Of a DNA stretch of 64,000 nucleotides, positions 1 to 64,000 are shown one piece after another. The first letter of the stretch is position 1. Each line of letters begins with the position of its first letter. Origin of the DNA: Pseudidiomarina indica (GTDB taxonomy: Bacteria > Pseudomonadota > Gammaproteobacteria > Enterobacterales > Alteromonadaceae); NCBI GenBank assembly GCA_029279945.1, contig JAJUHK010000007.1:1-64000 (forward strand), written 5' to 3'. The notes under the pieces were generated by a model. The model was not told the DNA's origin, ran no database searches, and worked only from the letters and a program-made list of their open reading frames with translations. The translations under genes and the position numbers were made by a program.

Positions 1-134
1 AAGCAAATAACCGAAGAATGGATTGAGCTATACAACAACGAACGACCGCACGATTCACTCAATGATATGACGCCATTTGAGTACCGAAATGCGGCATAAA
101 TACTCTACGAGATGACTGTGTTATAAATGGGGTA
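1..134 (+). mobile_element. IS3-family insertion sequence, right end (3' part of transposase orfB plus terminal repeat)
   Basis: Frame 1 is open from the window edge to TAA at 97-99 and encodes the typical C-terminus of an IS3-family OrfB (DDE transposase), with YNNERPHDSL followed by TPFEYR. The rest lies outside the window. The element appears to end at about 134: read on the minus strand, the end begins TACCCC and contains TAACACAGTCATCTCGTAGA, which matches 16 of 20 bases of the left-end sequence of the separate IS remnant at 62036. The IS has landed in a cassette ORF whose 3' part follows directly. Family assignment is firm; the exact boundary is inferred from the end comparison. Confidence 0.8.
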
Positions 135-335
135 TTTACACAGTTGGTGCTTTGGGACGATTTGTGGTTTTGGGGATTTGTCACTCAAAATGGCAGCGGC
201 GACAAGCGCCAAATTGCATGGAATGAAAACAAGTACTGGTGCATCGAAGGATCAGCAAAAGAGAAGGAATATATTAATGAAATTAGACTTCAAGCCGAGG
301 CATTTATGGCGTTGCTCCGGCAGGGCCGCACATAA
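135..335 (+). pseudogene. 3' part of a cassette ORF, truncated by the IS
   Basis: A reading frame is open from the IS boundary to TAA at 333-335, about 66 codons. Its stop codon falls inside the 5' core of the attC site, the usual position of a cassette ORF end. There is no convincing start: the only early candidates are TTG codons just after the IS end. It is therefore read as the C-terminal remnant of a cassette gene interrupted by the IS. The visible part is Trp-rich near its beginning (LWDDLWFWGF) and ends in a charged helix-like stretch. No family was recognised. Confidence 0.5.
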
Positions 336-434
336 CAAGGCGCTCAAAAGCGACAAAGTAAAGCCGTCTTGCCTTTTGCAAAAAGCGCCAAAGCCACGCC
401 AGCTTCACTTTGCGCTTTAGCAGCGGCGTTAGGA
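330..434 (+). other. attC recombination site of an integron gene cassette
   Basis: The site runs from ACATAAC (330-336, R'' core) to GTTAGGA (428-434, R' core). The arms are extended imperfect inverted repeats: the 5' arm contains AAAAGCGACAAAGTAAAGC and the reverse complement of the 3' arm contains TAAAGCGCAAAGTGAAGC, with the extra bases on one arm that are typical of folded attC sites. The length of 105 bp is in the attC range. The expected crossover is between 428 and 429. A cassette ORF ends in the 5' core and another starts 8 bp after the 3' core. The last core base departs from the GTTRRRY consensus. Confidence 0.75.
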
Positions 435-442
435 GAGCAAAG

Positions 443-928
443 ATGCCTCAGCCTCTTTACAGAGTGAATCCGAATGCCAGTATTATAATAGGGAATGCTG
501 GAGATCGACCTTTGCTTCGCCATCCTGAATTAGCAGCGTTAGCTGCCGAGGCTATCGCGTCTTGGGCCAACGTTGAAAGTTTCATGCTCAAGCTATTCGT
601 TGAAATGTTTGGTGGTAATGAAGCGTTGGCTACCAACATCTTTCTGTCTTTGAGTAATCAGTCGGCAAAAAATGACGCCATCAGGGCCGCCGCAGACTCA
701 TTTTTCGAAAATGGATCAGATCAGCTGGCAGTTTTCCGAGCACTTTTGGCTATAAGCAAGACGAATGAGAAAGATCGAAACAAGTTGGCTCATTGGACTT
801 GGGGCGATAGCCCCAATCTCCCGGACGCACTTTTGCTAATTGATCCAAGAACAACAATTGGTGACCTAGATAAAGCAAGCGTCTATTGTAAAACAGTACT
901 GATTTTAACGCTTAGTTTTGAAATTTAA
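443..928 (+). CDS. cassette-encoded hypothetical protein with a HEPN-like RNxxxH motif
   Basis: A 161-residue protein. The ATG at 443 has an AGGAG ribosome site (431-435) formed by the 3' core of the attC, as is usual in cassettes. The protein looks helical, with a long first helix after HPELAALAAEAIASWANVE, and carries EKDRNKLAHW around residues 118-127. RNKLAH fits the Rx4H motif, with Asn after Arg, of HEPN-domain RNases and toxins. That is a motif-level resemblance only; no full HEPN fold can be shown from sequence reading. No second attC is seen downstream before the transposon end, so the cassette may be terminal or its own attC deleted. Could equally be an uncharacterised cassette protein without nuclease activity. 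Confidence 0.7.
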   Translation: MPQPLYRVNPNASIIIGNAGDRPLLRHPELAALAAEAIASWANVESFMLKLFVEMFGGNEALATNIFLSLSNQSAKNDAIRAAADSFFENGSDQLAVFRALLAISKTNEKDRNKLAHWTWGDSPNLPDALLLIDPRTTIGDLDKASVYCKTVLILTLSFEI

Positions 929-960
929 AGAGCGGGTTGGCTAATCGACCAACCCGTTCT
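929..960 (-). terminator. strong hairpin, probable terminator for transcripts leaving glmS
   Basis: A 12-bp stem (929-940 with 949-960, one wobble pair) encloses an 8-base loop. On the plus strand no T-run follows. On the minus strand the stem is followed by the T-rich TTTAAATTT. It could thus terminate minus-strand transcription coming from glmU-glmS through the transposon end, or simply stabilise the cassette mRNA 3' end. Confidence 0.45.
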
Positions 961-1006
961 GACTATGATTCAAAGCAATAATTTCGCAAATACATTTGTT
1001 AAATTT

Positions 1007-1073
1007 AATATGAAACTTTATTCCCAAGTATGATTCTTTATTACATAGTATGAAACTTTATTACCCTCCCACA
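1007..1073 (-). mobile_element. terminal sequence of a Tn7-like transposon, with three TnsB-type sites
   Basis: Read on the minus strand from 1073, the sequence starts TGTGGGAGGGTAATAAAG. It carries three tandem sites of form AATAAAG(T/A)(T/A)TCATA at offsets 12, 32 and 52, an exact 20-bp period. Known Tn7 ends start TGTGGGCGG and have 22-bp TnsB sites containing CAATAAAGT; closely packed sites are typical of the right end. The terminus lies exactly 25 bp beyond the glmS stop codon (1099-1101), the standard TnsD-directed insertion distance, and the right end is the one normally next to glmS. The five bases 1074-1078 (TGCAC) would be one copy of the target duplication. No tns gene lies in the first kilobase, whereas in Tn7 tnsA lies near this end. 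Confidence 0.85.
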
Positions 1074-1098
1074 TGCACACAAACGCGCTTTTAATGGC

Positions 1099-2931
1099 CT
1101 ACTCCACCGTCACTGATTTTGCCAAGTTACGCGGTTGGTCAACGTCGGTTCCTTTGATAATGGCAACAAAATAAGATAGCAATTGTAACGGCACTGTGTA
1201 CACGATAGGCGCAATCAGCTCATCACAATGAGTGACATTGATGACTCGCATAGAATCGTCGCTTTTGAAGTGAGCGTGCTTATCGGCAAACACATACATG
1301 ATACCACCGCGTGCACGTACTTCTTCCACGTTCGACTTCAACTTTTCAAGCAACTCGTCGTTTGGCGCAACAACAATCACGGGCATTTCAGCATCAATCA
1401 GCGCCAATGGTCCATGTTTTAACTCACCGGCAGCATAAGCTTCAGCGTGAATATATGAAATCTCTTTGAGTTTCAGCGCCCCTTCCATTGCAATCGGATA
1501 TTGCGTACCACGGCCTAGGAATAAACTGTGATACTTGTCGGCAAACTCAGGGGCTAAAGCTTCTATCGCTTCACTGAGCAACAACGCTTCTTCAAGTTTG
1601 TTGGGCAGAACTTTTAATGATTGAACCACAGCAGATTGTTGCTCGTGTGACATGCCACGGAATTGTCCAATCGCCAAGGTTAACATCAATAAACCCACTA
1701 ATTGGGTGGTAAATGCTTTGGTAGAAGCAACCCCTATTTCAGCACCAGCCCGAGTTAAATACGCTAAGTCAGATTCCCGAACCATCGATGATGTAGGGAC
1801 ATTACAAATGGTTAAGCTACCTAAATAGCCCAATTGCTTACTGAGTCGTAACGCTGCTAAGGTATCCGCTGTTTCACCCGATTGTGAAATAGTCACAAGC
1901 AAACTATCGTGATGTACATGTGATGTGCGATACCGGAATTCAGACGCAATCTCTACGTTACATGACACGCCCGCTAACGCTTCAAGCCAATAACGAGCAA
2001 CCAAACCAGCATGGTATGAAGTGCCACAAGCGACAATTTGTACATGTTTAACGCGCTTCAACAACTCTAGCGAACCCTTGCCGAATACATCGTCAGCGAG
2101 GCCGTGGTCGGTTAACCGTTCTTCAAGTGCATGGCGTACGGCTGATGGCTGCTCATGGATTTCTTTTAGCATATAGTGGCGATATTCACCTTTGCCGCCC
2201 GCATCATAATGCCCATCAAACTCATGAACTTCGCGCTCAACGGGGTTACCATCGCGATCGTAAACCTTCACCTCGGTACGGGTGATATCAGCCATATCAC
2301 CTTCTTCCAACACAATGAAACGACGGGTAACGGGTAACAATGCCAACTGATCAGATGCAACAAAGTTTTCACCAATACCTAAGCCGATCACCAATGGGCT
2401 GCCGGAACGAGCAACCACTAAACGGCCAGGATTGCGACAATCCATAACCAAGGTTCCATAAGCACCTTCGAGATGTTTGATGGTTGCTTGTACCGCAGCA
2501 AAAAAATCATCGTGTTTTTTTCGCTCGTGGTGGATCCAGTGGCAAATAACTTCAGTATCAGTATCTGAATTAAAGGTATAGCCAAGTTGTTGTAATTGCT
2601 GGCGCAGCTTGTCGTGATTTTCAATAATGCCGTTGTGCACAACAGCAATACAATTTCCAGAAATATGAGGGTGAGCATTGGCTTCTGTAACACCACCGTG
2701 GGTTGCCCAACGGGTGTGAGCAATACCTGTAGTACCTGACAGTGGTTGCTCACCAACGGCATCTTTTAATGCCTGTACTTTACCAACCCGGCGAACCAGT
2801 TCAATGTCACCGTTGTCATTAAGTACAGCCAAGCCTGCTGAATCATAGCCGCGATATTCGAGTCGCTTTAATCCTTCAATTAATATTTCACTAATCCGAC
2901 GTTCTGACGTGGCGCCGACAATTCCACACAT
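1099..2931 (-). CDS. glmS: glutamine--fructose-6-phosphate aminotransferase (isomerizing)
   Basis: GlmS makes glucosamine-6-phosphate from fructose-6-phosphate and glutamine, the first step to UDP-GlcNAc for peptidoglycan and LPS. The class-II glutaminase domain begins MCGIVGA with the catalytic Cys that must be N-terminal after Met removal, so the ATG at 2931 is preferred to the one at 2937. RGYDSAG and HTRWATHG are present. The two SIS isomerase domains contain [17 protein letters not shown] and ASTKAFTTQ, and the C-terminus is LAKSVTVE. The length of 610 residues is normal. The gene follows glmU directly. Its 3' end is the attTn7 target, and a Tn7-like end sits 25 bp downstream. Confidence 0.97.
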
Positions 2932-2937
2932 AGGCAT

Positions 2938-4302
2938 TTATCCTTTTTTAACAGGTCGTTGCCAACCTTGAATGTTGCGTTGTTTTCCTCGGGCAATGGC
3001 AAGTTCGTTGTCTGCAACATCTTTGGTAACAGCAGAACCTGCACCAATGGTCGCTTGTTTGCCAATCCGCACAGGTGCTACTAATGAACTGTTTGAGCCG
3101 ATAAAGGCACCATCATCAATTTCAGTCACAAACTTATTCACACCGTCATAATTACAAGTAATGGTACCGGCGCCAATATTCACCGCCGCCCCAATTTTTG
3201 CATCACCCAAATAGGTCAGGTGGCTGGCTTTTGAACCATGGCCCATCGTGGTTTTCTTAATTTCGACGAAGTTACCAATATGTACATCATCAGCTAACTT
3301 AGTTCCTGGACGGATCCGCGCAAAAGGGCCCACCGAGCAACGTTCTGCAATCACGGCATCCTCAATCACGCTATTGGCTTTAATCCGAGTACCCGCACCA
3401 ATGTAGCTGTTTCTAATTAAACAATTATTCTCAATCACAACGCCTTCGGCTAACTCAACGTTGCCTTCGAATATCACATTCACATCAATCACGACATCGG
3501 CACCAACGGTCACTGTGCCGCGCACATCGATGCGCGCTGGATCCATTAGCGTAGCACCATCGAGCATAAGTTGGTCGGCCTGCCGTGCTTGATATGCGCG
3601 CTCAAGACCTGCCAATTGAATACGATTATTTGCCCCTTCCACCTCAGTGATTTCGAATGGATGAGCAGTTGCAATAGCGATGCCTTCAGCTGCAGCCATA
3701 GCGACAATATCGGTCAGATAATACTCGCCTTGGGCATTATCATTGGTTAAACGGCCTAACCAGCGCTTCAAAGCACCGCTCTGAACCGCCATAATGCCCG
3801 TATTAACCTCATTGATCAGGAGCTGTTCAGGTTGTGCGTCTTTGTGCTCTACTATACCCACCACGGTACCATTGGCTTCCCGAACAATTCGGCCATAACC
3901 AGTTGGATCAGGTAGTTTTACCGTCAACAATGCTAAGGGTGAATGCGCGGCGTTATATAACAAATTACTTAGTGTTTCTGTGCGCGTTAAAGGGACATCA
4001 CCATAGAGGATAAGAACTGTGTCATCGTCGCCAAGGTGAGGAGCAACCTGTTGCATTGCATGGCCTGTACCGAGCTGTTCTGCTTGCTCTACAAAGTTCA
4101 ACTGCTGCCCTTGCAGTTGTTGCTGAAGAACATCACCACCATGGCCATAGACCACGTGGATTTGCGTTGGTGCTAGCGTTTTAGCAGTATCTATGACATG
4201 TTGAACCATGGGCTTATGCGCAACTTTATGAAGTACTTTCGGGAGCGCCGAACGCATGCGGGTGCCTTTTCCTGCGGCCAGAACAACAACACTCAGAGAC
4301 AT
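2938..4302 (-). CDS. glmU: bifunctional UDP-N-acetylglucosamine pyrophosphorylase / glucosamine-1-phosphate N-acetyltransferase
   Basis: GlmU acetylates glucosamine-1-phosphate and then uridylylates it to UDP-GlcNAc. The N-terminal Rossmann-like uridyltransferase domain starts [13 protein letters not shown], with the GxGTRMxSxxPKxLH signature in its first 25 residues. The C-terminal half (from about residue 250) shows hexapeptide repeats of the left-handed beta-helix acyltransferase, including GNFVEIKK and [11 protein letters not shown]. The product is 454 residues from the ATG at 4302; a GTG four codons upstream is an alternative. It lies between the atp operon terminator and glmS, whose start follows almost immediately, so the two are probably co-transcribed. 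Confidence 0.97.
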
Positions 4303-4375
4303 GAACTTTTCCACTCTTGTAGACAGTAATTTGGACGGATTATTTTAGTACTGTTTACAACAAATTAACAGGTAT

Positions 4376-4411
4376 AAAAAAACCCGCAAACCGAAATTTG
4401 CGGGTTTTTTT
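4376..4411 (-). terminator. Rho-independent terminator of the atp operon
   Basis: An 8-bp GC-rich stem (CCCGCAAA 4383-4390 with TTTGCGGG 4397-4404) has T-runs on both sides, so it can work in either direction. It sits between atpC and glmU and should separate the atp transcript from glmUS. Confidence 0.9.
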
Positions 4412-4440
4412 CATTTGGTAAAGCTTTTGGCGTACCTCGG

Positions 4441-4857
4441 TTAACGGCGTAATTTCCGAATAACCTGCAATTGTGCCATCGCTCGAGCCAGTTCTGCTGC
4501 CGCTTCTGCGTAGCTTAAGTCAGAACTTTGATCTGCAATTGCTTCTTCAGCACGTTTCATCGCTTCGAGCGCTTTCTGCTCATCAAGCTCTTCACCGCGA
4601 ACGGCTGTGTCAGCAAGGACCGAGACGTTATGAGGCTGCACTTCAAGCACACCACCAGCAACGTAGATGATTTCTTCCTCACCACCTTCTTTTACGACGC
4701 GAACCATACCAGGCTTCAACGTTGTTAAAAGTGGGGCGTGGCCGGGGTAAATTCCCAGTTCACCTTCGCTACCGGTCACTTGCAGGGTCTCAACCGCACC
4801 AGAGAACAACCGTTCTTCGGCGCTGACCACATCAAGCTGTACAGTTTTAGCTGCCAT
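4441..4857 (-). CDS. atpC: F1Fo ATP synthase subunit epsilon
   Basis: A 138-residue central-stalk subunit that modulates F1 catalysis and links gamma to the c-ring. The N-terminal beta-sandwich is recognisable ([15 protein letters not shown] and [14 protein letters not shown]), followed by a C-terminal helical hairpin rich in Ala and Glu. A GGAGG ribosome site precedes the ATG. Last gene of the atpIBEFHAGDC operon, followed by a clear terminator. Confidence 0.96.
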
Positions 4858-4874
4858 TTAAACCTCCCGGTTTA

Positions 4875-7165
<2,291 letters not shown>

Positions 7166-7222
7166 GATATTCTCCTGTTAACTCAACGACTTGTGGCTAC
7201 ACCAAGTGTAGCCACGCTGCGC

Positions 7223-8764
7223 TTACCAAGTTTGCGTTTGCTTGAAGGTTTTTAATGCTTCATGCAACTTGGCTTCGATGTCGTCGTTATAGTTGCCAGT
7301 GTTATCAATATCAGCCATTAGTTCAGCGTGCTCGCTACGCATGTACGCTAGTAACGCACTTTCGAAGTCGAGGATTTTGTCTTTCTCTACGTCTTTCAGG
7401 TAACCCTTTTCAGCAGAGAAAATGGACACTGCCATTTCAGCCACGCTCATTGGCTTATATTGGTTTTGTTTCATCAACTCAGTAACGCGTTGACCGTGCT
7501 CAAGCTGTGCACGAGTCGCTTCGTCTAAGTCTGAGGCAAACTGAGCAAACGCCGCTAGCTCACGGTATTGAGCTAATGCTAAACGGATACCACCACCCAA
7601 TTTCTTGATGATTTTAGTTTGCGCTGCACCACCAACCCGCGATACCGAGATACCTGCGTTTACAGCAGGGCGGATACCGGCGTTGAATAAGTCAGTTTCT
7701 AAGAAGATCTGACCGTCGGTGATTGAAATTACGTTTGTTGGTACGAACGCTGAAACGTCACCAGCTTGAGTTTCAATGATAGGTAATGCGGTTAAAGAAC
7801 CCGTTTTACCTTTCACTTCACCGTTGGTGTATTTTTCAACGTAATCCGCATTTACCCGTGCCGCACGCTCTAGTAGACGTGAGTGGAGGTAGAATACGTC
7901 ACCAGGGTATGCTTCACGACCTGGTGGACGACGTAACAACAATGAGATTTGACGATACGCTACTGCTTGCTTCGACAAGTCATCGTATACGATCAGGGCA
8001 TCTTCACCGCGGTCACGGAAGTATTCACCCATAGTACAACCTGAGTACGCCGCTAGGTATTGTAACGCTGCCGATTCAGAAGCTGATGCTGCAACCACGA
8101 TAGTGTTTGCAAGTGCTCCGTGCTCTTCAAGCTTGCGTACAACGTTAGCAATAGTCGATGCTTTCTGACCAATCGCTACGTACACACACTTAATACCTGA
8201 ATCTTTCTGGTTAATGATTGCGTCGATAGCAAGTGCAGTCTTACCGGTTTGGCGGTCACCGATGATCAATTCACGTTGACCACGACCGATTGGAATCATC
8301 GCGTCGATTGATTTATAACCTGTTTGCACAGGTTGATCGACCGATTGACGCTCGATAACGCCCGGTGCGATTTTTTCAACTGGCTCGAAACCATCTGCTT
8401 CGATTGGTCCTTTACCGTCGATTGGCTCACCCAGCGTATTTACGACACGGCCAAGTAATGCACGGCCGACTGGTACTTCAAGGATACGACCGGTTGATTT
8501 AACTTTTACGCCTTCTTGCAAATCTGCGTATGGTCCCATTACTACGGCACCGACAGAATCGCGCTCAAGGTTCAACGCGATAGCGTAACGATTGCCAGGA
8601 AGCTCAATCATCTCACCTTGCATACATTCTGCAAGGCCGTGAATGCGAATAATACCGTCGGTTACTGAAACGATAGTACCTTCGTTACGAGCTTCACTGA
8701 CCACTTCGAACTGTTCAATTCGTTTTTTGATCAGCTCTGCGATTTCATTTGAATTCAGTTGCAT
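7223..8764 (-). CDS. atpA: F1Fo ATP synthase subunit alpha
   Basis: The 513-residue non-catalytic nucleotide-binding F1 subunit. GDRQTGKT is the P-loop, and the [17 protein letters not shown] signature lies near residue 370. The frame extends upstream to a TTG at 8770, but the ATG at 8764 ([12 protein letters not shown]) matches family N-termini and has a GGGGA site seven bases upstream. Confidence 0.98.
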
Positions 8765-8778
8765 GCTCAAGTCCCCAA

Positions 8779-9312
8779 TTAGGATTGCAGCGCATGCGCA
8801 AGTCGTTCTAACTTGCCACGCACCGTGCCGTCGATTACCGTGTCACCAGCTTTGATATATAAGCCACTTACAATTTCTGCATCGACAGTGCAATTCAGCT
8901 TAACTTTGCGTGAAAAACGTTGTTCCAACGTCTTCGCTAGATCTTCCTGCTGTTTCTTCGTCAATTCGACTGCAGCAGTTACCTCAACCACAATCTCTTG
9001 TTCGTGTTCGGCGCGCAATTCTGCGAATAGCGCAACCACAGCAGATAAAGCTTTCAAACGACCATTTTCGGCCATGACGCGAACAAAATTCTGGCCTTTT
9101 TCATCCAGTTGTTCGCCACATACATTGATGAAAACTTCAAGTTTCTTATCTAGCGTTTCGGCACTACTTAAAAACGCTGACATGGTTGGATTCTCGGCAA
9201 CTGCTGCCGCAAACACCAACATTTCATGCCATTTTTCGATAGCGCCGTTCTCAAGTGCAAAATCAAAAGCTGCTTTTGCATAGGGGCGAGCAACCGTAGT
9301 CAATTCTGACAT
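8779..9312 (-). CDS. atpH: F1Fo ATP synthase subunit delta
   Basis: The 177-residue peripheral-stalk subunit that joins F1 alpha to the b dimer. The N-terminal signature [14 protein letters not shown] is clear, and the C-terminal region contains [20 protein letters not shown]. The ATG at 9312 is preferred over a GTG two codons upstream because the AAGGGG site is then nine bases away. Lies between atpF and atpA. Confidence 0.96.
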
Positions 9313-9330
9313 TTGCACAAACCCCTTTGG

Positions 9331-9801
9331 TTAGAGTTCAGCGACCAGTTTTTCAACAATGTCACTGTGAGCGTTTTGATCAATCTCACGCTCGATGATT
9401 TTAGCTGCACCAGCAACCGCTAACACGGCAACTTGCTTGCGCAATTCTTCACGTAAGCGATTCCGCTCCGCAGCGATTTCAGCATGACCAGCAGCAATAA
9501 TTGCTTCACGCTCAACTTCGCCACGTTGTTTGCCTTCCTCAACTGTTTGCTCAGCACGTTTTTTTGCTTGAGCGATGATTTCAGCAGCTTGCGCTTTCGC
9601 TTCTTTCAACTCGTCAGCAATTTTTGCTTGGGCAAGCTCAAGATCTTTCTCGGCTCGCTCACCGGCAGCTAAGCCGTCAGCAATGCGTTTTTGACGAGCT
9701 TCAATCGCATTATTTAGCGGAGGCCATACGAACTTCATACAAAACAGTACGAAGACGATGAACGCGATTAATTCTCCGACTAGGGTCATGTTTAAACTCA
9801 T
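9331..9801 (-). CDS. atpF: F1Fo ATP synthase subunit b
   Basis: The 156-residue peripheral-stalk subunit. One N-terminal membrane helix ([19 protein letters not shown]) is followed by a long charged, Ala/Glu/Lys-rich coiled coil to the C-terminus. Standard length and position between atpE and atpH. Confidence 0.96.
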
Positions 9802-9846
9802 TAACCCCCTCCTATAAGTTCTTTTGTTCGAAAAGTGGATGACTTA

Positions 9847-10095
<249 letters not shown>

Positions 10096-10141
10096 TTAAA
10101 GTTAAGAGTTAAAAATAAAAGTAAAACAAAAACCAAAATTA

Positions 10142-11411
<1,270 letters not shown>

Positions 11412-11485
11412 GGGCTAAAACCCCTTGGTTAAAAGCCCGCGATAGTATAAAGATTTAGCGTTGAAATGCAAACAAATTGGGACAG

Positions 11486-12388
11486 TTAACTCTCTGAATC
11501 GAGTTGGAAATGATGAAGGATTCCGTCTAGCTCGTCTAAACTGCTGTAATTAATAACAACTTTACCTTTACCCTTACGACCATGGTTAATCGCGACAGAT
11601 GCTCCAAGGTGTTCGCTTAGACGTTTTTCTAATCGCTGGATGTCAGCGTCGGGCGCCGGTTTCGCTGGTTTTTCCTTCACTGGCTCGAGCGCTTGACGAA
11701 CCACACGTTCTGCTTCCCGTACGGTCATCCCTTTGGCAGCAATCAGGCGCGCGATTTCTGTTTGTTGATCACCATCAAGTGCCAACAATAATTTGGCGTG
11801 CCCCAATTCAATATCACCACGTTCCAGCAAGGTTTTGGTTTCAGGTTGTAAGTTATTTAACCGTAATAAGTTAGTGACTGTTGCACGTGATTTTCCAACC
11901 GCATCGGCCACTTCTTGGTGAGTGAGTTGAAATTCATTGAGTAATCGCTGTAACGCCACCGCTTCTTCCATGGCGTTCAAATCTTCGCGTTGAATATTTT
12001 CGATCAACGCAATAGCTACTGCAGCTTCATCGGGAACTTCTTTCACTAAACAGGGTACTGTTTCCAGCCGCGCCATTTGTGCCGCACGCCAGCGCCGCTC
12101 CCCAGCAATAATTTCATAAGTTTCATGGCCAACGGAGCGCACCACAATAGGTTGGATAATACCTTGGGCTTTAATTGAAGCTGCTAAATCTTCCAATGCT
12201 TCTGGGGTCATATCTTTACGAGGTTGATAGCGGCCAGGCTGGAGCCATTCAATGGGGAGTTTTTGTAACTCGCCCTTTGGCTGTTCATGGTCAACCGCTG
12301 CACTCGAATGCTCTTTCTCACGCGCAGTTTTACTGGTCGTTAATAACGCGTCAAGACCGCGTCCAAGTCCTCGTTTTTTTGCAGACAT
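11486..12388 (-). CDS. parB: chromosome-partitioning protein ParB
   Basis: The 300-residue CTPase/DNA-binding protein that loads at parS near the origin. The N-terminal signature KKRGLGRGLDALL is present, the ParB nuclease-like CTP domain contains PRKDM and GERRWRAAQMA, the HTH region reads TNLLRLNNL, and a C-terminal dimerisation domain follows. It overlaps no neighbour; parA ends 14 bp upstream of it. Lies with parA beside oriC, as expected. Confidence 0.96.
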   Translation of the reverse strand: MSAKKRGLGRGLDALLTTSKTAREKEHSSAAVDHEQPKGELQKLPIEWLQPGRYQPRKDMTPEALEDLAASIKAQGIIQPIVVRSVGHETYEIIAGERRWRAAQMARLETVPCLVKEVPDEAAVAIALIENIQREDLNAMEEAVALQRLLNEFQLTHQEVADAVGKSRATVTNLLRLNNLQPETKTLLERGDIELGHAKLLLALDGDQQTEIARLIAAKGMTVREAERVVRQALEPVKEKPAKPAPDADIQRLEKRLSEHLGASVAINHGRKGKGKVVINYSSLDELDGILHHFQLDSES

Positions 12389-12402
12389 AAAGCGAATTTT
12401 CC

Positions 12403-13200
12403 TTAAGCTTCAGCCGCCACGTCGGCTTGTTTCTGTTGTTCCGCACGGCGAATAATTTCCCCCGCTAAAGCAAGGTAAGCCTTTGCACCTGCAGACGATT
12501 TATCGTAATACATGGCCGGTGAACCAAAACTTGGTGCTTCCGCTAAGCGAACATTTCGCGGAATAACCGTACGATATACTTTATCACCAAAATGATTTTT
12601 TAATTGTTCTGATACATCATTGGCTAATCGGTTACGTGGGTCATACATAGTACGCAGAATTCCCTCGATTGTTAAGCGTGGGTTCACCGCCTCTGCTAAT
12701 CGCTCAATCGTATCCATTAACGCGGTAAGACCCTCCAATGCAAAATACTCACATTGCATCGGGACTAAAATCGAATCTGCCGCTGCCATCGCATTTACGG
12801 TTAACATGCTCAATGATGGTGGACAATCAATGAAAATAAAATCGTAGTGATTCACGACTGGTTTTAGCGCATTAGCTAGGCGCTGCTCACGGGCAAATTC
12901 TTCCATGAGTTTAATATCAGCAGCAGTCGTATCACCGTTAGCGGCAACTAAATGGTATTTCCCATTGGTTTCTCGAATGATGACTTCTTCGATAGGTTTT
13001 TGCTCAATCAGTAACTCGTACGCCGTATTATCTACCGAATACTTATCGACACCACTTCCCATAGTGGCATTACCCTGCGGATCGAGATCAATCAGTAACA
13101 CTTTACGCCGTGTAGCAGCCATTGAAGCGGCTAAATTCACCGCTGTGGTGGTTTTGCCCACACCGCCTTTTTGATTAGCAATCGCTATAATTCTACCCAC
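12403..13200 (-). CDS. parA: chromosome-partitioning ATPase ParA
   Basis: The 265-residue Walker-type ATPase that moves ParB-bound origins. The deviant Walker A is KGGVGKTT at the extreme N-terminus (IIAIANQKGGVGKTTTAVNL), followed by LLIDLDPQGNAT and FIFIDCPPSL. Lies between rsmG (4 bp upstream) and parB. Confidence 0.97.
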   Translation of the reverse strand: MGRIIAIANQKGGVGKTTTAVNLAASMAATRRKVLLIDLDPQGNATMGSGVDKYSVDNTAYELLIEQKPIEEVIIRETNGKYHLVAANGDTTAADIKLMEEFAREQRLANALKPVVNHYDFIFIDCPPSLSMLTVNAMAAADSILVPMQCEYFALEGLTALMDTIERLAEAVNPRLTIEGILRTMYDPRNRLANDVSEQLKNHFGDKVYRTVIPRNVRLAEAPSFGSPAMYYDKSSAGAKAYLALAGEIIRRAEQQKQADVAAEA

Positions 13201-13204
13201 AGGA

Positions 13205-13825
13205 TCAACCTCTCGTTGTTATAATCGCCAAATGACGTTCACCATCGGCTTCAGGAACCTGTAATCGAATAATCTCTTCCACCTGAAATTCAGCGGGTAT
13301 GTCCTCGAGTTCCTGGGTGGGGTATACCCCTTTCAATGCCAAGAACTTACCATGTTTTGCCGGTAAATGCCCACACCAATTCAGCATATCACTGAGCGAC
13401 GCAAAGGCTCGGCTAATCACCCCATCAAAGGGTAGCTCGGGTTGGTAATCTTCAACCCTACTTTGCACGGCGGTGACATTGTTAAGACCTAGCTCATGGC
13501 ATACTTGACGAATAAACCGTACCCGCTTACCTAAACTATCTAATAACACAAATTCTTTGTCAGGGGCAGTGATGGCTAAAGGTAACCCAGGCAACCCCGG
13601 CCCAGTACCCACATCAATAAAGCGCTGACCGTTAAGGTAGGGTAATACTACCAAGCTATCCATGATATGCCGACTTAACATTTGCTGCGGATCGCGCACT
13701 GACGTCAAGTTATAGGCTTTATTCCATTTATGCAGCATGCCAACTAGGGCAACCAGTTGCTGCTGTTGCTCAGCTGGTATAGTCAGCGTAGTTTGAGCCA
13801 ATAATTGTTGTAATTTTAACTGCAT
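13205..13825 (-). CDS. rsmG: 16S rRNA (guanine-N7) methyltransferase G
   Basis: The 206-residue SAM-dependent methyltransferase that modifies G527 of 16S rRNA. The SAM loop [15 protein letters not shown] is visible, with NLTSVRDP upstream of it and [10 protein letters not shown] downstream. Follows mnmG with a 3-bp gap, the usual mnmG-rsmG-parAB arrangement. Confidence 0.96.
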
Positions 13826-13828
13826 GAT

Positions 13829-15730
13829 TTAAGCGCTTTTACGCAACAACCCTTGTTTTTTTAGATGGACCAATAACATTGAAATGGCCGCAGGAGTAAT
13901 TCCTGAAATTCGCGATGCTTGCCCCACGGTTTCTGGCTGGTGTTGATTCAGCTTGGCAACCACTTCATTGGATAGGCCTTTTATGGTGCCATAATCAAAG
14001 TTAAATGGTAGCTTGGTATGCTCATGACGACGCTGTTTAGCAATTTCATCTTGCTGACGCGAGATATAACCCGCATATTTTGTTTGAATTTCAACTTGCT
14101 CAGCCGCTTTAACATCACTTAAGCCAGGGCCAATACCATCAATTTCCATCAAGTTGGCGTATGTTACTTCCGGTCGACGTAGTAACTCTTCACCATTAAC
14201 TTCACGCGTGATAGGCGTTTTCAGCAACGCATTGACCTGTTCTACTGCCGGATGATCTTTATGGAACCAGGTTTGTCGCAGCCGTTGTTGCTCAAGCTCA
14301 ATCGCTTCCATTTTCGCTTCAAAAGCGGCCCAGCGCTTATCATCTACCAAGCCAAGTTTACGACCAATCTCAGTAAGTCGAATATCCGCGTTATCTTCGC
14401 GTAGTAATAACCGATATTCCGCCCGTGAGGTAAACATACGATAAGGTTCTTTAGTCCCCAACGTACTTAAATCGTCAATCAACACGCCCATGTACGAATC
14501 ATCACGACGTGGTGTCCACGGTTCTTTATCTTGGACTTGTAAGGCCGCATTAGCACCCGCCACTAAACCTTGTGCCGCAGCTTCTTCATAACCCGTGGTA
14601 CCATTGATTTGGCCAGCAAAGAAGAGCCCCTTAATGTACTTGGTTTCTAACGTTTGCTTTAAATCACGTGGATCAAAGTAATCATATTCAATGGCGTAGC
14701 CTGGCCGTGTAATATGCGCGTTCTCAAAGCCTTTAATTGAACGGACCAACTCAATTTGTACATCAAACGGTAAGCTCGTAGAAATCCCGTTTGGATACAA
14801 CTCGTGCGTATTTAGCCCCTCTGGTTCAACGAAGATTTGATGTGAGCTTTTATCACTAAAGCGCATGATTTTATCTTCAATGGATGGGCAATAGCGGGGT
14901 CCAACACCTTCAATAATTCCTGAATACATGGGGGAACGATCTAAGCCACCACGAATAATCTCATGTGTACGCTCATTGGTATGGGTAATAAAACATGAAA
15001 TTTGCGGCGGATGATCAGCAACACTACCCATAAATGAAAATACCGGGACTGGCGTATCCCCGGGTTGTTCTTGCATGACACTAAAATCAACTGTTTTTGC
15101 ATCGATACGTGGTGGCGTACCCGTTTTTAAGCGATCAACCCGTAACGGTAGTTCACGTAATCGTAGTGCTAGATTGTTGGCTGGTGGATCACCTGCTCGA
15201 CCACCTTGGTAATTATTCAAACCAATGTGAATACGGCCTCCTAAAAAGGTACCGACGGTTAATACCACTGTTGTTGCAGAAAATTTCAACCCCATTTGGG
15301 TCACCACGCCAACCACGCGATCATTGTGAACGATCAAATCATCACAAGCTTGTTGGAACAAACTCAGATTGGGTTGGATCTCTAACATGTGACGAATAGC
15401 TGCTTTGTACAACGCACGATCGGCTTGTGCGCGAGTTGCTCGTACAGCAGGGCCTTTTGACGAATTCAGCGTTCTAAATTGAATCCCTGCACGATCAGCA
15501 GCTTGTGCCATGGCGCCACCTAAGGCATCCACTTCTTTTACTAAATGACCTTTCCCGATACCTCCAATGGCAGGGTTACATGACATTTGGCCGAGTGTAT
15601 CGATGTTATGGGTCAGTAGTAACGTGTTGCAGCCCATTCGTGCTGCAGCGAGCGCAGCTTCAGTACCTGCATGTCCTCCACCAATAACGATAACGTCATA
15701 ATGCTGGTGGTAAGAAAAGGTGTTTGGCAT
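13829..15730 (-). CDS. mnmG: tRNA uridine-5-carboxymethylaminomethyl modification enzyme, FAD-binding subunit
   Basis: A 633-residue protein that works with MnmE to make cmnm5U at the wobble position of several tRNAs. The FAD-binding fold starts [16 protein letters not shown], and [19 protein letters not shown] follows. [12 protein letters not shown] lies before the helical C-terminal domain. The ATG at 15730 has AGGA upstream and fits the family N-terminus; a TTG nine codons earlier is the alternative. Adjacent to oriC and transcribed away from it. Its partner mnmE is at the far right of this window. Confidence 0.97.
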
Positions 15731-16095
15731 ACCGTGTGATCCTAGATATCTGTACAAAGCAAAGTAACAACGTAGCCGAGTATTTTAACCTGAAAGCGAT
15801 CAGATAAAAACGGTTAAATTTTAGTCGCTGATCCTGCAACGATCGATAGTAATTAAAATAAGATCTTTATAATGATCTTTTTATTATTACTATTATTAGT
15901 CGCGACATTTTTGTGGATAACTGATTGTAAGCCAATTCTGATAAGGATCTCGACGATCTGTTAAGGTGTGATTAGATCCTGATCCTTTAGGTGACTATGT
16001 TGTGTATAATTAGTCTAGTTATCCACAGATGAAGTTATCAACAATGTTATTCAGTGAGTATCAACAAGGTAAAATTGATCTTATACAGTAATTAA
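15731..16095. other. oriC: chromosomal replication origin oriC
   Basis: The 365-bp gap between mnmG and mioC is where enterobacterial-type oriC lies. It holds ten GATC sites (15798, 15830, 15841, 15862, 15874, 15946, 15955, 15975, 15981, 16077), far above chance, consistent with Dam/SeqA control. DnaA boxes include TGTGGATAA (15912-15920), TGTGTATAA (16001-16009), TTATCCACA (16019-16027), TTATCAACA (16035-16043) and the weaker TTATACAGT (16081-16089). The AT-rich stretch around 15843-15900, with GATCTTTATAATGATCTTTT, fits the duplex-unwinding element and lies on the mnmG side as in E. coli. Assignment is by composition, motifs and synteny. Confidence 0.93.
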
Positions 16096-16545
16096 TCACA
16101 GGGATTGGATAAAAGATCTGAGCCATGTTGATGATTTTTCGTCCGGATCGTCTTGCGACATGTCGATTTCAAGACGGCTGATCAGGCGTTTTGCACCTAA
16201 TATAGCGAACATTGCATCGGCATCACGGCCAGCAGCGCAGAACGTGTCGTAGCAACTATCACCCACGGCTATAACTGCATACTTAAGTTGTTCTAACGAC
16301 GGTTTTTCGGCGTGTAATTGCTCGGCAAAATCTAGCATTGAGTCGGCATAATCGCCAGCACCATGGCTGGCAATACAGCATAACCAAATACTTTGATCAG
16401 TTAATGACTCGAGTAATTCCGAGTAATCGGGTTCGTAATGTAAGGTCGTTGTATAACCTGCTTGTTGTAGCAACTCTGCTAATTGATCAGCGAGGTATTC
16501 GGTGTTACCTGACGTGGTTGCTACTAAAATATCGATATGATGCAT
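16096..16545 (-). CDS. mioC: flavodoxin-like protein MioC
   Basis: A 149-residue flavodoxin-fold protein. The FMN phosphate loop is ATTSGNTEYLAD, the second loop SHGAGDYADS, and the third GDSCYDTFCAAG, all as in MioC/flavodoxins. Known MioC is an FMN-binding electron carrier, and its transcription runs into oriC. The ATG at 16545 is preferred over a GTG four codons earlier. The gene reads towards oriC, as in E. coli. Confidence 0.93.
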   Translation of the reverse strand: MHHIDILVATTSGNTEYLADQLAELLQQAGYTTTLHYEPDYSELLESLTDQSIWLCCIASHGAGDYADSMLDFAEQLHAEKPSLEQLKYAVIAVGDSCYDTFCAAGRDADAMFAILGAKRLISRLEIDMSQDDPDEKSSTWLRSFIQSL

Positions 16546-16569
16546 TATTAGTCTCACTATTAAGCGCCA

Positions 16570-17973
16570 TTATTCTACCGCAACAACACAGTTGCGACCC
16601 TGGTTTTTCGCTTGGTTGAGTGCTTGTTTAGCGCGTTTAATGGTGTCTTCAATAGGTTCACCAAACTGTACTTGGGTAACTCCAAAACTGGCGCGGATAG
16701 GTATTACGAAATCATCAAAGTTCAGAATAGGAAACGATAGCCGGATTTGGTTCGCTCGTCCGTCGGCTTGTTGCAAATCACGGTTGGGCATAAACACCAT
16801 GAAGGTATCGTCTTCAACGCGGCAAATAACTTCACTATCACGTAATTCTTGCTGAATAATAGTGGTGGTTTGGCGAAGAGCTTCATCACCAATTGTATGC
16901 CCATAGTTTTGGTTGATTAAACCGAAATTATCCAGATTGAACACAGCGAGGCTGTGGTTCTGATTTGGCAGCGATGACTTCATGACTTGCGTGACGACTG
17001 TGGTAAACACCCAATAGGTAGGCAGTTCAGTCAGTAAATCGACCATCGCCATATTCTTTAGTTGCTCGTTGCGGTACACCAACGCCGGTACGGCCAAAGC
17101 AAAATAAGAAATAGCAGCGGTTATATATAGCGCAAATTGATAGGTTATCGATTGGTTGGAAACGCCAAATATGCTGACCCCAAACGCAAGAATAGTCGTC
17201 AACAGTAGTAGTGATAATACACTACGGCTCGTGCGTTCAGTCAGTACGATCCAGAGCTGAGGAATAGTGACGAAGAAAATAAAGTAGGCAACGCCTGGGT
17301 GATCGATGTACCGATCAAACAATAAGATGCCGATCACAGTCGCAATGACGACTGATAGTTTAAATAAATAGGGTTTTAGTTGTTTTGGCAGGTATTCGTC
17401 GTGCTCGGAAAAATCCTTTAACCACGCAAAATTCTGATCCGTAAACTGGGTTAGAATGACGCACATTACTGGTGCTATGACCATCACGCCAATCAAATCA
17501 CCTAACCACCAGGCAAACCAGCCTGTTTTCATAATGTGGTCATTGGTTTCTGTCGTAAATTGCCAGACTGACAAACCGCTTAGCGCTGCTAATAATGCCG
17601 CCGCCGCAAATAACACCAGTAGGCCTATAATACGCAATGCAATTGGTAAATTGGTGAAGTGTTTTAGCCAATAGCGCGCGGCCAACCCCCCAAAACCATA
17701 CGACACCGTATGTGCTAAAGAAAATAGTAAGGCTGCTGCAATGTGGGTTGGATCAAACGTGATTCCCCAAATTTTATCAAAGTGCAGTGATACATAGAAA
17801 ATCCCAAGAAAAACCGGAATAAAAGCACGCTTGCCGACAATTAAAAAGCCCCCTAATGCAACGCCTGCTGGCATATACCATAGCGAAATAAATTCTTCAT
17901 AGGCCATGATAATTGATGCATAAAATGCACCAATCCACAGGATCAGCAATAAGGCGTAGCCACTTAATCTCAC
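16570..17973 (-). CDS. MASE1-type membrane protein with a degenerate GGDEF domain
   Basis: A 467-residue protein from GTG at 17973 (AGAAGGA site eight bases upstream); a TTG at 18003 is the alternative. About eight membrane helices in the first ~300 residues have MASE1 character (WYMPAGVALGGFL, WWLGDLIGVMVIAP). A diguanylate-cyclase-like domain follows. Its active-site signature is EDDTF instead of GGDEF (context ICRVEDDTFMVFMP). The metal-binding segment reads FNLDNFGLINQNYGHTIGDEAL, with the first Asp replaced by Asn and the conserved Lys by Gly. No RxxD inhibitory site was seen. It probably cannot make c-di-GMP and may act as a sensor or scaffold (inference). It sits between mioC and the flagellar block. 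Confidence 0.8.
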   Translation of the reverse strand: MRLSGYALLLILWIGAFYASIIMAYEEFISLWYMPAGVALGGFLIVGKRAFIPVFLGIFYVSLHFDKIWGITFDPTHIAAALLFSLAHTVSYGFGGLAARYWLKHFTNLPIALRIIGLLVLFAAAALLAALSGLSVWQFTTETNDHIMKTGWFAWWLGDLIGVMVIAPVMCVILTQFTDQNFAWLKDFSEHDEYLPKQLKPYLFKLSVVIATVIGILLFDRYIDHPGVAYFIFFVTIPQLWIVLTERTSRSVLSLLLLTTILAFGVSIFGVSNQSITYQFALYITAAISYFALAVPALVYRNEQLKNMAMVDLLTELPTYWVFTTVVTQVMKSSLPNQNHSLAVFNLDNFGLINQNYGHTIGDEALRQTTTIIQQELRDSEVICRVEDDTFMVFMPNRDLQQADGRANQIRLSFPILNFDDFVIPIRASFGVTQVQFGEPIEDTIKRAKQALNQAKNQGRNCVVAVE

Positions 17974-18144
17974 AATAGTTTTCCTTCTCAGGTCCTGATA
18001 CAAGAAATGCTAAGGTATGCACTGAATGGTGCATGATTAACAGAGCATGCACAAGACCTAGCTATTAATCGAGTGGTAAAATGTAACAGAGCGTTGGTAC
18101 GCTGAATGGCAAAATAAATCAATGCAGTAGCTAAGGGTGGCAAA

Positions 18145-18951
18145 ATGACTTCAGTATTTTTTCGAATAGTCGCTGGTGTGCTTGTTAGCGGCATGATCAG
18201 CTGGACATCTGTGGTATGGGGATACGGCGATCATGGCCATCGTGCTTTTTGCGATGCCGCCTATCAATTAGCACAACCGGCAACGCAGCAACATATTGAT
18301 GAACTGGTGGCTAAACATCCAGAGTATGAGAATTTTGGTACGTTGTGCCATTGGGCAGATGATATTAAAAGCCAACCACAGTGGGATTGGGCGAAGCCGC
18401 ACCACTATGTAAACTTTCCACGTCATGCAGCGAAGGTATCGCCAGAAGATTGTCCGCTTGAAGGTGGCTGTGTGCTATCTGCAATAATGCATCATTACCA
18501 TGTCTTACAACATAACCCTGATGATTGGGCTGCATTAGCATTTTTAGCTCATTTTATGGGTGATTTGCACCAACCGATGCATGTTAGTTTTGCGGACGAC
18601 TTAGGTGGCAATAGGGCGCACCTGATGTATTACGATGAACCCACCAATTTACATATTCTGTGGGATATTCATATGCTGTTACGCCGAGGTTATGATGACG
18701 TTCCAGCAAAAGTCACCGAACTGACTGTGACCTTAACACCATTGGCACCGCTAGCACTGTCAGCAGATGACGTGTTGGCGTGGGCAAATGAATCGGCTGC
18801 CATCACCCGCCGTATTTATTCACAGTTCCGTGACGGCCAAGCACTTGGCGATGCTTATACTGCGCAGTGGGGACCTATCCTTGAACAACGCATGCAACAA
18901 GGTGCGCAGCGGCTAGCTGCGGTGCTCGATCAGTTATTTGCTGAAAACTAA
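18145..18951 (+). CDS. secreted S1/P1-type zinc nuclease
   Basis: A 268-residue S1/P1 family nuclease that cleaves single-stranded nucleic acids with three zinc ions. An N-terminal signal segment ends just before WGYGDHGHRAF, which supplies the Trp amino-terminal ligand and first His. CHWADD, KPHHYVNF, HFMGDLHQPMHVSF and GGNRAH...HILWD give the remaining ligands. Predicted periplasmic or extracellular. An AAGGGTGG site precedes the ATG. It faces flgN tail to tail with a 6-bp gap and does not look part of the flagellar regulon. Confidence 0.93.
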   Translation: MTSVFFRIVAGVLVSGMISWTSVVWGYGDHGHRAFCDAAYQLAQPATQQHIDELVAKHPEYENFGTLCHWADDIKSQPQWDWAKPHHYVNFPRHAAKVSPEDCPLEGGCVLSAIMHHYHVLQHNPDDWAALAFLAHFMGDLHQPMHVSFADDLGGNRAHLMYYDEPTNLHILWDIHMLLRRGYDDVPAKVTELTVTLTPLAPLALSADDVLAWANESAAITRRIYSQFRDGQALGDAYTAQWGPILEQRMQQGAQRLAAVLDQLFAEN

Positions 18952-18957
18952 GAGCGA

Positions 18958-19413
18958 TTACGCTTTGGAATTGATTCGTTGCGGGGTAATTTGGGCTTGC
19001 CCTGCAGCATCATAAGTAGCGGTGCTGCCAGCAGCATCGCGGAGAATATTCAGCATGTGCTGATTATGATGAAGGCGATGTTGAATTAATTCACCGTTGA
19101 GTTGGTTAAGATGTGCAACCCGTTGGGTGCGCTCAAGCAGCGTTGACCAAAGCTCTTGACAACCAGCTTGGCGAGCAGCATCTACGGCACCTTGTGCGGT
19201 TTCTTCGTAGCCAAGTTTACGTTGGGCTGCACGGCGCACAGCTTCTTGCTGATTTAATTCTTGTTGCAACTGCTGTTTTTGCATTGCTATGGCTTGCAAT
19301 TGTTCCCCATCAATTTGGCCTTGACCAAGCAATTGTTGCTCTTGTTCGAGCAATTGCCGTAATGCCTCAATGCGCTCAATTTGTTGGGAAATATGCTGTG
19401 CCAAACTCATCAT
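18958..19413 (-). CDS. flgN: flagellar export chaperone FlgN
   Basis: A 151-residue FlgN-type protein, a chaperone for the hook-associated proteins FlgK and FlgL. It is mostly long Gln-rich helices (QLLEQEQQLLGQGQIDGEQL) with a conserved-looking NQLNGELIQHRL region near residue 110. Follows flgM with a 3-bp gap. FlgN diverges fast, so the call rests on helical pattern and the flgA-flgM-flgN order. Confidence 0.85.
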   Translation of the reverse strand: MMSLAQHISQQIERIEALRQLLEQEQQLLGQGQIDGEQLQAIAMQKQQLQQELNQQEAVRRAAQRKLGYEETAQGAVDAARQAGCQELWSTLLERTQRVAHLNQLNGELIQHRLHHNQHMLNILRDAAGSTATYDAAGQAQITPQRINSKA

Positions 19414-19416
19414 TGT

Positions 19417-19689
19417 TTACCAATCGTTAGCTAAATCTTGCAAAAGTGCTTCGGCAATCTTTTCGGTGTTCATGATCAGCTTGCCATCACGAATTGCTTC
19501 ACGTAATTCAGCAACGCGAACTTGATCGATATCTTGGCTGCTGTCTTGTGGTAATTGACTTAAATGGGTCACCACATCAGCTTGCTGTTGCAACTCAGAT
19601 GATGTTCTGGTCGATTTCTGCGTACCTTGGGTACGGCTTGAATCCGACTGGCTTACAGAACTAACTGGTTGATAACCATTAACTTTCAC
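19417..19689 (-). CDS. flgM: anti-sigma28 factor FlgM
   Basis: FlgM holds FliA inactive until the hook is finished and is then exported. The start is placed at GTG 19689 (AGGAA site six bases upstream), giving a 90-residue product beginning with VNGYQPVSSVSQ. A longer frame to 19767 is rejected because a sigma28 promoter occupies its first codons. The C-terminal binding region reads RVAELREAIRDGKLIMNTEKIAEALL, with the usual pattern. Disordered Ser/Thr/Gln-rich N-terminus. Confidence 0.9.
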   Translation of the reverse strand: MKVNGYQPVSSVSQSDSSRTQGTQKSTRTSSELQQQADVVTHLSQLPQDSSQDIDQVRVAELREAIRDGKLIMNTEKIAEALLQDLANDW

Positions 19690-19748
19690 GGGGAATTCCT
19701 CGTTGATAAAATTGTCTTGAACCGTTTTTTCTCGGCCGTTCAGCAATG

Positions 19749-19775
19749 TTATCGGCAAATCAGCCAATTTCTTTA
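19749..19775 (-). promoter_or_regulatory. sigma28 (FliA) promoter of flgMN
   Basis: On the minus strand: TAAAGAAA, 11 bases, GCCGATAA, a near-perfect match to the sigma28 consensus TAAAGTTT-N11-GCCGATAA. It lies inside the 5' extension of the flgM frame, so the FlgM start must be downstream (GTG 19689). FliA-dependent flgM gives the expected feedback loop. Confidence 0.92.
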
Positions 19776-19822
19776 ACCTAATTTACCTGAACTTAACCTT
19801 TGCCAGACAGATTTATTATAGC

Positions 19823-20515
19823 TTATAGCGGTATTGCTCGCCCTGGGCCGATAACCTTCACGGTTAATAACTGTTGGTTATTTAATCGAACGCGAATTGT
19901 ATCATTGATTGCACCATTCGCTAGTGCTATTCCCACCCGTGAAATAGAAAATCCATCGCCACGCAGTTCAATCACGACCTCATCACCTAGTGTCACCACA
20001 TGTGGAGCCGCCAGCAACGTGGCTTGCAACACTGTATTTTGCGAAATTGACCGTTTTAGCTGTTGGCCGAGATACAACGCCATGGTGTCAGTACCAGCTA
20101 GCAATGCATGCCGCGGTAAGCGACTAATGTCACCACGAACGACAGCAATATCATCAGCAGTCAGGGTGTGTTGGGCCGGAAGATCACGAGCAGCCACCCA
20201 ATAATCAGCGATCACATGAACGCGCACTTGCACATAAATCGGCTGCACACGGTCATCACATTGCAGTCTCACTAACAAACGCCCGGCGATACGTGGAGGC
20301 GTTTGGTTGAAGTTTGCATCGACCTGCTGGCATTGATTTAGAGGATCGGTTACTGCCGTGGGGCTGAGAATGTCAAGTTCATGGTCGACCGCGCTGGTCG
20401 GTAACTGGGAGGTGATCAATTGTTGCACCGCTTGATACCACATTGGCTGCGTAGCCCACGTGGATAGCGGCGCAGTGAGCAACAGTAGCATGAGTGACAA
20501 GCGCACAAATGACAT
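19823..20515 (-). CDS. flgA: flagellar P-ring chaperone FlgA
   Basis: A 230-residue periplasmic protein needed for FlgI P-ring assembly. The signal peptide has a Leu-rich core (LSLMLLLLTAPLSTWA). The SAF-like domain spans about residues 110-230 and includes ARDLPAQHTLTADDI and ending with VRLNNQQLLTVKVIGPG. Divergent from flgB, with a 152-bp shared control region. Confidence 0.93.
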   Translation of the reverse strand: MSFVRLSLMLLLLTAPLSTWATQPMWYQAVQQLITSQLPTSAVDHELDILSPTAVTDPLNQCQQVDANFNQTPPRIAGRLLVRLQCDDRVQPIYVQVRVHVIADYWVAARDLPAQHTLTADDIAVVRGDISRLPRHALLAGTDTMALYLGQQLKRSISQNTVLQATLLAAPHVVTLGDEVVIELRGDGFSISRVGIALANGAINDTIRVRLNNQQLLTVKVIGPGRAIPL

Positions 20516-20582
20516 TCAAATAACCTGCAACGACCGTAATGTTGCACGAATTATAACCAGATCAAAGGATCTCTAACGCCAG

Positions 20583-20609
20583 AATTGGCGCTAAAAAAGG
20601 CGCTTAATT
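20583..20609. promoter_or_regulatory. candidate FlhD4C2 box between flgA and flgB
   Basis: The inverted repeat AATTGGCG, 10 bases, CGCTTAATT resembles the FlhD4C2 layout (AAATARCG, 10-12 bases, CGYTATTT) with several mismatches. It lies between the divergent flgA and flgB operons, where class II control is expected. flhDC is encoded at 48301-49175. Confidence 0.35.
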
Positions 20610-20667
20610 AACGCTTTGTATTGCTATCACTCAAAGTAGTCTGCATGGTGTACAGGAGGGTCTGCAG

Positions 20668-21072
20668 ATGATCGATAAATTAACCCATGCGCTGCAATTT
20701 CAGCAGCAAGCGTTGGCCCTGCGGCAGCAACGCCAGGAAGTGCTAGCGAGTAACATTGCTAACGCTGATACGCCTCATTATAAAGCGCGTGATTTTGATT
20801 TTGCTGCGGCACTTAAACGTGCCACAACTCAGCAAAGTGCACCAACAAAACTGGCGGTAACACATGCCGGGCATATGCAAATGTCTCCTTCTCAACCTCT
20901 TGTTGCACTGCAATATCGAATTCCTGCACAAAGTCGATTAGATGGGAATACCGTCGATATGGACCTTGAACGCACCCAGTTTTTGAACAACTCGCTGCGC
21001 TACCAAGCAGACATTCAATTTATGGATGATCGCATTAGTGGCTTGCGTAAAGCGATGCAACCCGAGCAATAA
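20668..21072 (+). CDS. flgB: flagellar proximal rod protein FlgB
   Basis: A 134-residue rod component. The N-terminal rod/hook signature LASNIANADTPHYKARDFDF is clear. The C-terminal TVDMDLERTQFLNNSLRYQADIQF matches FlgB. An AGGAGG ribosome site lies eight bases before the ATG. First gene of the flgBCDEFGHIJ operon. Confidence 0.96.
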   Translation: MIDKLTHALQFQQQALALRQQRQEVLASNIANADTPHYKARDFDFAAALKRATTQQSAPTKLAVTHAGHMQMSPSQPLVALQYRIPAQSRLDGNTVDMDLERTQFLNNSLRYQADIQFMDDRISGLRKAMQPEQ

Positions 21073-21085
21073 CAGGAGCTAACTG

Positions 21086-21490
21086 ATGGCTAATTTTTCT
21101 ATTTTAGATATTTCTGGCTCAGCGTTAGCGGCTCAATCCCAACGAATGAATGTGGCGGCCAGCAATATGGCGAATGCCAACAGTGTCGCAGGTCCAGACG
21201 GGCAGCCGTATAAAGCCAAACAGGTTATTTTCCAACAGCAGTTACAAGCTAATGGTATCGGCGGTGTCGCTGTGCGCGAGGTGGTGGAATCAGCAGCACC
21301 ACCACGGCGCGAGTACCAGCCAGGGCATCCGCTGGCCGATGAACAAGGTTATGTCACCATGCCTAACGTTGATCCTGTGGCTGAAATGGTGAACCTAATT
21401 TCCGCCTCTCGTTCGTATCAAGCCAACGTGGAAGTGATGAATACCAGCAAAGATTTGCTGATGCGTACGCTAACTATTGGCAAAGGGTAA
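21086..21490 (+). CDS. flgC: flagellar proximal rod protein FlgC
   Basis: A 134-residue rod component. [20 protein letters not shown] at the N-terminus and [25 protein letters not shown] at the C-terminus are the FlgC signatures. 13 bp after flgB. Confidence 0.96.
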
Positions 21491-21505
21491 TTGGAGAAAA
21501 ATGAT

Positions 21506-22177
21506 ATGGCGACAATTGATCCGGCCGTTTTAAATAACATTAACCAAACTTCATCAACGCAACGGGTGGCGTCTAACAGCCAAGAAATGCGTGATAATTT
21601 CATGACCTTGTTAGTGACGCAGTTACGTAACCAAGATCCTCTCAACCCCATGGAAAACAATGAAATGACATCGCAGCTGGCGCAGATCAATACGGTCAGC
21701 GGTATCGAATCACTTAATGAAACCATGCAAACCATTAATAACCAGATGGAAGCTGCGAAGAACATGCAAGCCTCAGCACTGATTGGGCGTGCGGTATTGG
21801 TTCCTGGTGAGCGCATCTTGGTAGGTAATGAGGATGTTACGCCATTTGGTTTTGAGTTAAGTGCACCAGCGAAGAATGTCACCATCAATATTTACAATGA
21901 AAGCGGTGTGTTAGTCCGCCGTATGGATGTTGGTGCGGTAGGAACAGGGACACAATCGTTTAGCTGGGATGGCGTGATGGATGATGGCGAATCTGCACCA
22001 GCAGGCGCGTACCGATTCACGATTGAAGCAACGAACGGTGATCAAGTGATTACCGCAGAACGCTTTAATTATGCACAAGTAATTGCGGTAAGCATGGGTC
22101 ACAAAGATGGGCCACGCTTAGATTTGGGCGGCATTTTAGAGCCCGTTCGTCTTGAAGATATTAGACAGATTATTTAA
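21506..22177 (+). CDS. flgD: flagellar hook-assembly scaffold FlgD
   Basis: A 223-residue hook cap protein. The N-terminal segment contains FMTLLVTQLRNQDPLNPMEN, the FlgD hallmark. The C-terminal Ig-like/tudor part includes SFSWDGVMDDGESAPAGAY. The ATG at 21506 with GGAG upstream is chosen over a TTG five codons earlier that abuts the flgC stop. Confidence 0.95.
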   Translation: MATIDPAVLNNINQTSSTQRVASNSQEMRDNFMTLLVTQLRNQDPLNPMENNEMTSQLAQINTVSGIESLNETMQTINNQMEAAKNMQASALIGRAVLVPGERILVGNEDVTPFGFELSAPAKNVTINIYNESGVLVRRMDVGAVGTGTQSFSWDGVMDDGESAPAGAYRFTIEATNGDQVITAERFNYAQVIAVSMGHKDGPRLDLGGILEPVRLEDIRQII

Positions 22178-22188
22178 GGAGCTCGGCT

Positions 22189-23373
22189 ATGGGTTTTTCA
22201 CAAGCACTTTCTGGATTACGCGCGGCAGCCACCAATCTTGACGTGATCAGTAACAACATTGCGAACTCACAAATCGTGGGTTTTAAAAGCTCACGGGCAC
22301 AGTTCGCTGATATTTACGCCAATGCTCAAGTTGGTTTGGGTACGCGGGTAGCTGGTGTATTCCAAGATTTCAGCGACGGTAATATTGAATCAACCAACCG
22401 TTCGATGGACTTAGCAATTACCGGTAAAGGTTTCTTCCGGTTTGAACAACAAGGCCAAATTCAGTATTCACGGAACGGTCAGTTAACCATTGATAAGAAC
22501 GGTTACGTTGTTAACGCGCAAGGTGCCAAGCTTACCGGTTACCCGCAAGGCGTTGGCTTTGGTGGGCAACCGCAAGTGTTGCAAATTCCAGCAACGGGCT
22601 TACCTGCCAATGCATCGACGCATGTCAGTGCAGTATTCAATTTAGATACAGGTTCTACTCAAATTGACCGTGCGACAGTCCCGTTTGATATTGCTAACCC
22701 AAATAGCTTTTCCTACGCCAACTCTGTGGTCTTGTACGATTCATTAGGGAATGCGCATCCGAGCATGATGTACTTCACCAAAATTGGCGATAACCAGTGG
22801 GAAGTTCGCTTAGCCAGCGGTGATGATGTTGCTCCTGAAGTGGGACATCTTGAATTTGATAACAATGGCTTGTTGTTGAATCAAACTGGTTTAGATGCCT
22901 TCACGTTCAGTCCAGGTGATGGTGCAGCAGATATGTCTATCGCGTTAGATCTAGCAGGGACAACGCAGTTTGCGAACCAATTTGAATTAACTGCCATGGA
23001 ACAGGACGGCTTTGTATCAGGTACGTTGATGCAAGTGGCGGTGACAGAAAACGGTAGTGTGGTTGGTACCTACTCGAACGAGCAGCAAGTGATTTTAGGC
23101 ACCATTGCTCTTGCTAACTTTCAGAGCTTAGAAGGGTTGCAGCCTGTGGGTGACAACGCTTGGATTGAAACGCAGCGATCTGGGGTACCGATTCTGTCAA
23201 TACCGGGTGAAGGCCAATTTGGTTCGATCATGGCTAACGCGGTGGAATCTTCCAACGTTGATTTAACCCAAGAGCTGGTATCCATGATCATTGCGCAGCG
23301 TAACTACCAAGCCAACGCGCAAAGCATCAAAGCCCAAGACGAAGCCTTACAAACCACCATGCAATTACGCTAG
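22189..23373 (+). CDS. flgE: flagellar hook protein FlgE
   Basis: The 394-residue hook subunit. N-terminal SGLRAAATNLDVISNNIANS and C-terminal ELVSMIIAQRNYQANAQSIK are the paired rod/hook signatures, with a variable outer domain between. Length is ordinary. 11 bp after flgD with an AGGAG site. Confidence 0.96.
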   Translation: MGFSQALSGLRAAATNLDVISNNIANSQIVGFKSSRAQFADIYANAQVGLGTRVAGVFQDFSDGNIESTNRSMDLAITGKGFFRFEQQGQIQYSRNGQLTIDKNGYVVNAQGAKLTGYPQGVGFGGQPQVLQIPATGLPANASTHVSAVFNLDTGSTQIDRATVPFDIANPNSFSYANSVVLYDSLGNAHPSMMYFTKIGDNQWEVRLASGDDVAPEVGHLEFDNNGLLLNQTGLDAFTFSPGDGAADMSIALDLAGTTQFANQFELTAMEQDGFVSGTLMQVAVTENGSVVGTYSNEQQVILGTIALANFQSLEGLQPVGDNAWIETQRSGVPILSIPGEGQFGSIMANAVESSNVDLTQELVSMIIAQRNYQANAQSIKAQDEALQTTMQLR

Positions 23374-23389
23374 TGGAGGTCATTAACTG

Positions 23390-24133
23390 ATGGATGCCAT
23401 TTTATATACAGCGATGAATGGCGCACGGCAAACGCTTGATGAGCAAGCGGTGGTAACGCATAACCTCAGTAATGCGTCGACCACTGGGTTCCGTGCCCAG
23501 CTGGCGGCAGCCCGGGCAGTACCGATTCAAGGGCCGGGCGTATTTGATACGCGGGTTACTGCGGTCACAACCACTGGATTATTTGATACGCGCGCAGGGG
23601 CATTGCAAACGACAGGCCGCGATTTAGATATCGCCATGGCTGAGCCTAACTGGTTAGCCGTGCAAACTGCTGATGGTGAAGCCTATACCAAACGTGGCGA
23701 TCTCCAAGTGGACGCAGACGGTCAATTAATGGTGAACGGGCGTCCAGTGCTTGGCCAAGGTGGCCCTATTATGTTGCCGCTAGGTACAGAAATTAGTATC
23801 GGTAGCGATGGCACCATCAGTGGTATTGGGTTAGGTGGTAAGGCCAACGAGTTGGTGCCATTGGATCGCTTAAAATTGGTTCGCGTTGATCAGCCGAATC
23901 AGCTTGAGCGCGGTGATGATGGTTGGTTCCGTTCACCAACGGGTGCGGCGTTAGCCCAAGATGAAGATGGACAAGTGATAGCGGGTGCGCTTGAGAGTAG
24001 TAATGTCAATGCGATTGAAGCCATGGTTGCCATGATTGATACGCAGCGTCGTTATGACCTCAATATGCGGGTGATTTCAACCGCTGATGAAACAGCAAAA
24101 AGTGGCAATAGCCTGTTATCCGTGAAAGGCTAA
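23390..24133 (+). CDS. flgF: flagellar proximal rod protein FlgF
   Basis: A 247-residue rod protein. [20 protein letters not shown] at the N-terminus is characteristic of FlgF, as is [20 protein letters not shown] near the C-terminus. Overall similarity to FlgG is expected; order in the operon separates them. Confidence 0.95.
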
Positions 24134-24146
24134 GTGGAGAATTCTC

Positions 24147-24929
24147 ATGATTAAATCGTTGTGGACAGCTAAAACCGGGTTAACCGCCCAGCAACAACAG
24201 TTGGACGTGATTACCAATAACTTGGCCAACGTGAATACTTCAGGCTTTAAACGGTCACGCGCTATTTTTGAAGATCTACTGTATCAAAACATGCGCCAGC
24301 CGGGCGCCATGAATAATGCGCAGGATACGCTACCCTCTGGTCTGCAAGTAGGTACTGGGGTTCGTGCCGTAGCCACGGAGCGCTTGCACACCCAAGGTAG
24401 TTTGAACAATACCGAAAACTCCCGTGATTTGGCTATCAATGGTAAAGGCTATTTCCAAGTGTTAATGCCAGATGGCAGCATTGCTTATACCCGTGACGGT
24501 AGTTTCCAAGTGAACCAAGACGGCCAGCTGGTGACAGCCAGCGGCTTCCCACTCGAGCCGGCTATTTTCTTACCAGCAAACGCCATGAGCGTGACTGTTG
24601 GTCAAGATGGGATTGTGACTGTGACTCAACCAGGAACCACACAAAACGTTCAAGTTGGGCAAATCACGTTAGCCATGTTTATGAACGATGCCGGCCTTGA
24701 AGCTCGCGGCGGGAACCTGTACGTGGAAACACAGGCATCAGGTGCCCCTACTGAATCATTACCGGGGTTAAACGGTGCGGGTACGTTGTATCAAGGGTTT
24801 GTGGAAGCCTCCAACGTTAACGTGGTGGAAGAAATGGTCAATATGATTCAGACCCAACGCGCGTATGAAATTAACAGCCGAGCTATTTCAAGCAGTGATG
24901 AAATGCTGGCGCGGTTGAGCCAACTGTAA
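24147..24929 (+). CDS. flgG: flagellar distal rod protein FlgG
   Basis: The 260-residue distal rod subunit. It begins [20 protein letters not shown] with [24 protein letters not shown] just after, a strong FlgG signature, and ends [20 protein letters not shown]. 13 bp after flgF. Confidence 0.97.
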
Positions 24930-24946
24930 TGGCATGAGTAGGTAGT

Positions 24947-25615
24947 ATGATGCGTCGATTCGGTATGGGATTCGCGATGCTACTGTTAGCCACCGGCTGC
25001 AGTAGTTCACCACCACCGCCTGTGGTGGTTGAGCCGTATGAGCCGGTAGAAATTCCGGATTATGCAGATCATGAGGCCAACGGGTCTATTTATCAGGCCC
25101 AGCTGGGCTACATTCCGTTGTTTGAAGACCAACGGCCACGGCGTGTCGGTGATATCATCACTATTGTCCTCGAAGAACAAGTAAGTGCACGGAAGAACTC
25201 ATCTTCGCAGTCATCACGGTCAAGTTCCATTACGGTGGATTTAGAAGGACTGCCCGATGCACTTGATAACATCGCGCGTTACGGGTTACAGGCCGGCGGT
25301 GGTAACGAATTTGCCGGCAGTGGTGGATCCAGTGCTTCCAACCAGTTTTCCGGCATAATTACCGTGCAAGTGGTGCAGGTGTACCCCAATGGTAACCTAC
25401 GTGTTCGTGGCGAAAAGCAAATTGCGATTAACCAAGGTACGGAGTACATCCGTTTTTCTGGCATCGTCAATCCACGTAACATCAACGGTCGTAACAGCGT
25501 GCTGTCGACTGCGGTTGCGGAAGCGCGGTTGGAATATATCGGCGACGGGTATATTAACGAAGCGCAGCGGCAAGGTTGGTTGCATCGCTTCTTTAACTTT
25601 ATTGCGCCATTTTAA
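24947..25615 (+). CDS. flgH: flagellar L-ring lipoprotein FlgH
   Basis: A 222-residue outer-membrane ring lipoprotein. The lipobox LATGC sits at residue ~18. GSIYQ and [11 protein letters not shown] are typical, and the C-terminus carries [20 protein letters not shown] and RFFNF. Likely signal peptidase II substrate. Confidence 0.96.
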
Positions 25616-25630
25616 GTCACAGGTGTAGGC

Positions 25631-26743
25631 ATGCAGCAGGTTGTCAAATTACTCGTCACTATTGTGTTACTGCAAGTGGTTGCGTTCAGCACCCCCGCTC
25701 ATGCTGAGCGTATAAAAGATCTCGCAAACTTTGCCGGTGTGCGAACCAACAGCTTGGTGGGTTACGGTTTAGTGGTGGGGTTGGATGGTACCGGTGACCA
25801 AACCATGCAGGCACCGTTTACGGGTCAAAGTATGATGAACATGCTGGCGCAGTTGGGTGTCAACGTCCCACCGGGGACCAACATGCAGTTGCGTAACGTT
25901 GCGGCAGTGATGGTAACCGCTGAATTGCCACCATTTGCACGGCCTGGGCAACAACTCGATGTGGTGGTGTCCTCGATCGGTAATGCGCGCAGTTTACGCG
26001 GTGGTACCCTGTTAATGACCCCGTTGAAAGGGGCTGATGGGCAAGTATATGCCCTTGCACAAGGCAACTTATTGATTAATGGCGTGAGCGCAGAAGCTCA
26101 AGGGTCATCCGCGGCGATGAATCAGCAGGCAGGGGGCCGGATCACAGGTGGTGCAACGGTTGAGCGTGGCGTTCCGTTAGATTTAAGCCGGACTGGCAAT
26201 AGTCTAGAGTTGCACTTGAAACAAGCAGATTTCACCACAGCATTGCGTATGGTGGAACGCATTAACGAAGAATTTGGTTACGCTGTCGCGCAAGCAATAG
26301 ATGGCGGTAGTATTGACTTACTCAGCCCTACCGACCCTAACGAACGCGTACGCTTTATGGCGAAAGTCGAGAATATTCAGGTAACGCCAGCCACCGCTAA
26401 TCCTAAAGTGGTGCTTAATTCGCGCACCGGTTCTGTTGTGTTGAGCGGCCCCGTACAGTTGCGCGAAGCAGCAGTCGCTCACGGCAATCTATCCGTCACT
26501 ATTTCACGGCGTCCGTTTGTTAGCCAACCACCAGCCCTAAGTGGTGGAGAAACTGTGGTTGGTGCCACCAGTGATATTACCATCGCGCAAGACCAAGGGG
26601 CCCTGAAAATGGTGGAAGGCGTGGCCTTGATGGATGTGGTTGAGGCGCTGAATGCGCTCGGTGCAACCCCTAATGATTTAATGGCAATTTTACAGGCACT
26701 GCATGCTTCGGGTGCGCTGCGAGCAGAATTGGAGATTATCTAA
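25631..26743 (+). CDS. flgI: flagellar P-ring protein FlgI
   Basis: A 370-residue periplasmic ring protein. The signal peptide ends around TPAHA, then ERIKDLANFAGVRTNSLVGY and GTGDQT, the family signature. The C-terminus is GVALMDVVEALNALGATP. Its stop overlaps the flgJ start (TAATG). Confidence 0.97.
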   Translation: MQQVVKLLVTIVLLQVVAFSTPAHAERIKDLANFAGVRTNSLVGYGLVVGLDGTGDQTMQAPFTGQSMMNMLAQLGVNVPPGTNMQLRNVAAVMVTAELPPFARPGQQLDVVVSSIGNARSLRGGTLLMTPLKGADGQVYALAQGNLLINGVSAEAQGSSAAMNQQAGGRITGGATVERGVPLDLSRTGNSLELHLKQADFTTALRMVERINEEFGYAVAQAIDGGSIDLLSPTDPNERVRFMAKVENIQVTPATANPKVVLNSRTGSVVLSGPVQLREAAVAHGNLSVTISRRPFVSQPPALSGGETVVGATSDITIAQDQGALKMVEGVALMDVVEALNALGATPNDLMAILQALHASGALRAELEII

Positions 26744-27063
26744 TGACAGATATTAAAACTACTGTTGGGATTGCCATGGACAGCCGCTCACTGCACCAGT
26801 TGAAAGTGCAAAGTCAGAACGATCCAAATGCCGCCGCGGGTGAAGCCGCACGTCAGTTTGAAGCGCTATTCATTCAACAAATGCTAACGACAATGCGCGC
26901 AGCCGGTGGTGAGTCCACCTTCTTTAAAAGCTCAGCCATGGATACGTACACCGCCATGCTCGATCAGCAGCTAGCCACTGAGATGGCTGGTCGTGGGATT
27001 GGTTTAGCGGAACAACTAACACAGCAATTACAACAATATACCACCCCCAAAAATAGCGAATAA
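26743..27063 (+). CDS. flgJ: rod-binding protein FlgJ, without the muramidase domain
   Basis: Only 106 residues. The rod-binding domain is complete (EAARQFEALFIQQMLTTMRAA, then FFKSSAMDTYTAMLDQQLATEM) and the protein stops soon after. Most gammaproteobacterial FlgJ proteins are ~300 residues with a C-terminal glucosaminidase that opens peptidoglycan for the rod. Single-domain FlgJ is known in other lineages, where a separate lytic enzyme does that job; none is encoded in this block. A sigma28 promoter for flgK follows at once, so there is no room for a lost domain. Confidence 0.92.
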   Translation: MTDIKTTVGIAMDSRSLHQLKVQSQNDPNAAAGEAARQFEALFIQQMLTTMRAAGGESTFFKSSAMDTYTAMLDQQLATEMAGRGIGLAEQLTQQLQQYTTPKNSE

Positions 27064-27067
27064 CTCC

Positions 27068-27094
27068 TTAAGTTCTTGCGGGTGTAGCCGATAA
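27068..27094 (+). promoter_or_regulatory. sigma28 (FliA) promoter of flgKL
   Basis: TTAAGTTC, 11 bases, GCCGATAA, located 28 bp before the flgK start. The perfect -10 and 11-base spacing make a FliA promoter likely, so flgKL can be late genes apart from the flgB operon. Confidence 0.9.
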
Positions 27095-27121
27095 CCAAGG
27101 TATCAGTATTAGGGAGCGAGT

Positions 27122-28726
27122 ATGAGTATTTTTTCCATTGGTCTAAGCGGGTTACGTGCTGCACAGTCGGGGTTATATACCACCAGCGGCAACATTAGTA
27201 ACATCAACACCCCTGGGTACAATCGCGAGATTTTACAATTGGGCGAAAGTCGTACCAGTGGTGTATCAGTATTGGGTTCACAACGCCAGTTTAACCAGTT
27301 TGTGGCAACCCGTCTCAATGCCGCCAGTGGTTCTTTAGCCTCACTAGAAACCTATTACAGTCAAGTGCGCCAAATCGACAACTTGCTTTCTGATGAGCGC
27401 TCAGGTCTGGCGCCGGTCATGCAAAAATTCTTTAGTGCGCTCGGGCAAATGAACAGCCATCCAGCCGACCCAGCTGCACGTGCGGGTGTACTTGGAACAG
27501 CAAGCACTTTAGTGAGTCAATACAAAGCGTTTGACAATTATCTGGAAGACATTGAGCGTAGCGTTAACAACGAAATTAGTTTTGAAGTTAACAGCATCAA
27601 TGCACTCGCCGAACAAATCGCAACCCTGAATCGCGAAATTTTAGTTGCGCGTACTGGTACCGGTGAAGCTCCTAATAGTCTTTTAAACCAGCGCGATCAA
27701 TTGGTGCACGAACTATCACAAAAACTCGATGTGCGCGTGCATGAACAAAAAACTGGCTCTTATACCATTTCATTAAGTAACGGCTCACCGCTGGTTGCAG
27801 GTGATTCGTTTTATACCTTAGAAGCCAAAGCGGACGAAAACGATCCAACCCGTACCGCTGTGTTTTATAACGATGTAACCGGGCACCAACGGCAGTTGTC
27901 CGAATCGGTCTTTAACCGCGGCACCTTAGGTGGCTTACTAGAATTCCGCAGTAAGAGTCTCGATACTATCCGCAACCAGGTTGGACAAATGGTTGCAGTA
28001 TTTGCCGATGCCTTTAACCAACAACATCGGCAAGGGGTCGATTTGCAACAGCAGCCTGGTGGTGACATGTTCGCTACAGGTAATCCAGTGGCCTATAGCC
28101 ATGCTCGCAATAGCGGCACTGGTGTGGCGCAAGTGCAAATTACCAATAGTTCGGAATTACGTGCCGCCGATTATGATATCCGTTTGACCGACACTGGTTT
28201 TGTGGTAACCCGTGTTGACAACGGCAAGCCTGTGGATGCCACCTTCGACCCTACCACCAATTCATTGAGCTTCAATGGCGTGGAAGTCACCCTAAGTGGC
28301 TCAGTTGCCGTGGGCGACAGCTTCCGTATCCGCCCCGTGGTAAACCAAGCACAAAACTTCGAATTGTTGTTGAGTGATGGTGCCGAAATTGCAGCAGCGC
28401 AATCGACAGCATCGGGTGATAACCGAAACGGTTTGGCCATGTTAGATTTACAAAACCAGTTACTGGTGGAAGGGAGCGGAACCTTTAACCAAGCCTATGG
28501 CGCCATGATCAGTACCTTAGGTAACCAAATTAACGTGGTTCAGGCAAACCTTGCAGCGCAGCAAGGGCTTACCGAGCAATTATATATGTTGCAGCAATCT
28601 GAATCCGGGGTGAACCTTGATGAAGAAGCCGCGAACTTGATCCGCTACCAGCAATTTTATCAAGCCAACGCCAGAGTGATTGATGCGGCGACCACCATTC
28701 TTGATACGATTTTGCAATTGCGGTAA
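27122..28726 (+). CDS. flgK: hook-associated protein 1 FlgK
   Basis: The 534-residue first hook-filament junction protein. N-terminal GLSGLRAAQSGLYTTSGNIS and INTPGYNRE, and C-terminal GVNLDEEAANLIRYQQFYQA, are diagnostic. An AGGGAGCG site precedes the ATG. Confidence 0.97.
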   Translation: MSIFSIGLSGLRAAQSGLYTTSGNISNINTPGYNREILQLGESRTSGVSVLGSQRQFNQFVATRLNAASGSLASLETYYSQVRQIDNLLSDERSGLAPVMQKFFSALGQMNSHPADPAARAGVLGTASTLVSQYKAFDNYLEDIERSVNNEISFEVNSINALAEQIATLNREILVARTGTGEAPNSLLNQRDQLVHELSQKLDVRVHEQKTGSYTISLSNGSPLVAGDSFYTLEAKADENDPTRTAVFYNDVTGHQRQLSESVFNRGTLGGLLEFRSKSLDTIRNQVGQMVAVFADAFNQQHRQGVDLQQQPGGDMFATGNPVAYSHARNSGTGVAQVQITNSSELRAADYDIRLTDTGFVVTRVDNGKPVDATFDPTTNSLSFNGVEVTLSGSVAVGDSFRIRPVVNQAQNFELLLSDGAEIAAAQSTASGDNRNGLAMLDLQNQLLVEGSGTFNQAYGAMISTLGNQINVVQANLAAQQGLTEQLYMLQQSESGVNLDEEAANLIRYQQFYQANARVIDAATTILDTILQLR

Positions 28727-28741
28727 GCGACGGAGTGACTC

Positions 28742-29938
28742 ATGCGTATTAGTACCTTAGCTATTTACAATCAAAATATTTCGTCGATGAACCGTCAACA
28801 AACGGAGTTCATGAAAATTAGCCAACAGATTGCAAGCGGTAAGCGCATTGTGAACATCTCTGATGATCCACAAGCCATGACGCAAGCAATCAACATTAGC
28901 CAATCACAAGCAGTGACCAATCAATTCAGTGAAGCACGTGTTGGTGTTCGTAATGCGTTATCGCAAGAAGAAAGTGTACTCAACAGTGTCAACGATATGT
29001 ATTCACGAGCAAAAACATTGTTGGTACAAGCATCGAGTGACACCATGTCAGATGCTGACCGCACTGCAGTTGCGAATGAATTGCGTGGTATATATGAAGC
29101 CTTAATTGGCTTAGCTAACACCCGAGACGGGAACGGCCGTTATTTGTTTGGTGGTTATCAAGATGATAGCGCGCCTTTTATTCGGGATGCGTCAGGTAAT
29201 GTAAGTTACGTGGGTAACCTCGAAGTTCGCGAACAACAAGTGGATGGGCAACGGTTAATGCCAGTGGGACATTCGGGAGAGCAAATCTTCCGCAGCGTCC
29301 ATACTAGTGCTCCCTATCGTGCAGAAGCTGCGATGGATAACCAAGGTACCGTTACCTACAGTAGTATCAGTATTACCGACTCAACCGCACCAACCTATGG
29401 CCAAGGCTTCGACATTGAGTTTGGTGAAAATAATGGGCAGCTGCAGTATCGCGTCAATGGTGGCGCGTGGAATGATTATGAATCACCTATGACGCTTGAA
29501 CTTGGCGGTGTTTCGATCGATTTGAAAGGTACGCCAGTTGCGGGTGACTCCATTCGATTAGCCCGTGGTGATGAAAACAATACCGATATTTTCCGTGCGT
29601 TTGAAAAAGCATTAGCGGTGTTAGAGCAACCAGCCGACACGGCGACTAAAAAAGCCACCCAGCAAAACACCTTACGCACCGTAATGAACGAGCTTGATAA
29701 CGGCATGGATAACGTGTTGACGATACGTGCTGAAGTGGGTGCACGCCTAAATGAGTTAGATGCTTTGGATGCGATTGGCGGGAACCGTACCTTAGCGTAT
29801 GAACAAGCACGCTCTGATCTGGTAGATTTGGATTACATTGAAGCAGCGGCGCAATACAGTATCCGTATGGTTGGTCTGCAAGCTGCTCAGAAAGCGTTTG
29901 TTGATATGAAAGGCATGAGCCTATTTAACTTCTTATAA
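28742..29938 (+). CDS. flgL: hook-associated protein 3 FlgL
   Basis: The 398-residue second junction protein. Flagellin-like N-terminus MRISTLAIYNQN with QIASGKRIVNISDDP, and C-terminal AGLQ-type helix (EARSDL-like: YEQARSDLVDLDYIEAAAQY). 15 bp after flgK, co-transcribed from the sigma28 promoter. Confidence 0.96.
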   Translation: MRISTLAIYNQNISSMNRQQTEFMKISQQIASGKRIVNISDDPQAMTQAINISQSQAVTNQFSEARVGVRNALSQEESVLNSVNDMYSRAKTLLVQASSDTMSDADRTAVANELRGIYEALIGLANTRDGNGRYLFGGYQDDSAPFIRDASGNVSYVGNLEVREQQVDGQRLMPVGHSGEQIFRSVHTSAPYRAEAAMDNQGTVTYSSISITDSTAPTYGQGFDIEFGENNGQLQYRVNGGAWNDYESPMTLELGGVSIDLKGTPVAGDSIRLARGDENNTDIFRAFEKALAVLEQPADTATKKATQQNTLRTVMNELDNGMDNVLTIRAEVGARLNELDALDAIGGNRTLAYEQARSDLVDLDYIEAAAQYSIRMVGLQAAQKAFVDMKGMSLFNFL

Positions 29939-29949
29939 CCCTGCACAAC

Positions 29950-29983
29950 GGTGTTATTGGTGTATTAAAACGCCAATAACACC
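29950..29983. terminator. hairpin between convergent flgL and fliR
   Basis: An 11-bp perfect stem (GGTGTTATTGG 29950-29960 with 29973-29983) has a 12-base loop that contains the fliR stop codon. No strong T-run follows on either strand, so termination is plausible but not assured; collision protection of the two operons is the likely role. Confidence 0.45.
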
Positions 29984-30744
29984 TGCTCTATCATATTGAA
30001 GGCAACGCGAAATAAACGTTGCAAATACCCACCTAACTCGGTCGTTAATACCATCATTAATACCAAGCCCAACGTCAACGACATGGGGAAACCTACTGAG
30101 AACACGGTTAATTGGGGTGCTGAGCGGTTTAAGATCCCCAGAGTCAGGTTCACAATCAGTAACGCGCCAAATACGGGCAGTGCTAATAGTATCCCTGAAC
30201 TAAATACCACAGTGCCAAAGCGAGCCACGTGCTCAAATACGCTTGCATTTACCCCTAAGGTGCCGATGGGAAGGAAATCAAACGAGCGCACCAGTACTTC
30301 CACCATTAATAAATGGCCATCAATAGCAGCGAACATTAAAATCGCAAAGGCATAAAATACCCGCGATAAAATCATCGTGTTGGCACCGCTATCAGGGGAA
30401 AAGAAGGTGGCGAAGGCCAACCCCATCTGTAAACCGATATATTCACCAGCAGCCTGTATGGCAGCAAATACCACCTGGACGATTAAGCCTATGGTAACAC
30501 CAATGAGGATTTGCTCTGCAATGATGCCAACACTGGCCCAAGAAAATAACGGCACAGCGGGTAATGGTGGTAATAGGGGGCTTACGACCACAGTTGTGAT
30601 AAGCGCCAAGCCTAATTTAACCGGGTGTGGTACGCTCGAATGGCTGAAGATTGGGGCGATAAGAAACAAGCCGGTGAAACGACAAAATGGCCACAAAAAT
30701 AGGCTAATCCATTCTTGCAATTGCGCAAAGGTGACCGAAATCAT
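29965..30744 (-). CDS. fliR: flagellar export apparatus protein FliR
   Basis: A 259-residue membrane protein of the type III export gate. About six membrane helices, with FWRFTGLF-like start (WPFCRFTGLFLIAPIFS) and ALPVFGALLIVNLTLGILNRSAPQ, a FliR hallmark. Last gene of the fliFGHIJKLMNOPQR operon. Confidence 0.95.
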   Translation of the reverse strand: MISVTFAQLQEWISLFLWPFCRFTGLFLIAPIFSHSSVPHPVKLGLALITTVVVSPLLPPLPAVPLFSWASVGIIAEQILIGVTIGLIVQVVFAAIQAAGEYIGLQMGLAFATFFSPDSGANTMILSRVFYAFAILMFAAIDGHLLMVEVLVRSFDFLPIGTLGVNASVFEHVARFGTVVFSSGILLALPVFGALLIVNLTLGILNRSAPQLTVFSVGFPMSLTLGLVLMMVLTTELGGYLQRLFRVAFNMIEQVLLAF

Positions 30745-30751
30745 GGACCCC

Positions 30752-31021
30752 TCACTGAATCATGGTGGGAATGTTCGTGAATAGGCGCGTCGTAAAATCG
30801 ATAAGTAGTTGTAGTAAATAAGGGCCAATGATCACCAGCATGGTAAGGACCCCAAGAATTTTAGGGATGAAGCTCAAGGTCATTTCGTTAATTTGGGTCG
30901 CTGCTTGGAATAGGCTAATGATTAACCCCAGTAACAGCGCCGTTAGCAGTAACGGGCCGGCCAAGTAAAGGCACAATTTCATTCCTTGGTAGGCAATACT
31001 CATTACTTGCTCAGGGGTCAT
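30752..31021 (-). CDS. fliQ: flagellar export apparatus protein FliQ
   Basis: An 89-residue export-gate protein with two membrane helices. MTPEQVMSIAYQGMKLCLYL and FQAATQINEMTLSFIPKI are family signatures. 7 bp before fliR. Confidence 0.96.
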   Translation of the reverse strand: MTPEQVMSIAYQGMKLCLYLAGPLLLTALLLGLIISLFQAATQINEMTLSFIPKILGVLTMLVIIGPYLLQLLIDFTTRLFTNIPTMIQ

Positions 31022-31032
31022 GCTGGCGGCTC

Positions 31033-31779
31033 CTATACGTAAAAGCTAGCAGCTAATGAGCCAATCAACAATTGCCACCCATCAACGAGCACAAACAGCA
31101 TTAGCTTAAATGGCAACGAAATCGTTGCTGGTGGAACCATCATCATCCCGAGCGCCATCAACACGCTGGCAACCACTAAATCAATAATGAGGAACGGAAT
31201 AAAGATCGTAAAGCCGATTTGAAATGCCGTTTTTAGCTCACTGGTCACGAATGACGGTACCAGGACATGGAATGGAACATCTTGTGGGCTTTGCAAGGGT
31301 CCCACATTCGCGAGATTGGCGAACAGTGCCAAATCGGGCTCGCGGGTTTGCGCCAGCATAAACTCCCGCAGCGGGCCTGCGGCCAGCTCAAGAAATTGGG
31401 GGAAGGCAATAGCGTCTTCGCTAAAGGGTACCCAAGCGATGTCATAGATTTGGTTGAATACCGGCGACATAATAAAAAATGTTAAGAACAATGCCAGCCC
31501 CAACAACACTTGGTTCGGTGGCGCTGATTGGGTTCCCATGGCGGTACGTAGCAAGCCAAACACAACGATCAAGCGCACGAAGCAGGTCATCATTAATAAG
31601 ACCGCCGGTAAAAACGTCAGGCTGGTTAAGAACAGTAAGGTCTGAAGTGATAACGACCATTCTTGCCCACCATCTGGGGTGGGTTGCGTGATCACGCCTG
31701 GAATGGATTGTGCTAGCGCTTCCACTGGGTTAAGCAGCGCCATGATCCCAATAACAACTAGCCAAAACCCGTACCGCAT
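31033..31779 (-). CDS. fliP: flagellar export apparatus protein FliP
   Basis: A 248-residue export-gate protein with a cleavable signal-like N-terminus ([20 protein letters not shown]), which is typical of Fli[23 protein letters not shown] and [17 protein letters not shown] are diagnostic. Directly abuts fliO. Confidence 0.96.
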
Positions 31780-32148
31780 TTAGTGTTTCTCACTTGGGTT
31801 AGATTGCTGTTTTAATGCGTGTTGTAAACGGCTCGCAAAGCTTTGCGCAACTGGTTCTGGCAATGCCTGTGCGGGCATTTCGTGAAGTTTGGTGACTTGC
31901 CCGCTGGCAACACCAAGCACAAGCCAAGTTTCGCCAACGGCAACGATAACGACCCGTTCTCGTTGTCCTACTGCAACACTACCTACCACATTGAGTAATT
32001 TAGATGAGCTTGGATGCAACCCCCCGAGCCGTCGAAAAACCCAAGCACAGGCCAAGATAAGTGCAATAATCAGCACTAAAATCATGGCAACTTGCCCTAC
32101 GAGAGCAAGCCCTGAGTCTAATTCAACCGGTGGGGTGGTGGTATTCAT
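31780..32148 (-). CDS. fliO: flagellar export apparatus protein FliO
   Basis: A 122-residue protein with one membrane helix (VAMILVLIIALILACAWVFRRL) and a cytosolic domain containing SVAVGQRERVVIVAVGETWLVLG. FliO stabilises FliP during assembly. Its ATG overlaps the fliN stop by four bases. Confidence 0.93.
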   Translation of the reverse strand: MNTTTPPVELDSGLALVGQVAMILVLIIALILACAWVFRRLGGLHPSSSKLLNVVGSVAVGQRERVVIVAVGETWLVLGVASGQVTKLHEMPAQALPEPVAQSFASRLQHALKQQSNPSEKH

Positions 32149-32549
32149 CGATTCAGCTTTTGTACCCGTTCAGAAGGTGTCACAATTTCGGTAATCCGAA
32201 TCCCGTATTTGTCATCCAGTACAACCACTTCGCCTTGTGCAATCAAGTAGCCGTTAATCAAAATATCCATAGGCTCACCAGCTAACCCATCGAGCTCTAC
32301 GACTGAACCTTGGGCTAATTCTAGCAGCTGTTTAATTGTAATTCGCGTGCGTCCTAGCTCCACGCTCAGCTTAACCGGGATATCCATGATGATATCAAGC
32401 TCGTTCATTGAGCTTTTATCAACCGCGCCGTCGAGGGGTTTGAAAAAGTTATCGCTAGAACTCTCAGTGGTTGGCGTTGATTCTTCCTCTAGCGCATCCG
32501 CCCATGGGTCTTGATCATGTTCTGGGTTGAGGGGTTCATTATTGGTCAT
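32145..32549 (-). CDS. fliN: flagellar motor switch protein FliN
   Basis: A 134-residue C-ring protein. The SpoA domain is clear (MDIPVKLSVELGRTRITIKQ, LAQGSVVELDGLAGEPMDI). The start is at one of two tandem ATGs (32552 or 32549) inside the 3' end of fliM, with GGAG upstream. The acidic N-terminal tail is typical. Confidence 0.95.
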   Translation of the reverse strand: MTNNEPLNPEHDQDPWADALEEESTPTTESSSDNFFKPLDGAVDKSSMNELDIIMDIPVKLSVELGRTRITIKQLLELAQGSVVELDGLAGEPMDILINGYLIAQGEVVVLDDKYGIRITEIVTPSERVQKLNR

Positions 32550-33672
32550 CATCAGACTCCTTTGCACGCATTGGGGTAAACACGCCATCTTTTTGGCTAC
32601 GCAAAACAGATGGCGAGAAGCGGTGATTATCGAGTAGTCGCTTCACCTTTAACGCACGATTATGATTAAAACTGCCATATTCACATTCCATAATGGGTAG
32701 TGAATTTACGGATGCTTGCACCGTTGTTGGTAACTCAATCGGGAGCACGTCACCGGGCTTCAGCGACATGACCTGTGGAATTCGCATCGGAATTTCCACG
32801 AAATCGGCGACCAGTTCCACGGTCGACGCTTGTAACTCATGGGTGATCCGTTCACGCCAAATTTGGTCACTACTACTGCCGGCATCAGCACGTAGGTTGG
32901 TGAGCTTGTCACGGAGCGGCTCAACCATGCTGTAAGGCATACAAATTTTAAAATTACTCTCTAAATGCCCGACTTCCAGATGGAAGGTGGTGGTGACCAC
33001 AATCTCACTCGGTGAGCTGGTAATGGCCGCGAACTTCGGCTGCATTTCCGAGCGCACATAGGTGATTTCCAACGGATGCACTGAACGCCACGATTCTTGG
33101 TATGCATCTATTGCTAAGTTTAGCACGCGGTTGATAATACGCTGTTCGGTTCCGGTAAATTCCCGAGCTTCATTACGCGTCATAAAGCGGCCATCGCCAC
33201 CAAAGAGGTTCTCTACAATCATCGACACCATAGCGTGTGGGAAAACAATGAGAGCGCTACCACGGAGCGGCTTCATGGCAATGATGTTCAGGTTAATTGG
33301 GCTGGGAGTCGACTCAGAAAAATCACTAAAGCGCTGATAACGCATGGACTCTACGGTGATATCGGCGTTGCGGCGCAATAAGTTAAACAGGTTCATCCGG
33401 AATTGCCGGGCAAACCGTTCATTAATGATTTCCAGTGTGTGTAGCCGTTCCCGCACAATTCGCACTTGCGAGCCTGGGTCAAATGGCGCCTGCTTTCCTT
33501 TCGTGCGCCGGTTAGGGCGGACGAAGTCATTGTCAGCATTACCTTTCGCAGCGGCGCGGCCATGCGTTCCCGACGCAGTCAAATCTGACTCCGCAGCAGG
33601 GTTCTCTTCCTCTACCAAGCCAGCGAGGAGAGCGTCGAGCTCTTCTTGTGATAGTTGTGGTCCGCTACTCAT
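32539..33672 (-). CDS. fliM: flagellar motor switch protein FliM
   Basis: A 377-residue C-ring protein. The N-terminal LSQEELDALLAG is the CheY-P binding segment, here intact although no che genes lie in the window. The middle domain has ERFARQFRMNLFNLLRRNADI, and a C-terminal SpoA domain contains LKPGDVLPIELPTTVQASV. An unusually long basic/acidic linker (about residues 18-55) follows the CheY-binding peptide. Confidence 0.96.
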   Translation of the reverse strand: MSSGPQLSQEELDALLAGLVEEENPAAESDLTASGTHGRAAAKGNADNDFVRPNRRTKGKQAPFDPGSQVRIVRERLHTLEIINERFARQFRMNLFNLLRRNADITVESMRYQRFSDFSESTPSPINLNIIAMKPLRGSALIVFPHAMVSMIVENLFGGDGRFMTRNEAREFTGTEQRIINRVLNLAIDAYQESWRSVHPLEITYVRSEMQPKFAAITSSPSEIVVTTTFHLEVGHLESNFKICMPYSMVEPLRDKLTNLRADAGSSSDQIWRERITHELQASTVELVADFVEIPMRIPQVMSLKPGDVLPIELPTTVQASVNSLPIMECEYGSFNHNRALKVKRLLDNHRFSPSVLRSQKDGVFTPMRAKESDDDQ

Positions 33673-33693
33673 AACATCTCTAATAGTGGTGGC

Positions 33694-34203
33694 TTATTGC
33701 ACAATGAATTCAGTGAACAACACGTCGTTAATGGTGACGGCTTCGTTACCAGTATACGGTTCTGACAAGGTCTCTAGAATACTTTGTGCGAGCATCCGTT
33801 TACCCTCAGATTGCGTAATGCGCTCAGCATTTTGGCCCGACAACAGAACCAGCAACCTGTTACGTACCTGAGGCATGTTTTTTACCAAAGTTGCTTTAAC
33901 TTTTTCGCTAGGCACTTCCAGCGTCAATCCTGCATATAACAACCGTGGGCCAAATTGATCACTTTGCAGGTTCACGGTAAATGGTGAAATGGTTACAAAC
34001 ACTGGGTCAACTGGCTCAGGCTCTTTTACTTGAACCCCATTAGCAGATAATGTTGCCATATTTCGGGTATCCCAGAGTAAGTAAGTATTCACACTTACAA
34101 GGATAATTAACACCCATAAAATTAAATTTAACGTGGCTGATGTTTTCGCGACAGGAACCGCTTGTGCATCTTTTTTACGCGCCATAATTGATTCATTCTC
34201 CAT
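33694..34203 (-). CDS. fliL: flagellar basal-body protein FliL
   Basis: A 169-residue single-pass membrane protein around the stators. One helix (LNLILWVLIILVSVNTYLLW) precedes a periplasmic stomatin-like domain (VTISPFTVNLQSDQFGPRLLYAGLTLEV, partial). The start may be ATG 34203 or ATG 34185 (MARKKDAQ); neither has a strong ribosome site. Confidence 0.92.
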   Translation of the reverse strand: MENESIMARKKDAQAVPVAKTSATLNLILWVLIILVSVNTYLLWDTRNMATLSANGVQVKEPEPVDPVFVTISPFTVNLQSDQFGPRLLYAGLTLEVPSEKVKATLVKNMPQVRNRLLVLLSGQNAERITQSEGKRMLAQSILETLSEPYTGNEAVTINDVLFTEFIVQ

Positions 34204-34226
34204 TCAAAAAGGTTGACCCTACTCCA

Positions 34227-35393
34227 TTAAGCATAGGTATCAACTTGGCCATTCAGTGGGCGGCTTGCAGGCGTAGATAATGCAGCCATATCAGTATTTT
34301 CGGCCGAAACTGTGTTTTCTACAGGGTGAGCCTGACGATTCTGTTTCTGCACATGGTTTTGCTGCTGTTGCTGTTGTGCAAAATGCTGCGCATGGTCAGT
34401 CACATTTGCGTCATCCAATTGAATCCCTTGCGTTGCCAATGCCTCGCGTAATTGAGGCAAGGCTTGCTCAACAGCACCACGAACGTGATGGCTGTGCGTT
34501 AAAATCATTAATTGAGCTTGGTGGTCATCAACCCGCAATTGAACTTGGAGCGGGCCGAGTTCAGCAGGGTGCAAACGCAGCGTCATTTCTTGTTGGTTGC
34601 GCAGCACCATAGATACCATATTTTGTTGTAGTTGTCCTGCCCAAGCAGAGCTTCCTACCGGTGCTGATTGTGTCGCCGTTGGCGTGGTGTTCACTGGGGT
34701 ATCCAGCATCACAATGGCGCTCTGGAAATGTGTCGGTAATGGGCGTAAACCTTCGGTCACAGCAGGGGCAGTTGCTGCGGTCGTTAACTCAGGTTGTGGC
34801 ATGACGGGTGTGGTGTGTACCAAGCGCTCACCGTTACCGACAGGTTCTGGCACTAACGCTGCCGGTGACGTTGTTACCTGCGGCAACTCAGCGTCAATTG
34901 GTGCTGCATTGGTTGATGTTGGCATTGCTGCCGGTGACGTCATGACGGTCGGGGTAGGTGCGGCTGCTACTGCTGGCGCTGTGCTTGCAGTGCTACTCGG
35001 TGCTGGCGCAACTGCCATAGCAACGGGGGCTAAAATAGGTTGCGGATCAACGCCTTCTTCAGCGGGTTGCAACTTATGTTCGCCCACAATGGCGTGGCCG
35101 ACCCGTGGCTCCTGTGCTAACGCATCACGCAGATGTTGGGGTAACAAGTGGCCTAAAATTTCCTCGATGGCAGCGGCTGAGAGTTGTTCTAGTTCGGTCG
35201 TATCTTCAAGTTCGGCAACCCACTCAGGCAGTTCAGGCAACTTATCCTCCAGCGCACTCGGCTGTGGTGTTTGTAACGCCGCAAATAAAGCCGCAAACCC
35301 ATTGTTGGGCGCTTGGTTAGCTGTGGTTGTCGCGGTGCTATCCCCGTTGATTGGCGTGGATAAAGTCACATTTAAGGCTTTCAGCAAATCCAT
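34227..35393 (-). CDS. fliK: flagellar hook-length control protein FliK
   Basis: A 388-residue ruler protein. A long Ala/Pro/Thr-rich disordered region (about residues 100-280) is followed by the C-terminal hook domain with MTLRLHPAELGPLQVQLRVD. The ATG at 35393 follows the fliJ stop; a longer frame that runs into fliJ is rejected. A second FliK-like gene is at 47055. Confidence 0.93.
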   Translation of the reverse strand: MDLLKALNVTLSTPINGDSTATTTANQAPNNGFAALFAALQTPQPSALEDKLPELPEWVAELEDTTELEQLSAAAIEEILGHLLPQHLRDALAQEPRVGHAIVGEHKLQPAEEGVDPQPILAPVAMAVAPAPSSTASTAPAVAAAPTPTVMTSPAAMPTSTNAAPIDAELPQVTTSPAALVPEPVGNGERLVHTTPVMPQPELTTAATAPAVTEGLRPLPTHFQSAIVMLDTPVNTTPTATQSAPVGSSAWAGQLQQNMVSMVLRNQQEMTLRLHPAELGPLQVQLRVDDHQAQLMILTHSHHVRGAVEQALPQLREALATQGIQLDDANVTDHAQHFAQQQQQQNHVQKQNRQAHPVENTVSAENTDMAALSTPASRPLNGQVDTYA

Positions 35394-35403
35394 GGTGGTC
35401 ACC

Positions 35404-35850
35404 TCACTGAGATGCGCGTTGGCGCAAATACATGGCGATGGAAAGCTCGTCATTGAGCTTCTGTTCGCGCTTATTAAGTTGGTACATAGCAGCTTTATGC
35501 TGGCGTTCTTGTAAGGTTTCAAAGGAAGCCAGCGCCCGCTGTTGTTGCAGCCAATGCTGCTGTTGTTGATCAACTTTGTGTTCTTGTTCTAAGAGCGCTT
35601 GTTGAGCACGCTGAATGGCACTATCCAAACTGTACAAAAACTGCTGATAGTTTTGTAACAAATGGCCGGCCATTCCTTGTTGTAAATGCGTCTGCAATTG
35701 CACCGCATAATCATGACGATAATGTTGTAGCGTCGCCAATTGCTGTGCAATTTTCTGCTTATTGTGCCGCTCTTCAGCTAACAAGCGAGCGGCCTCGGTG
35801 CGGGCCTGTTCGGCTTGGTCAATTAAATGGTCGAGCACTACTGGGTTCAT
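35404..35850 (-). CDS. fliJ: flagellar export protein FliJ
   Basis: A 148-residue coiled-coil protein of the export ATPase complex. Nearly all helix, Gln-rich ([20 protein letters not shown]). Starts within the fliI stop region. Low sequence conservation is normal; order fliH-fliI-fliJ supports it. Confidence 0.9.
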
Positions 35851-37220
35851 GCACTACCTCCAACAAGTTCAGTGAGGCGCTGCTGTGCCATTTCCATGGT
35901 TGCCTGTTCGTGTATCCCTTGTTGTAGATAAGCTTCAATTTGTGGGTACTTCTGTACCGCTTGGTCTAACAGCGCATCATGCCCAGCGCTATAGGCACCC
36001 ACACCGATCAAATCACGGTTCCGCTGGTACACCGAAAACAACTTCTTCAACCGTTGTGCTTGTTGTTGGTGGCCCAGTGTGGTGACGGCAGGCATCACCC
36101 GGCTGATTGAAGCTTCGACATCAATCGCTGGGTAGTGGCCACTCTCTGCTAGCTGCCGCGACAAGACAATATGCCCATCCAAAATGGCGCGGGTGGAATC
36201 CGCAATCGGGTCTTGTTGGTCATCACCTTCGGTTAATACAGTGTAAAATGCCGTAATAGAACCACCACCACGGACACCGTTACCGGTGCGTTCCACCAAT
36301 GCTGGAATTTTGGCAAACACACTGGGTGGATAACCCTTGGTTGCCGGTGGTTCACCAATGGCTAACGCAATTTCCCGTTGCGCCATGGCATAGCGGGTGA
36401 GTGAATCCATGATCAACAACACATGGCGCCCACGGTCACGGAAATCTTCCGCTAAGCGGGTAGCGTATGCTGCGCCTTGCAAACGCTGTAACGGTGAGGT
36501 ATCGGCTGGTGCTGCAACGACGACGGCACGTGCCATCCCTTCAGCTCCGAGAATTGTATCGATAAACTCTTGGACTTCGCGGCCCCGTTCACCAATGAGC
36601 CCAACCACAATAACATCGGCTTTCGTAAAGCGCGCCATCATGCCTAGCAACACTGATTTACCCACACCAGAACCGGCGAACAGGCCCATCCGCTGGCCGC
36701 GGCCTACACTTAATAACCCATTAATAGCGCGGATACCCACATCAATTTGGGTATCGATAGGTGCGCGTTGCATCGGGTTAATGGTACGTCCGGCGAGGGC
36801 ACCGTAGTCAACGTTGGCGGGTAATGGCAGGTGATCTAACGGGCGGCCAGTACCATCGAGCACGCGGCCCAATAACGCATCGCCAAGGGGGAATCGGCGG
36901 CTGCTGGTAACGCCATCACCTAAGGGTAACACGCGTGCACCAGGAACTAAGCCGGGCACCGTCTCCAGCGGCATCAAATAGGTAATATCACCGGCAAACC
37001 CTACGACTTCAGCTTCAATGTGAGCACTGGTTGCACTGACCACACTAATGGCGCAGCTGGCGCCTACCGGAAGTCGCAAACCGACTGCTTCTAACACCAT
37101 CCCAGTGGCACGCACCAAGCGGCCGCTGCGTTGCCACGTGGGTAACCCGCGCAGCCGCTGCTCGACCTGTTGGAGTGATTGTTGCCATTGGTGAACGAGG
37201 TGTTGCGAATGGTTAGCCAT
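35847..37220 (-). CDS. fliI: flagellum-specific export ATPase FliI
   Basis: The 457-residue hexameric ATPase of the flagellar type III system. Walker [10 protein letters not shown] lies near residue 170, [13 protein letters not shown] follows, and [20 protein letters not shown] contains Walker B. MANHSQHL at 37220 is taken as the start; the longer frame runs through fliH. Overlaps the fliH 3' end by 8 bp. Confidence 0.97.
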
Positions 37221-37935
37221 GCTGCCCTCGGACTTGGCTGACAAGACGTTGCCAGCGATTAGCGATAGTGGCATCAATATCACCCAATGAACTGGTGACT
37301 TTGCAGCCACCACGCTCAATGGTGGTATCAGCGCGCCAGCTCCAGCCTAAAGCTGTAAGTTCAGTAGCAAGGTGCTGTTGCACGAGCTCACCATCTTGAG
37401 GGTGCAGTAGAAGTATTGGCTTTTCTGATAACAGCGGGTCTTCTGCGATAATGGCTCGAATCAGTTCAATAATCTGTGCTGGGTTCGCAGCCAATGCTTC
37501 GCCTGCCAATTGTCGACCAACGGTGAGCGCTAACTGTGTTAGACTTTCGCTAAGTTGTTCAGCTAACCCGGCAAGGGCGGCATCGGTCTGACGCACCAAC
37601 TGCTGAATGGTCGCTAAGGTTTGTTGCACTTGTTGGGTGTATTCCTGTAAGCCTTGTTCACGCCCTGCTTGTAGACCCTGCTCGAAGCCCTCGTGATAGC
37701 CGGCATCACGACCTTGCGCAAAACCTTCTTCATAACCTTGTTGCTGGGCTTGTTGCCGGTGTTGTACCAGCTCTTCCTGCTGCCGCTGGCGTTGATCGAC
37801 CTCCGGCACCGAAGGTTGCTTGGCAGCGCGCGCTTTGCCTAGCGGGGTGAGATCCCAGCTCTGCCAATCGCCGGTCGCAGCTAATTGAGTTTCACAACGC
37901 TCTTCACGAGCTGGAAAGGGCTTAAATGAAGGCAT
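37213..37935 (-). CDS. fliH: flagellar assembly protein FliH
   Basis: A 240-residue regulator of FliI. The centre has a Gly-rich GxxxG-type repeat stretch typical of FliH ([20 protein letters not shown]), and the C-terminal domain resembles V/F-type stalk subunits ([20 protein letters not shown]). Starts inside the 3' end of fliG; an ATG three codons upstream is possible. Confidence 0.94.
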
Positions 37936-38929
37936 CATCACCACTACTCAATACAATATCGCCATTGTCGGCTAAGCGCCGAACAATTTGCAGAATCGCC
38001 TTTTGCTCGCTTTCAACTTGCGAAACACGAATAGGCCCACGGGTTTCCATTTCTTCGCGAATCAATTGCGCAGCACGTTGTGACATATTGCTCAAGAACT
38101 TGTCGACCAACTCGTCTGAAGCCCCCTTGAGCGCCACCACCAGCGAAGCGGTTTCGATTTGCCGCAGGAGAATTTGAATACTGCGGTCGTCCAGATCCGT
38201 AAGGTTTTCGAACAAGAACATCTCGTCGATAATTTTTTGTGCCAGTTCGTCGTTGTACGCACGAATATTTTCCAGTGCGGTATCTTCTTGGCCAGCACTG
38301 AGTAAGTTGAGAATTTCTGCTGCCGTACGGACACCCCCCATTTTGCTGCGCTTGAGTGACTGACCATCGAGCATACCACCGAGCACTTCGGTAAGTTCTT
38401 GTAACGCGGCTGGCTGTACCCCGGTAAAGGTTGCGACCCGCAACACCACGTCGTTCCGTAAGCGCTCGTCAAGTAATTCCAACACTCCGGCAGCTTGCGC
38501 ACGGTCTAAGTGGATCAAAATAGTGGCAATAATTTGCGGATGTTCGTCTTTGATCATCTCTGCCACTTCAGGAACATCCATCATGTTCAAGGCTTCGATG
38601 CCAATACCCCCGACTTTTTGCTCTAACACATCTTCGATCAGCGTATTTGCGCGGTCTGAGCCAAGTGCTTTAGTAAGCACTGCGCGGACATAGTCATCGT
38701 ATTTATCAAGAGCAGGCGTGTCGGCGAGATCTTGGTGGAACAACTCCAAGGCGGCCTTGATATCGGTGTGCGAAATATCCGTCAGCTGTGTCATCTCTTT
38801 GCTGATTTTCTGGATTTGCGTTGGGGTGAAGTGCTTGAACACCTCAGCGGCGGCCTCTTCTTCCAACACTAACAGTAGTAATGCAGCCCGGCGTAAACCA
38901 GACATTGGTTTGGCGGTTCTGTCCATCAT
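37922..38929 (-). CDS. fliG: flagellar motor switch protein FliG
   Basis: The 335-residue rotor protein that meets the stator. GLRRAALLLLVLEEEAAAEV begins the N-domain. MFLFENLTDLDDRSIQILLR and SQRAAQLIREEMETRGPIRVS carry the charged torque helix. It overlaps fliH and lies 1 bp after fliF. Confidence 0.97.
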   Translation of the reverse strand: MMDRTAKPMSGLRRAALLLLVLEEEAAAEVFKHFTPTQIQKISKEMTQLTDISHTDIKAALELFHQDLADTPALDKYDDYVRAVLTKALGSDRANTLIEDVLEQKVGGIGIEALNMMDVPEVAEMIKDEHPQIIATILIHLDRAQAAGVLELLDERLRNDVVLRVATFTGVQPAALQELTEVLGGMLDGQSLKRSKMGGVRTAAEILNLLSAGQEDTALENIRAYNDELAQKIIDEMFLFENLTDLDDRSIQILLRQIETASLVVALKGASDELVDKFLSNMSQRAAQLIREEMETRGPIRVSQVESEQKAILQIVRRLADNGDIVLSSGDDAFI

Positions 38930-38930
38930 G

Positions 38931-40658
38931 TTAGAGTTGTTCCTCTTCGTTCATCCAGTTTTGTAGGATTCGCGCCACCTGACGCGGATTGTTTTTGGCG
39001 ATATCTTTGGCTTTCGCTAAAGCTTGGGTGTAGCTCTTATTGTTATGCTGTTGCGGCCAATGGAATGAGCTTTCTGTACTTGGGCCCCAGTCGTCGTAAT
39101 CCGAGCTATAACGGCTGCTTGGTTCGGCGTCGTCATCACCAACAACGGCACGTAAGGTACCTTGACTGCGCTCCAACGCTGCTTCAGCTTCAATTTCTTT
39201 CAACTCAAAATAACGCTGGAGGAAGGGCCGAACCAAAATCAGGTACAGCACAATAATGGCAACCAGTACTGCCACATAACGTGCGACGTTTTGGGCCATA
39301 TCAAGTACCGCTGGCTGCTGGTACCACTCCCGCACCTCAGTCGTTTCAGCTTCTTGAATGAACAGGCTATTGACCACTTCTAGTTCATCGCCACGTTGTT
39401 CAGAGAAGCCCATTGCTTGACGCACCAAGCGTTGAATGTACTGCAATTCTTCGTCACTACGTGGTACCAGCTCAGATTCACCATCTTCATTAATTGCGGT
39501 TCGATGGTTCACCACCACCGCCACAGATAAGCGTTGCAGCTGGCCACGTTGTTGGTCGATGTGTTCAACCAAACGGTCAACTTCGTAGTTCACCAGCTGA
39601 TCTTGCTGCACGGCGTGCGTGCGGTTGGTGGTGCCAGCATCATCGCTATCGGTGTCGTCAACAATCTCAACCGGTGACGCTGCAATTCCAGGCGGGGTAT
39701 TGCTGAGCGCACCTGGAATTCCCATTGGCCCATCACCGTTACCTTGCACCGAGATATTCCGCTGAATACTACGGACTGCAGCAGCGTCAGGGGTTTGATT
39801 CGGGGTATAACGCTCAGCGGTTGCTTCGCGCTTGGAAAAATCGATATGCGCCACCACTTGGGCCTTAATATTTTGTCGACCTAAAATGGGCGCTAGGATG
39901 TTTTCAATCCGCTGCTGGAACGAATGTTCTACTTGTTGGATGTATTCGAGCTTGGTACTGCTGAGCTGATTGTCACGATTGTTGTTTGATAGTAAGGCGC
40001 CGTGCTGATCCACCACAGTGACATGATCGGGGGTTAGTTCTGGAACACTGCTCGAGACCATGTGAATAATGGCTTGTACTTGGCCTTCACCGAGCGTACG
40101 CCCAGGGTATAAGGTGAGTACCACGGAAGCTTTCGCGGGTTCTCGCTCACGGACGAATACAGAAGGTTTCGCCATGGCTAAATGCACTCGGGCGCGTTGC
40201 ACTGGGCCAAGCGATTCCATCGAACTGGCGAGTTCACCCTCAAGTGCACGCTGGAAGTTAACCTGTTCGGCGAATTGGCTGATACCGAAGGCTTGGTTAT
40301 CCATCAACGAGAAACCGACATTGCCACCATTAGGTAAGCCCTGTTCGGCCATTTGCAAACGTAATTTATGAACTTGATCAGCAGGCACTAAAATAGTGCC
40401 TGCGCCGTTGAGTTGATACTTGATTTGGCGGGTTTCTAATTCGTTGATGATACGGCCACCGTCCGCTTCACTCAAATTACTATAGAGCACTCGATATTCT
40501 GGGGCGCTGGCCCACAAAATTAACGCAATGACTAAGCCTATAAATGTGGCACCACCAAGCAGCAACGGTACTAAGCCTTGCTGTTTCAATTTTTCGAGCC
40601 ACGGCGCTGCGGGTGTAGCGGTTTGGCCGTTATTAGTTGGTGCCTGCGTTGCTTCCAT
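38931..40658 (-). CDS. fliF: flagellar MS-ring protein FliF
   Basis: A 575-residue ring protein. Two membrane helices bracket the periplasmic ring-building domains (first PLLLGGATFIGLVIALILWAS, second YVAVLVAIIVLYLILVRPF). FAEQVNFQRALEGELASSM and ARVHLAMAKPSVFVREREPA are hallmarks. First gene of the fliF-fliR operon, divergent from fliE. Confidence 0.97.
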   Translation of the reverse strand: MEATQAPTNNGQTATPAAPWLEKLKQQGLVPLLLGGATFIGLVIALILWASAPEYRVLYSNLSEADGGRIINELETRQIKYQLNGAGTILVPADQVHKLRLQMAEQGLPNGGNVGFSLMDNQAFGISQFAEQVNFQRALEGELASSMESLGPVQRARVHLAMAKPSVFVREREPAKASVVLTLYPGRTLGEGQVQAIIHMVSSSVPELTPDHVTVVDQHGALLSNNNRDNQLSSTKLEYIQQVEHSFQQRIENILAPILGRQNIKAQVVAHIDFSKREATAERYTPNQTPDAAAVRSIQRNISVQGNGDGPMGIPGALSNTPPGIAASPVEIVDDTDSDDAGTTNRTHAVQQDQLVNYEVDRLVEHIDQQRGQLQRLSVAVVVNHRTAINEDGESELVPRSDEELQYIQRLVRQAMGFSEQRGDELEVVNSLFIQEAETTEVREWYQQPAVLDMAQNVARYVAVLVAIIVLYLILVRPFLQRYFELKEIEAEAALERSQGTLRAVVGDDDAEPSSRYSSDYDDWGPSTESSFHWPQQHNNKSYTQALAKAKDIAKNNPRQVARILQNWMNEEEQL

Positions 40659-40733
40659 TACGTCTCTCAGGTGGTCGTGCTAAAGGGTTTTATCTAGCGC
40701 ACATTATGCGTATGGAAAGGCAAGTCAAAGGCT

Positions 40734-40761
40734 AAATAAGCGCACTTTTTTATGCGCTATT
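40734..40761. promoter_or_regulatory. candidate FlhD4C2 box between fliF and fliE
   Basis: AAATAAGCG, 12 bases, CGCTATT is an inverted arrangement close to the FlhD4C2 box (AAATARCG and its inverse spaced 10-12). It sits in the 173-bp divergent fliF/fliE control region. One extra base in the left half lowers confidence. Confidence 0.4.
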
Positions 40762-40831
40762 ATGCGCTTCAGCATAGCTGGGGCATGTTAGATTATGCCC
40801 CACTGAAAGGTTTGTTTAATGAGGTTCAATC

Positions 40832-41185
40832 ATGAGTGTGCCAGCGATTCAAACGGCGCTGCAACAGCTGCAAGCATTAAAATCAGAAGTAACGACACCT
40901 CGTTTAGCGGTTGATCTCAACGTACAGCCAGGGGCGATGACAGCACATACCGCGGCCACACCGGGTAGCTTTGCTGGCGAATTAAAAACGTCGCTTGAGC
41001 GCATTAACCAGTTGCAACAAACGGCACAAACGAATACCCAGCGGTTTCAGTTGGGTGACCCGAACATTTCCTTAAACCAAGTGATGGTGGATAAGCAAAA
41101 GGCCGCACTCGCCTTTGAAATGGGCGTGCAAGTTCGTAATAAGCTGGTTAGCGCTTACAAAGAAATTATGAATATGCAAGTCTAA
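40832..41185 (+). CDS. fliE: flagellar hook-basal body protein FliE
   Basis: A 117-residue MS-ring to rod adaptor. The C-terminal half has LNQVMVDKQKAALAFEMGVQ and RNKLVSAYKEIMNMQV, the FliE signature. Transcribed alone, divergent from fliF, and facing flaG. Confidence 0.95.
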   Translation: MSVPAIQTALQQLQALKSEVTTPRLAVDLNVQPGAMTAHTAATPGSFAGELKTSLERINQLQQTAQTNTQRFQLGDPNISLNQVMVDKQKAALAFEMGVQVRNKLVSAYKEIMNMQV

Positions 41186-41193
41186 GCGATGGC

Positions 41194-41541
41194 TTAGGCT
41201 TGCTCACGAACTAACAAACCAGACACCTCATGCAAGTGCGCAGCTATCCGTAATACTTCTTCTGCCGGGATTTGACGAATCACGTCACCCGACTCTTGAT
41301 TAATAACTTTAATCACGATTTTGCCGTGTTCGTCATTAAGCTCAAAGTGGATGCCGTAATTGTTCATCACCTCATTCACTTGCTGAATTGGTTTGACTAA
41401 ATCTTCGCGTTTGAGTTCTTTTTGCGCTTCGCTTTGGCGCACCGCAGGTAACTGCTGCAACACCCGATCAAGGCGTTGCTGTTCTGCCGCTGCGGTAGCC
41501 GCTGGCCAGTTTAAACTGGATTCTTTGATAGGCGTTGCCAT
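41194..41541 (-). CDS. flaG: FlaG-family flagellar protein
   Basis: A 115-residue FlaG protein, a family linked with filament length and often next to flagellin. The C-terminal half has LNDEHGKIVIKVINQESGDV and IRQIPAEEVLRI, the FlaG motif. Start taken at ATG 41541; the upstream extension includes a poly-C tract and is rejected. Confidence 0.9.
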   Translation of the reverse strand: MATPIKESSLNWPAATAAAEQQRLDRVLQQLPAVRQSEAQKELKREDLVKPIQQVNEVMNNYGIHFELNDEHGKIVIKVINQESGDVIRQIPAEEVLRIAAHLHEVSGLLVREQA

Positions 41542-41614
41542 GATAACCTTCCCCCCCTTATCAAATGACAAAAGTCCTTAGTGCGGTTATCGGCTGCAAT
41601 TCCATTTACTTAAA

Positions 41615-41977
41615 TTACTCTGTTGGTAATCGAGCCGCCAACTCACTGACCTTGTTATATAAGTTTACCGCTGCTTGTAGAGCGGTCTGCTCAGATTCTT
41701 CTAAATCGAGCACAGTGTTTTGTGGCTGCTTGTCGGGTGGCTGAATAATGGCCGCATAGCGTTTGAATAAATGCTCGAGATTCATCCGAATCATCATGAG
41801 CTCAAGATCAAATTCCCGCTGCAACTCGGTGAGTCGTGCTAATTCAGCAGGTTCAGAGGTTCTTGCCATAGTCATTGTCAGACGCTTACCGATAATAAAC
41901 TCCACCGCGTTAAGCTTGGGTAACACATCGTTCAGTAGCGTATCGGAGCTGATACGAGCGCTAACAGTGAGCATCAT
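41615..41977 (-). CDS. uncharacterised small protein between flagellin and flaG
   Basis: A 120-residue, mostly helical acidic protein with no family recognised. It starts at tandem ATGs (41977/41974) behind a GGGGG-containing site. It has two predicted helical segments, around ELARLTELQREFDLELMMIR and SEQTALQAAVNLYNKVSELA. It sits between flagellin and flaG in the same direction, 83 bp after the flagellin stop, so a flagellar accessory or chaperone role is suggested by position alone. Confidence 0.7.
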   Translation of the reverse strand: MMLTVSARISSDTLLNDVLPKLNAVEFIIGKRLTMTMARTSEPAELARLTELQREFDLELMMIRMNLEHLFKRYAAIIQPPDKQPQNTVLDLEESEQTALQAAVNLYNKVSELAARLPTE

Positions 41978-42002
41978 CAGACCCCCTAAGATTTAAGGGT
42001 TA

Positions 42003-42035
42003 CAAACAAAACAGGCTCCATAGTGGAGCCTGTTC
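42003..42035 (-). terminator. terminator after flagellin
   Basis: An 11-bp stem (AACAGGCTCCA 42010-42020 with 42024-42034) has a 3-base loop. On the minus strand it is followed by TTTGTTTG. Probably ends most flagellin transcripts, with read-through to the two genes beyond. Confidence 0.8.
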
Positions 42036-42060
42036 ACGATAGCAATCACACCCAAGGTGC

Positions 42061-42855
42061 TTAGCCCAACAATGACAACACCGACTGAGGCACTTGGTTT
42101 GCTTGCGCCAACACGGAAGTACCCGCTTGTTGCAAGATTTGTGCACGCGTCATGTTCGACACTTCCACAGCGTAATCAGCATCTTCAATGCGTGAACGCG
42201 CTGCTGATAAGTTCGTGACAGTGGTGTTGATATTATCGATGGCTGACTCTAAACGGTTTTGGATAGCACCAAGACCTGAACGTGCTTCGTCGACATTACC
42301 GATTAAAGCGTCGATGTCTGCTAAATTGACAGCTCCGATATCACTAAAATCCGAGTTGAAACCGTCTGCATCACCAATATCAACAGTAATGATCTGAGCA
42401 TCTTTAGCACCAACCTGAATGTCAAATGAGGTGCCGCCAGTTGCAAATAGGTCTTTGTTATTGAAATTTGATTCATCTAATACACGAGTGATTTCTGCTT
42501 GACGAGCATCAATTTCATTCTGGATGGCCGTAATATCTTCGGCTGAGTTAGTTTCATTGAGAGACTGAATTTTTAACTCACGGATACGTTGTAGGTTATC
42601 GTTCACCTGATTTAATGCACCTTCAGCAGTTTGTGCTAACGAGATGCCGTCGTTCGCATTTCGTGACGCTTGCGTTAAAGCACGGATTTGAGAGGTCATT
42701 TTGTTTGCAATTGATTGACCTGCGGCGTCGTCTTTAGCGCTGTTGATCCGTAAGCCAGAGGATAAACGTTCCATTGAAGTTTGCAGTGCAGACTGCGACT
42801 TCATCAGGTTTTGTTGACCAATCAATGAGGTCATATTGGTATTGATCACTGACAT
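42061..42855 (-). CDS. fliC: flagellin
   Basis: A short 264-residue flagellin made almost only of the D0/D1 core. N-terminal [20 protein letters not shown] and [14 protein letters not shown], and C-terminal [13 protein letters not shown], are typical. The variable middle is only about 70 residues. Start at ATG 42855 (MSVINTN); the upstream extension contains the leader. The only flagellin gene in the window; preceded by a sigma28 promoter. Confidence 0.96.
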
Positions 42856-42933
42856 AGCTCTTTTCCTTCTGTTTCCAAAAAAGTAGGCTGTTTCCAAAGT
42901 GGGCAGCCAAGGTTGGCCTGCCGTCGCTAGAGG

Positions 42934-42960
42934 TTATCGGGGGGATTTAGAAAAACTTTA
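42934..42960 (-). promoter_or_regulatory. sigma28 (FliA) promoter of flagellin
   Basis: On the minus strand: TAAAGTTT, 11 bases, CCCGATAA. The -35 is a perfect match to consensus and the -10 has one change. It lies 79 bp upstream of the flagellin ATG, divergent from the next promoter. Confidence 0.93.
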
Positions 42961-43009
42961 GGGCAATTTTAAAATAATATTCTGCCACTGCCGGCGCGGG
43001 TTGTTATAT

Positions 43010-43036
43010 TAAAGAAACGCGTTGGGTTGCCGATAG
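43010..43036 (+). promoter_or_regulatory. sigma28 (FliA) promoter of the YcgR-HD-GYP gene
   Basis: TAAAGAAA, 11 bases, GCCGATAG, 62 bp before the GTG start. It places the c-di-GMP protein in the late flagellar class with flagellin. Confidence 0.88.
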
Positions 43037-43098
43037 TTGTGCTATATCGTCCCAAGGAACCCGAGTTGCAGATTGCATGAAAAGGAAAGGAGCAGCGC

Positions 43099-44805
43099 GT
43101 GAGCGACGCTAAGCAACCAACAAGCAACGACTTTACCCCGGTCAACAGTATCGTCGAGCTGGCCACTTACTTTGAGGCGCTGAGCCAGCCTGGCGTGGCA
43201 GTGCTCACCTTATTAGGGCCAGCAGAGAAGGGCCACCCCGTGGTACTGGTCGATCAGCTGGAAGAAGATTACCTACTGTTTGATCTCAGCGCCATTCGAG
43301 ATGTGGTTCCATCGCTGCGCCGTGGGGGTAAATTTATTCTGTCGGGGCATACGCCAGGAGGGTTAGTGCGTACTAACCCACTCACCGTACGAGAATTTTC
43401 CACGGTTGAGAATCGGTTATTCGCGTATGTGGATTGGCCGAAAGAAATATTCGTCAAACAGCGGCGAGCCGGTTTCCGCGCCAGCTTACGCATTGGCATG
43501 TACGTCGGAGTGACCTTACGCAGTACCGAAACCGACGATATGACGACCGTGGAACTGCATGGTGACTTAAAAGATTTGTCGGCCACTGGCTGTTTGGTTG
43601 AATTCTACATGCAAGATGGGGTTTCTCGGGTGCTGCCTGATTTAGCCACCGAAATTGAACTCTATTTCCCCAATGGCACCACCTTCCATGTTCAAGCTAA
43701 AGTGCGACACCTCAAAACCGACCACGATCGGCAAGTGTTGGCCGTTGGTTTTGAGTTTGTGGATATCAGTAAACTGCAAGAGCGAGAACTGTGGGGCTAC
43801 GTGCGGGAAATTGAACGGGAAGCCTCGCGTAACGCAGTGAGCGGTGACAAACGCAGCGAATCGGAATTGTTCCGTGTGCGCGATGAGGATGACCGCCGGT
43901 TAGGATGGCGCCACGCCCATGCCTACGCAACGCCGATGGCACGGCGCATGGCTCGGATAGCCGGTTACCTTGATAGCCAAATGGTGATGCTCAAACAAGG
44001 GCACCCGGTCAACTCGGTGCAACTGTCGCGGCATGCGGACAGAGTTCTCGATATGCTCGAAGATGACCGGCAAGAAACACTGTTTGCGGTGTACTGTATG
44101 CATCGCGAATCGCGGTGGGTAAAGCATGGTTTAGCCGTAGCCGTGCGGCTGGGTGATTTACTTCATGCAGTCAAGATGCCGCGTGATCTGCGCAAAGCGG
44201 TGGTGGCCGCAGCCATGGTGCATGACTTAGGGAAAGGCATGCTACCGCCAGAGCTATGGCGCGCCACGACGTTGAGCATGGATCTATATAAAGAGATGCA
44301 ATCGCACGTTGGTCTGTTGCTGGACAAGATGGACGACGTGAAATGGCTTTCAGATGTGGTGAAAAGCAATTTAATCGAACAGATCAATGAGCGCCTTAAC
44401 GGCTCAGGTTACCCTCACGCAGTAAAAGGTGACGAATTAGGCCAGCTCGCGCGCGCCGGAGCCGTGGTTGACGCCATTGATGCGATGCAACGGTCACGCC
44501 CTGATCGCCCAGCATTGTCAGCATTTGCCGCAGCGCGGTCACTGCAAACTAAATTAGATCAGTTCGATGAAGCTTGGGTAAGGCGCTATATTCAACATTT
44601 TGGCGTGCTGCCGATTGGGTCGCTGTTGCGGTTTGAGAAGGGAGAGCTTGCCTGGGTGGTGGGGCTGGATGCCAAGCGACGGGTTAATCGTGTGCGCATT
44701 ACACCCCATAAAGGGCCGCCCGATGATAAAATGGGTGAGCTCGTTGAGGGAGCAGAGTTAAAAGCATTGGGTCGTATTCGGGATGTTTTGGTGCCAGAAC
44801 ATTAA
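43099..44805 (+). CDS. YcgR-PilZ protein fused to an HD-GYP-type domain
   Basis: A 568-residue fusion from GTG 43099 with a GGAG site. Residues 1-~115 resemble the YcgR flagellar-brake N-domain. A PilZ domain follows with RRAGFR and DLSATG, giving the c-di-GMP-binding RxxxR and DxSxxG. From about residue 330 an HD-GYP-like domain has KHGLAVAVRL, VHDLGKG, SHVGLLL and ERLNGSGYP...DAIDAM. The two adjacent His that normally precede ER(L/W)DGSGYP are replaced (QINERLNGSGYP), so metal binding may be altered. Ordinary YcgR is ~240 residues without the HD-GYP part. Likely role: c-di-GMP-sensing motor brake, with or without phosphodiesterase activity (inference). Confidence 0.85.
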   Translation: MSDAKQPTSNDFTPVNSIVELATYFEALSQPGVAVLTLLGPAEKGHPVVLVDQLEEDYLLFDLSAIRDVVPSLRRGGKFILSGHTPGGLVRTNPLTVREFSTVENRLFAYVDWPKEIFVKQRRAGFRASLRIGMYVGVTLRSTETDDMTTVELHGDLKDLSATGCLVEFYMQDGVSRVLPDLATEIELYFPNGTTFHVQAKVRHLKTDHDRQVLAVGFEFVDISKLQERELWGYVREIEREASRNAVSGDKRSESELFRVRDEDDRRLGWRHAHAYATPMARRMARIAGYLDSQMVMLKQGHPVNSVQLSRHADRVLDMLEDDRQETLFAVYCMHRESRWVKHGLAVAVRLGDLLHAVKMPRDLRKAVVAAAMVHDLGKGMLPPELWRATTLSMDLYKEMQSHVGLLLDKMDDVKWLSDVVKSNLIEQINERLNGSGYPHAVKGDELGQLARAGAVVDAIDAMQRSRPDRPALSAFAAARSLQTKLDQFDEAWVRRYIQHFGVLPIGSLLRFEKGELAWVVGLDAKRRVNRVRITPHKGPPDDKMGELVEGAELKALGRIRDVLVPEH

Positions 44806-44829
44806 AGTTGGCCGAAAAAACGCCGATAA
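44803..44829 (+). promoter_or_regulatory. sigma28 (FliA) promoter of fliDST
   Basis: TAAAGTTG, 11 bases, GCCGATAA. The first three bases of the -35 are the stop codon of the preceding gene. Drives fliD 92 bp downstream. Confidence 0.93.
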
Positions 44830-44921
44830 CGGTAAATAGACATCATTAATAGCGCTTTTTTACGGCTTTGTCTGGATATTTTTAAGGCAATCTGTACGCA
44901 ATCGAAAATAGGGGTTTAATC

Positions 44922-46286
44922 ATGGCATCAATTTCAGCTTTGGGGATTGGTTCAGGGCTTGACCTTAGTGGTCTCCTGAGTCAGTTAGAAGCCGCTGAAC
45001 GTCAGCGCTTAGTTCCCATCGCCCAACAAAAACAAAGCTATGAAGCCAAAATTTCAGCCTATGGACGGTTAGAAAGTGGGCTCACCAAGTTTCAAGACGC
45101 CATTAAGAAACTTGAAAAAGCAGATACCTACGGTGCCACGAAAAGCTCGGTCAATAATGACGTACTGTCAGTTGCAGCCTCGTCAAACTTAGCCCCAGGC
45201 ACCTATAACGTCAACGTCAGCCAGTTGGCTCGTTCATATAGTGTGGCCACTCATGGCGTTGCTGATAAGAATCAAGCTTTAGGAAGCGGCCCAGGTGATG
45301 TGGTGCTTACCCTAGGTGATGGCACGGTGCATACCATTGAACTAGCCGATGGTAAAACATCGCTGGAAGATATCCGTCGCGCTATTAATAGCGCCCAGTC
45401 TGATGTCCAAGCATCGATTATTAATGATGGCAGCGGTACACCGCATCGGTTGGTGTTAAGTTCAACCAAAACCGGTACTGATGCGGGCATCGCAAACATC
45501 AGTTATGGCGGTGCGTTAACCGGTCAGATTAGTACTGATACAGCGACGGAGCTTACGGCGCAAAATGCGAGCTTCACCATAAATGGTATCCAGATCAGTA
45601 GCCAAACGAACCAAGTTGAAGGCGCTATTGAAGGGGTTACCTTAGTGTTAGCACAAGAAGGCACGGCTACCATCACCGTAAGCCGTGACCAAGACAGTAT
45701 TGTTGACAGCATCAAAGGCTTTGTTGACGCGTACAACGAATTACAAAAAACCATTGCCAGCTTAAATCACTTCGATTCAAGCGGCGGTGCATCAGGGCAG
45801 TTGCTCGGCGATAGCGGTTTGCGCACAGTTCAATCGCAGTTGCGCCAAGCAATGTCGGCGGCTACTGAAGGTACGGGTGCCTTTAGCCGGTTGTTTGAAG
45901 TTGGCATCGAGGTTGAATTAAACGGTCAGTTAAAACTCGACGAAGACAAATTGCGCTCATTGGTTAACGACGATCTTAATGATGTGCGAGCGTTTTTCAG
46001 TGGTGTGAATGATGCCAAAGGGTTTGCCGCATTAACCAACCAGACTGTTGACAATTTATTGCACAAAGAAGGCCCGTTGGCGAGCCGTATTGAGGGCTTG
46101 AAAACCAGCATTAAACGCACCGAAGACCGTTACATGCGCGAAGAAGAGTTGATTTTAAATACGGTCGAGCGGTATCGGAAGCAGTTTGCTCAGATGGATA
46201 GCTTGGTAGCAACCATGAACTCCACCAGCGCCTACTTGCAGCAACAGTTTGCGATGTTAAGTGCGCAATTGAATCAGAAGAAGTAA
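44922..46286 (+). CDS. fliD: flagellar filament cap protein FliD
   Basis: The 454-residue hook-associated protein 2. N-terminal GIGSGLDLSGLLSQLEAAER is diagnostic, and the C-terminal coiled coil ends YRKQFAQMDSLVATMNSTSA. Followed 15 bp later by fliS. Confidence 0.96.
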   Translation: MASISALGIGSGLDLSGLLSQLEAAERQRLVPIAQQKQSYEAKISAYGRLESGLTKFQDAIKKLEKADTYGATKSSVNNDVLSVAASSNLAPGTYNVNVSQLARSYSVATHGVADKNQALGSGPGDVVLTLGDGTVHTIELADGKTSLEDIRRAINSAQSDVQASIINDGSGTPHRLVLSSTKTGTDAGIANISYGGALTGQISTDTATELTAQNASFTINGIQISSQTNQVEGAIEGVTLVLAQEGTATITVSRDQDSIVDSIKGFVDAYNELQKTIASLNHFDSSGGASGQLLGDSGLRTVQSQLRQAMSAATEGTGAFSRLFEVGIEVELNGQLKLDEDKLRSLVNDDLNDVRAFFSGVNDAKGFAALTNQTVDNLLHKEGPLASRIEGLKTSIKRTEDRYMREEELILNTVERYRKQFAQMDSLVATMNSTSAYLQQQFAMLSAQLNQKK

Positions 46287-46301
46287 ACGAGGTTTATTGC
46301 T

Positions 46302-46700
46302 ATGTATGGGATGCGTGGAGCTGCAGCGTATGGGCGTGTTAGCGTAGAGAGCGATGTCTTCTCTGCAAGCCCGCATAAATTGATTTCTCTGCTGTTTGAT
46401 GGCGCGCAGAAAAATATCCGTGCAGCGCAATTGCATATGGAACAGGGAAATATTGCCGAAAAGGGGAAAGCTATAACAAAGGCAATCGATATTGTTCAGC
46501 AAGGCTTATTAGCGGCGTTGGACAAAGAGATTGGCGGCGAGATGGCTGAAAATCTTGAAGCAATTTACCTCTATGTGAGTGAGTTATTGCTCAAGGCTAA
46601 CTTACATAACGATGTGAGTAAGTTAACCCAAGCGGCACAGTTATTGGATGAGATTGGTTCCGCGTGGAAATCTATTCAGCCACAGGCAGAAGAGGCCTAA
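46302..46700 (+). CDS. fliS: flagellin export chaperone FliS
   Basis: A 132-residue FliS. ASPHKLISLLFDGAQKNIRA and LYVSELLLKANLHND are family signatures. Helical throughout, normal length. Confidence 0.95.
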   Translation: MYGMRGAAAYGRVSVESDVFSASPHKLISLLFDGAQKNIRAAQLHMEQGNIAEKGKAITKAIDIVQQGLLAALDKEIGGEMAENLEAIYLYVSELLLKANLHNDVSKLTQAAQLLDEIGSAWKSIQPQAEEA

Positions 46701-46755
46701 TGGTATGGCATCGCGCCCACCTCACTCAGCCAAAATGACAGCGACGGAGGTCATT

Positions 46756-47058
46756 ATGTCGTATCGCACATTACTACAGCATTCAACCAAGATGCTGGAC
46801 AGCGTTCGCAATGAAGATTGGGGAGCGTTGATTGAGCTTGAGATTGAGTATGTTCGTGAGGTGGAGCGGTTAAGCCAAGCCGAAGCAGAAGTTACTTTGA
46901 CTGAAGCAGAGCAGCTGGAGAAGTACACACTGCTTAGCACTATCATGGCTCAGGATCGTGAGATTCGCGAGACTTTGGTGGCACGTCGAACCATGCTAGA
47001 ACAAGCGCTGCTGAGCTTAAATACCAAGCAAAAACTTGAGGATAGCTATCGTAATTGA
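46756..47058 (+). CDS. fliT: FliT-type flagellar chaperone
   Basis: A 100-residue helical protein from ATG 46756, which has GGAGG five bases upstream. A longer frame overlapping fliS is rejected. MLDSVRNEDWGALIELEIEY fits FliT, a chaperone of FliD that in enterobacteria also restrains FlhDC. Position after fliS supports it. Primary conservation is low. Confidence 0.82.
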   Translation: MSYRTLLQHSTKMLDSVRNEDWGALIELEIEYVREVERLSQAEAEVTLTEAEQLEKYTLLSTIMAQDREIRETLVARRTMLEQALLSLNTKQKLEDSYRN

Positions 47059-47867
47059 GTAGCATAACGCCATTACTGGACACACTTGTCCAGCACGTTG
47101 CGAAGCAACGCGCGGTGGTCGATTTATTGCCGCGCCATACCCTCCCTGTTACTCCTATTCCTAGCCCGGCATCAACCACAGAATTTAGCCAAGCTGGTCA
47201 ACAATTGCTGCGCTTAGCCACCCTCATTCAAACATTTCAACAACAACAACCGCCAACTCCCCCAACGGCTAACTTTATCCAAAGTACCGCACCTTTGTTA
47301 GGTGATGCGAAGCTTGATGTATTGACCTTGGTCAGCCGTTTACAACAGTTGGTGAAAAACTCTGGTATTTTCTATGAGTCAGCAGTCGCGCGCTGGGCGG
47401 CGGATAAGTTACCCTTCAGCGAGGTACGCCAGCAGCCACAAAACCTAGGCACTGGCGCAGCGCACGCCCCGAAGATTCAGCAAATCCTCGGACAACAGTT
47501 GGATCTATTGCAAACTGGGGTGCTGCGCATGGAGTTTGAGCTATGGCCACAGGCGGTGCTGCAGTGGTTGGTGCAACCAGATGTGCACCCGTTAGTGCAG
47601 CGTTGGCGTGATGAGCAGCGCCGTAAACAAGGTGAGCCGCCAGAGCCGCCGGCATGGCAAAGCGAATTAAAATTGACAGTGCCTGGGTTGGGTGAATTAC
47701 GGGCACAGATGCATTTGGGGGAGCAGCAATTAAACATGCAGCTGCAGTGTGCCGAACCTTGGGTCGAGCCAATACAACAAGCAGCGCCAACCTTGGTACA
47801 GCGCTTGCGGGATAACGTTGGCGTTAGTATCACTGAGATAACCGTGTTGAGGTTGCCGCATGAATGA
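47055..47867 (+). CDS. second FliK-like protein (hook-length-control C-domain)
   Basis: A 270-residue protein starting at TTG 47055, overlapping the fliT stop (TTGA). Gln/Pro-rich N-terminal half (FQQQQPPTPP). The C-terminal ~70 residues (LKLTVPGLGELRAQMHLGEQ, then PTLVQRLRDNVGVSITEITV) resemble the FliK hook domain with its beta-rich core and final helix. It overlaps the following FlhB-C-like gene by 8 bp, so the pair is translationally coupled. May tune substrate switching beside the true FliK at 34227 (inference). Confidence 0.7.
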   Translation: MSSITPLLDTLVQHVAKQRAVVDLLPRHTLPVTPIPSPASTTEFSQAGQQLLRLATLIQTFQQQQPPTPPTANFIQSTAPLLGDAKLDVLTLVSRLQQLVKNSGIFYESAVARWAADKLPFSEVRQQPQNLGTGAAHAPKIQQILGQQLDLLQTGVLRMEFELWPQAVLQWLVQPDVHPLVQRWRDEQRRKQGEPPEPPAWQSELKLTVPGLGELRAQMHLGEQQLNMQLQCAEPWVEPIQQAAPTLVQRLRDNVGVSITEITVLRLPHE

Positions 47868-48165
47868 AGCTAAGGTACCCGATAAGAAAGCTGTTGCGTT
47901 GCAATATCAAGCATTTGCGCCAGCCCCCCGCGTCATCGCAAAAGGGGATGGCTTAATAGCTACTAAAATAATAGAAAAAGCACAAGAGCACGGCATATTT
48001 ATTCATGAATCTCCTGATCTAGTCGATCTTTTATCGCAGATTGATCTTGATGATTATGTACCACAAACGCTCTGGTTAGTTGTTGCGGAATTGTTAATTT
48101 GGGCTAAGTCAATTGCCGAAAGTCCCCACGCCACCGTTTCCTCCCCACCAAAAGTTAACAAGTAA
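47860..48165 (+). CDS. FlhB C-terminal-domain-like protein
   Basis: A 101-residue protein matching only the cytosolic FlhB-CC fragment. AVALQY...PRVIAKGDGLIATKI corresponds to AVALQY...PKVIAKGTELVAQKI of the FlhB encoded at 51064. The NPTH autocleavage site of FlhB is absent; the protein begins where the cleaved fragment would start. Such free FlhB-C homologues are known in several bacteria, with roles still unclear. Coupled with the FliK-like gene upstream. Confidence 0.88.
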   Translation: MNEAKVPDKKAVALQYQAFAPAPRVIAKGDGLIATKIIEKAQEHGIFIHESPDLVDLLSQIDLDDYVPQTLWLVVAELLIWAKSIAESPHATVSSPPKVNK

Positions 48166-48300
48166 TCAACTTATCAGCATGATATGTGTCTCAAGAAAGT
48201 GCAATTTATTCATTGACTAGCTATGTTAAGATTTGCTAAAGATTAGGGGTATAACGAATAACTAATAATAAAAAATATAGTGCGCTGGAGATTTGCCCTC

Positions 48301-48600
48301 ATGAGTCAGAATAAAACTATTTCTGAATTACAGGAGCTTAATTTAAGTTACTTGTTGTTGGTTCAGAAATTGATCCTGGAAGATCGCGATATCGCAATTT
48401 TTCGCTTAAAAATTGATGAAGAGTTAGCTGAACTCATCGCTGGAATGTCTATTCGGGAACTCACCATATTAGCTCGCCAATCCCATAGTTTGTTACAACC
48501 AAATTTGGGTGATGTTAGCCAGTTGAAAGTGATACTAACGAATAAACGTGATACCGGCATGCAGGCAACTCATCTTGCCATGCATTTAGCCACCGCTTAA
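48301..48600 (+). CDS. flhD: flagellar transcriptional regulator FlhD
   Basis: A 99-residue subunit of the FlhD4C2 master activator of class II flagellar operons. ELNLSYLLLVQKLILEDRDI and AIFRLKIDEELAELIAGMS align well with enterobacterial FlhD. ATG 48301, with GGAG ten bases upstream, is preferred over an earlier GTG. A 135-bp gap separates it from the previous gene and should hold the class I promoter; no convincing -35/-10 pair could be fixed there. Confidence 0.92.
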   Translation: MSQNKTISELQELNLSYLLLVQKLILEDRDIAIFRLKIDEELAELIAGMSIRELTILARQSHSLLQPNLGDVSQLKVILTNKRDTGMQATHLAMHLATA

Positions 48601-48632
48601 TTCAGTGATTATAATCGTGGAGAAGCGTCTTC

Positions 48633-49175
48633 ATGACTGCTAAAAAGTTACTTGATGAACTGAACCAGGTACAGCTTGCGATTGAGCTCATCGAGTTGGG
48701 AGCACGGTTGCAAGTACTGGAATCTGAAGTAAGTTTGAATCGTGGCCGGCTAGTCAGACTCTATAAGGAAGTTGCAGGCAAATCTCCGCCCAAGGGAATG
48801 TTGCCGTTTTCGACGGATTGGTTTATGACCTGGCAGCCAAACGTACATTCTTCATTCTTTTACAATATTTACGTGCGCCTTCACCAAGAACAAGGTCTTG
48901 AACGGCTGCAAGCGTTCATTAAAGCGTACCGTTTATACCAAGAACATATTCAAATCAGCGGCGAAGAAGAAGTTTTGGCATTGACCCGCGCGTGGACATT
49001 GCTACGGTTTTTTGAGAGCGACATGTTCCAACTATCTCGCTGTGTCAGTTGTGGCCTGAAATTCGTTAACCATGCCCACACGCCCGATCATGATTATGTG
49101 TGTGGTGTTTGCCAACCGCCATCGCGCGCCGGAAAACCGCTAAAGAAGACGACAAAAAAACAAAATGAAATTTAA
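48633..49175 (+). CDS. flhC: flagellar transcriptional regulator FlhC
   Basis: The 180-residue DNA-contacting partner of FlhD. The Cys4 zinc site is complete: CVSCGLKFV and, 15 residues on, CGVC. LVRLYKEVAGKSPPKGMLPF and ARAWTLLRFFESDM are typical. Follows flhD by 32 bp. Confidence 0.95.
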   Translation: MTAKKLLDELNQVQLAIELIELGARLQVLESEVSLNRGRLVRLYKEVAGKSPPKGMLPFSTDWFMTWQPNVHSSFFYNIYVRLHQEQGLERLQAFIKAYRLYQEHIQISGEEEVLALTRAWTLLRFFESDMFQLSRCVSCGLKFVNHAHTPDHDYVCGVCQPPSRAGKPLKKTTKKQNEI

Positions 49176-49198
49176 GTCACCGCTGGTACAGCCGATAT
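49172..49198 (+). promoter_or_regulatory. sigma28 (FliA) promoter of motAB
   Basis: TTAAGTCA, 11 bases, GCCGATAT. The -35 includes the flhC stop codon. It lies 34 bp before the motA GTG, giving motAB late-class expression separate from flhDC. Confidence 0.82.
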
Positions 49199-49232
49199 AC
49201 CTAGTAGATGTTGATTGGAGAAGGATGAGGCT

Positions 49233-50096
49233 GTGTTAATCGCGATTGGATTTTTGATTGTACTGCTTTCAGTGTTTGGCGGCTTTATCCTGACAGGGGG
49301 CTCACTGGGGCCAATTTTTCAACCGATAGAGTTGTTGATTATTGGCGGGGCAGGCGTCGGTTCATTTATTGCGGCGAACAACGGCAAAGCCATTACCGCA
49401 ACAGTTCGCTCAGCACGCCGTTTTTACCGGTCGTCAAGGTACAGCAAAGACACCTACCTAGAGCTATTATCAGTTATTTATAAGCTACTGAATAAGATGC
49501 GTCGTGACGGCATGTTGGCCGCCGAGCGTGATATTGAATCACCGCAAGAAAGCCTAATTTTTCAGGAACACCCAGAAATTCTAGATGACCCGATGATGGT
49601 CAACTTCATCGCTGACTATTTACGGTTGATGATTAGCGGCAACATGGATCCACAAGAGCTGGATGAATTGATGCTGCATGAAATTGAAACCGTGGAAGAT
49701 GAAGCAAGCATTCCTGCCGACGCACTACATAAAGTCGGTGACGCCATGCCTGCCTTCGGGATCGTTGCTGCCGTTCTTGGCGTGGTGCGGGCCTTGAGTA
49801 CCGCTGATGTGCCACCTGATGTGATGGGGCAAATGATTGCGCATGCCCTGGTGGGCACCTTCTTAGGTATTCTTTTAGGTTATGGCTTTATCATTCCGTT
49901 GGCGACTCGGATTGAGCGCCAAGTCACCGAAGTTGTTAAAACACTCCAAGTGATTCGCGTCACGCTGTTGGCTAGCATGCAGGGGTATGCACCACAGTTG
50001 GCCGTCGAATTCGGTCGCAAGGCTCTTCATACTGCAGAACGCCCTAGCTTTAACGAGCTTGAAGATCACGTTCGTGGCGCGAAAGCGGAGGTCTAA
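49233..50096 (+). CDS. motA: flagellar stator protein MotA
   Basis: A 287-residue four-helix stator. GTG 49233 gives VLIAIGFLIVLLSVFGGFIL, matching family N-termini, with AGGATGAGG upstream; a TTG six codons earlier is unlikely. GGAGVGSFIAANNGKAI and the PAFGIVAAVLGVV region are conserved. Resembles the E. coli proton-driven MotA rather than PomA. Confidence 0.95.
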   Translation: MLIAIGFLIVLLSVFGGFILTGGSLGPIFQPIELLIIGGAGVGSFIAANNGKAITATVRSARRFYRSSRYSKDTYLELLSVIYKLLNKMRRDGMLAAERDIESPQESLIFQEHPEILDDPMMVNFIADYLRLMISGNMDPQELDELMLHEIETVEDEASIPADALHKVGDAMPAFGIVAAVLGVVRALSTADVPPDVMGQMIAHALVGTFLGILLGYGFIIPLATRIERQVTEVVKTLQVIRVTLLASMQGYAPQLAVEFGRKALHTAERPSFNELEDHVRGAKAEV

Positions 50097-50098
50097 CG

Positions 50099-50980
50099 AT
50101 GTCGAAAGTGGGGCGGCCAATCGTTATCCGTCGCAAAAAGGTGGTGAAAAAACACCATGGCGGCAGTTGGAAAATTGCATTGGCTGACTTCATGACAGCT
50201 CTGATGGCGTTGTTTTTGGTGATGTGGATTCTTTCTATGTCGAGCGAAAATCAGCGCAAAAGCATTGCGGAATACTTCCGCACCCCACTATTGGTTTCCA
50301 TTGCTGGCGGTGACAGTGCTGGAAGTTCGTCGAGCGTTATTCCCGGTGGTGGCCCTGATATGACGAGTTCAGAAGGCGAACAGTTGCGGATCTCCTTACG
50401 CCAGCAAACACGCCCGACTGACATTCGTCGGCAATTCTTCGACGTGCGCCGCAGCGTTGAAAACGCCATTCAAGCTGACCCTATTTTACAAAAGCTCGAA
50501 CAACAAATGCGCTTTGATATTACCCGTGAAGGGCTCCGTATTATGATGCTTGATACCGAAGCGCAACCCATGTTTGAACTTGGTAGTGCACGCATAGCAC
50601 CATACATGGAACGCCTTCTGAAAACCTTAGCGCCTTTACTCAATGAAATTCCTAATCCAATCACTATTAGCGGCCATACGGATAGTTTGCCATACGCGGG
50701 CGGTGAACTTGGTTATAGTAACTGGGAATTATCCGCAGACCGCGCCCATACTACCCGCAAAGTGTTGCTCGAAGCTGGTTTTGATTCAGAGCGACTACTG
50801 ATGGTGATGGGGACTGCTGATCGTATTCCGCTGGAAGGGACTGCTGGCGATGATCCGCGTAACCGTAGAATTACCATTGTGGTGCATACGCAAGAGTCGG
50901 CGGAATTCATCCGCAAACAGGGATTTTTCTCACAAGATCACGGGTTGAACCTGGTGGAACAAGAAATAGCCCCTAATTAA
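50099..50980 (+). CDS. motB: flagellar stator protein MotB
   Basis: A 293-residue peptidoglycan-anchored stator. Single helix WKIALADFMTALMALFLVMW holds the proton-binding Asp. A C-terminal OmpA-like domain has ISGHTDSLPYAGG and LSADRAHTTRKVL. 2 bp after motA. Sequence around the Asp is of the proton type. Confidence 0.96.
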   Translation: MSKVGRPIVIRRKKVVKKHHGGSWKIALADFMTALMALFLVMWILSMSSENQRKSIAEYFRTPLLVSIAGGDSAGSSSSVIPGGGPDMTSSEGEQLRISLRQQTRPTDIRRQFFDVRRSVENAIQADPILQKLEQQMRFDITREGLRIMMLDTEAQPMFELGSARIAPYMERLLKTLAPLLNEIPNPITISGHTDSLPYAGGELGYSNWELSADRAHTTRKVLLEAGFDSERLLMVMGTADRIPLEGTAGDDPRNRRITIVVHTQESAEFIRKQGFFSQDHGLNLVEQEIAPN

Positions 50981-51063
50981 CCCCTTATTCTCCCCTTCAC
51001 TGCCATTTGCAATGAGGCATACTTGAGCTCAGTGTCCCAAGGTGTCACTTGATTACTGTAGCC

Positions 51064-52206
51064 ATGGCAGAGAATCAGACAAGCGATCAGGAAAAAACAG
51101 AAGAACCCACGGCGCGAAGGCTGGAAAAGTCGCGCGAAGAAGGTCAGGTTGCGCGTTCACGTGAGCTGACCACTTTTGTGATCTTGTTCGGTGGGGTATT
51201 GATGCTTTGGTCGCTGGGGAGCACACTTTATAACAACCTCGGATTAATGATGGAGCAGGCATTTTCTTTTGAACGCCTGCAAATATCTGAACCCGGCCCC
51301 ATGCTACAAAATGTGCTAGAGCTTGGCCAAGCGGCACTGATCAGCTTGTTACCCTTGTTCGCTGTGATGCTGCTGTTAGCGCTAGTTGCACCAGCGTTGT
51401 TGGGAGGCTGGGTGGTCTCCACTAAATCAATGGCGCCGAAGTTTGAAAAGCTCAACCCCATCAAAGGCCTCAAACGCATCTTTTCTACCCAAGCGCTCGC
51501 CGAGCTAGGAAAAGCTATTGCTAAAACGGTACTGGTTGGTTCCGTATTGACGCTATTTTTGTGGCAGCAACGCCAGTCGTTCATGCGCTTGATGAGCTTA
51601 GAAGTCAAGCAAGCACTGGGTGAAGCTATGGGGCTTGCTGCGTTAGCCTGTTTGCTGATGATTTTAACGCTGATTGTGGTGGTGGCATTTGATGTGCCGT
51701 ATCAAATGTTTACCCACAAGAAAAAGCTGCGCATGTCGAAAGAAGAGGTGAAGCGCGAGCATAAAGAAACTGAAGGCGACCCTTTTGTGAAGGGTAAGAT
51801 CCGCCAGCAGCAGCAAGCAATGGCACGCCGCCGGATGATGGCTGACGTGCCCAAAGCCGATGTCATTATTACCAACCCGACCCACTATGCGGTGGCTCTG
51901 CAATATGATGAACATGGCATGGGCGCACCCAAAGTAATTGCCAAAGGTACGGAGTTGGTCGCACAGAAAATTCGTGAACTTGGCGATGAACACCAGGTTC
52001 CCCGCTTAGAAGCACCTGCATTAGCTCGGGCATTGTATGCGCATGTTGATTTAGGGCATGAAATTCCAGCGGCATTGTATACAGCTGTCGCTGAAGTACT
52101 CGCTTGGGCGTTCCAGTTAAAACGAGCTCGCCAAGGTATTGCGGTGATGCCGCCCACCCCCAAAGATATTGAAGTACCTAAGGATTACGAGGTAGCTGCT
52201 CGATGA
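51064..52206 (+). CDS. flhB: flagellar export switch protein FlhB
   Basis: A 380-residue membrane protein that sets export specificity. N-terminal DQEKTEEPTARRLEKSREEG, four membrane helices, and the autocleavage motif in VIITNPTHYAVALQY near residue 270. Start is ATG 51064 by family fit; a TTG at 51049 has the better AAGG site. Its stop overlaps flhA (ATGA). Confidence 0.96.
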   Translation: MAENQTSDQEKTEEPTARRLEKSREEGQVARSRELTTFVILFGGVLMLWSLGSTLYNNLGLMMEQAFSFERLQISEPGPMLQNVLELGQAALISLLPLFAVMLLLALVAPALLGGWVVSTKSMAPKFEKLNPIKGLKRIFSTQALAELGKAIAKTVLVGSVLTLFLWQQRQSFMRLMSLEVKQALGEAMGLAALACLLMILTLIVVVAFDVPYQMFTHKKKLRMSKEEVKREHKETEGDPFVKGKIRQQQQAMARRRMMADVPKADVIITNPTHYAVALQYDEHGMGAPKVIAKGTELVAQKIRELGDEHQVPRLEAPALARALYAHVDLGHEIPAALYTAVAEVLAWAFQLKRARQGIAVMPPTPKDIEVPKDYEVAAR

Positions 52207-54287
52207 AATTAAGCATGACGGGATTAGCAAAATCATTACAAGGCGCCCAGCTGCAGTTGCTGGTGGGGCCGATACTGATCTTAGTCATTTTGCTGATGAT
52301 GGTGGTACCGCTACCGCCTTTTGCACTGGATTTTTTCTTTACCTTTAACATCGCGCTTTCCTTGATGGTGCTACTGGTGGCAATGTTCACTGAAAAGCCA
52401 CTTGAGTTTGCTGCGTTCCCAGCGGTGTTGCTGTTTTCTACACTGCTGCGGTTGTCACTCAACGTTGCATCCACGCGTGTCGTGCTGATGGAAGGTCACA
52501 ACGGTGGTGATGCCGCTGGTAAAGTGATTGAAGCTTTCGGCCAGTTCTTAGTTGGCGGTAACTTCGCAGTCGGCTTAGTCGTGTTCTTAATTTTGGTGGT
52601 GATTAACTTTATGGTTATCACTAAGGGTGCAGGGCGGATCGCAGAAGTTGGTGCGCGTTTTACCCTCGATGCGATGCCCGGTAAGCAAATGGCCATTGAT
52701 GCGGATTTGAACGCAGGCTTGATCGGTGAAGATGAGGCACGCCGCCGCCGCCAAGATGTGGCGCAAGAAGCCGAATTCTACGGCGCCATGGACGGTGCGA
52801 GTAAGTTCGTTCGTGGTGACGCAGTAGCCGGTATGGTGATCATGGTGGTCAACATCATTGGTGGGTTACTCATTGGCGTCATGCAGCATGATATGAGTGC
52901 CGGGGATGCTGCTCACACTTATATTTTGCTGACCATCGGTGATGGTCTCGTCGCGCAAATTCCCGCACTGATTATTTCCACCGCAGCAGGTGTGACAGTG
53001 TCACGGGTTAACACTGAACAAGATGTCGGCCAGCAGTTGGTCAAGCAGTTATTCGTTAGCCCCAAAGTGTTGTATTTAGCCGCTGGCGTGATTGGCCTTC
53101 TGGGTTTAATTCCAGGTATGCCTAACTTTGTTTTCCTGTTGTTTACGACGTTATTAGCAAGCTTTGCTTGGTATTTGCAGAAGTACCAAGCAAAACAGGC
53201 TGCCGCACAACGCGCCGAAGAAGCCGTGGTACCAGCACCATCATTCAGTGCCCCAGAAGCGAGTTGGAACGATGTGCAATTGGTGGATACCTTGGGCATG
53301 GAAGTCGGCCATCGGTTGATTAGCTTAGTGGATGACAATCAACAGGGTGAATTGCTCGGACGCATTAAGAGTGTGCGGAAAAAATTTGCGCAAGAAGTTG
53401 GGTTCTTGCCGCCTGTGGTACATATTCGCGATAACCTTGAGCTATCACCGAACACCTATACCATTACCTTGAAAGGTGGAGAAATTGGTCGCGCCGAGAT
53501 TTACCCTGAACGTTGGTTAGCGATTAATCCAGGTCAGGTGACGGGAGAAATTGAAGGTATCGATACCACCGACCCAGCCTTTGGCTTACCAGCGAAATGG
53601 ATTCCACAAGATCAACGTGAGCACGCCCAGATTTACGGTTATACCGTGGTGGATGCAAGTACCGTAGTGGCTACCCATTTAAACCATTTACTGCAACGCT
53701 ACGCAGCAGAACTGCTGGGCCGCCAAGAAGTACAGCAATTAGTGGATAAACTCAGCCAAGAAAACAAAGCCTTGGTGGAAGATGTGGTGCCGAAATGCGT
53801 GACCTTGACGACCTTGCAGCGGGTCTTGCAAAATTTATTGGATGAAGACGTTTCAATTCGTGACTTACGCACCATATTTGATACGCTAGCGGAGTTTGAA
53901 GGCCAGCAAGTGGATGCCCATGAGTTAACCGCTCGAGTACGTATCGCGCTTGGTCGCAATATTGTTCAGAAATGCTTCGGTGGGGCGCGCGAATTGAAAG
54001 TGATTGGCTTAGATGCAGGTCTTGAACAGATGCTGAGCCAAGCACTGCAACACAATAGCTCATTGGAGCCAGGGCTGGCGGTGACGATTCAAGAACAAGC
54101 GCAGCAGGCCATGCACCATGCAGAAACGATGGGCTTACCGCCAGTGCTGGTGGTTCCGCATGCATTACGGCCCTTACTGTCACACTTCTTGCGCCGCCAG
54201 TTGCGTGATTTAGTGGTTTTGTCACAAGCAGAAATTCCAGATGATCGGACTATTCAAGTGGTGAGTATGATCGGAGGCCAAGCATGA
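52203..54287 (+). CDS. flhA: flagellar export gate protein FlhA
   Basis: The 694-residue export gate. About eight membrane helices, the conserved cytosolic loop GAGRIAEVGARFTLDAMPGKQ, and a large C-terminal platform domain from ~residue 340. Overlaps both flhB and flhF by ATGA, so the three are coupled. Confidence 0.97.
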   Translation: MKLSMTGLAKSLQGAQLQLLVGPILILVILLMMVVPLPPFALDFFFTFNIALSLMVLLVAMFTEKPLEFAAFPAVLLFSTLLRLSLNVASTRVVLMEGHNGGDAAGKVIEAFGQFLVGGNFAVGLVVFLILVVINFMVITKGAGRIAEVGARFTLDAMPGKQMAIDADLNAGLIGEDEARRRRQDVAQEAEFYGAMDGASKFVRGDAVAGMVIMVVNIIGGLLIGVMQHDMSAGDAAHTYILLTIGDGLVAQIPALIISTAAGVTVSRVNTEQDVGQQLVKQLFVSPKVLYLAAGVIGLLGLIPGMPNFVFLLFTTLLASFAWYLQKYQAKQAAAQRAEEAVVPAPSFSAPEASWNDVQLVDTLGMEVGHRLISLVDDNQQGELLGRIKSVRKKFAQEVGFLPPVVHIRDNLELSPNTYTITLKGGEIGRAEIYPERWLAINPGQVTGEIEGIDTTDPAFGLPAKWIPQDQREHAQIYGYTVVDASTVVATHLNHLLQRYAAELLGRQEVQQLVDKLSQENKALVEDVVPKCVTLTTLQRVLQNLLDEDVSIRDLRTIFDTLAEFEGQQVDAHELTARVRIALGRNIVQKCFGGARELKVIGLDAGLEQMLSQALQHNSSLEPGLAVTIQEQAQQAMHHAETMGLPPVLVVPHALRPLLSHFLRRQLRDLVVLSQAEIPDDRTIQVVSMIGGQA

Positions 54288-56416
54288 GCATTCAACGCTT
54301 CACCGCCAACAGTCAGCGGCAGGCACTACGCCTCGTGCGCGACGCACTTGGTGACGATGCGGTGATTATTACTTCGCGTAAGCAGGGTGATAGCGTCGAG
54401 ATTTTTGCGATGCGTGAAGCCGATCTTGATCAGCTAGAAAGCCAAACTACAGTGCCAGCTACGCCAGCGGTGCCAACCGAGCCAGCCACACAACCTATGG
54501 CGCAAGCATTAGAACAACTGCTGGCAGATATGCAGCAGATGCGTAATTTACTGCAGCAACAGCAGGGCGAACCCGTTACTGAAGATAACCGGCAGCGACT
54601 ATACCGCCACCTACGCAGTGCTGATTTCAGTGATGAGTTGGCGCAACAATATTCCGATCTGCTACCGGCGCATTTAAACCACCGCTCAACGCCTTACAGC
54701 GACGCCCAAACATGGCTGAAGCAACAATTAGCGGCGCGTATCGCCCACCAAGGTGAATTATCGCCGAATGAATGGCAATTACTCCAACACCAAGGTGTGA
54801 TTGCGTTGATTGGCCCAACCGGGGTAGGGAAAACGACGACAACGGCGAAATTAGCTGCGAATTACGTGATGCAGCATGGCAACGATAGTTTGTTGTTGGT
54901 GACCACCGACAGTTATCGGATAGGGGCACAACAACAACTTGCCATTTATGCCGAATTGCTTGATGTAGAAATGCATGCTCTGGCGGATGGGGAAGGATTA
55001 GAAACACTGGCTGGGAAAATGCAGGGCAAACGCTTGGTGTTGGTAGATACCGTGGGCATGAGCCAGCGCGATCAACGTCTTGCGCAAAAAATCGCAGCGT
55101 TAGCGAGCGAGTCTTTCCGTGATAAAACACGCTTAGTATTGCTGTTAAATGCCGCATCACAGCCTGCAACGCTCGATGAGGTGGCCCGAATTTATCAAGG
55201 CATTGGTCAAGAGAACGGGCTGACCGTGCACGATTGTATTTTGACGAAATTAGATGAAGCAAACCGCGTCGGTGCTGTCGTCGATACCATTATTCGCTAT
55301 CAGTTGCAGGTATTAGCGGTGTCAGTAGGACAACGTGTTCCGGAAGATTTACACGCCCCCAATATTGAGCAGTTGATCGACGATGGGTTAGCAGGGGGAA
55401 CCGCAACCGCGCCTTGGATTGTACCAAACGAGGCTGCACCTAGCGCTGACGGCGTCATTCCTAAGCAAGTGTTTGCCCACGGTAAAGTCATTCAAGCCGT
55501 GATGCAGACATTGCAACTGCGGGTGAGTGGCTTCCGTAGTTTTACCCAATGGTGGCTTGAACCGAGTTTATCCATGAAACCCTTCGTGGCGACTAGCTTT
55601 GCCGACCTGGAGCCCGCAGTAATTCGCTGGGGTGCGCCACAGCCCCTGCAAGGGTGGCAGCATTTAACCCCACACTTAGCTTTATCTGCAGAAGCTTTGG
55701 TGCAGTTACCGCCGGTATTACAAGGCAGTGCACAACCCGATGCTAATCAAACAGCGACACATTTATTTGATTATCTGCCTGAGTTGGCGGTGTTAACAGA
55801 GTTAGATCAACAGCAATGCGGTTGGTTGGCGCTGATGAACGTGAACCATCGGGTATATAGCGACGAGCGCCAGCTGTCAGTACAGCAGTGTATGGCACAG
55901 CAACAGATCCCGCTGGGTAAGCAAACTGTACTGTACCGAGGTGAACGGCGGCGCTTAGAGCTTTACATTGCAGCTGCGCAACTTACGCCCGCGGGCACGA
56001 CCTATCAACTTATCCATGGTGCCTTGCATGGTGGTGCTGGGAAAAGTCCCCCGGTACAGCGCCGCTATTGGCTTGTGGATGGCTCGTGCAGCGCTGAGCA
56101 AGTGGTCGCACGTGTTCAAATGATGCTGCAAACTGAAGAATACGCACGTTTAACAAGGCTCGCGTGGCGCCAACTGAGCAAACTATGGGCGCATTTAAAC
56201 GGCGAAGAATTACACAGTATAGCAGCCGTAATAGCGGCGACAGTATTACACATTGAATACCACCCAAGTGCAGAATTTGCCTCGCTACGGGGTGATTTGT
56301 TGAGTTTGAGCGGTAAGCGTGGGCGTGTGCAGGGCGATAAACTGGTTCCTGCGTTAATTCACGTGTTGAATGCTTACGCGTCACTGCAAGCAGCAGGACG
56401 ACAAGTAGAGTGGTGA
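54284..56416 (+). CDS. flhF: flagellar SRP-like GTPase FlhF with a long C-terminal extension
   Basis: FlhF sets flagellar position and number. N-terminal basic domain (RFTANSQRQALRLVRDALGDDAVI). The SRP-type NG domain spans ~residues 165-375: LIGPTGVGKTTTTAKLAANY, TTDSYRIGAQQQL, LVDTVGMSQRDQRL, LTKLDEANRVGAVVDTIIRY and SVGQRVPEDLHAPN. Usual FlhF ends about here (400-500 residues). This one continues for about 340 residues with no recognised motif, Gln/Leu/Trp-rich, to 710 residues. The extension is an uninterrupted frame, not a second gene with its own site. It lies beside a reduced FlhG. Confidence 0.93.
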   Translation: MSIQRFTANSQRQALRLVRDALGDDAVIITSRKQGDSVEIFAMREADLDQLESQTTVPATPAVPTEPATQPMAQALEQLLADMQQMRNLLQQQQGEPVTEDNRQRLYRHLRSADFSDELAQQYSDLLPAHLNHRSTPYSDAQTWLKQQLAARIAHQGELSPNEWQLLQHQGVIALIGPTGVGKTTTTAKLAANYVMQHGNDSLLLVTTDSYRIGAQQQLAIYAELLDVEMHALADGEGLETLAGKMQGKRLVLVDTVGMSQRDQRLAQKIAALASESFRDKTRLVLLLNAASQPATLDEVARIYQGIGQENGLTVHDCILTKLDEANRVGAVVDTIIRYQLQVLAVSVGQRVPEDLHAPNIEQLIDDGLAGGTATAPWIVPNEAAPSADGVIPKQVFAHGKVIQAVMQTLQLRVSGFRSFTQWWLEPSLSMKPFVATSFADLEPAVIRWGAPQPLQGWQHLTPHLALSAEALVQLPPVLQGSAQPDANQTATHLFDYLPELAVLTELDQQQCGWLALMNVNHRVYSDERQLSVQQCMAQQQIPLGKQTVLYRGERRRLELYIAAAQLTPAGTTYQLIHGALHGGAGKSPPVQRRYWLVDGSCSAEQVVARVQMMLQTEEYARLTRLAWRQLSKLWAHLNGEELHSIAAVIAATVLHIEYHPSAEFASLRGDLLSLSGKRGRVQGDKLVPALIHVLNAYASLQAAGRQVEW

Positions 56417-56426
56417 AGGAAGTAGT

Positions 56427-56894
56427 ATGACAGATCAAGCAGCCGGCCTGCGCCAGTGGGCCGCGAAAAGTAAATCGGTAGAATCGACACCACTACAGGT
56501 TGATAGCGAGCTTGAGCATGTAGTAGTGTTAGGGCTACCAGCGTTAGATAAAACACAAGCATTACGTGCTGTTGAAGTATTTCAGCGGTGGGCTGAACAA
56601 GGTAAAAAATGGGTCGGTGATCCGAACCGCTGGCGCATTATCCCAGTGGCGTCAGATTACCCCGATTTAGCTGAATTAGTGAAACCCTACCCACGATGGG
56701 CATTATGGATTGACCAAGATTTAGATAGTTTTCAGCGTGCTTATGAGGCTTTAAAAGCTGTTCATCGTGCACAGGGCCCGAAGCGAATGATTGCACTGAA
56801 CCCGCCGCTGCAATCACGGCGTGGGCTATTAAGTCATGTGCAGCAAGTAGCTAAAGCATATTTTGATATCGATCTCTTGGTATTTTCAGGCTGA
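56427..56894 (+). CDS. reduced FlhG-like protein lacking the ATPase P-loop
   Basis: A 155-residue protein in the flhG position (flhF-flhG-fliA). It begins MTDQAAGLRQWA; DQAxGLR is the N-terminal FlhG motif that activates the FlhF GTPase. The C-terminal ~55 residues (DSFQRAYEALKAVHRAQGPK, MIALNP, HVQQVAKAYFDIDLLVFSG) resemble the FlhG segment DAYALIKxLxRxxG...NMVxS...FLDVxLxxxG. The MinD-type Walker A (KGGxGKT) and switch regions are missing, and the whole is about half the usual ~290 residues. It seems to keep FlhF contact while losing the nucleotide switch. AAGGAAG site 6 bases upstream. Confidence 0.8.
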   Translation: MTDQAAGLRQWAAKSKSVESTPLQVDSELEHVVVLGLPALDKTQALRAVEVFQRWAEQGKKWVGDPNRWRIIPVASDYPDLAELVKPYPRWALWIDQDLDSFQRAYEALKAVHRAQGPKRMIALNPPLQSRRGLLSHVQQVAKAYFDIDLLVFSG

Positions 56895-56899
56895 GAATC

Positions 56900-57598
56900 A
56901 TGTATACAGCAGATGGAAAAATAAATCGTAACAGCGTCATCGAGCAATATCTGCCGTTAGTACGCCGCCAAGCATTTAGCCTCAAGGTGCGACTGCCTGC
57001 TGGGGTGGACGTGGACGATTTAATTCAAGCTGGTGTGGAAGGGCTATTGAGCTGTGTTGACCGCTTTGATGCCGAATCAGGTGTCGCATTCTCAACCTAT
57101 GCACACCAACGTATTCGTGGCGCCATGATTGATGAGCTGCGCAGTCGCGATTGGTTGCCTCGTAGTGTACGTCGCAGTGGTCGCGAGCTGGAATCGACCT
57201 TACGACGGCTAGAACAAGAGCTCGGACGCCCGCCAGAAGAGCGCGAAGTAGCGGCCGCACTGGATATGAGCCTCGCCGAATACCAACAGTTATTGCTCGA
57301 CACTAACAATGGTTTAGTGCTTTCCTACGATGACGTGTTGACCGATAACCCCAACCTCGAAACCAGCGATGACGAAACCCCAGCACCTGAAGCACAAGTA
57401 AGTAATGATCAGCTAAAACAGCTACTGATGGCAGCAATTGATGCCCTGCCAGAGCGGGAAAAGTTGGTGATGACCCTGTATTACCAAGAAGAATTGAATC
57501 TAAAAGAAATTGGTGCCGTGTTAGATGTGACAGAGTCACGTGTTTCCCAGTTACACAGCCAAGCTATCAAGCGTATTCGCGCCCGCGTAGCAACCTAA
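56900..57598 (+). CDS. fliA: flagellar sigma factor 28 FliA
   Basis: A 232-residue sigma28. VRRQAFSLKVRLPAGVDVDD, DLIQAGVEGLL, the region-2 STYAHQRIRGAMIDELRSRD and the region-4 HTH LKEIGAVLDVTESRVSQLHS are all present. It should read the six promoters annotated here and be held by FlgM. 5 bp after the FlhG-like gene. Confidence 0.97.
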   Translation: MYTADGKINRNSVIEQYLPLVRRQAFSLKVRLPAGVDVDDLIQAGVEGLLSCVDRFDAESGVAFSTYAHQRIRGAMIDELRSRDWLPRSVRRSGRELESTLRRLEQELGRPPEEREVAAALDMSLAEYQQLLLDTNNGLVLSYDDVLTDNPNLETSDDETPAPEAQVSNDQLKQLLMAAIDALPEREKLVMTLYYQEELNLKEIGAVLDVTESRVSQLHSQAIKRIRARVAT

Positions 57599-57681
57599 CG
57601 TTAATTTGACGCAAACCCACCGCCATTTTGTGCCCCCTATGCTAGAGTAAAGGTAATATTCACTCTGTAAGGAAGTTGAGC

Positions 57682-58311
57682 ATGATGAAGAAATTAACCC
57701 TTGCGGTTGCCATCTCCACGTTAGTGGTAACCGGTTGTGCGAATATGAGCAACACCCAAAAAGGAGCCACCATCGGTGCCATTGCTGGTGCAGTGATAGG
57801 GAAAGGCACCGGTGATCACGATAAAAGCCGCTATGTCTGGGGTGCCGTTGCTGGCGCATTAGCCGGCGGTGCTATTGGCGCTTACATGGATAAGCAAGAG
57901 CAAGAATTTCGTGAAGAACTTGCAGGCAGTGGTGTTCAGGTGATTCGTGACGGCGATAATATTCGTTTGCAGCTCCCTAGCAACGTCACCTTCGCAGTAG
58001 ATAGCACTGCCATTGCCAGTAGCTTTAACCCCGTATTGGTAGATGTCGCGAAAGTCCTCAATCGCTATGAGAAAACAACACTACTGATCGAAGGGCATAC
58101 TGATAGTACCGGCGATGCTAATTACAATCAGCGGTTATCAGAAAACCGTGCCTTGGCAGTGCGCAATCATTTGATTAGTAATGGTGTAGACCAACGTCGT
58201 GTCACCACTATTGGTTATGGTGAGAGCATGCCGATTGCGGATAACAATACCGCAGAAGGGCGCCAGCTCAACCGCCGAGTTGAGCTGCGTATCGTCCCTA
58301 ATCAGGCGTAA
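57682..58311 (+). CDS. OmpA-family outer-membrane lipoprotein (YiaD-like)
   Basis: A 209-residue lipoprotein. Lipobox VVTGC in the first 20 residues. A glycine-zipper segment follows (GATIGAIAGAVIGKGTG and GAVAGALAGGAIGAYMD). The C-terminal OmpA domain carries LIEGHTDSTGDANYNQRLSE and the Asn/Arg-rich end. ATG 57682 with AAGGAA upstream. Tail-to-tail with the next gene without any gap. Not evidently flagellar. Confidence 0.92.
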   Translation: MMKKLTLAVAISTLVVTGCANMSNTQKGATIGAIAGAVIGKGTGDHDKSRYVWGAVAGALAGGAIGAYMDKQEQEFREELAGSGVQVIRDGDNIRLQLPSNVTFAVDSTAIASSFNPVLVDVAKVLNRYEKTTLLIEGHTDSTGDANYNQRLSENRALAVRNHLISNGVDQRRVTTIGYGESMPIADNNTAEGRQLNRRVELRIVPNQA

Positions 58312-59469
58312 TTAGCCTTCTTTTGCTGGGGTGGTGCCTGTGTCGACAAGTAGTGCAATGGCACCATCACCCGTAATATTACACGCTGTACCAAAGCTAT
58401 CTTGCGCCATGTAGAGCGCGATCATTAATGCCACAGCTGTCTCACCAAAGCCCATCATCGAGCCCAACAAACCAATCGCTGACATGACCGCGCCACCAGG
58501 CACACCCGGGGCTGCTAACATCACCACACCCAGCATCAGAATAAATGGCAGGATGCTGAGGAATGATGGAATTTCTAACGCGTTATGTAGGAACATCACG
58601 GCGATTGTACAGCTAACAATAGTGATGGTAGAGCCCGCCAAGTGGATAGTCGCACACAGCGGCACCACAAAGTTGGCAACATCTTCGTTCACCTTATTAG
58701 CTTTGGTGCAACGCAACGTAACCGGAATGGTTGCAGCGCTAGACATAGTACCTAATGCGGTAACATAAGCTGGCAGCATATTTTTAATTAAAGTTACCGG
58801 GCTTTGGCCCGCTTTGAGCCCTGCAATCGTGTACATTGTAATGATGTACACCCAGTGCAAAATAACAGCCATGAGTAGCACAAAACCAAAGGTTTTCAAG
58901 GTGTGAAATACGGTGCCGTCAGCTGCCATTTGTGCGAATACGCCCGCAATATAGAACGGCAATAATGGAATGATGATTTTGCCAAGCAGCAGTTCAATAA
59001 TATCGCGACCTTGATCAGACAAATCCTTAAGTTGCTGCGCCCGTGTGGCAGCAATGCCAAGACCAAAAATAAAAGCCAATATTAACGCCGTCATAATATC
59101 AAACACGGGTGTTAGCTTGACCTGTAAAAATGGCTCAAACTGGTTACCAGCGCCTGATTGCACCCCGTTGGTGATGTCTCCTAACATAGGTACAACAGCT
59201 GCAGCCACAAAAAAGGCAACCGTACCAGCAACAACGGTCGACGCATATGCAATACCAAGCGTACGCCCCAGCATCCGCCCCGAATTCTGCGGTAACCCTG
59301 CAATTCCACTCGTGATAAAGAATAAAATTAACAATGGAATAGTGAAGAACAGTAATTGCCCGAACAGTTCCTTAAAGGTGAGCAACAACTGAATAGCCCA
59401 AGCAGGTGTAAACAACCCAACCACTATCCCCGCTACAATCCCCAGAATTAATTTAATGATTAAACCCAT
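58312..59469 (-). CDS. cation:dicarboxylate symporter family transporter
   Basis: A 385-residue inner-membrane carrier of the DAACS (glutamate/dicarboxylate) family. Eight or so membrane helices, with the conserved hairpin regions SSAATIPVTLRCTKANKVNE and ATIHLAGSTI in the transport core and CNITGDGAIALLVD near the end. Substrate cannot be fixed from sequence. Its stop codon abuts that of the lipoprotein gene. Confidence 0.9.
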   Translation of the reverse strand: MGLIIKLILGIVAGIVVGLFTPAWAIQLLLTFKELFGQLLFFTIPLLILFFITSGIAGLPQNSGRMLGRTLGIAYASTVVAGTVAFFVAAAVVPMLGDITNGVQSGAGNQFEPFLQVKLTPVFDIMTALILAFIFGLGIAATRAQQLKDLSDQGRDIIELLLGKIIIPLLPFYIAGVFAQMAADGTVFHTLKTFGFVLLMAVILHWVYIITMYTIAGLKAGQSPVTLIKNMLPAYVTALGTMSSAATIPVTLRCTKANKVNEDVANFVVPLCATIHLAGSTITIVSCTIAVMFLHNALEIPSFLSILPFILMLGVVMLAAPGVPGGAVMSAIGLLGSMMGFGETAVALMIALYMAQDSFGTACNITGDGAIALLVDTGTTPAKEG

Positions 59470-59670
59470 TGTTGTTCTCTCTGTGTGTTCGCTGTGTTTG
59501 CGCTTGTTTCAAAGATCCCGCGAGTATAGCACGACCAACCGCCGGTGGAACGCCAATGCGGGGAAAGGTGGGGGACGTGCGGTGGTGGGTTGTGTTTGTT
59601 TTTTGTTAATGTAAAGTGGTGGTGTCATTACATAGTGAATTAATCTATTCCATCGAAAGGACTCACGAGT

Positions 59671-59766
59671 ATGAGTAAAGTTGACTACATATCCACTATT
59701 AATATCGATTTAGGTGCGCGTTATACCGGTGTTTATTTAAACTTCCGTCAGCATACCCTGCATTGA
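59671..59766 (+). pseudogene. N-terminal fragment resembling Cas9-type RuvC-I
   Basis: A 31-codon frame from an ATG with AAAGGA ten bases upstream. It encodes STINIDLGARYTGVYL, close in pattern to the RuvC-I start of type II-B Cas9 proteins (IDLGxKxTGV near residue 10-20). The frame stops at 59766, inside what reads on the other strand as the end of a barrel gene, so it appears to be the surviving 5' end of a larger gene cut by a rearrangement. The match is short and is an inference. Confidence 0.4.
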
Positions 59767-60064
59767 CATCTGCAAATAACGATACAGATTCACTTAGGTC
59801 ATGTTTGTATCCAATGCCTGCAATTAACTGATCTAACGAAGCGCCACTGTAGCTATGGTGAAAATAATCGGTCGTCAGATAAAAATCGTCATTCAGCATG
59901 ACTCGACCGCTTAATCCGTAAACGTCTGGCTTATAATCATCGAATTCAACGTAACGTGCTTCTACGCGATTGAAATGAGCATCCGTTGATGTCGGAACAC
60001 TGGAAGCCATTGCGGCTCCTGAACATACTGTTGCCATCACTGAAGCTAATACTGCTTTTTTCAT
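59699..60064 (-). pseudogene. 3'-truncated outer-membrane beta-barrel protein
   Basis: Starts at ATG 60064 (GGAG six bases upstream) with signal peptide MKKAVLASVMATVCSGAAMA, then alternating strands (RVEARYVEFDDYKPDVYGLS, LTTDYFHHSYSGASL, LFADVNAGYAD). After about residue 100 the frame runs antisense into the Cas9-like fragment and ends with no closing strands or terminal aromatic. Small 8-strand barrels are ~170-200 residues, so roughly the last third is missing. Confidence 0.6.
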
Positions 60065-60135
60065 TTCATGCTCCATTATGTTGTGTGCAAATTGCACGTA
60101 TTCGATCCACCATTCTGCTATTATTAAAGCGTGGG

Positions 60136-60165
60136 GTCTTCCCCACGCTAGTGGGGGGTGTTTCC
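60136..60165 (+). repeat. CRISPR-like (type I-E style) repeat, copy 1
   Basis: GTCTTCCCCACGCTAGTGGG continuing GGGTGTTTCC, with the CCCCAC/GTGGGG stem seen in type I-E repeats. It also overlaps a second hairpin, GCGTGGGG/CCCCACGC (60129-60148), which on the minus strand is followed by TTTAATAAT and could be a terminator. Copy 2 is 199 bp away in the same orientation. Confidence 0.55.
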
Positions 60166-60189
60166 AAGTAAAAAACAATGGAGCGAGTG

Positions 60190-60330
60190 ATGAAAGAATT
60201 CCTAACGATTTCACTCTTTACGGTTTTTATAGCGTACGCTAAACCCAGCGGTGTCTGGCTTTGGCTAACGCTTTTCTTTTTACTTGTCGTCGTCAACGTC
60301 TCCATAGAAGCTGACAAAAACCGGAAATGA
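60190..60330 (+). CDS. small membrane ORF between two CRISPR-like repeats
   Basis: A 46-codon ORF with GGAG six bases before the ATG. Two hydrophobic segments (FLTISLFTVFIAYA and VWLWLTLFFLLVVVNV) separated by KPSG, and a charged tail EADKNRK. It exactly fills the interval between the two repeats. No family recognised; expression unproved. Confidence 0.5.
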   Translation: MKEFLTISLFTVFIAYAKPSGVWLWLTLFFLLVVVNVSIEADKNRK

Positions 60331-60334
60331 CTAA

Positions 60335-60364
60335 GTCTTCCCCACGCCAGTGGGGGTGTTGTTA
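60335..60364 (+). repeat. CRISPR-like repeat, copy 2 (degenerate end)
   Basis: GTCTTCCCCACGCCAGTGGG then GGTGTTGTTA. It matches copy 1 over the first 25 bases with one substitution and one fewer G, and then diverges, as terminal CRISPR repeats often do. The interval to copy 1 (169 bp) is not a multiple of a normal spacer-repeat unit. Confidence 0.55.
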
Positions 60365-60404
60365 CCAACGGAGTAAAATTGATCCACTGACACCAAGCTT
60401 ATAT

Positions 60405-60724
60405 CTAACGTCCTTCAATCAACTCTCCAAAGAGCTCCTTCACCTTCGCTTTGGCGTCAGTAAGCGCAACACGACCCTGTTCGGTGATTTCATATAACCG
60501 CCGGTCACGGCTGCCTGTGCGTTCATGGTAAGAGGTGAGATAGCCCTTTTTCTCTAGCCTATGCAACATCGGATAAAGAGTCCCCGCGCTGATCTCATAA
60601 CCATGACCGCGCAGCTCTTCGATGATGCCAAGCCCAAAGATGGGCTCTTCGGCTGCGTGATGCAGAATATGTAAACGAATCAGTCCACCGTAAAGATCTT
60701 TATCGGTTATTTTCCGAACCTCAT
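60405..60724 (-). pseudogene. PadR-family transcriptional regulator, start frame broken
   Basis: The frame encodes a ~100-residue PadR winged-helix protein: ITDKDLYGGLIRLHILHHAA, GLGIIEELRGHGYEISAGTL, YPMLHRLEKKGYL and RDRRLYEITEQGR. No ATG, GTG or TTG lies in this frame after the upstream TAG. An ATG at 60724 overlaps the chrA stop (ATGA) but is one base out of frame: it reads into TAA at the AAAA run, and one more A there would join the frames. So it is a frameshifted gene, a -1 slippage site (A-AAA), or an assembly error. PadR proteins often regulate adjacent transporters. Confidence 0.75.
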
Positions 60725-61932
60725 AAAAACGTAGCCAAAAAGCCGCCTACGACGCCGCTCCCTACGACTACTAGCCAGGGTGGCAGCTTCCAAAACATTA
60801 AGGCAACCAGTGCGATCAGAGCCAAGCCAAAGTCTTGAGGCGCGTTAACCGCACTTATCCATACAGGTTTATAAAGGGCGGCTAGCAGAAGGCCAACCAC
60901 AGCCGCATTCACGCCACACAGCGCCGCTCGCATTTGAGTATTGCCACGTAGGCGTTCCCAGAATGGCAAAGCTCCCATTATCAGTAAGAAGGACGGCGTG
61001 AAGATCGCTAGAAGGCAGATCAAGCCACCTAACCAGCCGGATGGAGCTTCGTCCATAGAAGCTCCAAGAAACGCCGAAAAGGTAAATAGAGGACCAGGTA
61101 CTGCCTGCGCAGCACCATATCCTGCTAGAAAAGCGTCATTGGAAACCCAGCCGGATGGAACTACCTCGGCTTGCAATAACGGCAGTACGACATGCCCACC
61201 ACCAAAGACCAGCGAGCCAGCACGATAAAAGGCATCCACCATTGATAGAGTCTGATTAGGAAATATAACTGATAACAAGGGCAAGCCCATCAGCAACGCA
61301 AAGAAAAGCATCAGCCAAAACACTCCTACTCGACGCCGGATGGCAATTGGCAAGGTGTCATGTACAGCTTCATTCTGAGGTTTGAAAAACAACAGACCAA
61401 AGATTGCTGCCATTACGATGACTCCAATCTGACCCCAAGCCGATGGCACCAAAAGCACAAAACATGTTGCCGCAGACATGATTGTGATGCGCGGGGCGTC
61501 TGGACAGAGGTTGCGGGCCATACCCCATACGGCTTGTGCGACTACGGCTACGGCCACCACCTTCAACCCATGAAGCACACCAGATGGCATCACATCACCG
61601 TAACTACTGATGCCTAGAGCAAACAGGATTAGGGCAATCGCTGAAGGAAGCGTGAAGCCTGACCATGCGGCCAGCGCTCCGGCATAGCCGGAGCGAGATA
61701 GCCCGAGGGCGATACCGACCTGGCTGCTCGCCGGTCCAGGCAGAAATTGACAGAGAGCAACTAGATCAGCATAGCTAAGCTCGGTCAACCAACGTCGCCG
61801 AGTAACGAATTCATCACGGAAATAGCCCAAGTGGGCAATTGGACCACCGAAAGAAGTCAAGCCCAACCTGAGGAAAATTAAGAAGATAACCCAAGGGCTG
61901 CGATCACCGGTAGTCGTGTCGGGTATGTTCAT
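60721..61932 (-). CDS. chrA: chromate efflux transporter ChrA
   Basis: A 403-residue, long-chain (two-domain) CHR family transporter that exports chromate. The duplicated half signatures are visible: FGGPIAHLGYFRDEFVTRRR with CQFLPGPASSQVGI in the N-half, FGGGHVVLPLLQAEVV with AAQAVPGPLFTFSAFLGA in the C-half. About ten membrane helices. ATG 61932 chosen; an upstream TTG adds seven residues. Its stop overlaps the ATG next to the PadR gene. Confidence 0.94.
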   Translation of the reverse strand: MNIPDTTTGDRSPWVIFLIFLRLGLTSFGGPIAHLGYFRDEFVTRRRWLTELSYADLVALCQFLPGPASSQVGIALGLSRSGYAGALAAWSGFTLPSAIALILFALGISSYGDVMPSGVLHGLKVVAVAVVAQAVWGMARNLCPDAPRITIMSAATCFVLLVPSAWGQIGVIVMAAIFGLLFFKPQNEAVHDTLPIAIRRRVGVFWLMLFFALLMGLPLLSVIFPNQTLSMVDAFYRAGSLVFGGGHVVLPLLQAEVVPSGWVSNDAFLAGYGAAQAVPGPLFTFSAFLGASMDEAPSGWLGGLICLLAIFTPSFLLIMGALPFWERLRGNTQMRAALCGVNAAVVGLLLAALYKPVWISAVNAPQDFGLALIALVALMFWKLPPWLVVVGSGVVGGFLATFL

Positions 61933-61958
61933 AACTGTGTCTCGCTCTGACAATCTAA

Positions 61959-61990
61959 ATTGTCGAAATACGATATTGAAGTTCGATAAT
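61959..61990. promoter_or_regulatory. imperfect palindrome upstream of chrA, possible PadR operator
   Basis: TCGAA and TTCGA half-sites lie symmetrically around CGATATT, extended by ATTG/TAAT at the edges. The palindrome lies 27 bp before the chrA ATG, where an operator would block transcription. Binding by the downstream PadR protein is inferred. Confidence 0.4.
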
Positions 61991-62035
61991 TAAGTAAACC
62001 CGTTATTGGTTATGTCCAAAAAATCACCGTTTATT

Positions 62036-62276
62036 GTAACTACCCCGTAAAATAATACAGTTCACTCGTAGAATTTCTTTTAAACTAAAACAAAGGAGTT
62101 TTACGATGAGCAAACGCATGACTGAAAGCCACATTGTGGCGATTTTAAAAGAAGCCGAAGCCGGTATGCCGGTTAAAGATAACTGCCGTAAGTACGGTAT
62201 TGGTAATTCAACGTTTTATAAATGGCGCGAAAAATATGGCGGCATGGTCACTTACGAGTGGGTGCGCAGTGTTTAA
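62036..62276 (+). mobile_element. IS3-family remnant: left end and truncated orfA
   Basis: The left end starts near TACCCCG and contains TAATACAGTTCACTCGTAGA. An ORF from ATG 62106 (AAAGGAG upstream) gives the OrfA HTH start MSKRMTESHIVAILKEAEAG, then CRKYGIGNSTFYKWREKYGG. After GGM (62253) the sequence leaves the family and stops at 62276. Everything after that, including all of orfB and the right end, is missing. The end sequence matches the right end of the IS at position 1-134, so it is the same IS type. Confidence 0.8.
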
Positions 62277-62336
62277 TGGCTCCAGACCAATTGGTTACTT
62301 TTTATCTCAGTGACATGAATGCACTGAGATCACCCA

Positions 62337-63710
62337 CTACTTCCCGATACAGAAACTGCTGAAGATTTTGCTGAGGAGGTCGTCTGAGGTGAATTCCCCA
62401 GTGATTTCATTGAGGTGATGCTGGGTGAGGCGGAGTTCTTCTGCGAGAAGTTCTCCTGCGAGGCTACTTTCGAGGTGTTCCTGGCCAATGAGTAGGTGTT
62501 GGCGGGCTCGTTCAAGCGCATCTAAGTGGCGGCGGCGTGCCATAAAGCTACCTTCGTTGGTTGAGGTGTAGCCAACGCAATGTTTGAGGTGTTCGCGTAG
62601 TAAATCAATGCCGCGGCCGGTTTTAGCGCTCAAATGAAGTACGGGTATGCCGTTGATGTTTTCAATCAGGACAGGCTCATCGTTGAGGTCAACTTTATTG
62701 CGAATCACGGTGTATGGTAAATCGTCGGGAAGCTGTTCAAAAAACTCCGGCCAAATATCTTCTGGGTGAACTGCTTGAGTTTCAGTGGCATCCACCATAA
62801 ACAACACGCGGTCCGCATTACGAATTTCGTCCCATGCACGTTCAATACCAATACGTTCCACTTCATCTGGGCTATCTCGCAGGCCAGCAGTGTCAATGAT
62901 ATGCAGTGGCATGCCATCAATTTGGATATGTTCACGGAGAACATCACGAGTGGTACCGGCAATCGCGGTCACAATGGCAGATTCTCGCCCGGCAAGTGCG
63001 TTTAACAGCGATGATTTACCTGCGTTCGGACGGCCAGCAATCACCACTTTCATACCTTCACGCAGTAGTGTGCCTTGCTTGGCTTGCACCATCACTTGAT
63101 GTAAGCGATCGATGATGGCCTCGAGGTCAGCCGCAACTTTACCGTCACTTAGGAAGTCGATTTCTTCATCGGGAAAATCAATGGCAGCTTCTACATACAT
63201 GCGTAGATGAATAACCTGGTCGACGAGTTGATCGATTTCATGAGAGAAGCCGCCTTGTAAGCTTTGTAGGGCGGCTCTTGCGGCTTGCTCAGAGGTGGTT
63301 TCAATCAGGTCGGCAATGGCTTCGGCCTGGGTTAAATCCAACTTATCATTAAGGAACGCGCGCTCGCTGAATTCGCCGGGGCGAGCAGGGCGTACACCAG
63401 GAAAATCTAAGATGGCCTTAATGATCATGTCGATAATAATGGGGCCGCCATGCCCTTGAAGCTCGAGAACATCTTCACCAGTAAAAGAGTTGGGGCCTTC
63501 AAAGAACAAGGCAATACCTTCGTCTAAGACAGTCCCGTGCTGGTCCTTAAATGGTAGAAACTCCGCGTAGCGGGGGCGAGGGCAATGCCCTAGCATGCCT
63601 TCGGCTACGGTTCGTGCTGCCGGTCCGCTAACGCGCACAATACCGACACCGCCACGCCCGGGAGGCGTGGCTTGAGCAACAATGGTATCGGTTGTTAGTT
63701 CCAAGCTCAT
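62337..63710 (-). CDS. mnmE: tRNA uridine-5-carboxymethylaminomethyl modification GTPase
   Basis: A 457-residue GTPase partner of Mnm[21 protein letters not shown] at the N-terminus, the P-loop [14 protein letters not shown] near residue 225, GTTRDV and DTAGLRDS switches, and the invariant C-terminal FCIGK. It follows yidC by 6 bp, the usual order. Confidence 0.97.
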
Positions 63711-63716
63711 AAAGAA

Positions 63717-64000
63717 TTACTTCTTACGACGGTCCATTAAGCCTTGCTTCTCAAGACCACGGTAAATCCATTGCATTTGACCGATGGTAATGAGGTTGCT
63801 GCTGAGCCAGTACAATACAAGGCCCGCCGGGAACCATAAGAAGAATACGGTAAAGATAACCGGCATATATTGCAGCATTTTCTGTTGCATCGGGTCGGTT
63901 GCTGGCGTTGGCTGCAACTTTTGCATGATGAACATAGAAGCACCCATTAGAATTGGCAACACGAAGTAAGGGTCACGTGCTGACAAGTCGTCAATCCACA
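63717..64000 (-). CDS. yidC: membrane protein insertase YidC, C-terminal part (window edge)
   Basis: The open frame runs off the window. The visible ~93 residues are the C-terminal end of Yid[41 protein letters not shown] and [19 protein letters not shown], with a basic tail ending DRRKK. It inserts membrane proteins, including AtpE. The N-terminal part lies outside. Confidence 0.96.

Follow-up and report, generated by a model that had tools for sequence, protein, structure and literature searches.

Current models place the ATP cycle of FlhG at the center of counting and placing flagella, and the locus described here raises the question of what an FlhG might still do once its ATP site has gone. 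The gene concerned, termed mini-flhG in what follows, occupies positions 56427..56894 on the forward strand of the window (the whole stretch of 64,000 nucleotides that was analyzed, taken from contig JAJUHK010000007.1 of a Pseudidiomarina assembly) and is an open reading frame with an ATG start that encodes 155 amino acids. The gene order is long flhF, mini-flhG, fliA, with the flhF stop codon 10 bases before mini-flhG and the ATG of fliA 5 bases after it, and the small gene lies directly 3′ of flhF here as in seven loci inspected. The initial annotation had read it as a protein in the flhG position carrying DQAAGLR at residues 3 to 9 and lacking the MinD-type P-loop and switches, and both points are confirmed in this reading frame. 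The motif (56433..56453, forward strand) falls within a helix predicted, at low confidence, for residues 4 to 16, and further along lies a reduced alpha/beta core, residues 28 to 155 (56508..56891, forward strand), that has neither P-loop nor switches. The closest named relative of the window is P. indica, with 89% identity in mini-FlhG and 96% in FlhA.

The surrounding flagellar genes discussed here are likewise on the forward strand. Upstream are flhF (54284..56416), flhA (52203..54287, recognized by sequence and used for the tree described below), flhB (51049..52206, recognized by position and sequence), flhC (48633..49175; PF05280, 5.8e-80) and flhD (48280..48600; PF05247, 7.5e-21), while fliA (56900..57598) was recognized by its position and by Pfam sigma-70 regions 2, 3 and 4. 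Genes read as parB, soj, gidB and gidA, together with a presumed atp operon, lie close to the flagellar cluster (4441-57598 of the window), a neighborhood suggesting that the cluster sits on the origin side of the chromosome. Elsewhere in the cluster a 568-residue protein with PilZ and HD domains (43099-44805), possibly linked to c-di-GMP, is encoded between genes read as fliC and fliD; a small protein resembling the C-terminal part of FlhB is encoded upstream of flhDC (47860-48165); and the genes read as flgI and flgK lie only 378 bases apart (26744-27121), which leaves no space for an flgJ of usual size.

The loss of nucleotide-binding motifs is common to the relatives of the window protein. 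Neither KGGxGK[ST] nor GxxxxGK[ST] is present in any of 58 distinct mini-FlhG sequences, derived from 72 (57 loci and 15 alignment rows not picked by motif), and a pattern search for switch II gave 0/58; four of the sequences contain a bare GK[ST] and two match a loose switch-I pattern, the window protein not being one of these two. Among full-length FlhGs the deviant Walker A motif KGGxGK[ST] was found in 44 of 47, and the three exceptions are betaproteobacterial; for 30 of the 44 a P-loop pattern had served in extraction, a filter that none of the 30 fetched loci failed. With the ATP site absent, ATP-dependent dimerization of mini-FlhG is unlikely. Only three residues follow the last predicted strand (149-152) of the window protein, which leaves no room for a C-terminal amphipathic membrane helix; the corresponding tails of its relatives measure 2-17 residues in 55 of the 58 rows, and 11-17 residues in 17 of those 55. 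Judged from these sequences, ATP-driven dimerization and membrane cycling have very probably been lost together with the ATP site.

What has been kept is conserved most strictly at the activator motif. D3, Q4, A5, L8 and R9 are invariant in 58/58 sequences, as are G59 and A142, while W62 and W69 do not vary in the sequences that include these positions and W91 and W94 vary very little; the motif is the most invariant stretch of the protein, and conservation of the core extends beyond the helix. The reading frames of this set were picked with the DQA motif, and the halomonad sequences among them represent 30 of 148 matches. A mini-FlhG frame was recovered in 53 of 53 loci (titled loci and fetched halomonad loci), so the motif requirement excluded no locus of this group; two loci, both of genus g311, yielded no frame, and the same invariance is seen in the 15-row alignment assembled without motif selection. 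Across six chosen close pairs, two of which share one sequence, dN/dS ranges from 0.03 to 0.18, codons 1-14 carry no replacement in any of the six, and the linker is the most variable part in several. The gene is under purifying selection, and its conservation together with these ratios identifies it as a working gene. A frameshifted or broken gene was considered and rejected, no internal stop being present among the matches listed.

Judged by profile comparison, the core is itself a remnant of FlhG. With the helix removed, hhalign scores 39.2 against all 47 FlhGs, 39.3 against three betaproteobacterial FlhGs and 29.8 against 44 canonical FlhGs, where the best of 200 column shuffles reached 20.5, 18.8 and 22.0, respectively. 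The match is in the expected register and also well above reversed columns, and four other window proteins reach at most 16.3 in the same comparison, where as single sequences they control less strictly. A comparison based on 15 rows gave an unconvincing 3.9%; the values above come from 58 rows with controls. The similarity is confined to residues about 83-153 (56673..56885, forward strand), which correspond to the portion of FlhG beyond switch II. The FlhG-like tail of the initial annotation survives as homology to FlhG, with the correction that the matched part is this half rather than a tail. The fold gives modest support, as structural comparison of a model places FleN and FlhG among the best matches and many alpha/beta folds score alike. 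The window protein is unrecognized by Pfam, NCBIfam and PHROGs; the 17 aligned family members have no FlhG or MinD match in Pfam or NCBIfam, one of them having a single weak NCBIfam match (DprA), and solved structures searched by sequence returned no credible match.

The retained half is also the one in which C-ring contacts of FlhG have been located. For Geobacillus FlhG the available part of one paper gives the C-ring-binding residues as K177, R207 (printed elsewhere as 277) and F215 (PMC12327844), and these were carried over through the printed 4rz2 alignment, with an offset of 8 deduced from the letters, and then through the alignment of the FlhG and mini-FlhG profiles. All three lie in the half that mini-FlhG keeps. 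K177 corresponds to K110 (lysine in 39/58 sequences), R207 to H137 (asparagine in 53/58) and F215 to Y145 (tyrosine or phenylalanine in 48/58). Since the sites map to the retained half, mini-FlhG possibly docks on the C-ring, a hypothesis that this mapping partly supports.

The genome itself is a 2.1 Mb draft of 28 contigs, estimated to be 99.96% complete. Searches with PF10609 (3 matches), PF13614 (3), PF01656 (6) and a 14-row FlhG profile (3) found neither a full FlhG nor a MinD; the genome being a draft, this absence is not absolute. We take the matches to be Soj, Mrp/ApbC, a Wzc-like kinase, BioD, Ffh and a 550-residue reading frame that is perhaps PyrG, names that were assigned by position, length, sequence and partly by recognition; the presumed Soj is encoded at 12403-13200 of the window, beside genes read as gidA, gidB and parB. 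With the 14-row profile the best match in the genome is 1.7e-10, against 1.8e-165 in another member of the genus that has a normal FlhG (G020), and nothing better than about 1e-11 was found in the other 14 genomes of the genus with mini-FlhG. A full-length FlhG elsewhere in the genome, which the initial annotation had regarded as evidence against its own reading, was therefore not found with any of the four profiles in this 28-contig draft. The four halomonad genomes searched do contain a match at MinD level (about 5e-18 to 1e-19), while none is visible in this genome or those of other Idiomarinaceae.

Homologues with the same gap, which the initial annotation had proposed to search for, are widespread among salt-loving relatives in Idiomarinaceae and halomonads. 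Among 59 relatives, mini-flhG occurs in 15 of the 26 genomes of the genus and in none of the 33 others. In ten of the 11 genus members without it, of which three are less than 90% complete, FlhF searches likewise did not rise beyond the level given by other SRP GTPases, and the remaining one, G020, has a normal FlhF of 454 residues and an FlhG of 292. The 23 titled loci were collected with two search patterns, one of which included the motif. They belong to Pseudidiomarina, Idiomarina loihiensis SN11, Aliidiomarina, Onishia, Halomonas salinarum, Litchfieldella and Chromohalobacter, with one from an unclassified gammaproteobacterial MAG. Plasmids held no relative of mini-FlhG. A class-wide draw of 370 genomes gave two with mini-flhG, the present genome included; the family of the second, which holds Litchfieldella (100% FlhF match), is taken to be Halomonadaceae.

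Within this halomonad family mini-flhG is present in 148 of 250 genomes and 12 of 24 genera. FlhF is present in 191 of the 250, comprising all 148 with mini-FlhG and 43 in which mini-FlhG was not detected. No canonical FlhG was found in the 250 genomes at E<=1e-40 (control G020, 1.8e-165), a threshold at which a full-length FlhG of betaproteobacterial type might be passed over because it could score weaker with the canonical profile; in two genomes of the family searched with a profile that includes betaproteobacterial FlhGs, the best matches were 4.0e-19 and 2.3e-19. Twelve loci were read from the 43 genomes with FlhF only, covering seven of their eight genera, one genome (G587) having FlhF at a contig end. 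In the four loci read from genera g232 and g307 (25 genomes, two loci per genus), a reading frame of 135-168 residues takes the place of flhG; it has DQASGLR or DQAAGLR close to its N terminus, and the rest has diverged too far to be picked up by the mini-FlhG profile. In g311 (3 genomes, two read) a long FlhF is followed directly by a gene resembling flhE, confirmed as Pfam FlhE in the one scanned, and there is no flhG, while in g306, g308, g324 and g326 (14 genomes; six loci, L118-L123) a short FlhF is followed directly by fliA, again with no flhG.

The FlhF encoded beside mini-flhG, of 710 residues, has intact SRP-type GTPase motifs G1-G5 and a C-terminal extension at residues 371-710 (55394..56413, forward strand), homologous by profile comparison to that of halomonads and, through intermediates, to that of Cupriavidus; the 27 FlhFs measured have 697-783 residues. 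The extension is common to Idiomarinaceae, halomonads and g311, with probabilities of 94.5-99.9% in profile comparisons, and is linked to that of Cupriavidus through g311 (95%), and more weakly through halomonads (24%), with no direct link from Idiomarinaceae (0.3%). In the two g311 proteins (L116, L117) the G3 (DTVGVGQRD) and G5 motifs are altered, and solved structures searched by sequence gave no convincing match to the extension. The initial annotation had tied the enlarged FlhF to mini-FlhG, a connection that is not upheld since a homologous extension, related through other groups, accompanies a full-length FlhG in Cupriavidus and occurs without flhG in the two g311 genomes; for the same reason a long FlhF compensating for a small FlhG was rejected.

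The flagellar system to which mini-flhG belongs is of the FlhDC type and is distinct from the canonical system of G020 in the same genus. In a tree of 32 FlhA rows, rooted at the midpoint for drawing only and with E. coli, B. glumae and G020 flagged for long branches, the window, E. coli, the three betaproteobacteria and all 18 mini-FlhG rows lie on one side and 10 canonical rows including G020 on the other (split support 100/100), and the mini-FlhG rows form one group (99/95). The reduced FlhG of the initial annotation, with its FlhF-activating motif kept and its nucleotide switch lost, stands, while the accompanying idea of a locally re-engineered placement system does not, as the gene is widespread in Idiomarinaceae and halomonads within an FlhDC-type system. 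The FlhGs of Burkholderia glumae, Cupriavidus metallidurans and Cupriavidus sp. EM10 (L124, L125, L126) are full length with the Walker A lysines missing. In four halomonad loci (L056, L059, L061 and L065, the last two checked with Pfam) an flhE-like gene follows mini-flhG, and in L112-L115 and the Idiomarinaceae the following gene is a different one. The accessible text on B. glumae describes multiple polar flagella, a need for FlhF in normal placement and co-transcription of flhBAFG with fliA (PMC3885665); from similarly partial sources, motility with a polar flagellum is given for P. piscicola, which carries mini-FlhG, and Pseudidiomarina flagella are described as single polar, peritrichous or none.

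These observations have to be set against other explanations of the same protein. One holds that the activator helix of FlhG became joined to a small alpha/beta domain of unrelated origin, in which case the core would not be a shrunken FlhG. The silence of Pfam and NCBIfam on FlhG or MinD for all 17 members, the lack of a credible match in solved structures by sequence, the many alpha/beta folds with similar scores and the restriction of the profile match to residues about 83-153 are what a fusion would give; the register of that match, its height above 200 column shuffles and reversed columns, the low scores of the four other window proteins as a weaker control and the placing of FleN and FlhG among the best structural matches count against it, and we regard a fusion as unlikely. 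That the gene is a decaying relic with little function, on its way to loss, would agree with its being missing from related systems (two g311 genomes, and E. coli K-12 beside flhA) and with the very diverged cores of the four loci read in g232 and g307, but is made very unlikely by the low dN/dS and by the intact frames among the matches listed.

Mini-FlhG could also be a dedicated regulator of the enlarged FlhF, as an inhibitor, an anchor or a partner of the extension, with stimulation of the GTPase a minor matter. The presence of FlhF in every halomonad genome with mini-FlhG, the length of the FlhFs measured and the conservation of the core beyond the helix would suit such a role, which nevertheless appears improbable given that the extension exists without mini-FlhG in Cupriavidus and two g311 genomes and that no stretch is more invariant than the activator motif. 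The ATP switch might instead be supplied by a full FlhG or MinD encoded elsewhere, which would leave mini-flhG as an accessory. The draft state of the genome and the MinD-level match in four halomonad genomes leave some room for this, but given that four profiles found no such gene in the genome itself, against 1.8e-165 in G020, and that matches in the other 14 genomes of the genus with mini-FlhG do not go beyond about 1e-11, we give it almost no credence.

The reading that we prefer draws on published work on the full-length protein, cited here from the portions of the papers available. The glutamine of the FlhG helix is reported to stimulate FlhF (PMC12826062, PMC12327844). Among PMC12826062, PMC12327844 and PMC11236974 it is further reported that a Q8A change in B. 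subtilis resembles flhG deletion, that binding of FlhG to C-ring proteins is nucleotide-independent, that FlrA contacts only the ATP-bound FlhG dimer, and that GpsB contact and membrane binding are also tied to the ATP-dependent dimer. In V. alginolyticus, Walker A changes in FlhG are described as abolishing polar localization and giving hyperflagellated cells, and a change blocking hydrolysis but not ATP binding as having little effect (PMC7226244). Mini-FlhG keeps what stimulation of FlhF needs and part of what C-ring binding needs, and lacks what the contacts of the ATP dimer need, and on these grounds we propose that it is probably a reduced FlhG serving as an ATP-independent activator of FlhF, coupled to C-ring assembly, in an FlhDC-run system. 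Its helix would stimulate GTP hydrolysis by FlhF whenever the two proteins meet, and the remaining domain would couple this stimulation to assembly of the C-ring, using the surface with which full FlhG binds FliY or FliM in the absence of nucleotide. What would have been dropped is the ATP-gated branch, the one leading to the master regulator FlrA/FleQ and to the cell pole in polar gammaproteobacteria; it could be dispensed with because the flagellar system here runs on FlhDC. The action on FlhF, the docking on the C-ring and the reason for the loss of the ATP site are all points that we infer.

A natural FlhG without an ATP site is the new element here; in a full-text literature search of mainly openly available papers, none of those listed describes such a protein in its title or the opening of its abstract. 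The initial annotation had suggested an undescribed system, and the novelty lies in this natural variant, stimulation of FlhF through the helix being already known from the available text of PMC12826062 and PMC12327844. Mini-FlhG amounts to a natural separation, in which the FlhF-activating motif and part of the C-ring-binding half persist without the ATP site, and searches of the present genome found no MinD-type protein to replace it. Because the functions are separated in nature, one may ask which tasks need ATP, and the role of the ATP switch in flagellar counting becomes directly testable; Halomonas includes organisms suited to laboratory work. The variant also bears on how enterics came to lack FlhF and FlhG, a matter left open in the accessible part of a 2025 review, according to which enterics took over the betaproteobacterial flagellar system with flhF and flhG not included or soon lost (PMC12826062). 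The forms observed fit a stepwise loss of FlhF and FlhG, the order of events being one that we infer. More tentatively, and with rather more doubt than conviction, the FlhDC lineage may preserve living stages in the dismantling of the FlhF/FlhG switch, from loss of the ATP site in a full-length protein (betaproteobacteria) through a helix with the C-ring-docking half (halomonads, Idiomarinaceae) and loss of flhG with flhF retained (g311) to loss of both genes (E. coli). At the middle stage FlhF would be turned over by an activator that C-ring assembly, rather than ATP, gates, giving flagellar placement without a MinD-type ATPase of its own.

One known system for comparison is the SRP RNA acting on the SRP GTPases, for which the FlhG helix has been described, in the part of the review available, as a functional replacement (PMC12826062); the SRP RNA is an RNA rather than a protein and acts on other GTPases. 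E. coli K-12 differs from the mini-FlhG loci in having no flhF or flhG beside flhA and flhE directly after flhA, while its flhBAE resembles them in lying on the same side of the FlhA tree and in the flhE-like gene that follows mini-flhG in the four halomonad loci. The betaproteobacterial FlhGs are alike in belonging to the FlhDC-type lineage by FlhA, in keeping DQAxxLR and in having lost the Walker A lysines, although the three examined are still full length at 270-274 residues. From FlhG/FleN/YlxH, finally, mini-FlhG differs in its length of 135-233 residues from the motif, with much of the variation in the linker, in lacking Walker A and switch II and in not being named by Pfam or NCBIfam, and it shares with them a gene placed after flhF, the DQAxxLR motif, a homologous half after switch II and the presence of FlhF.
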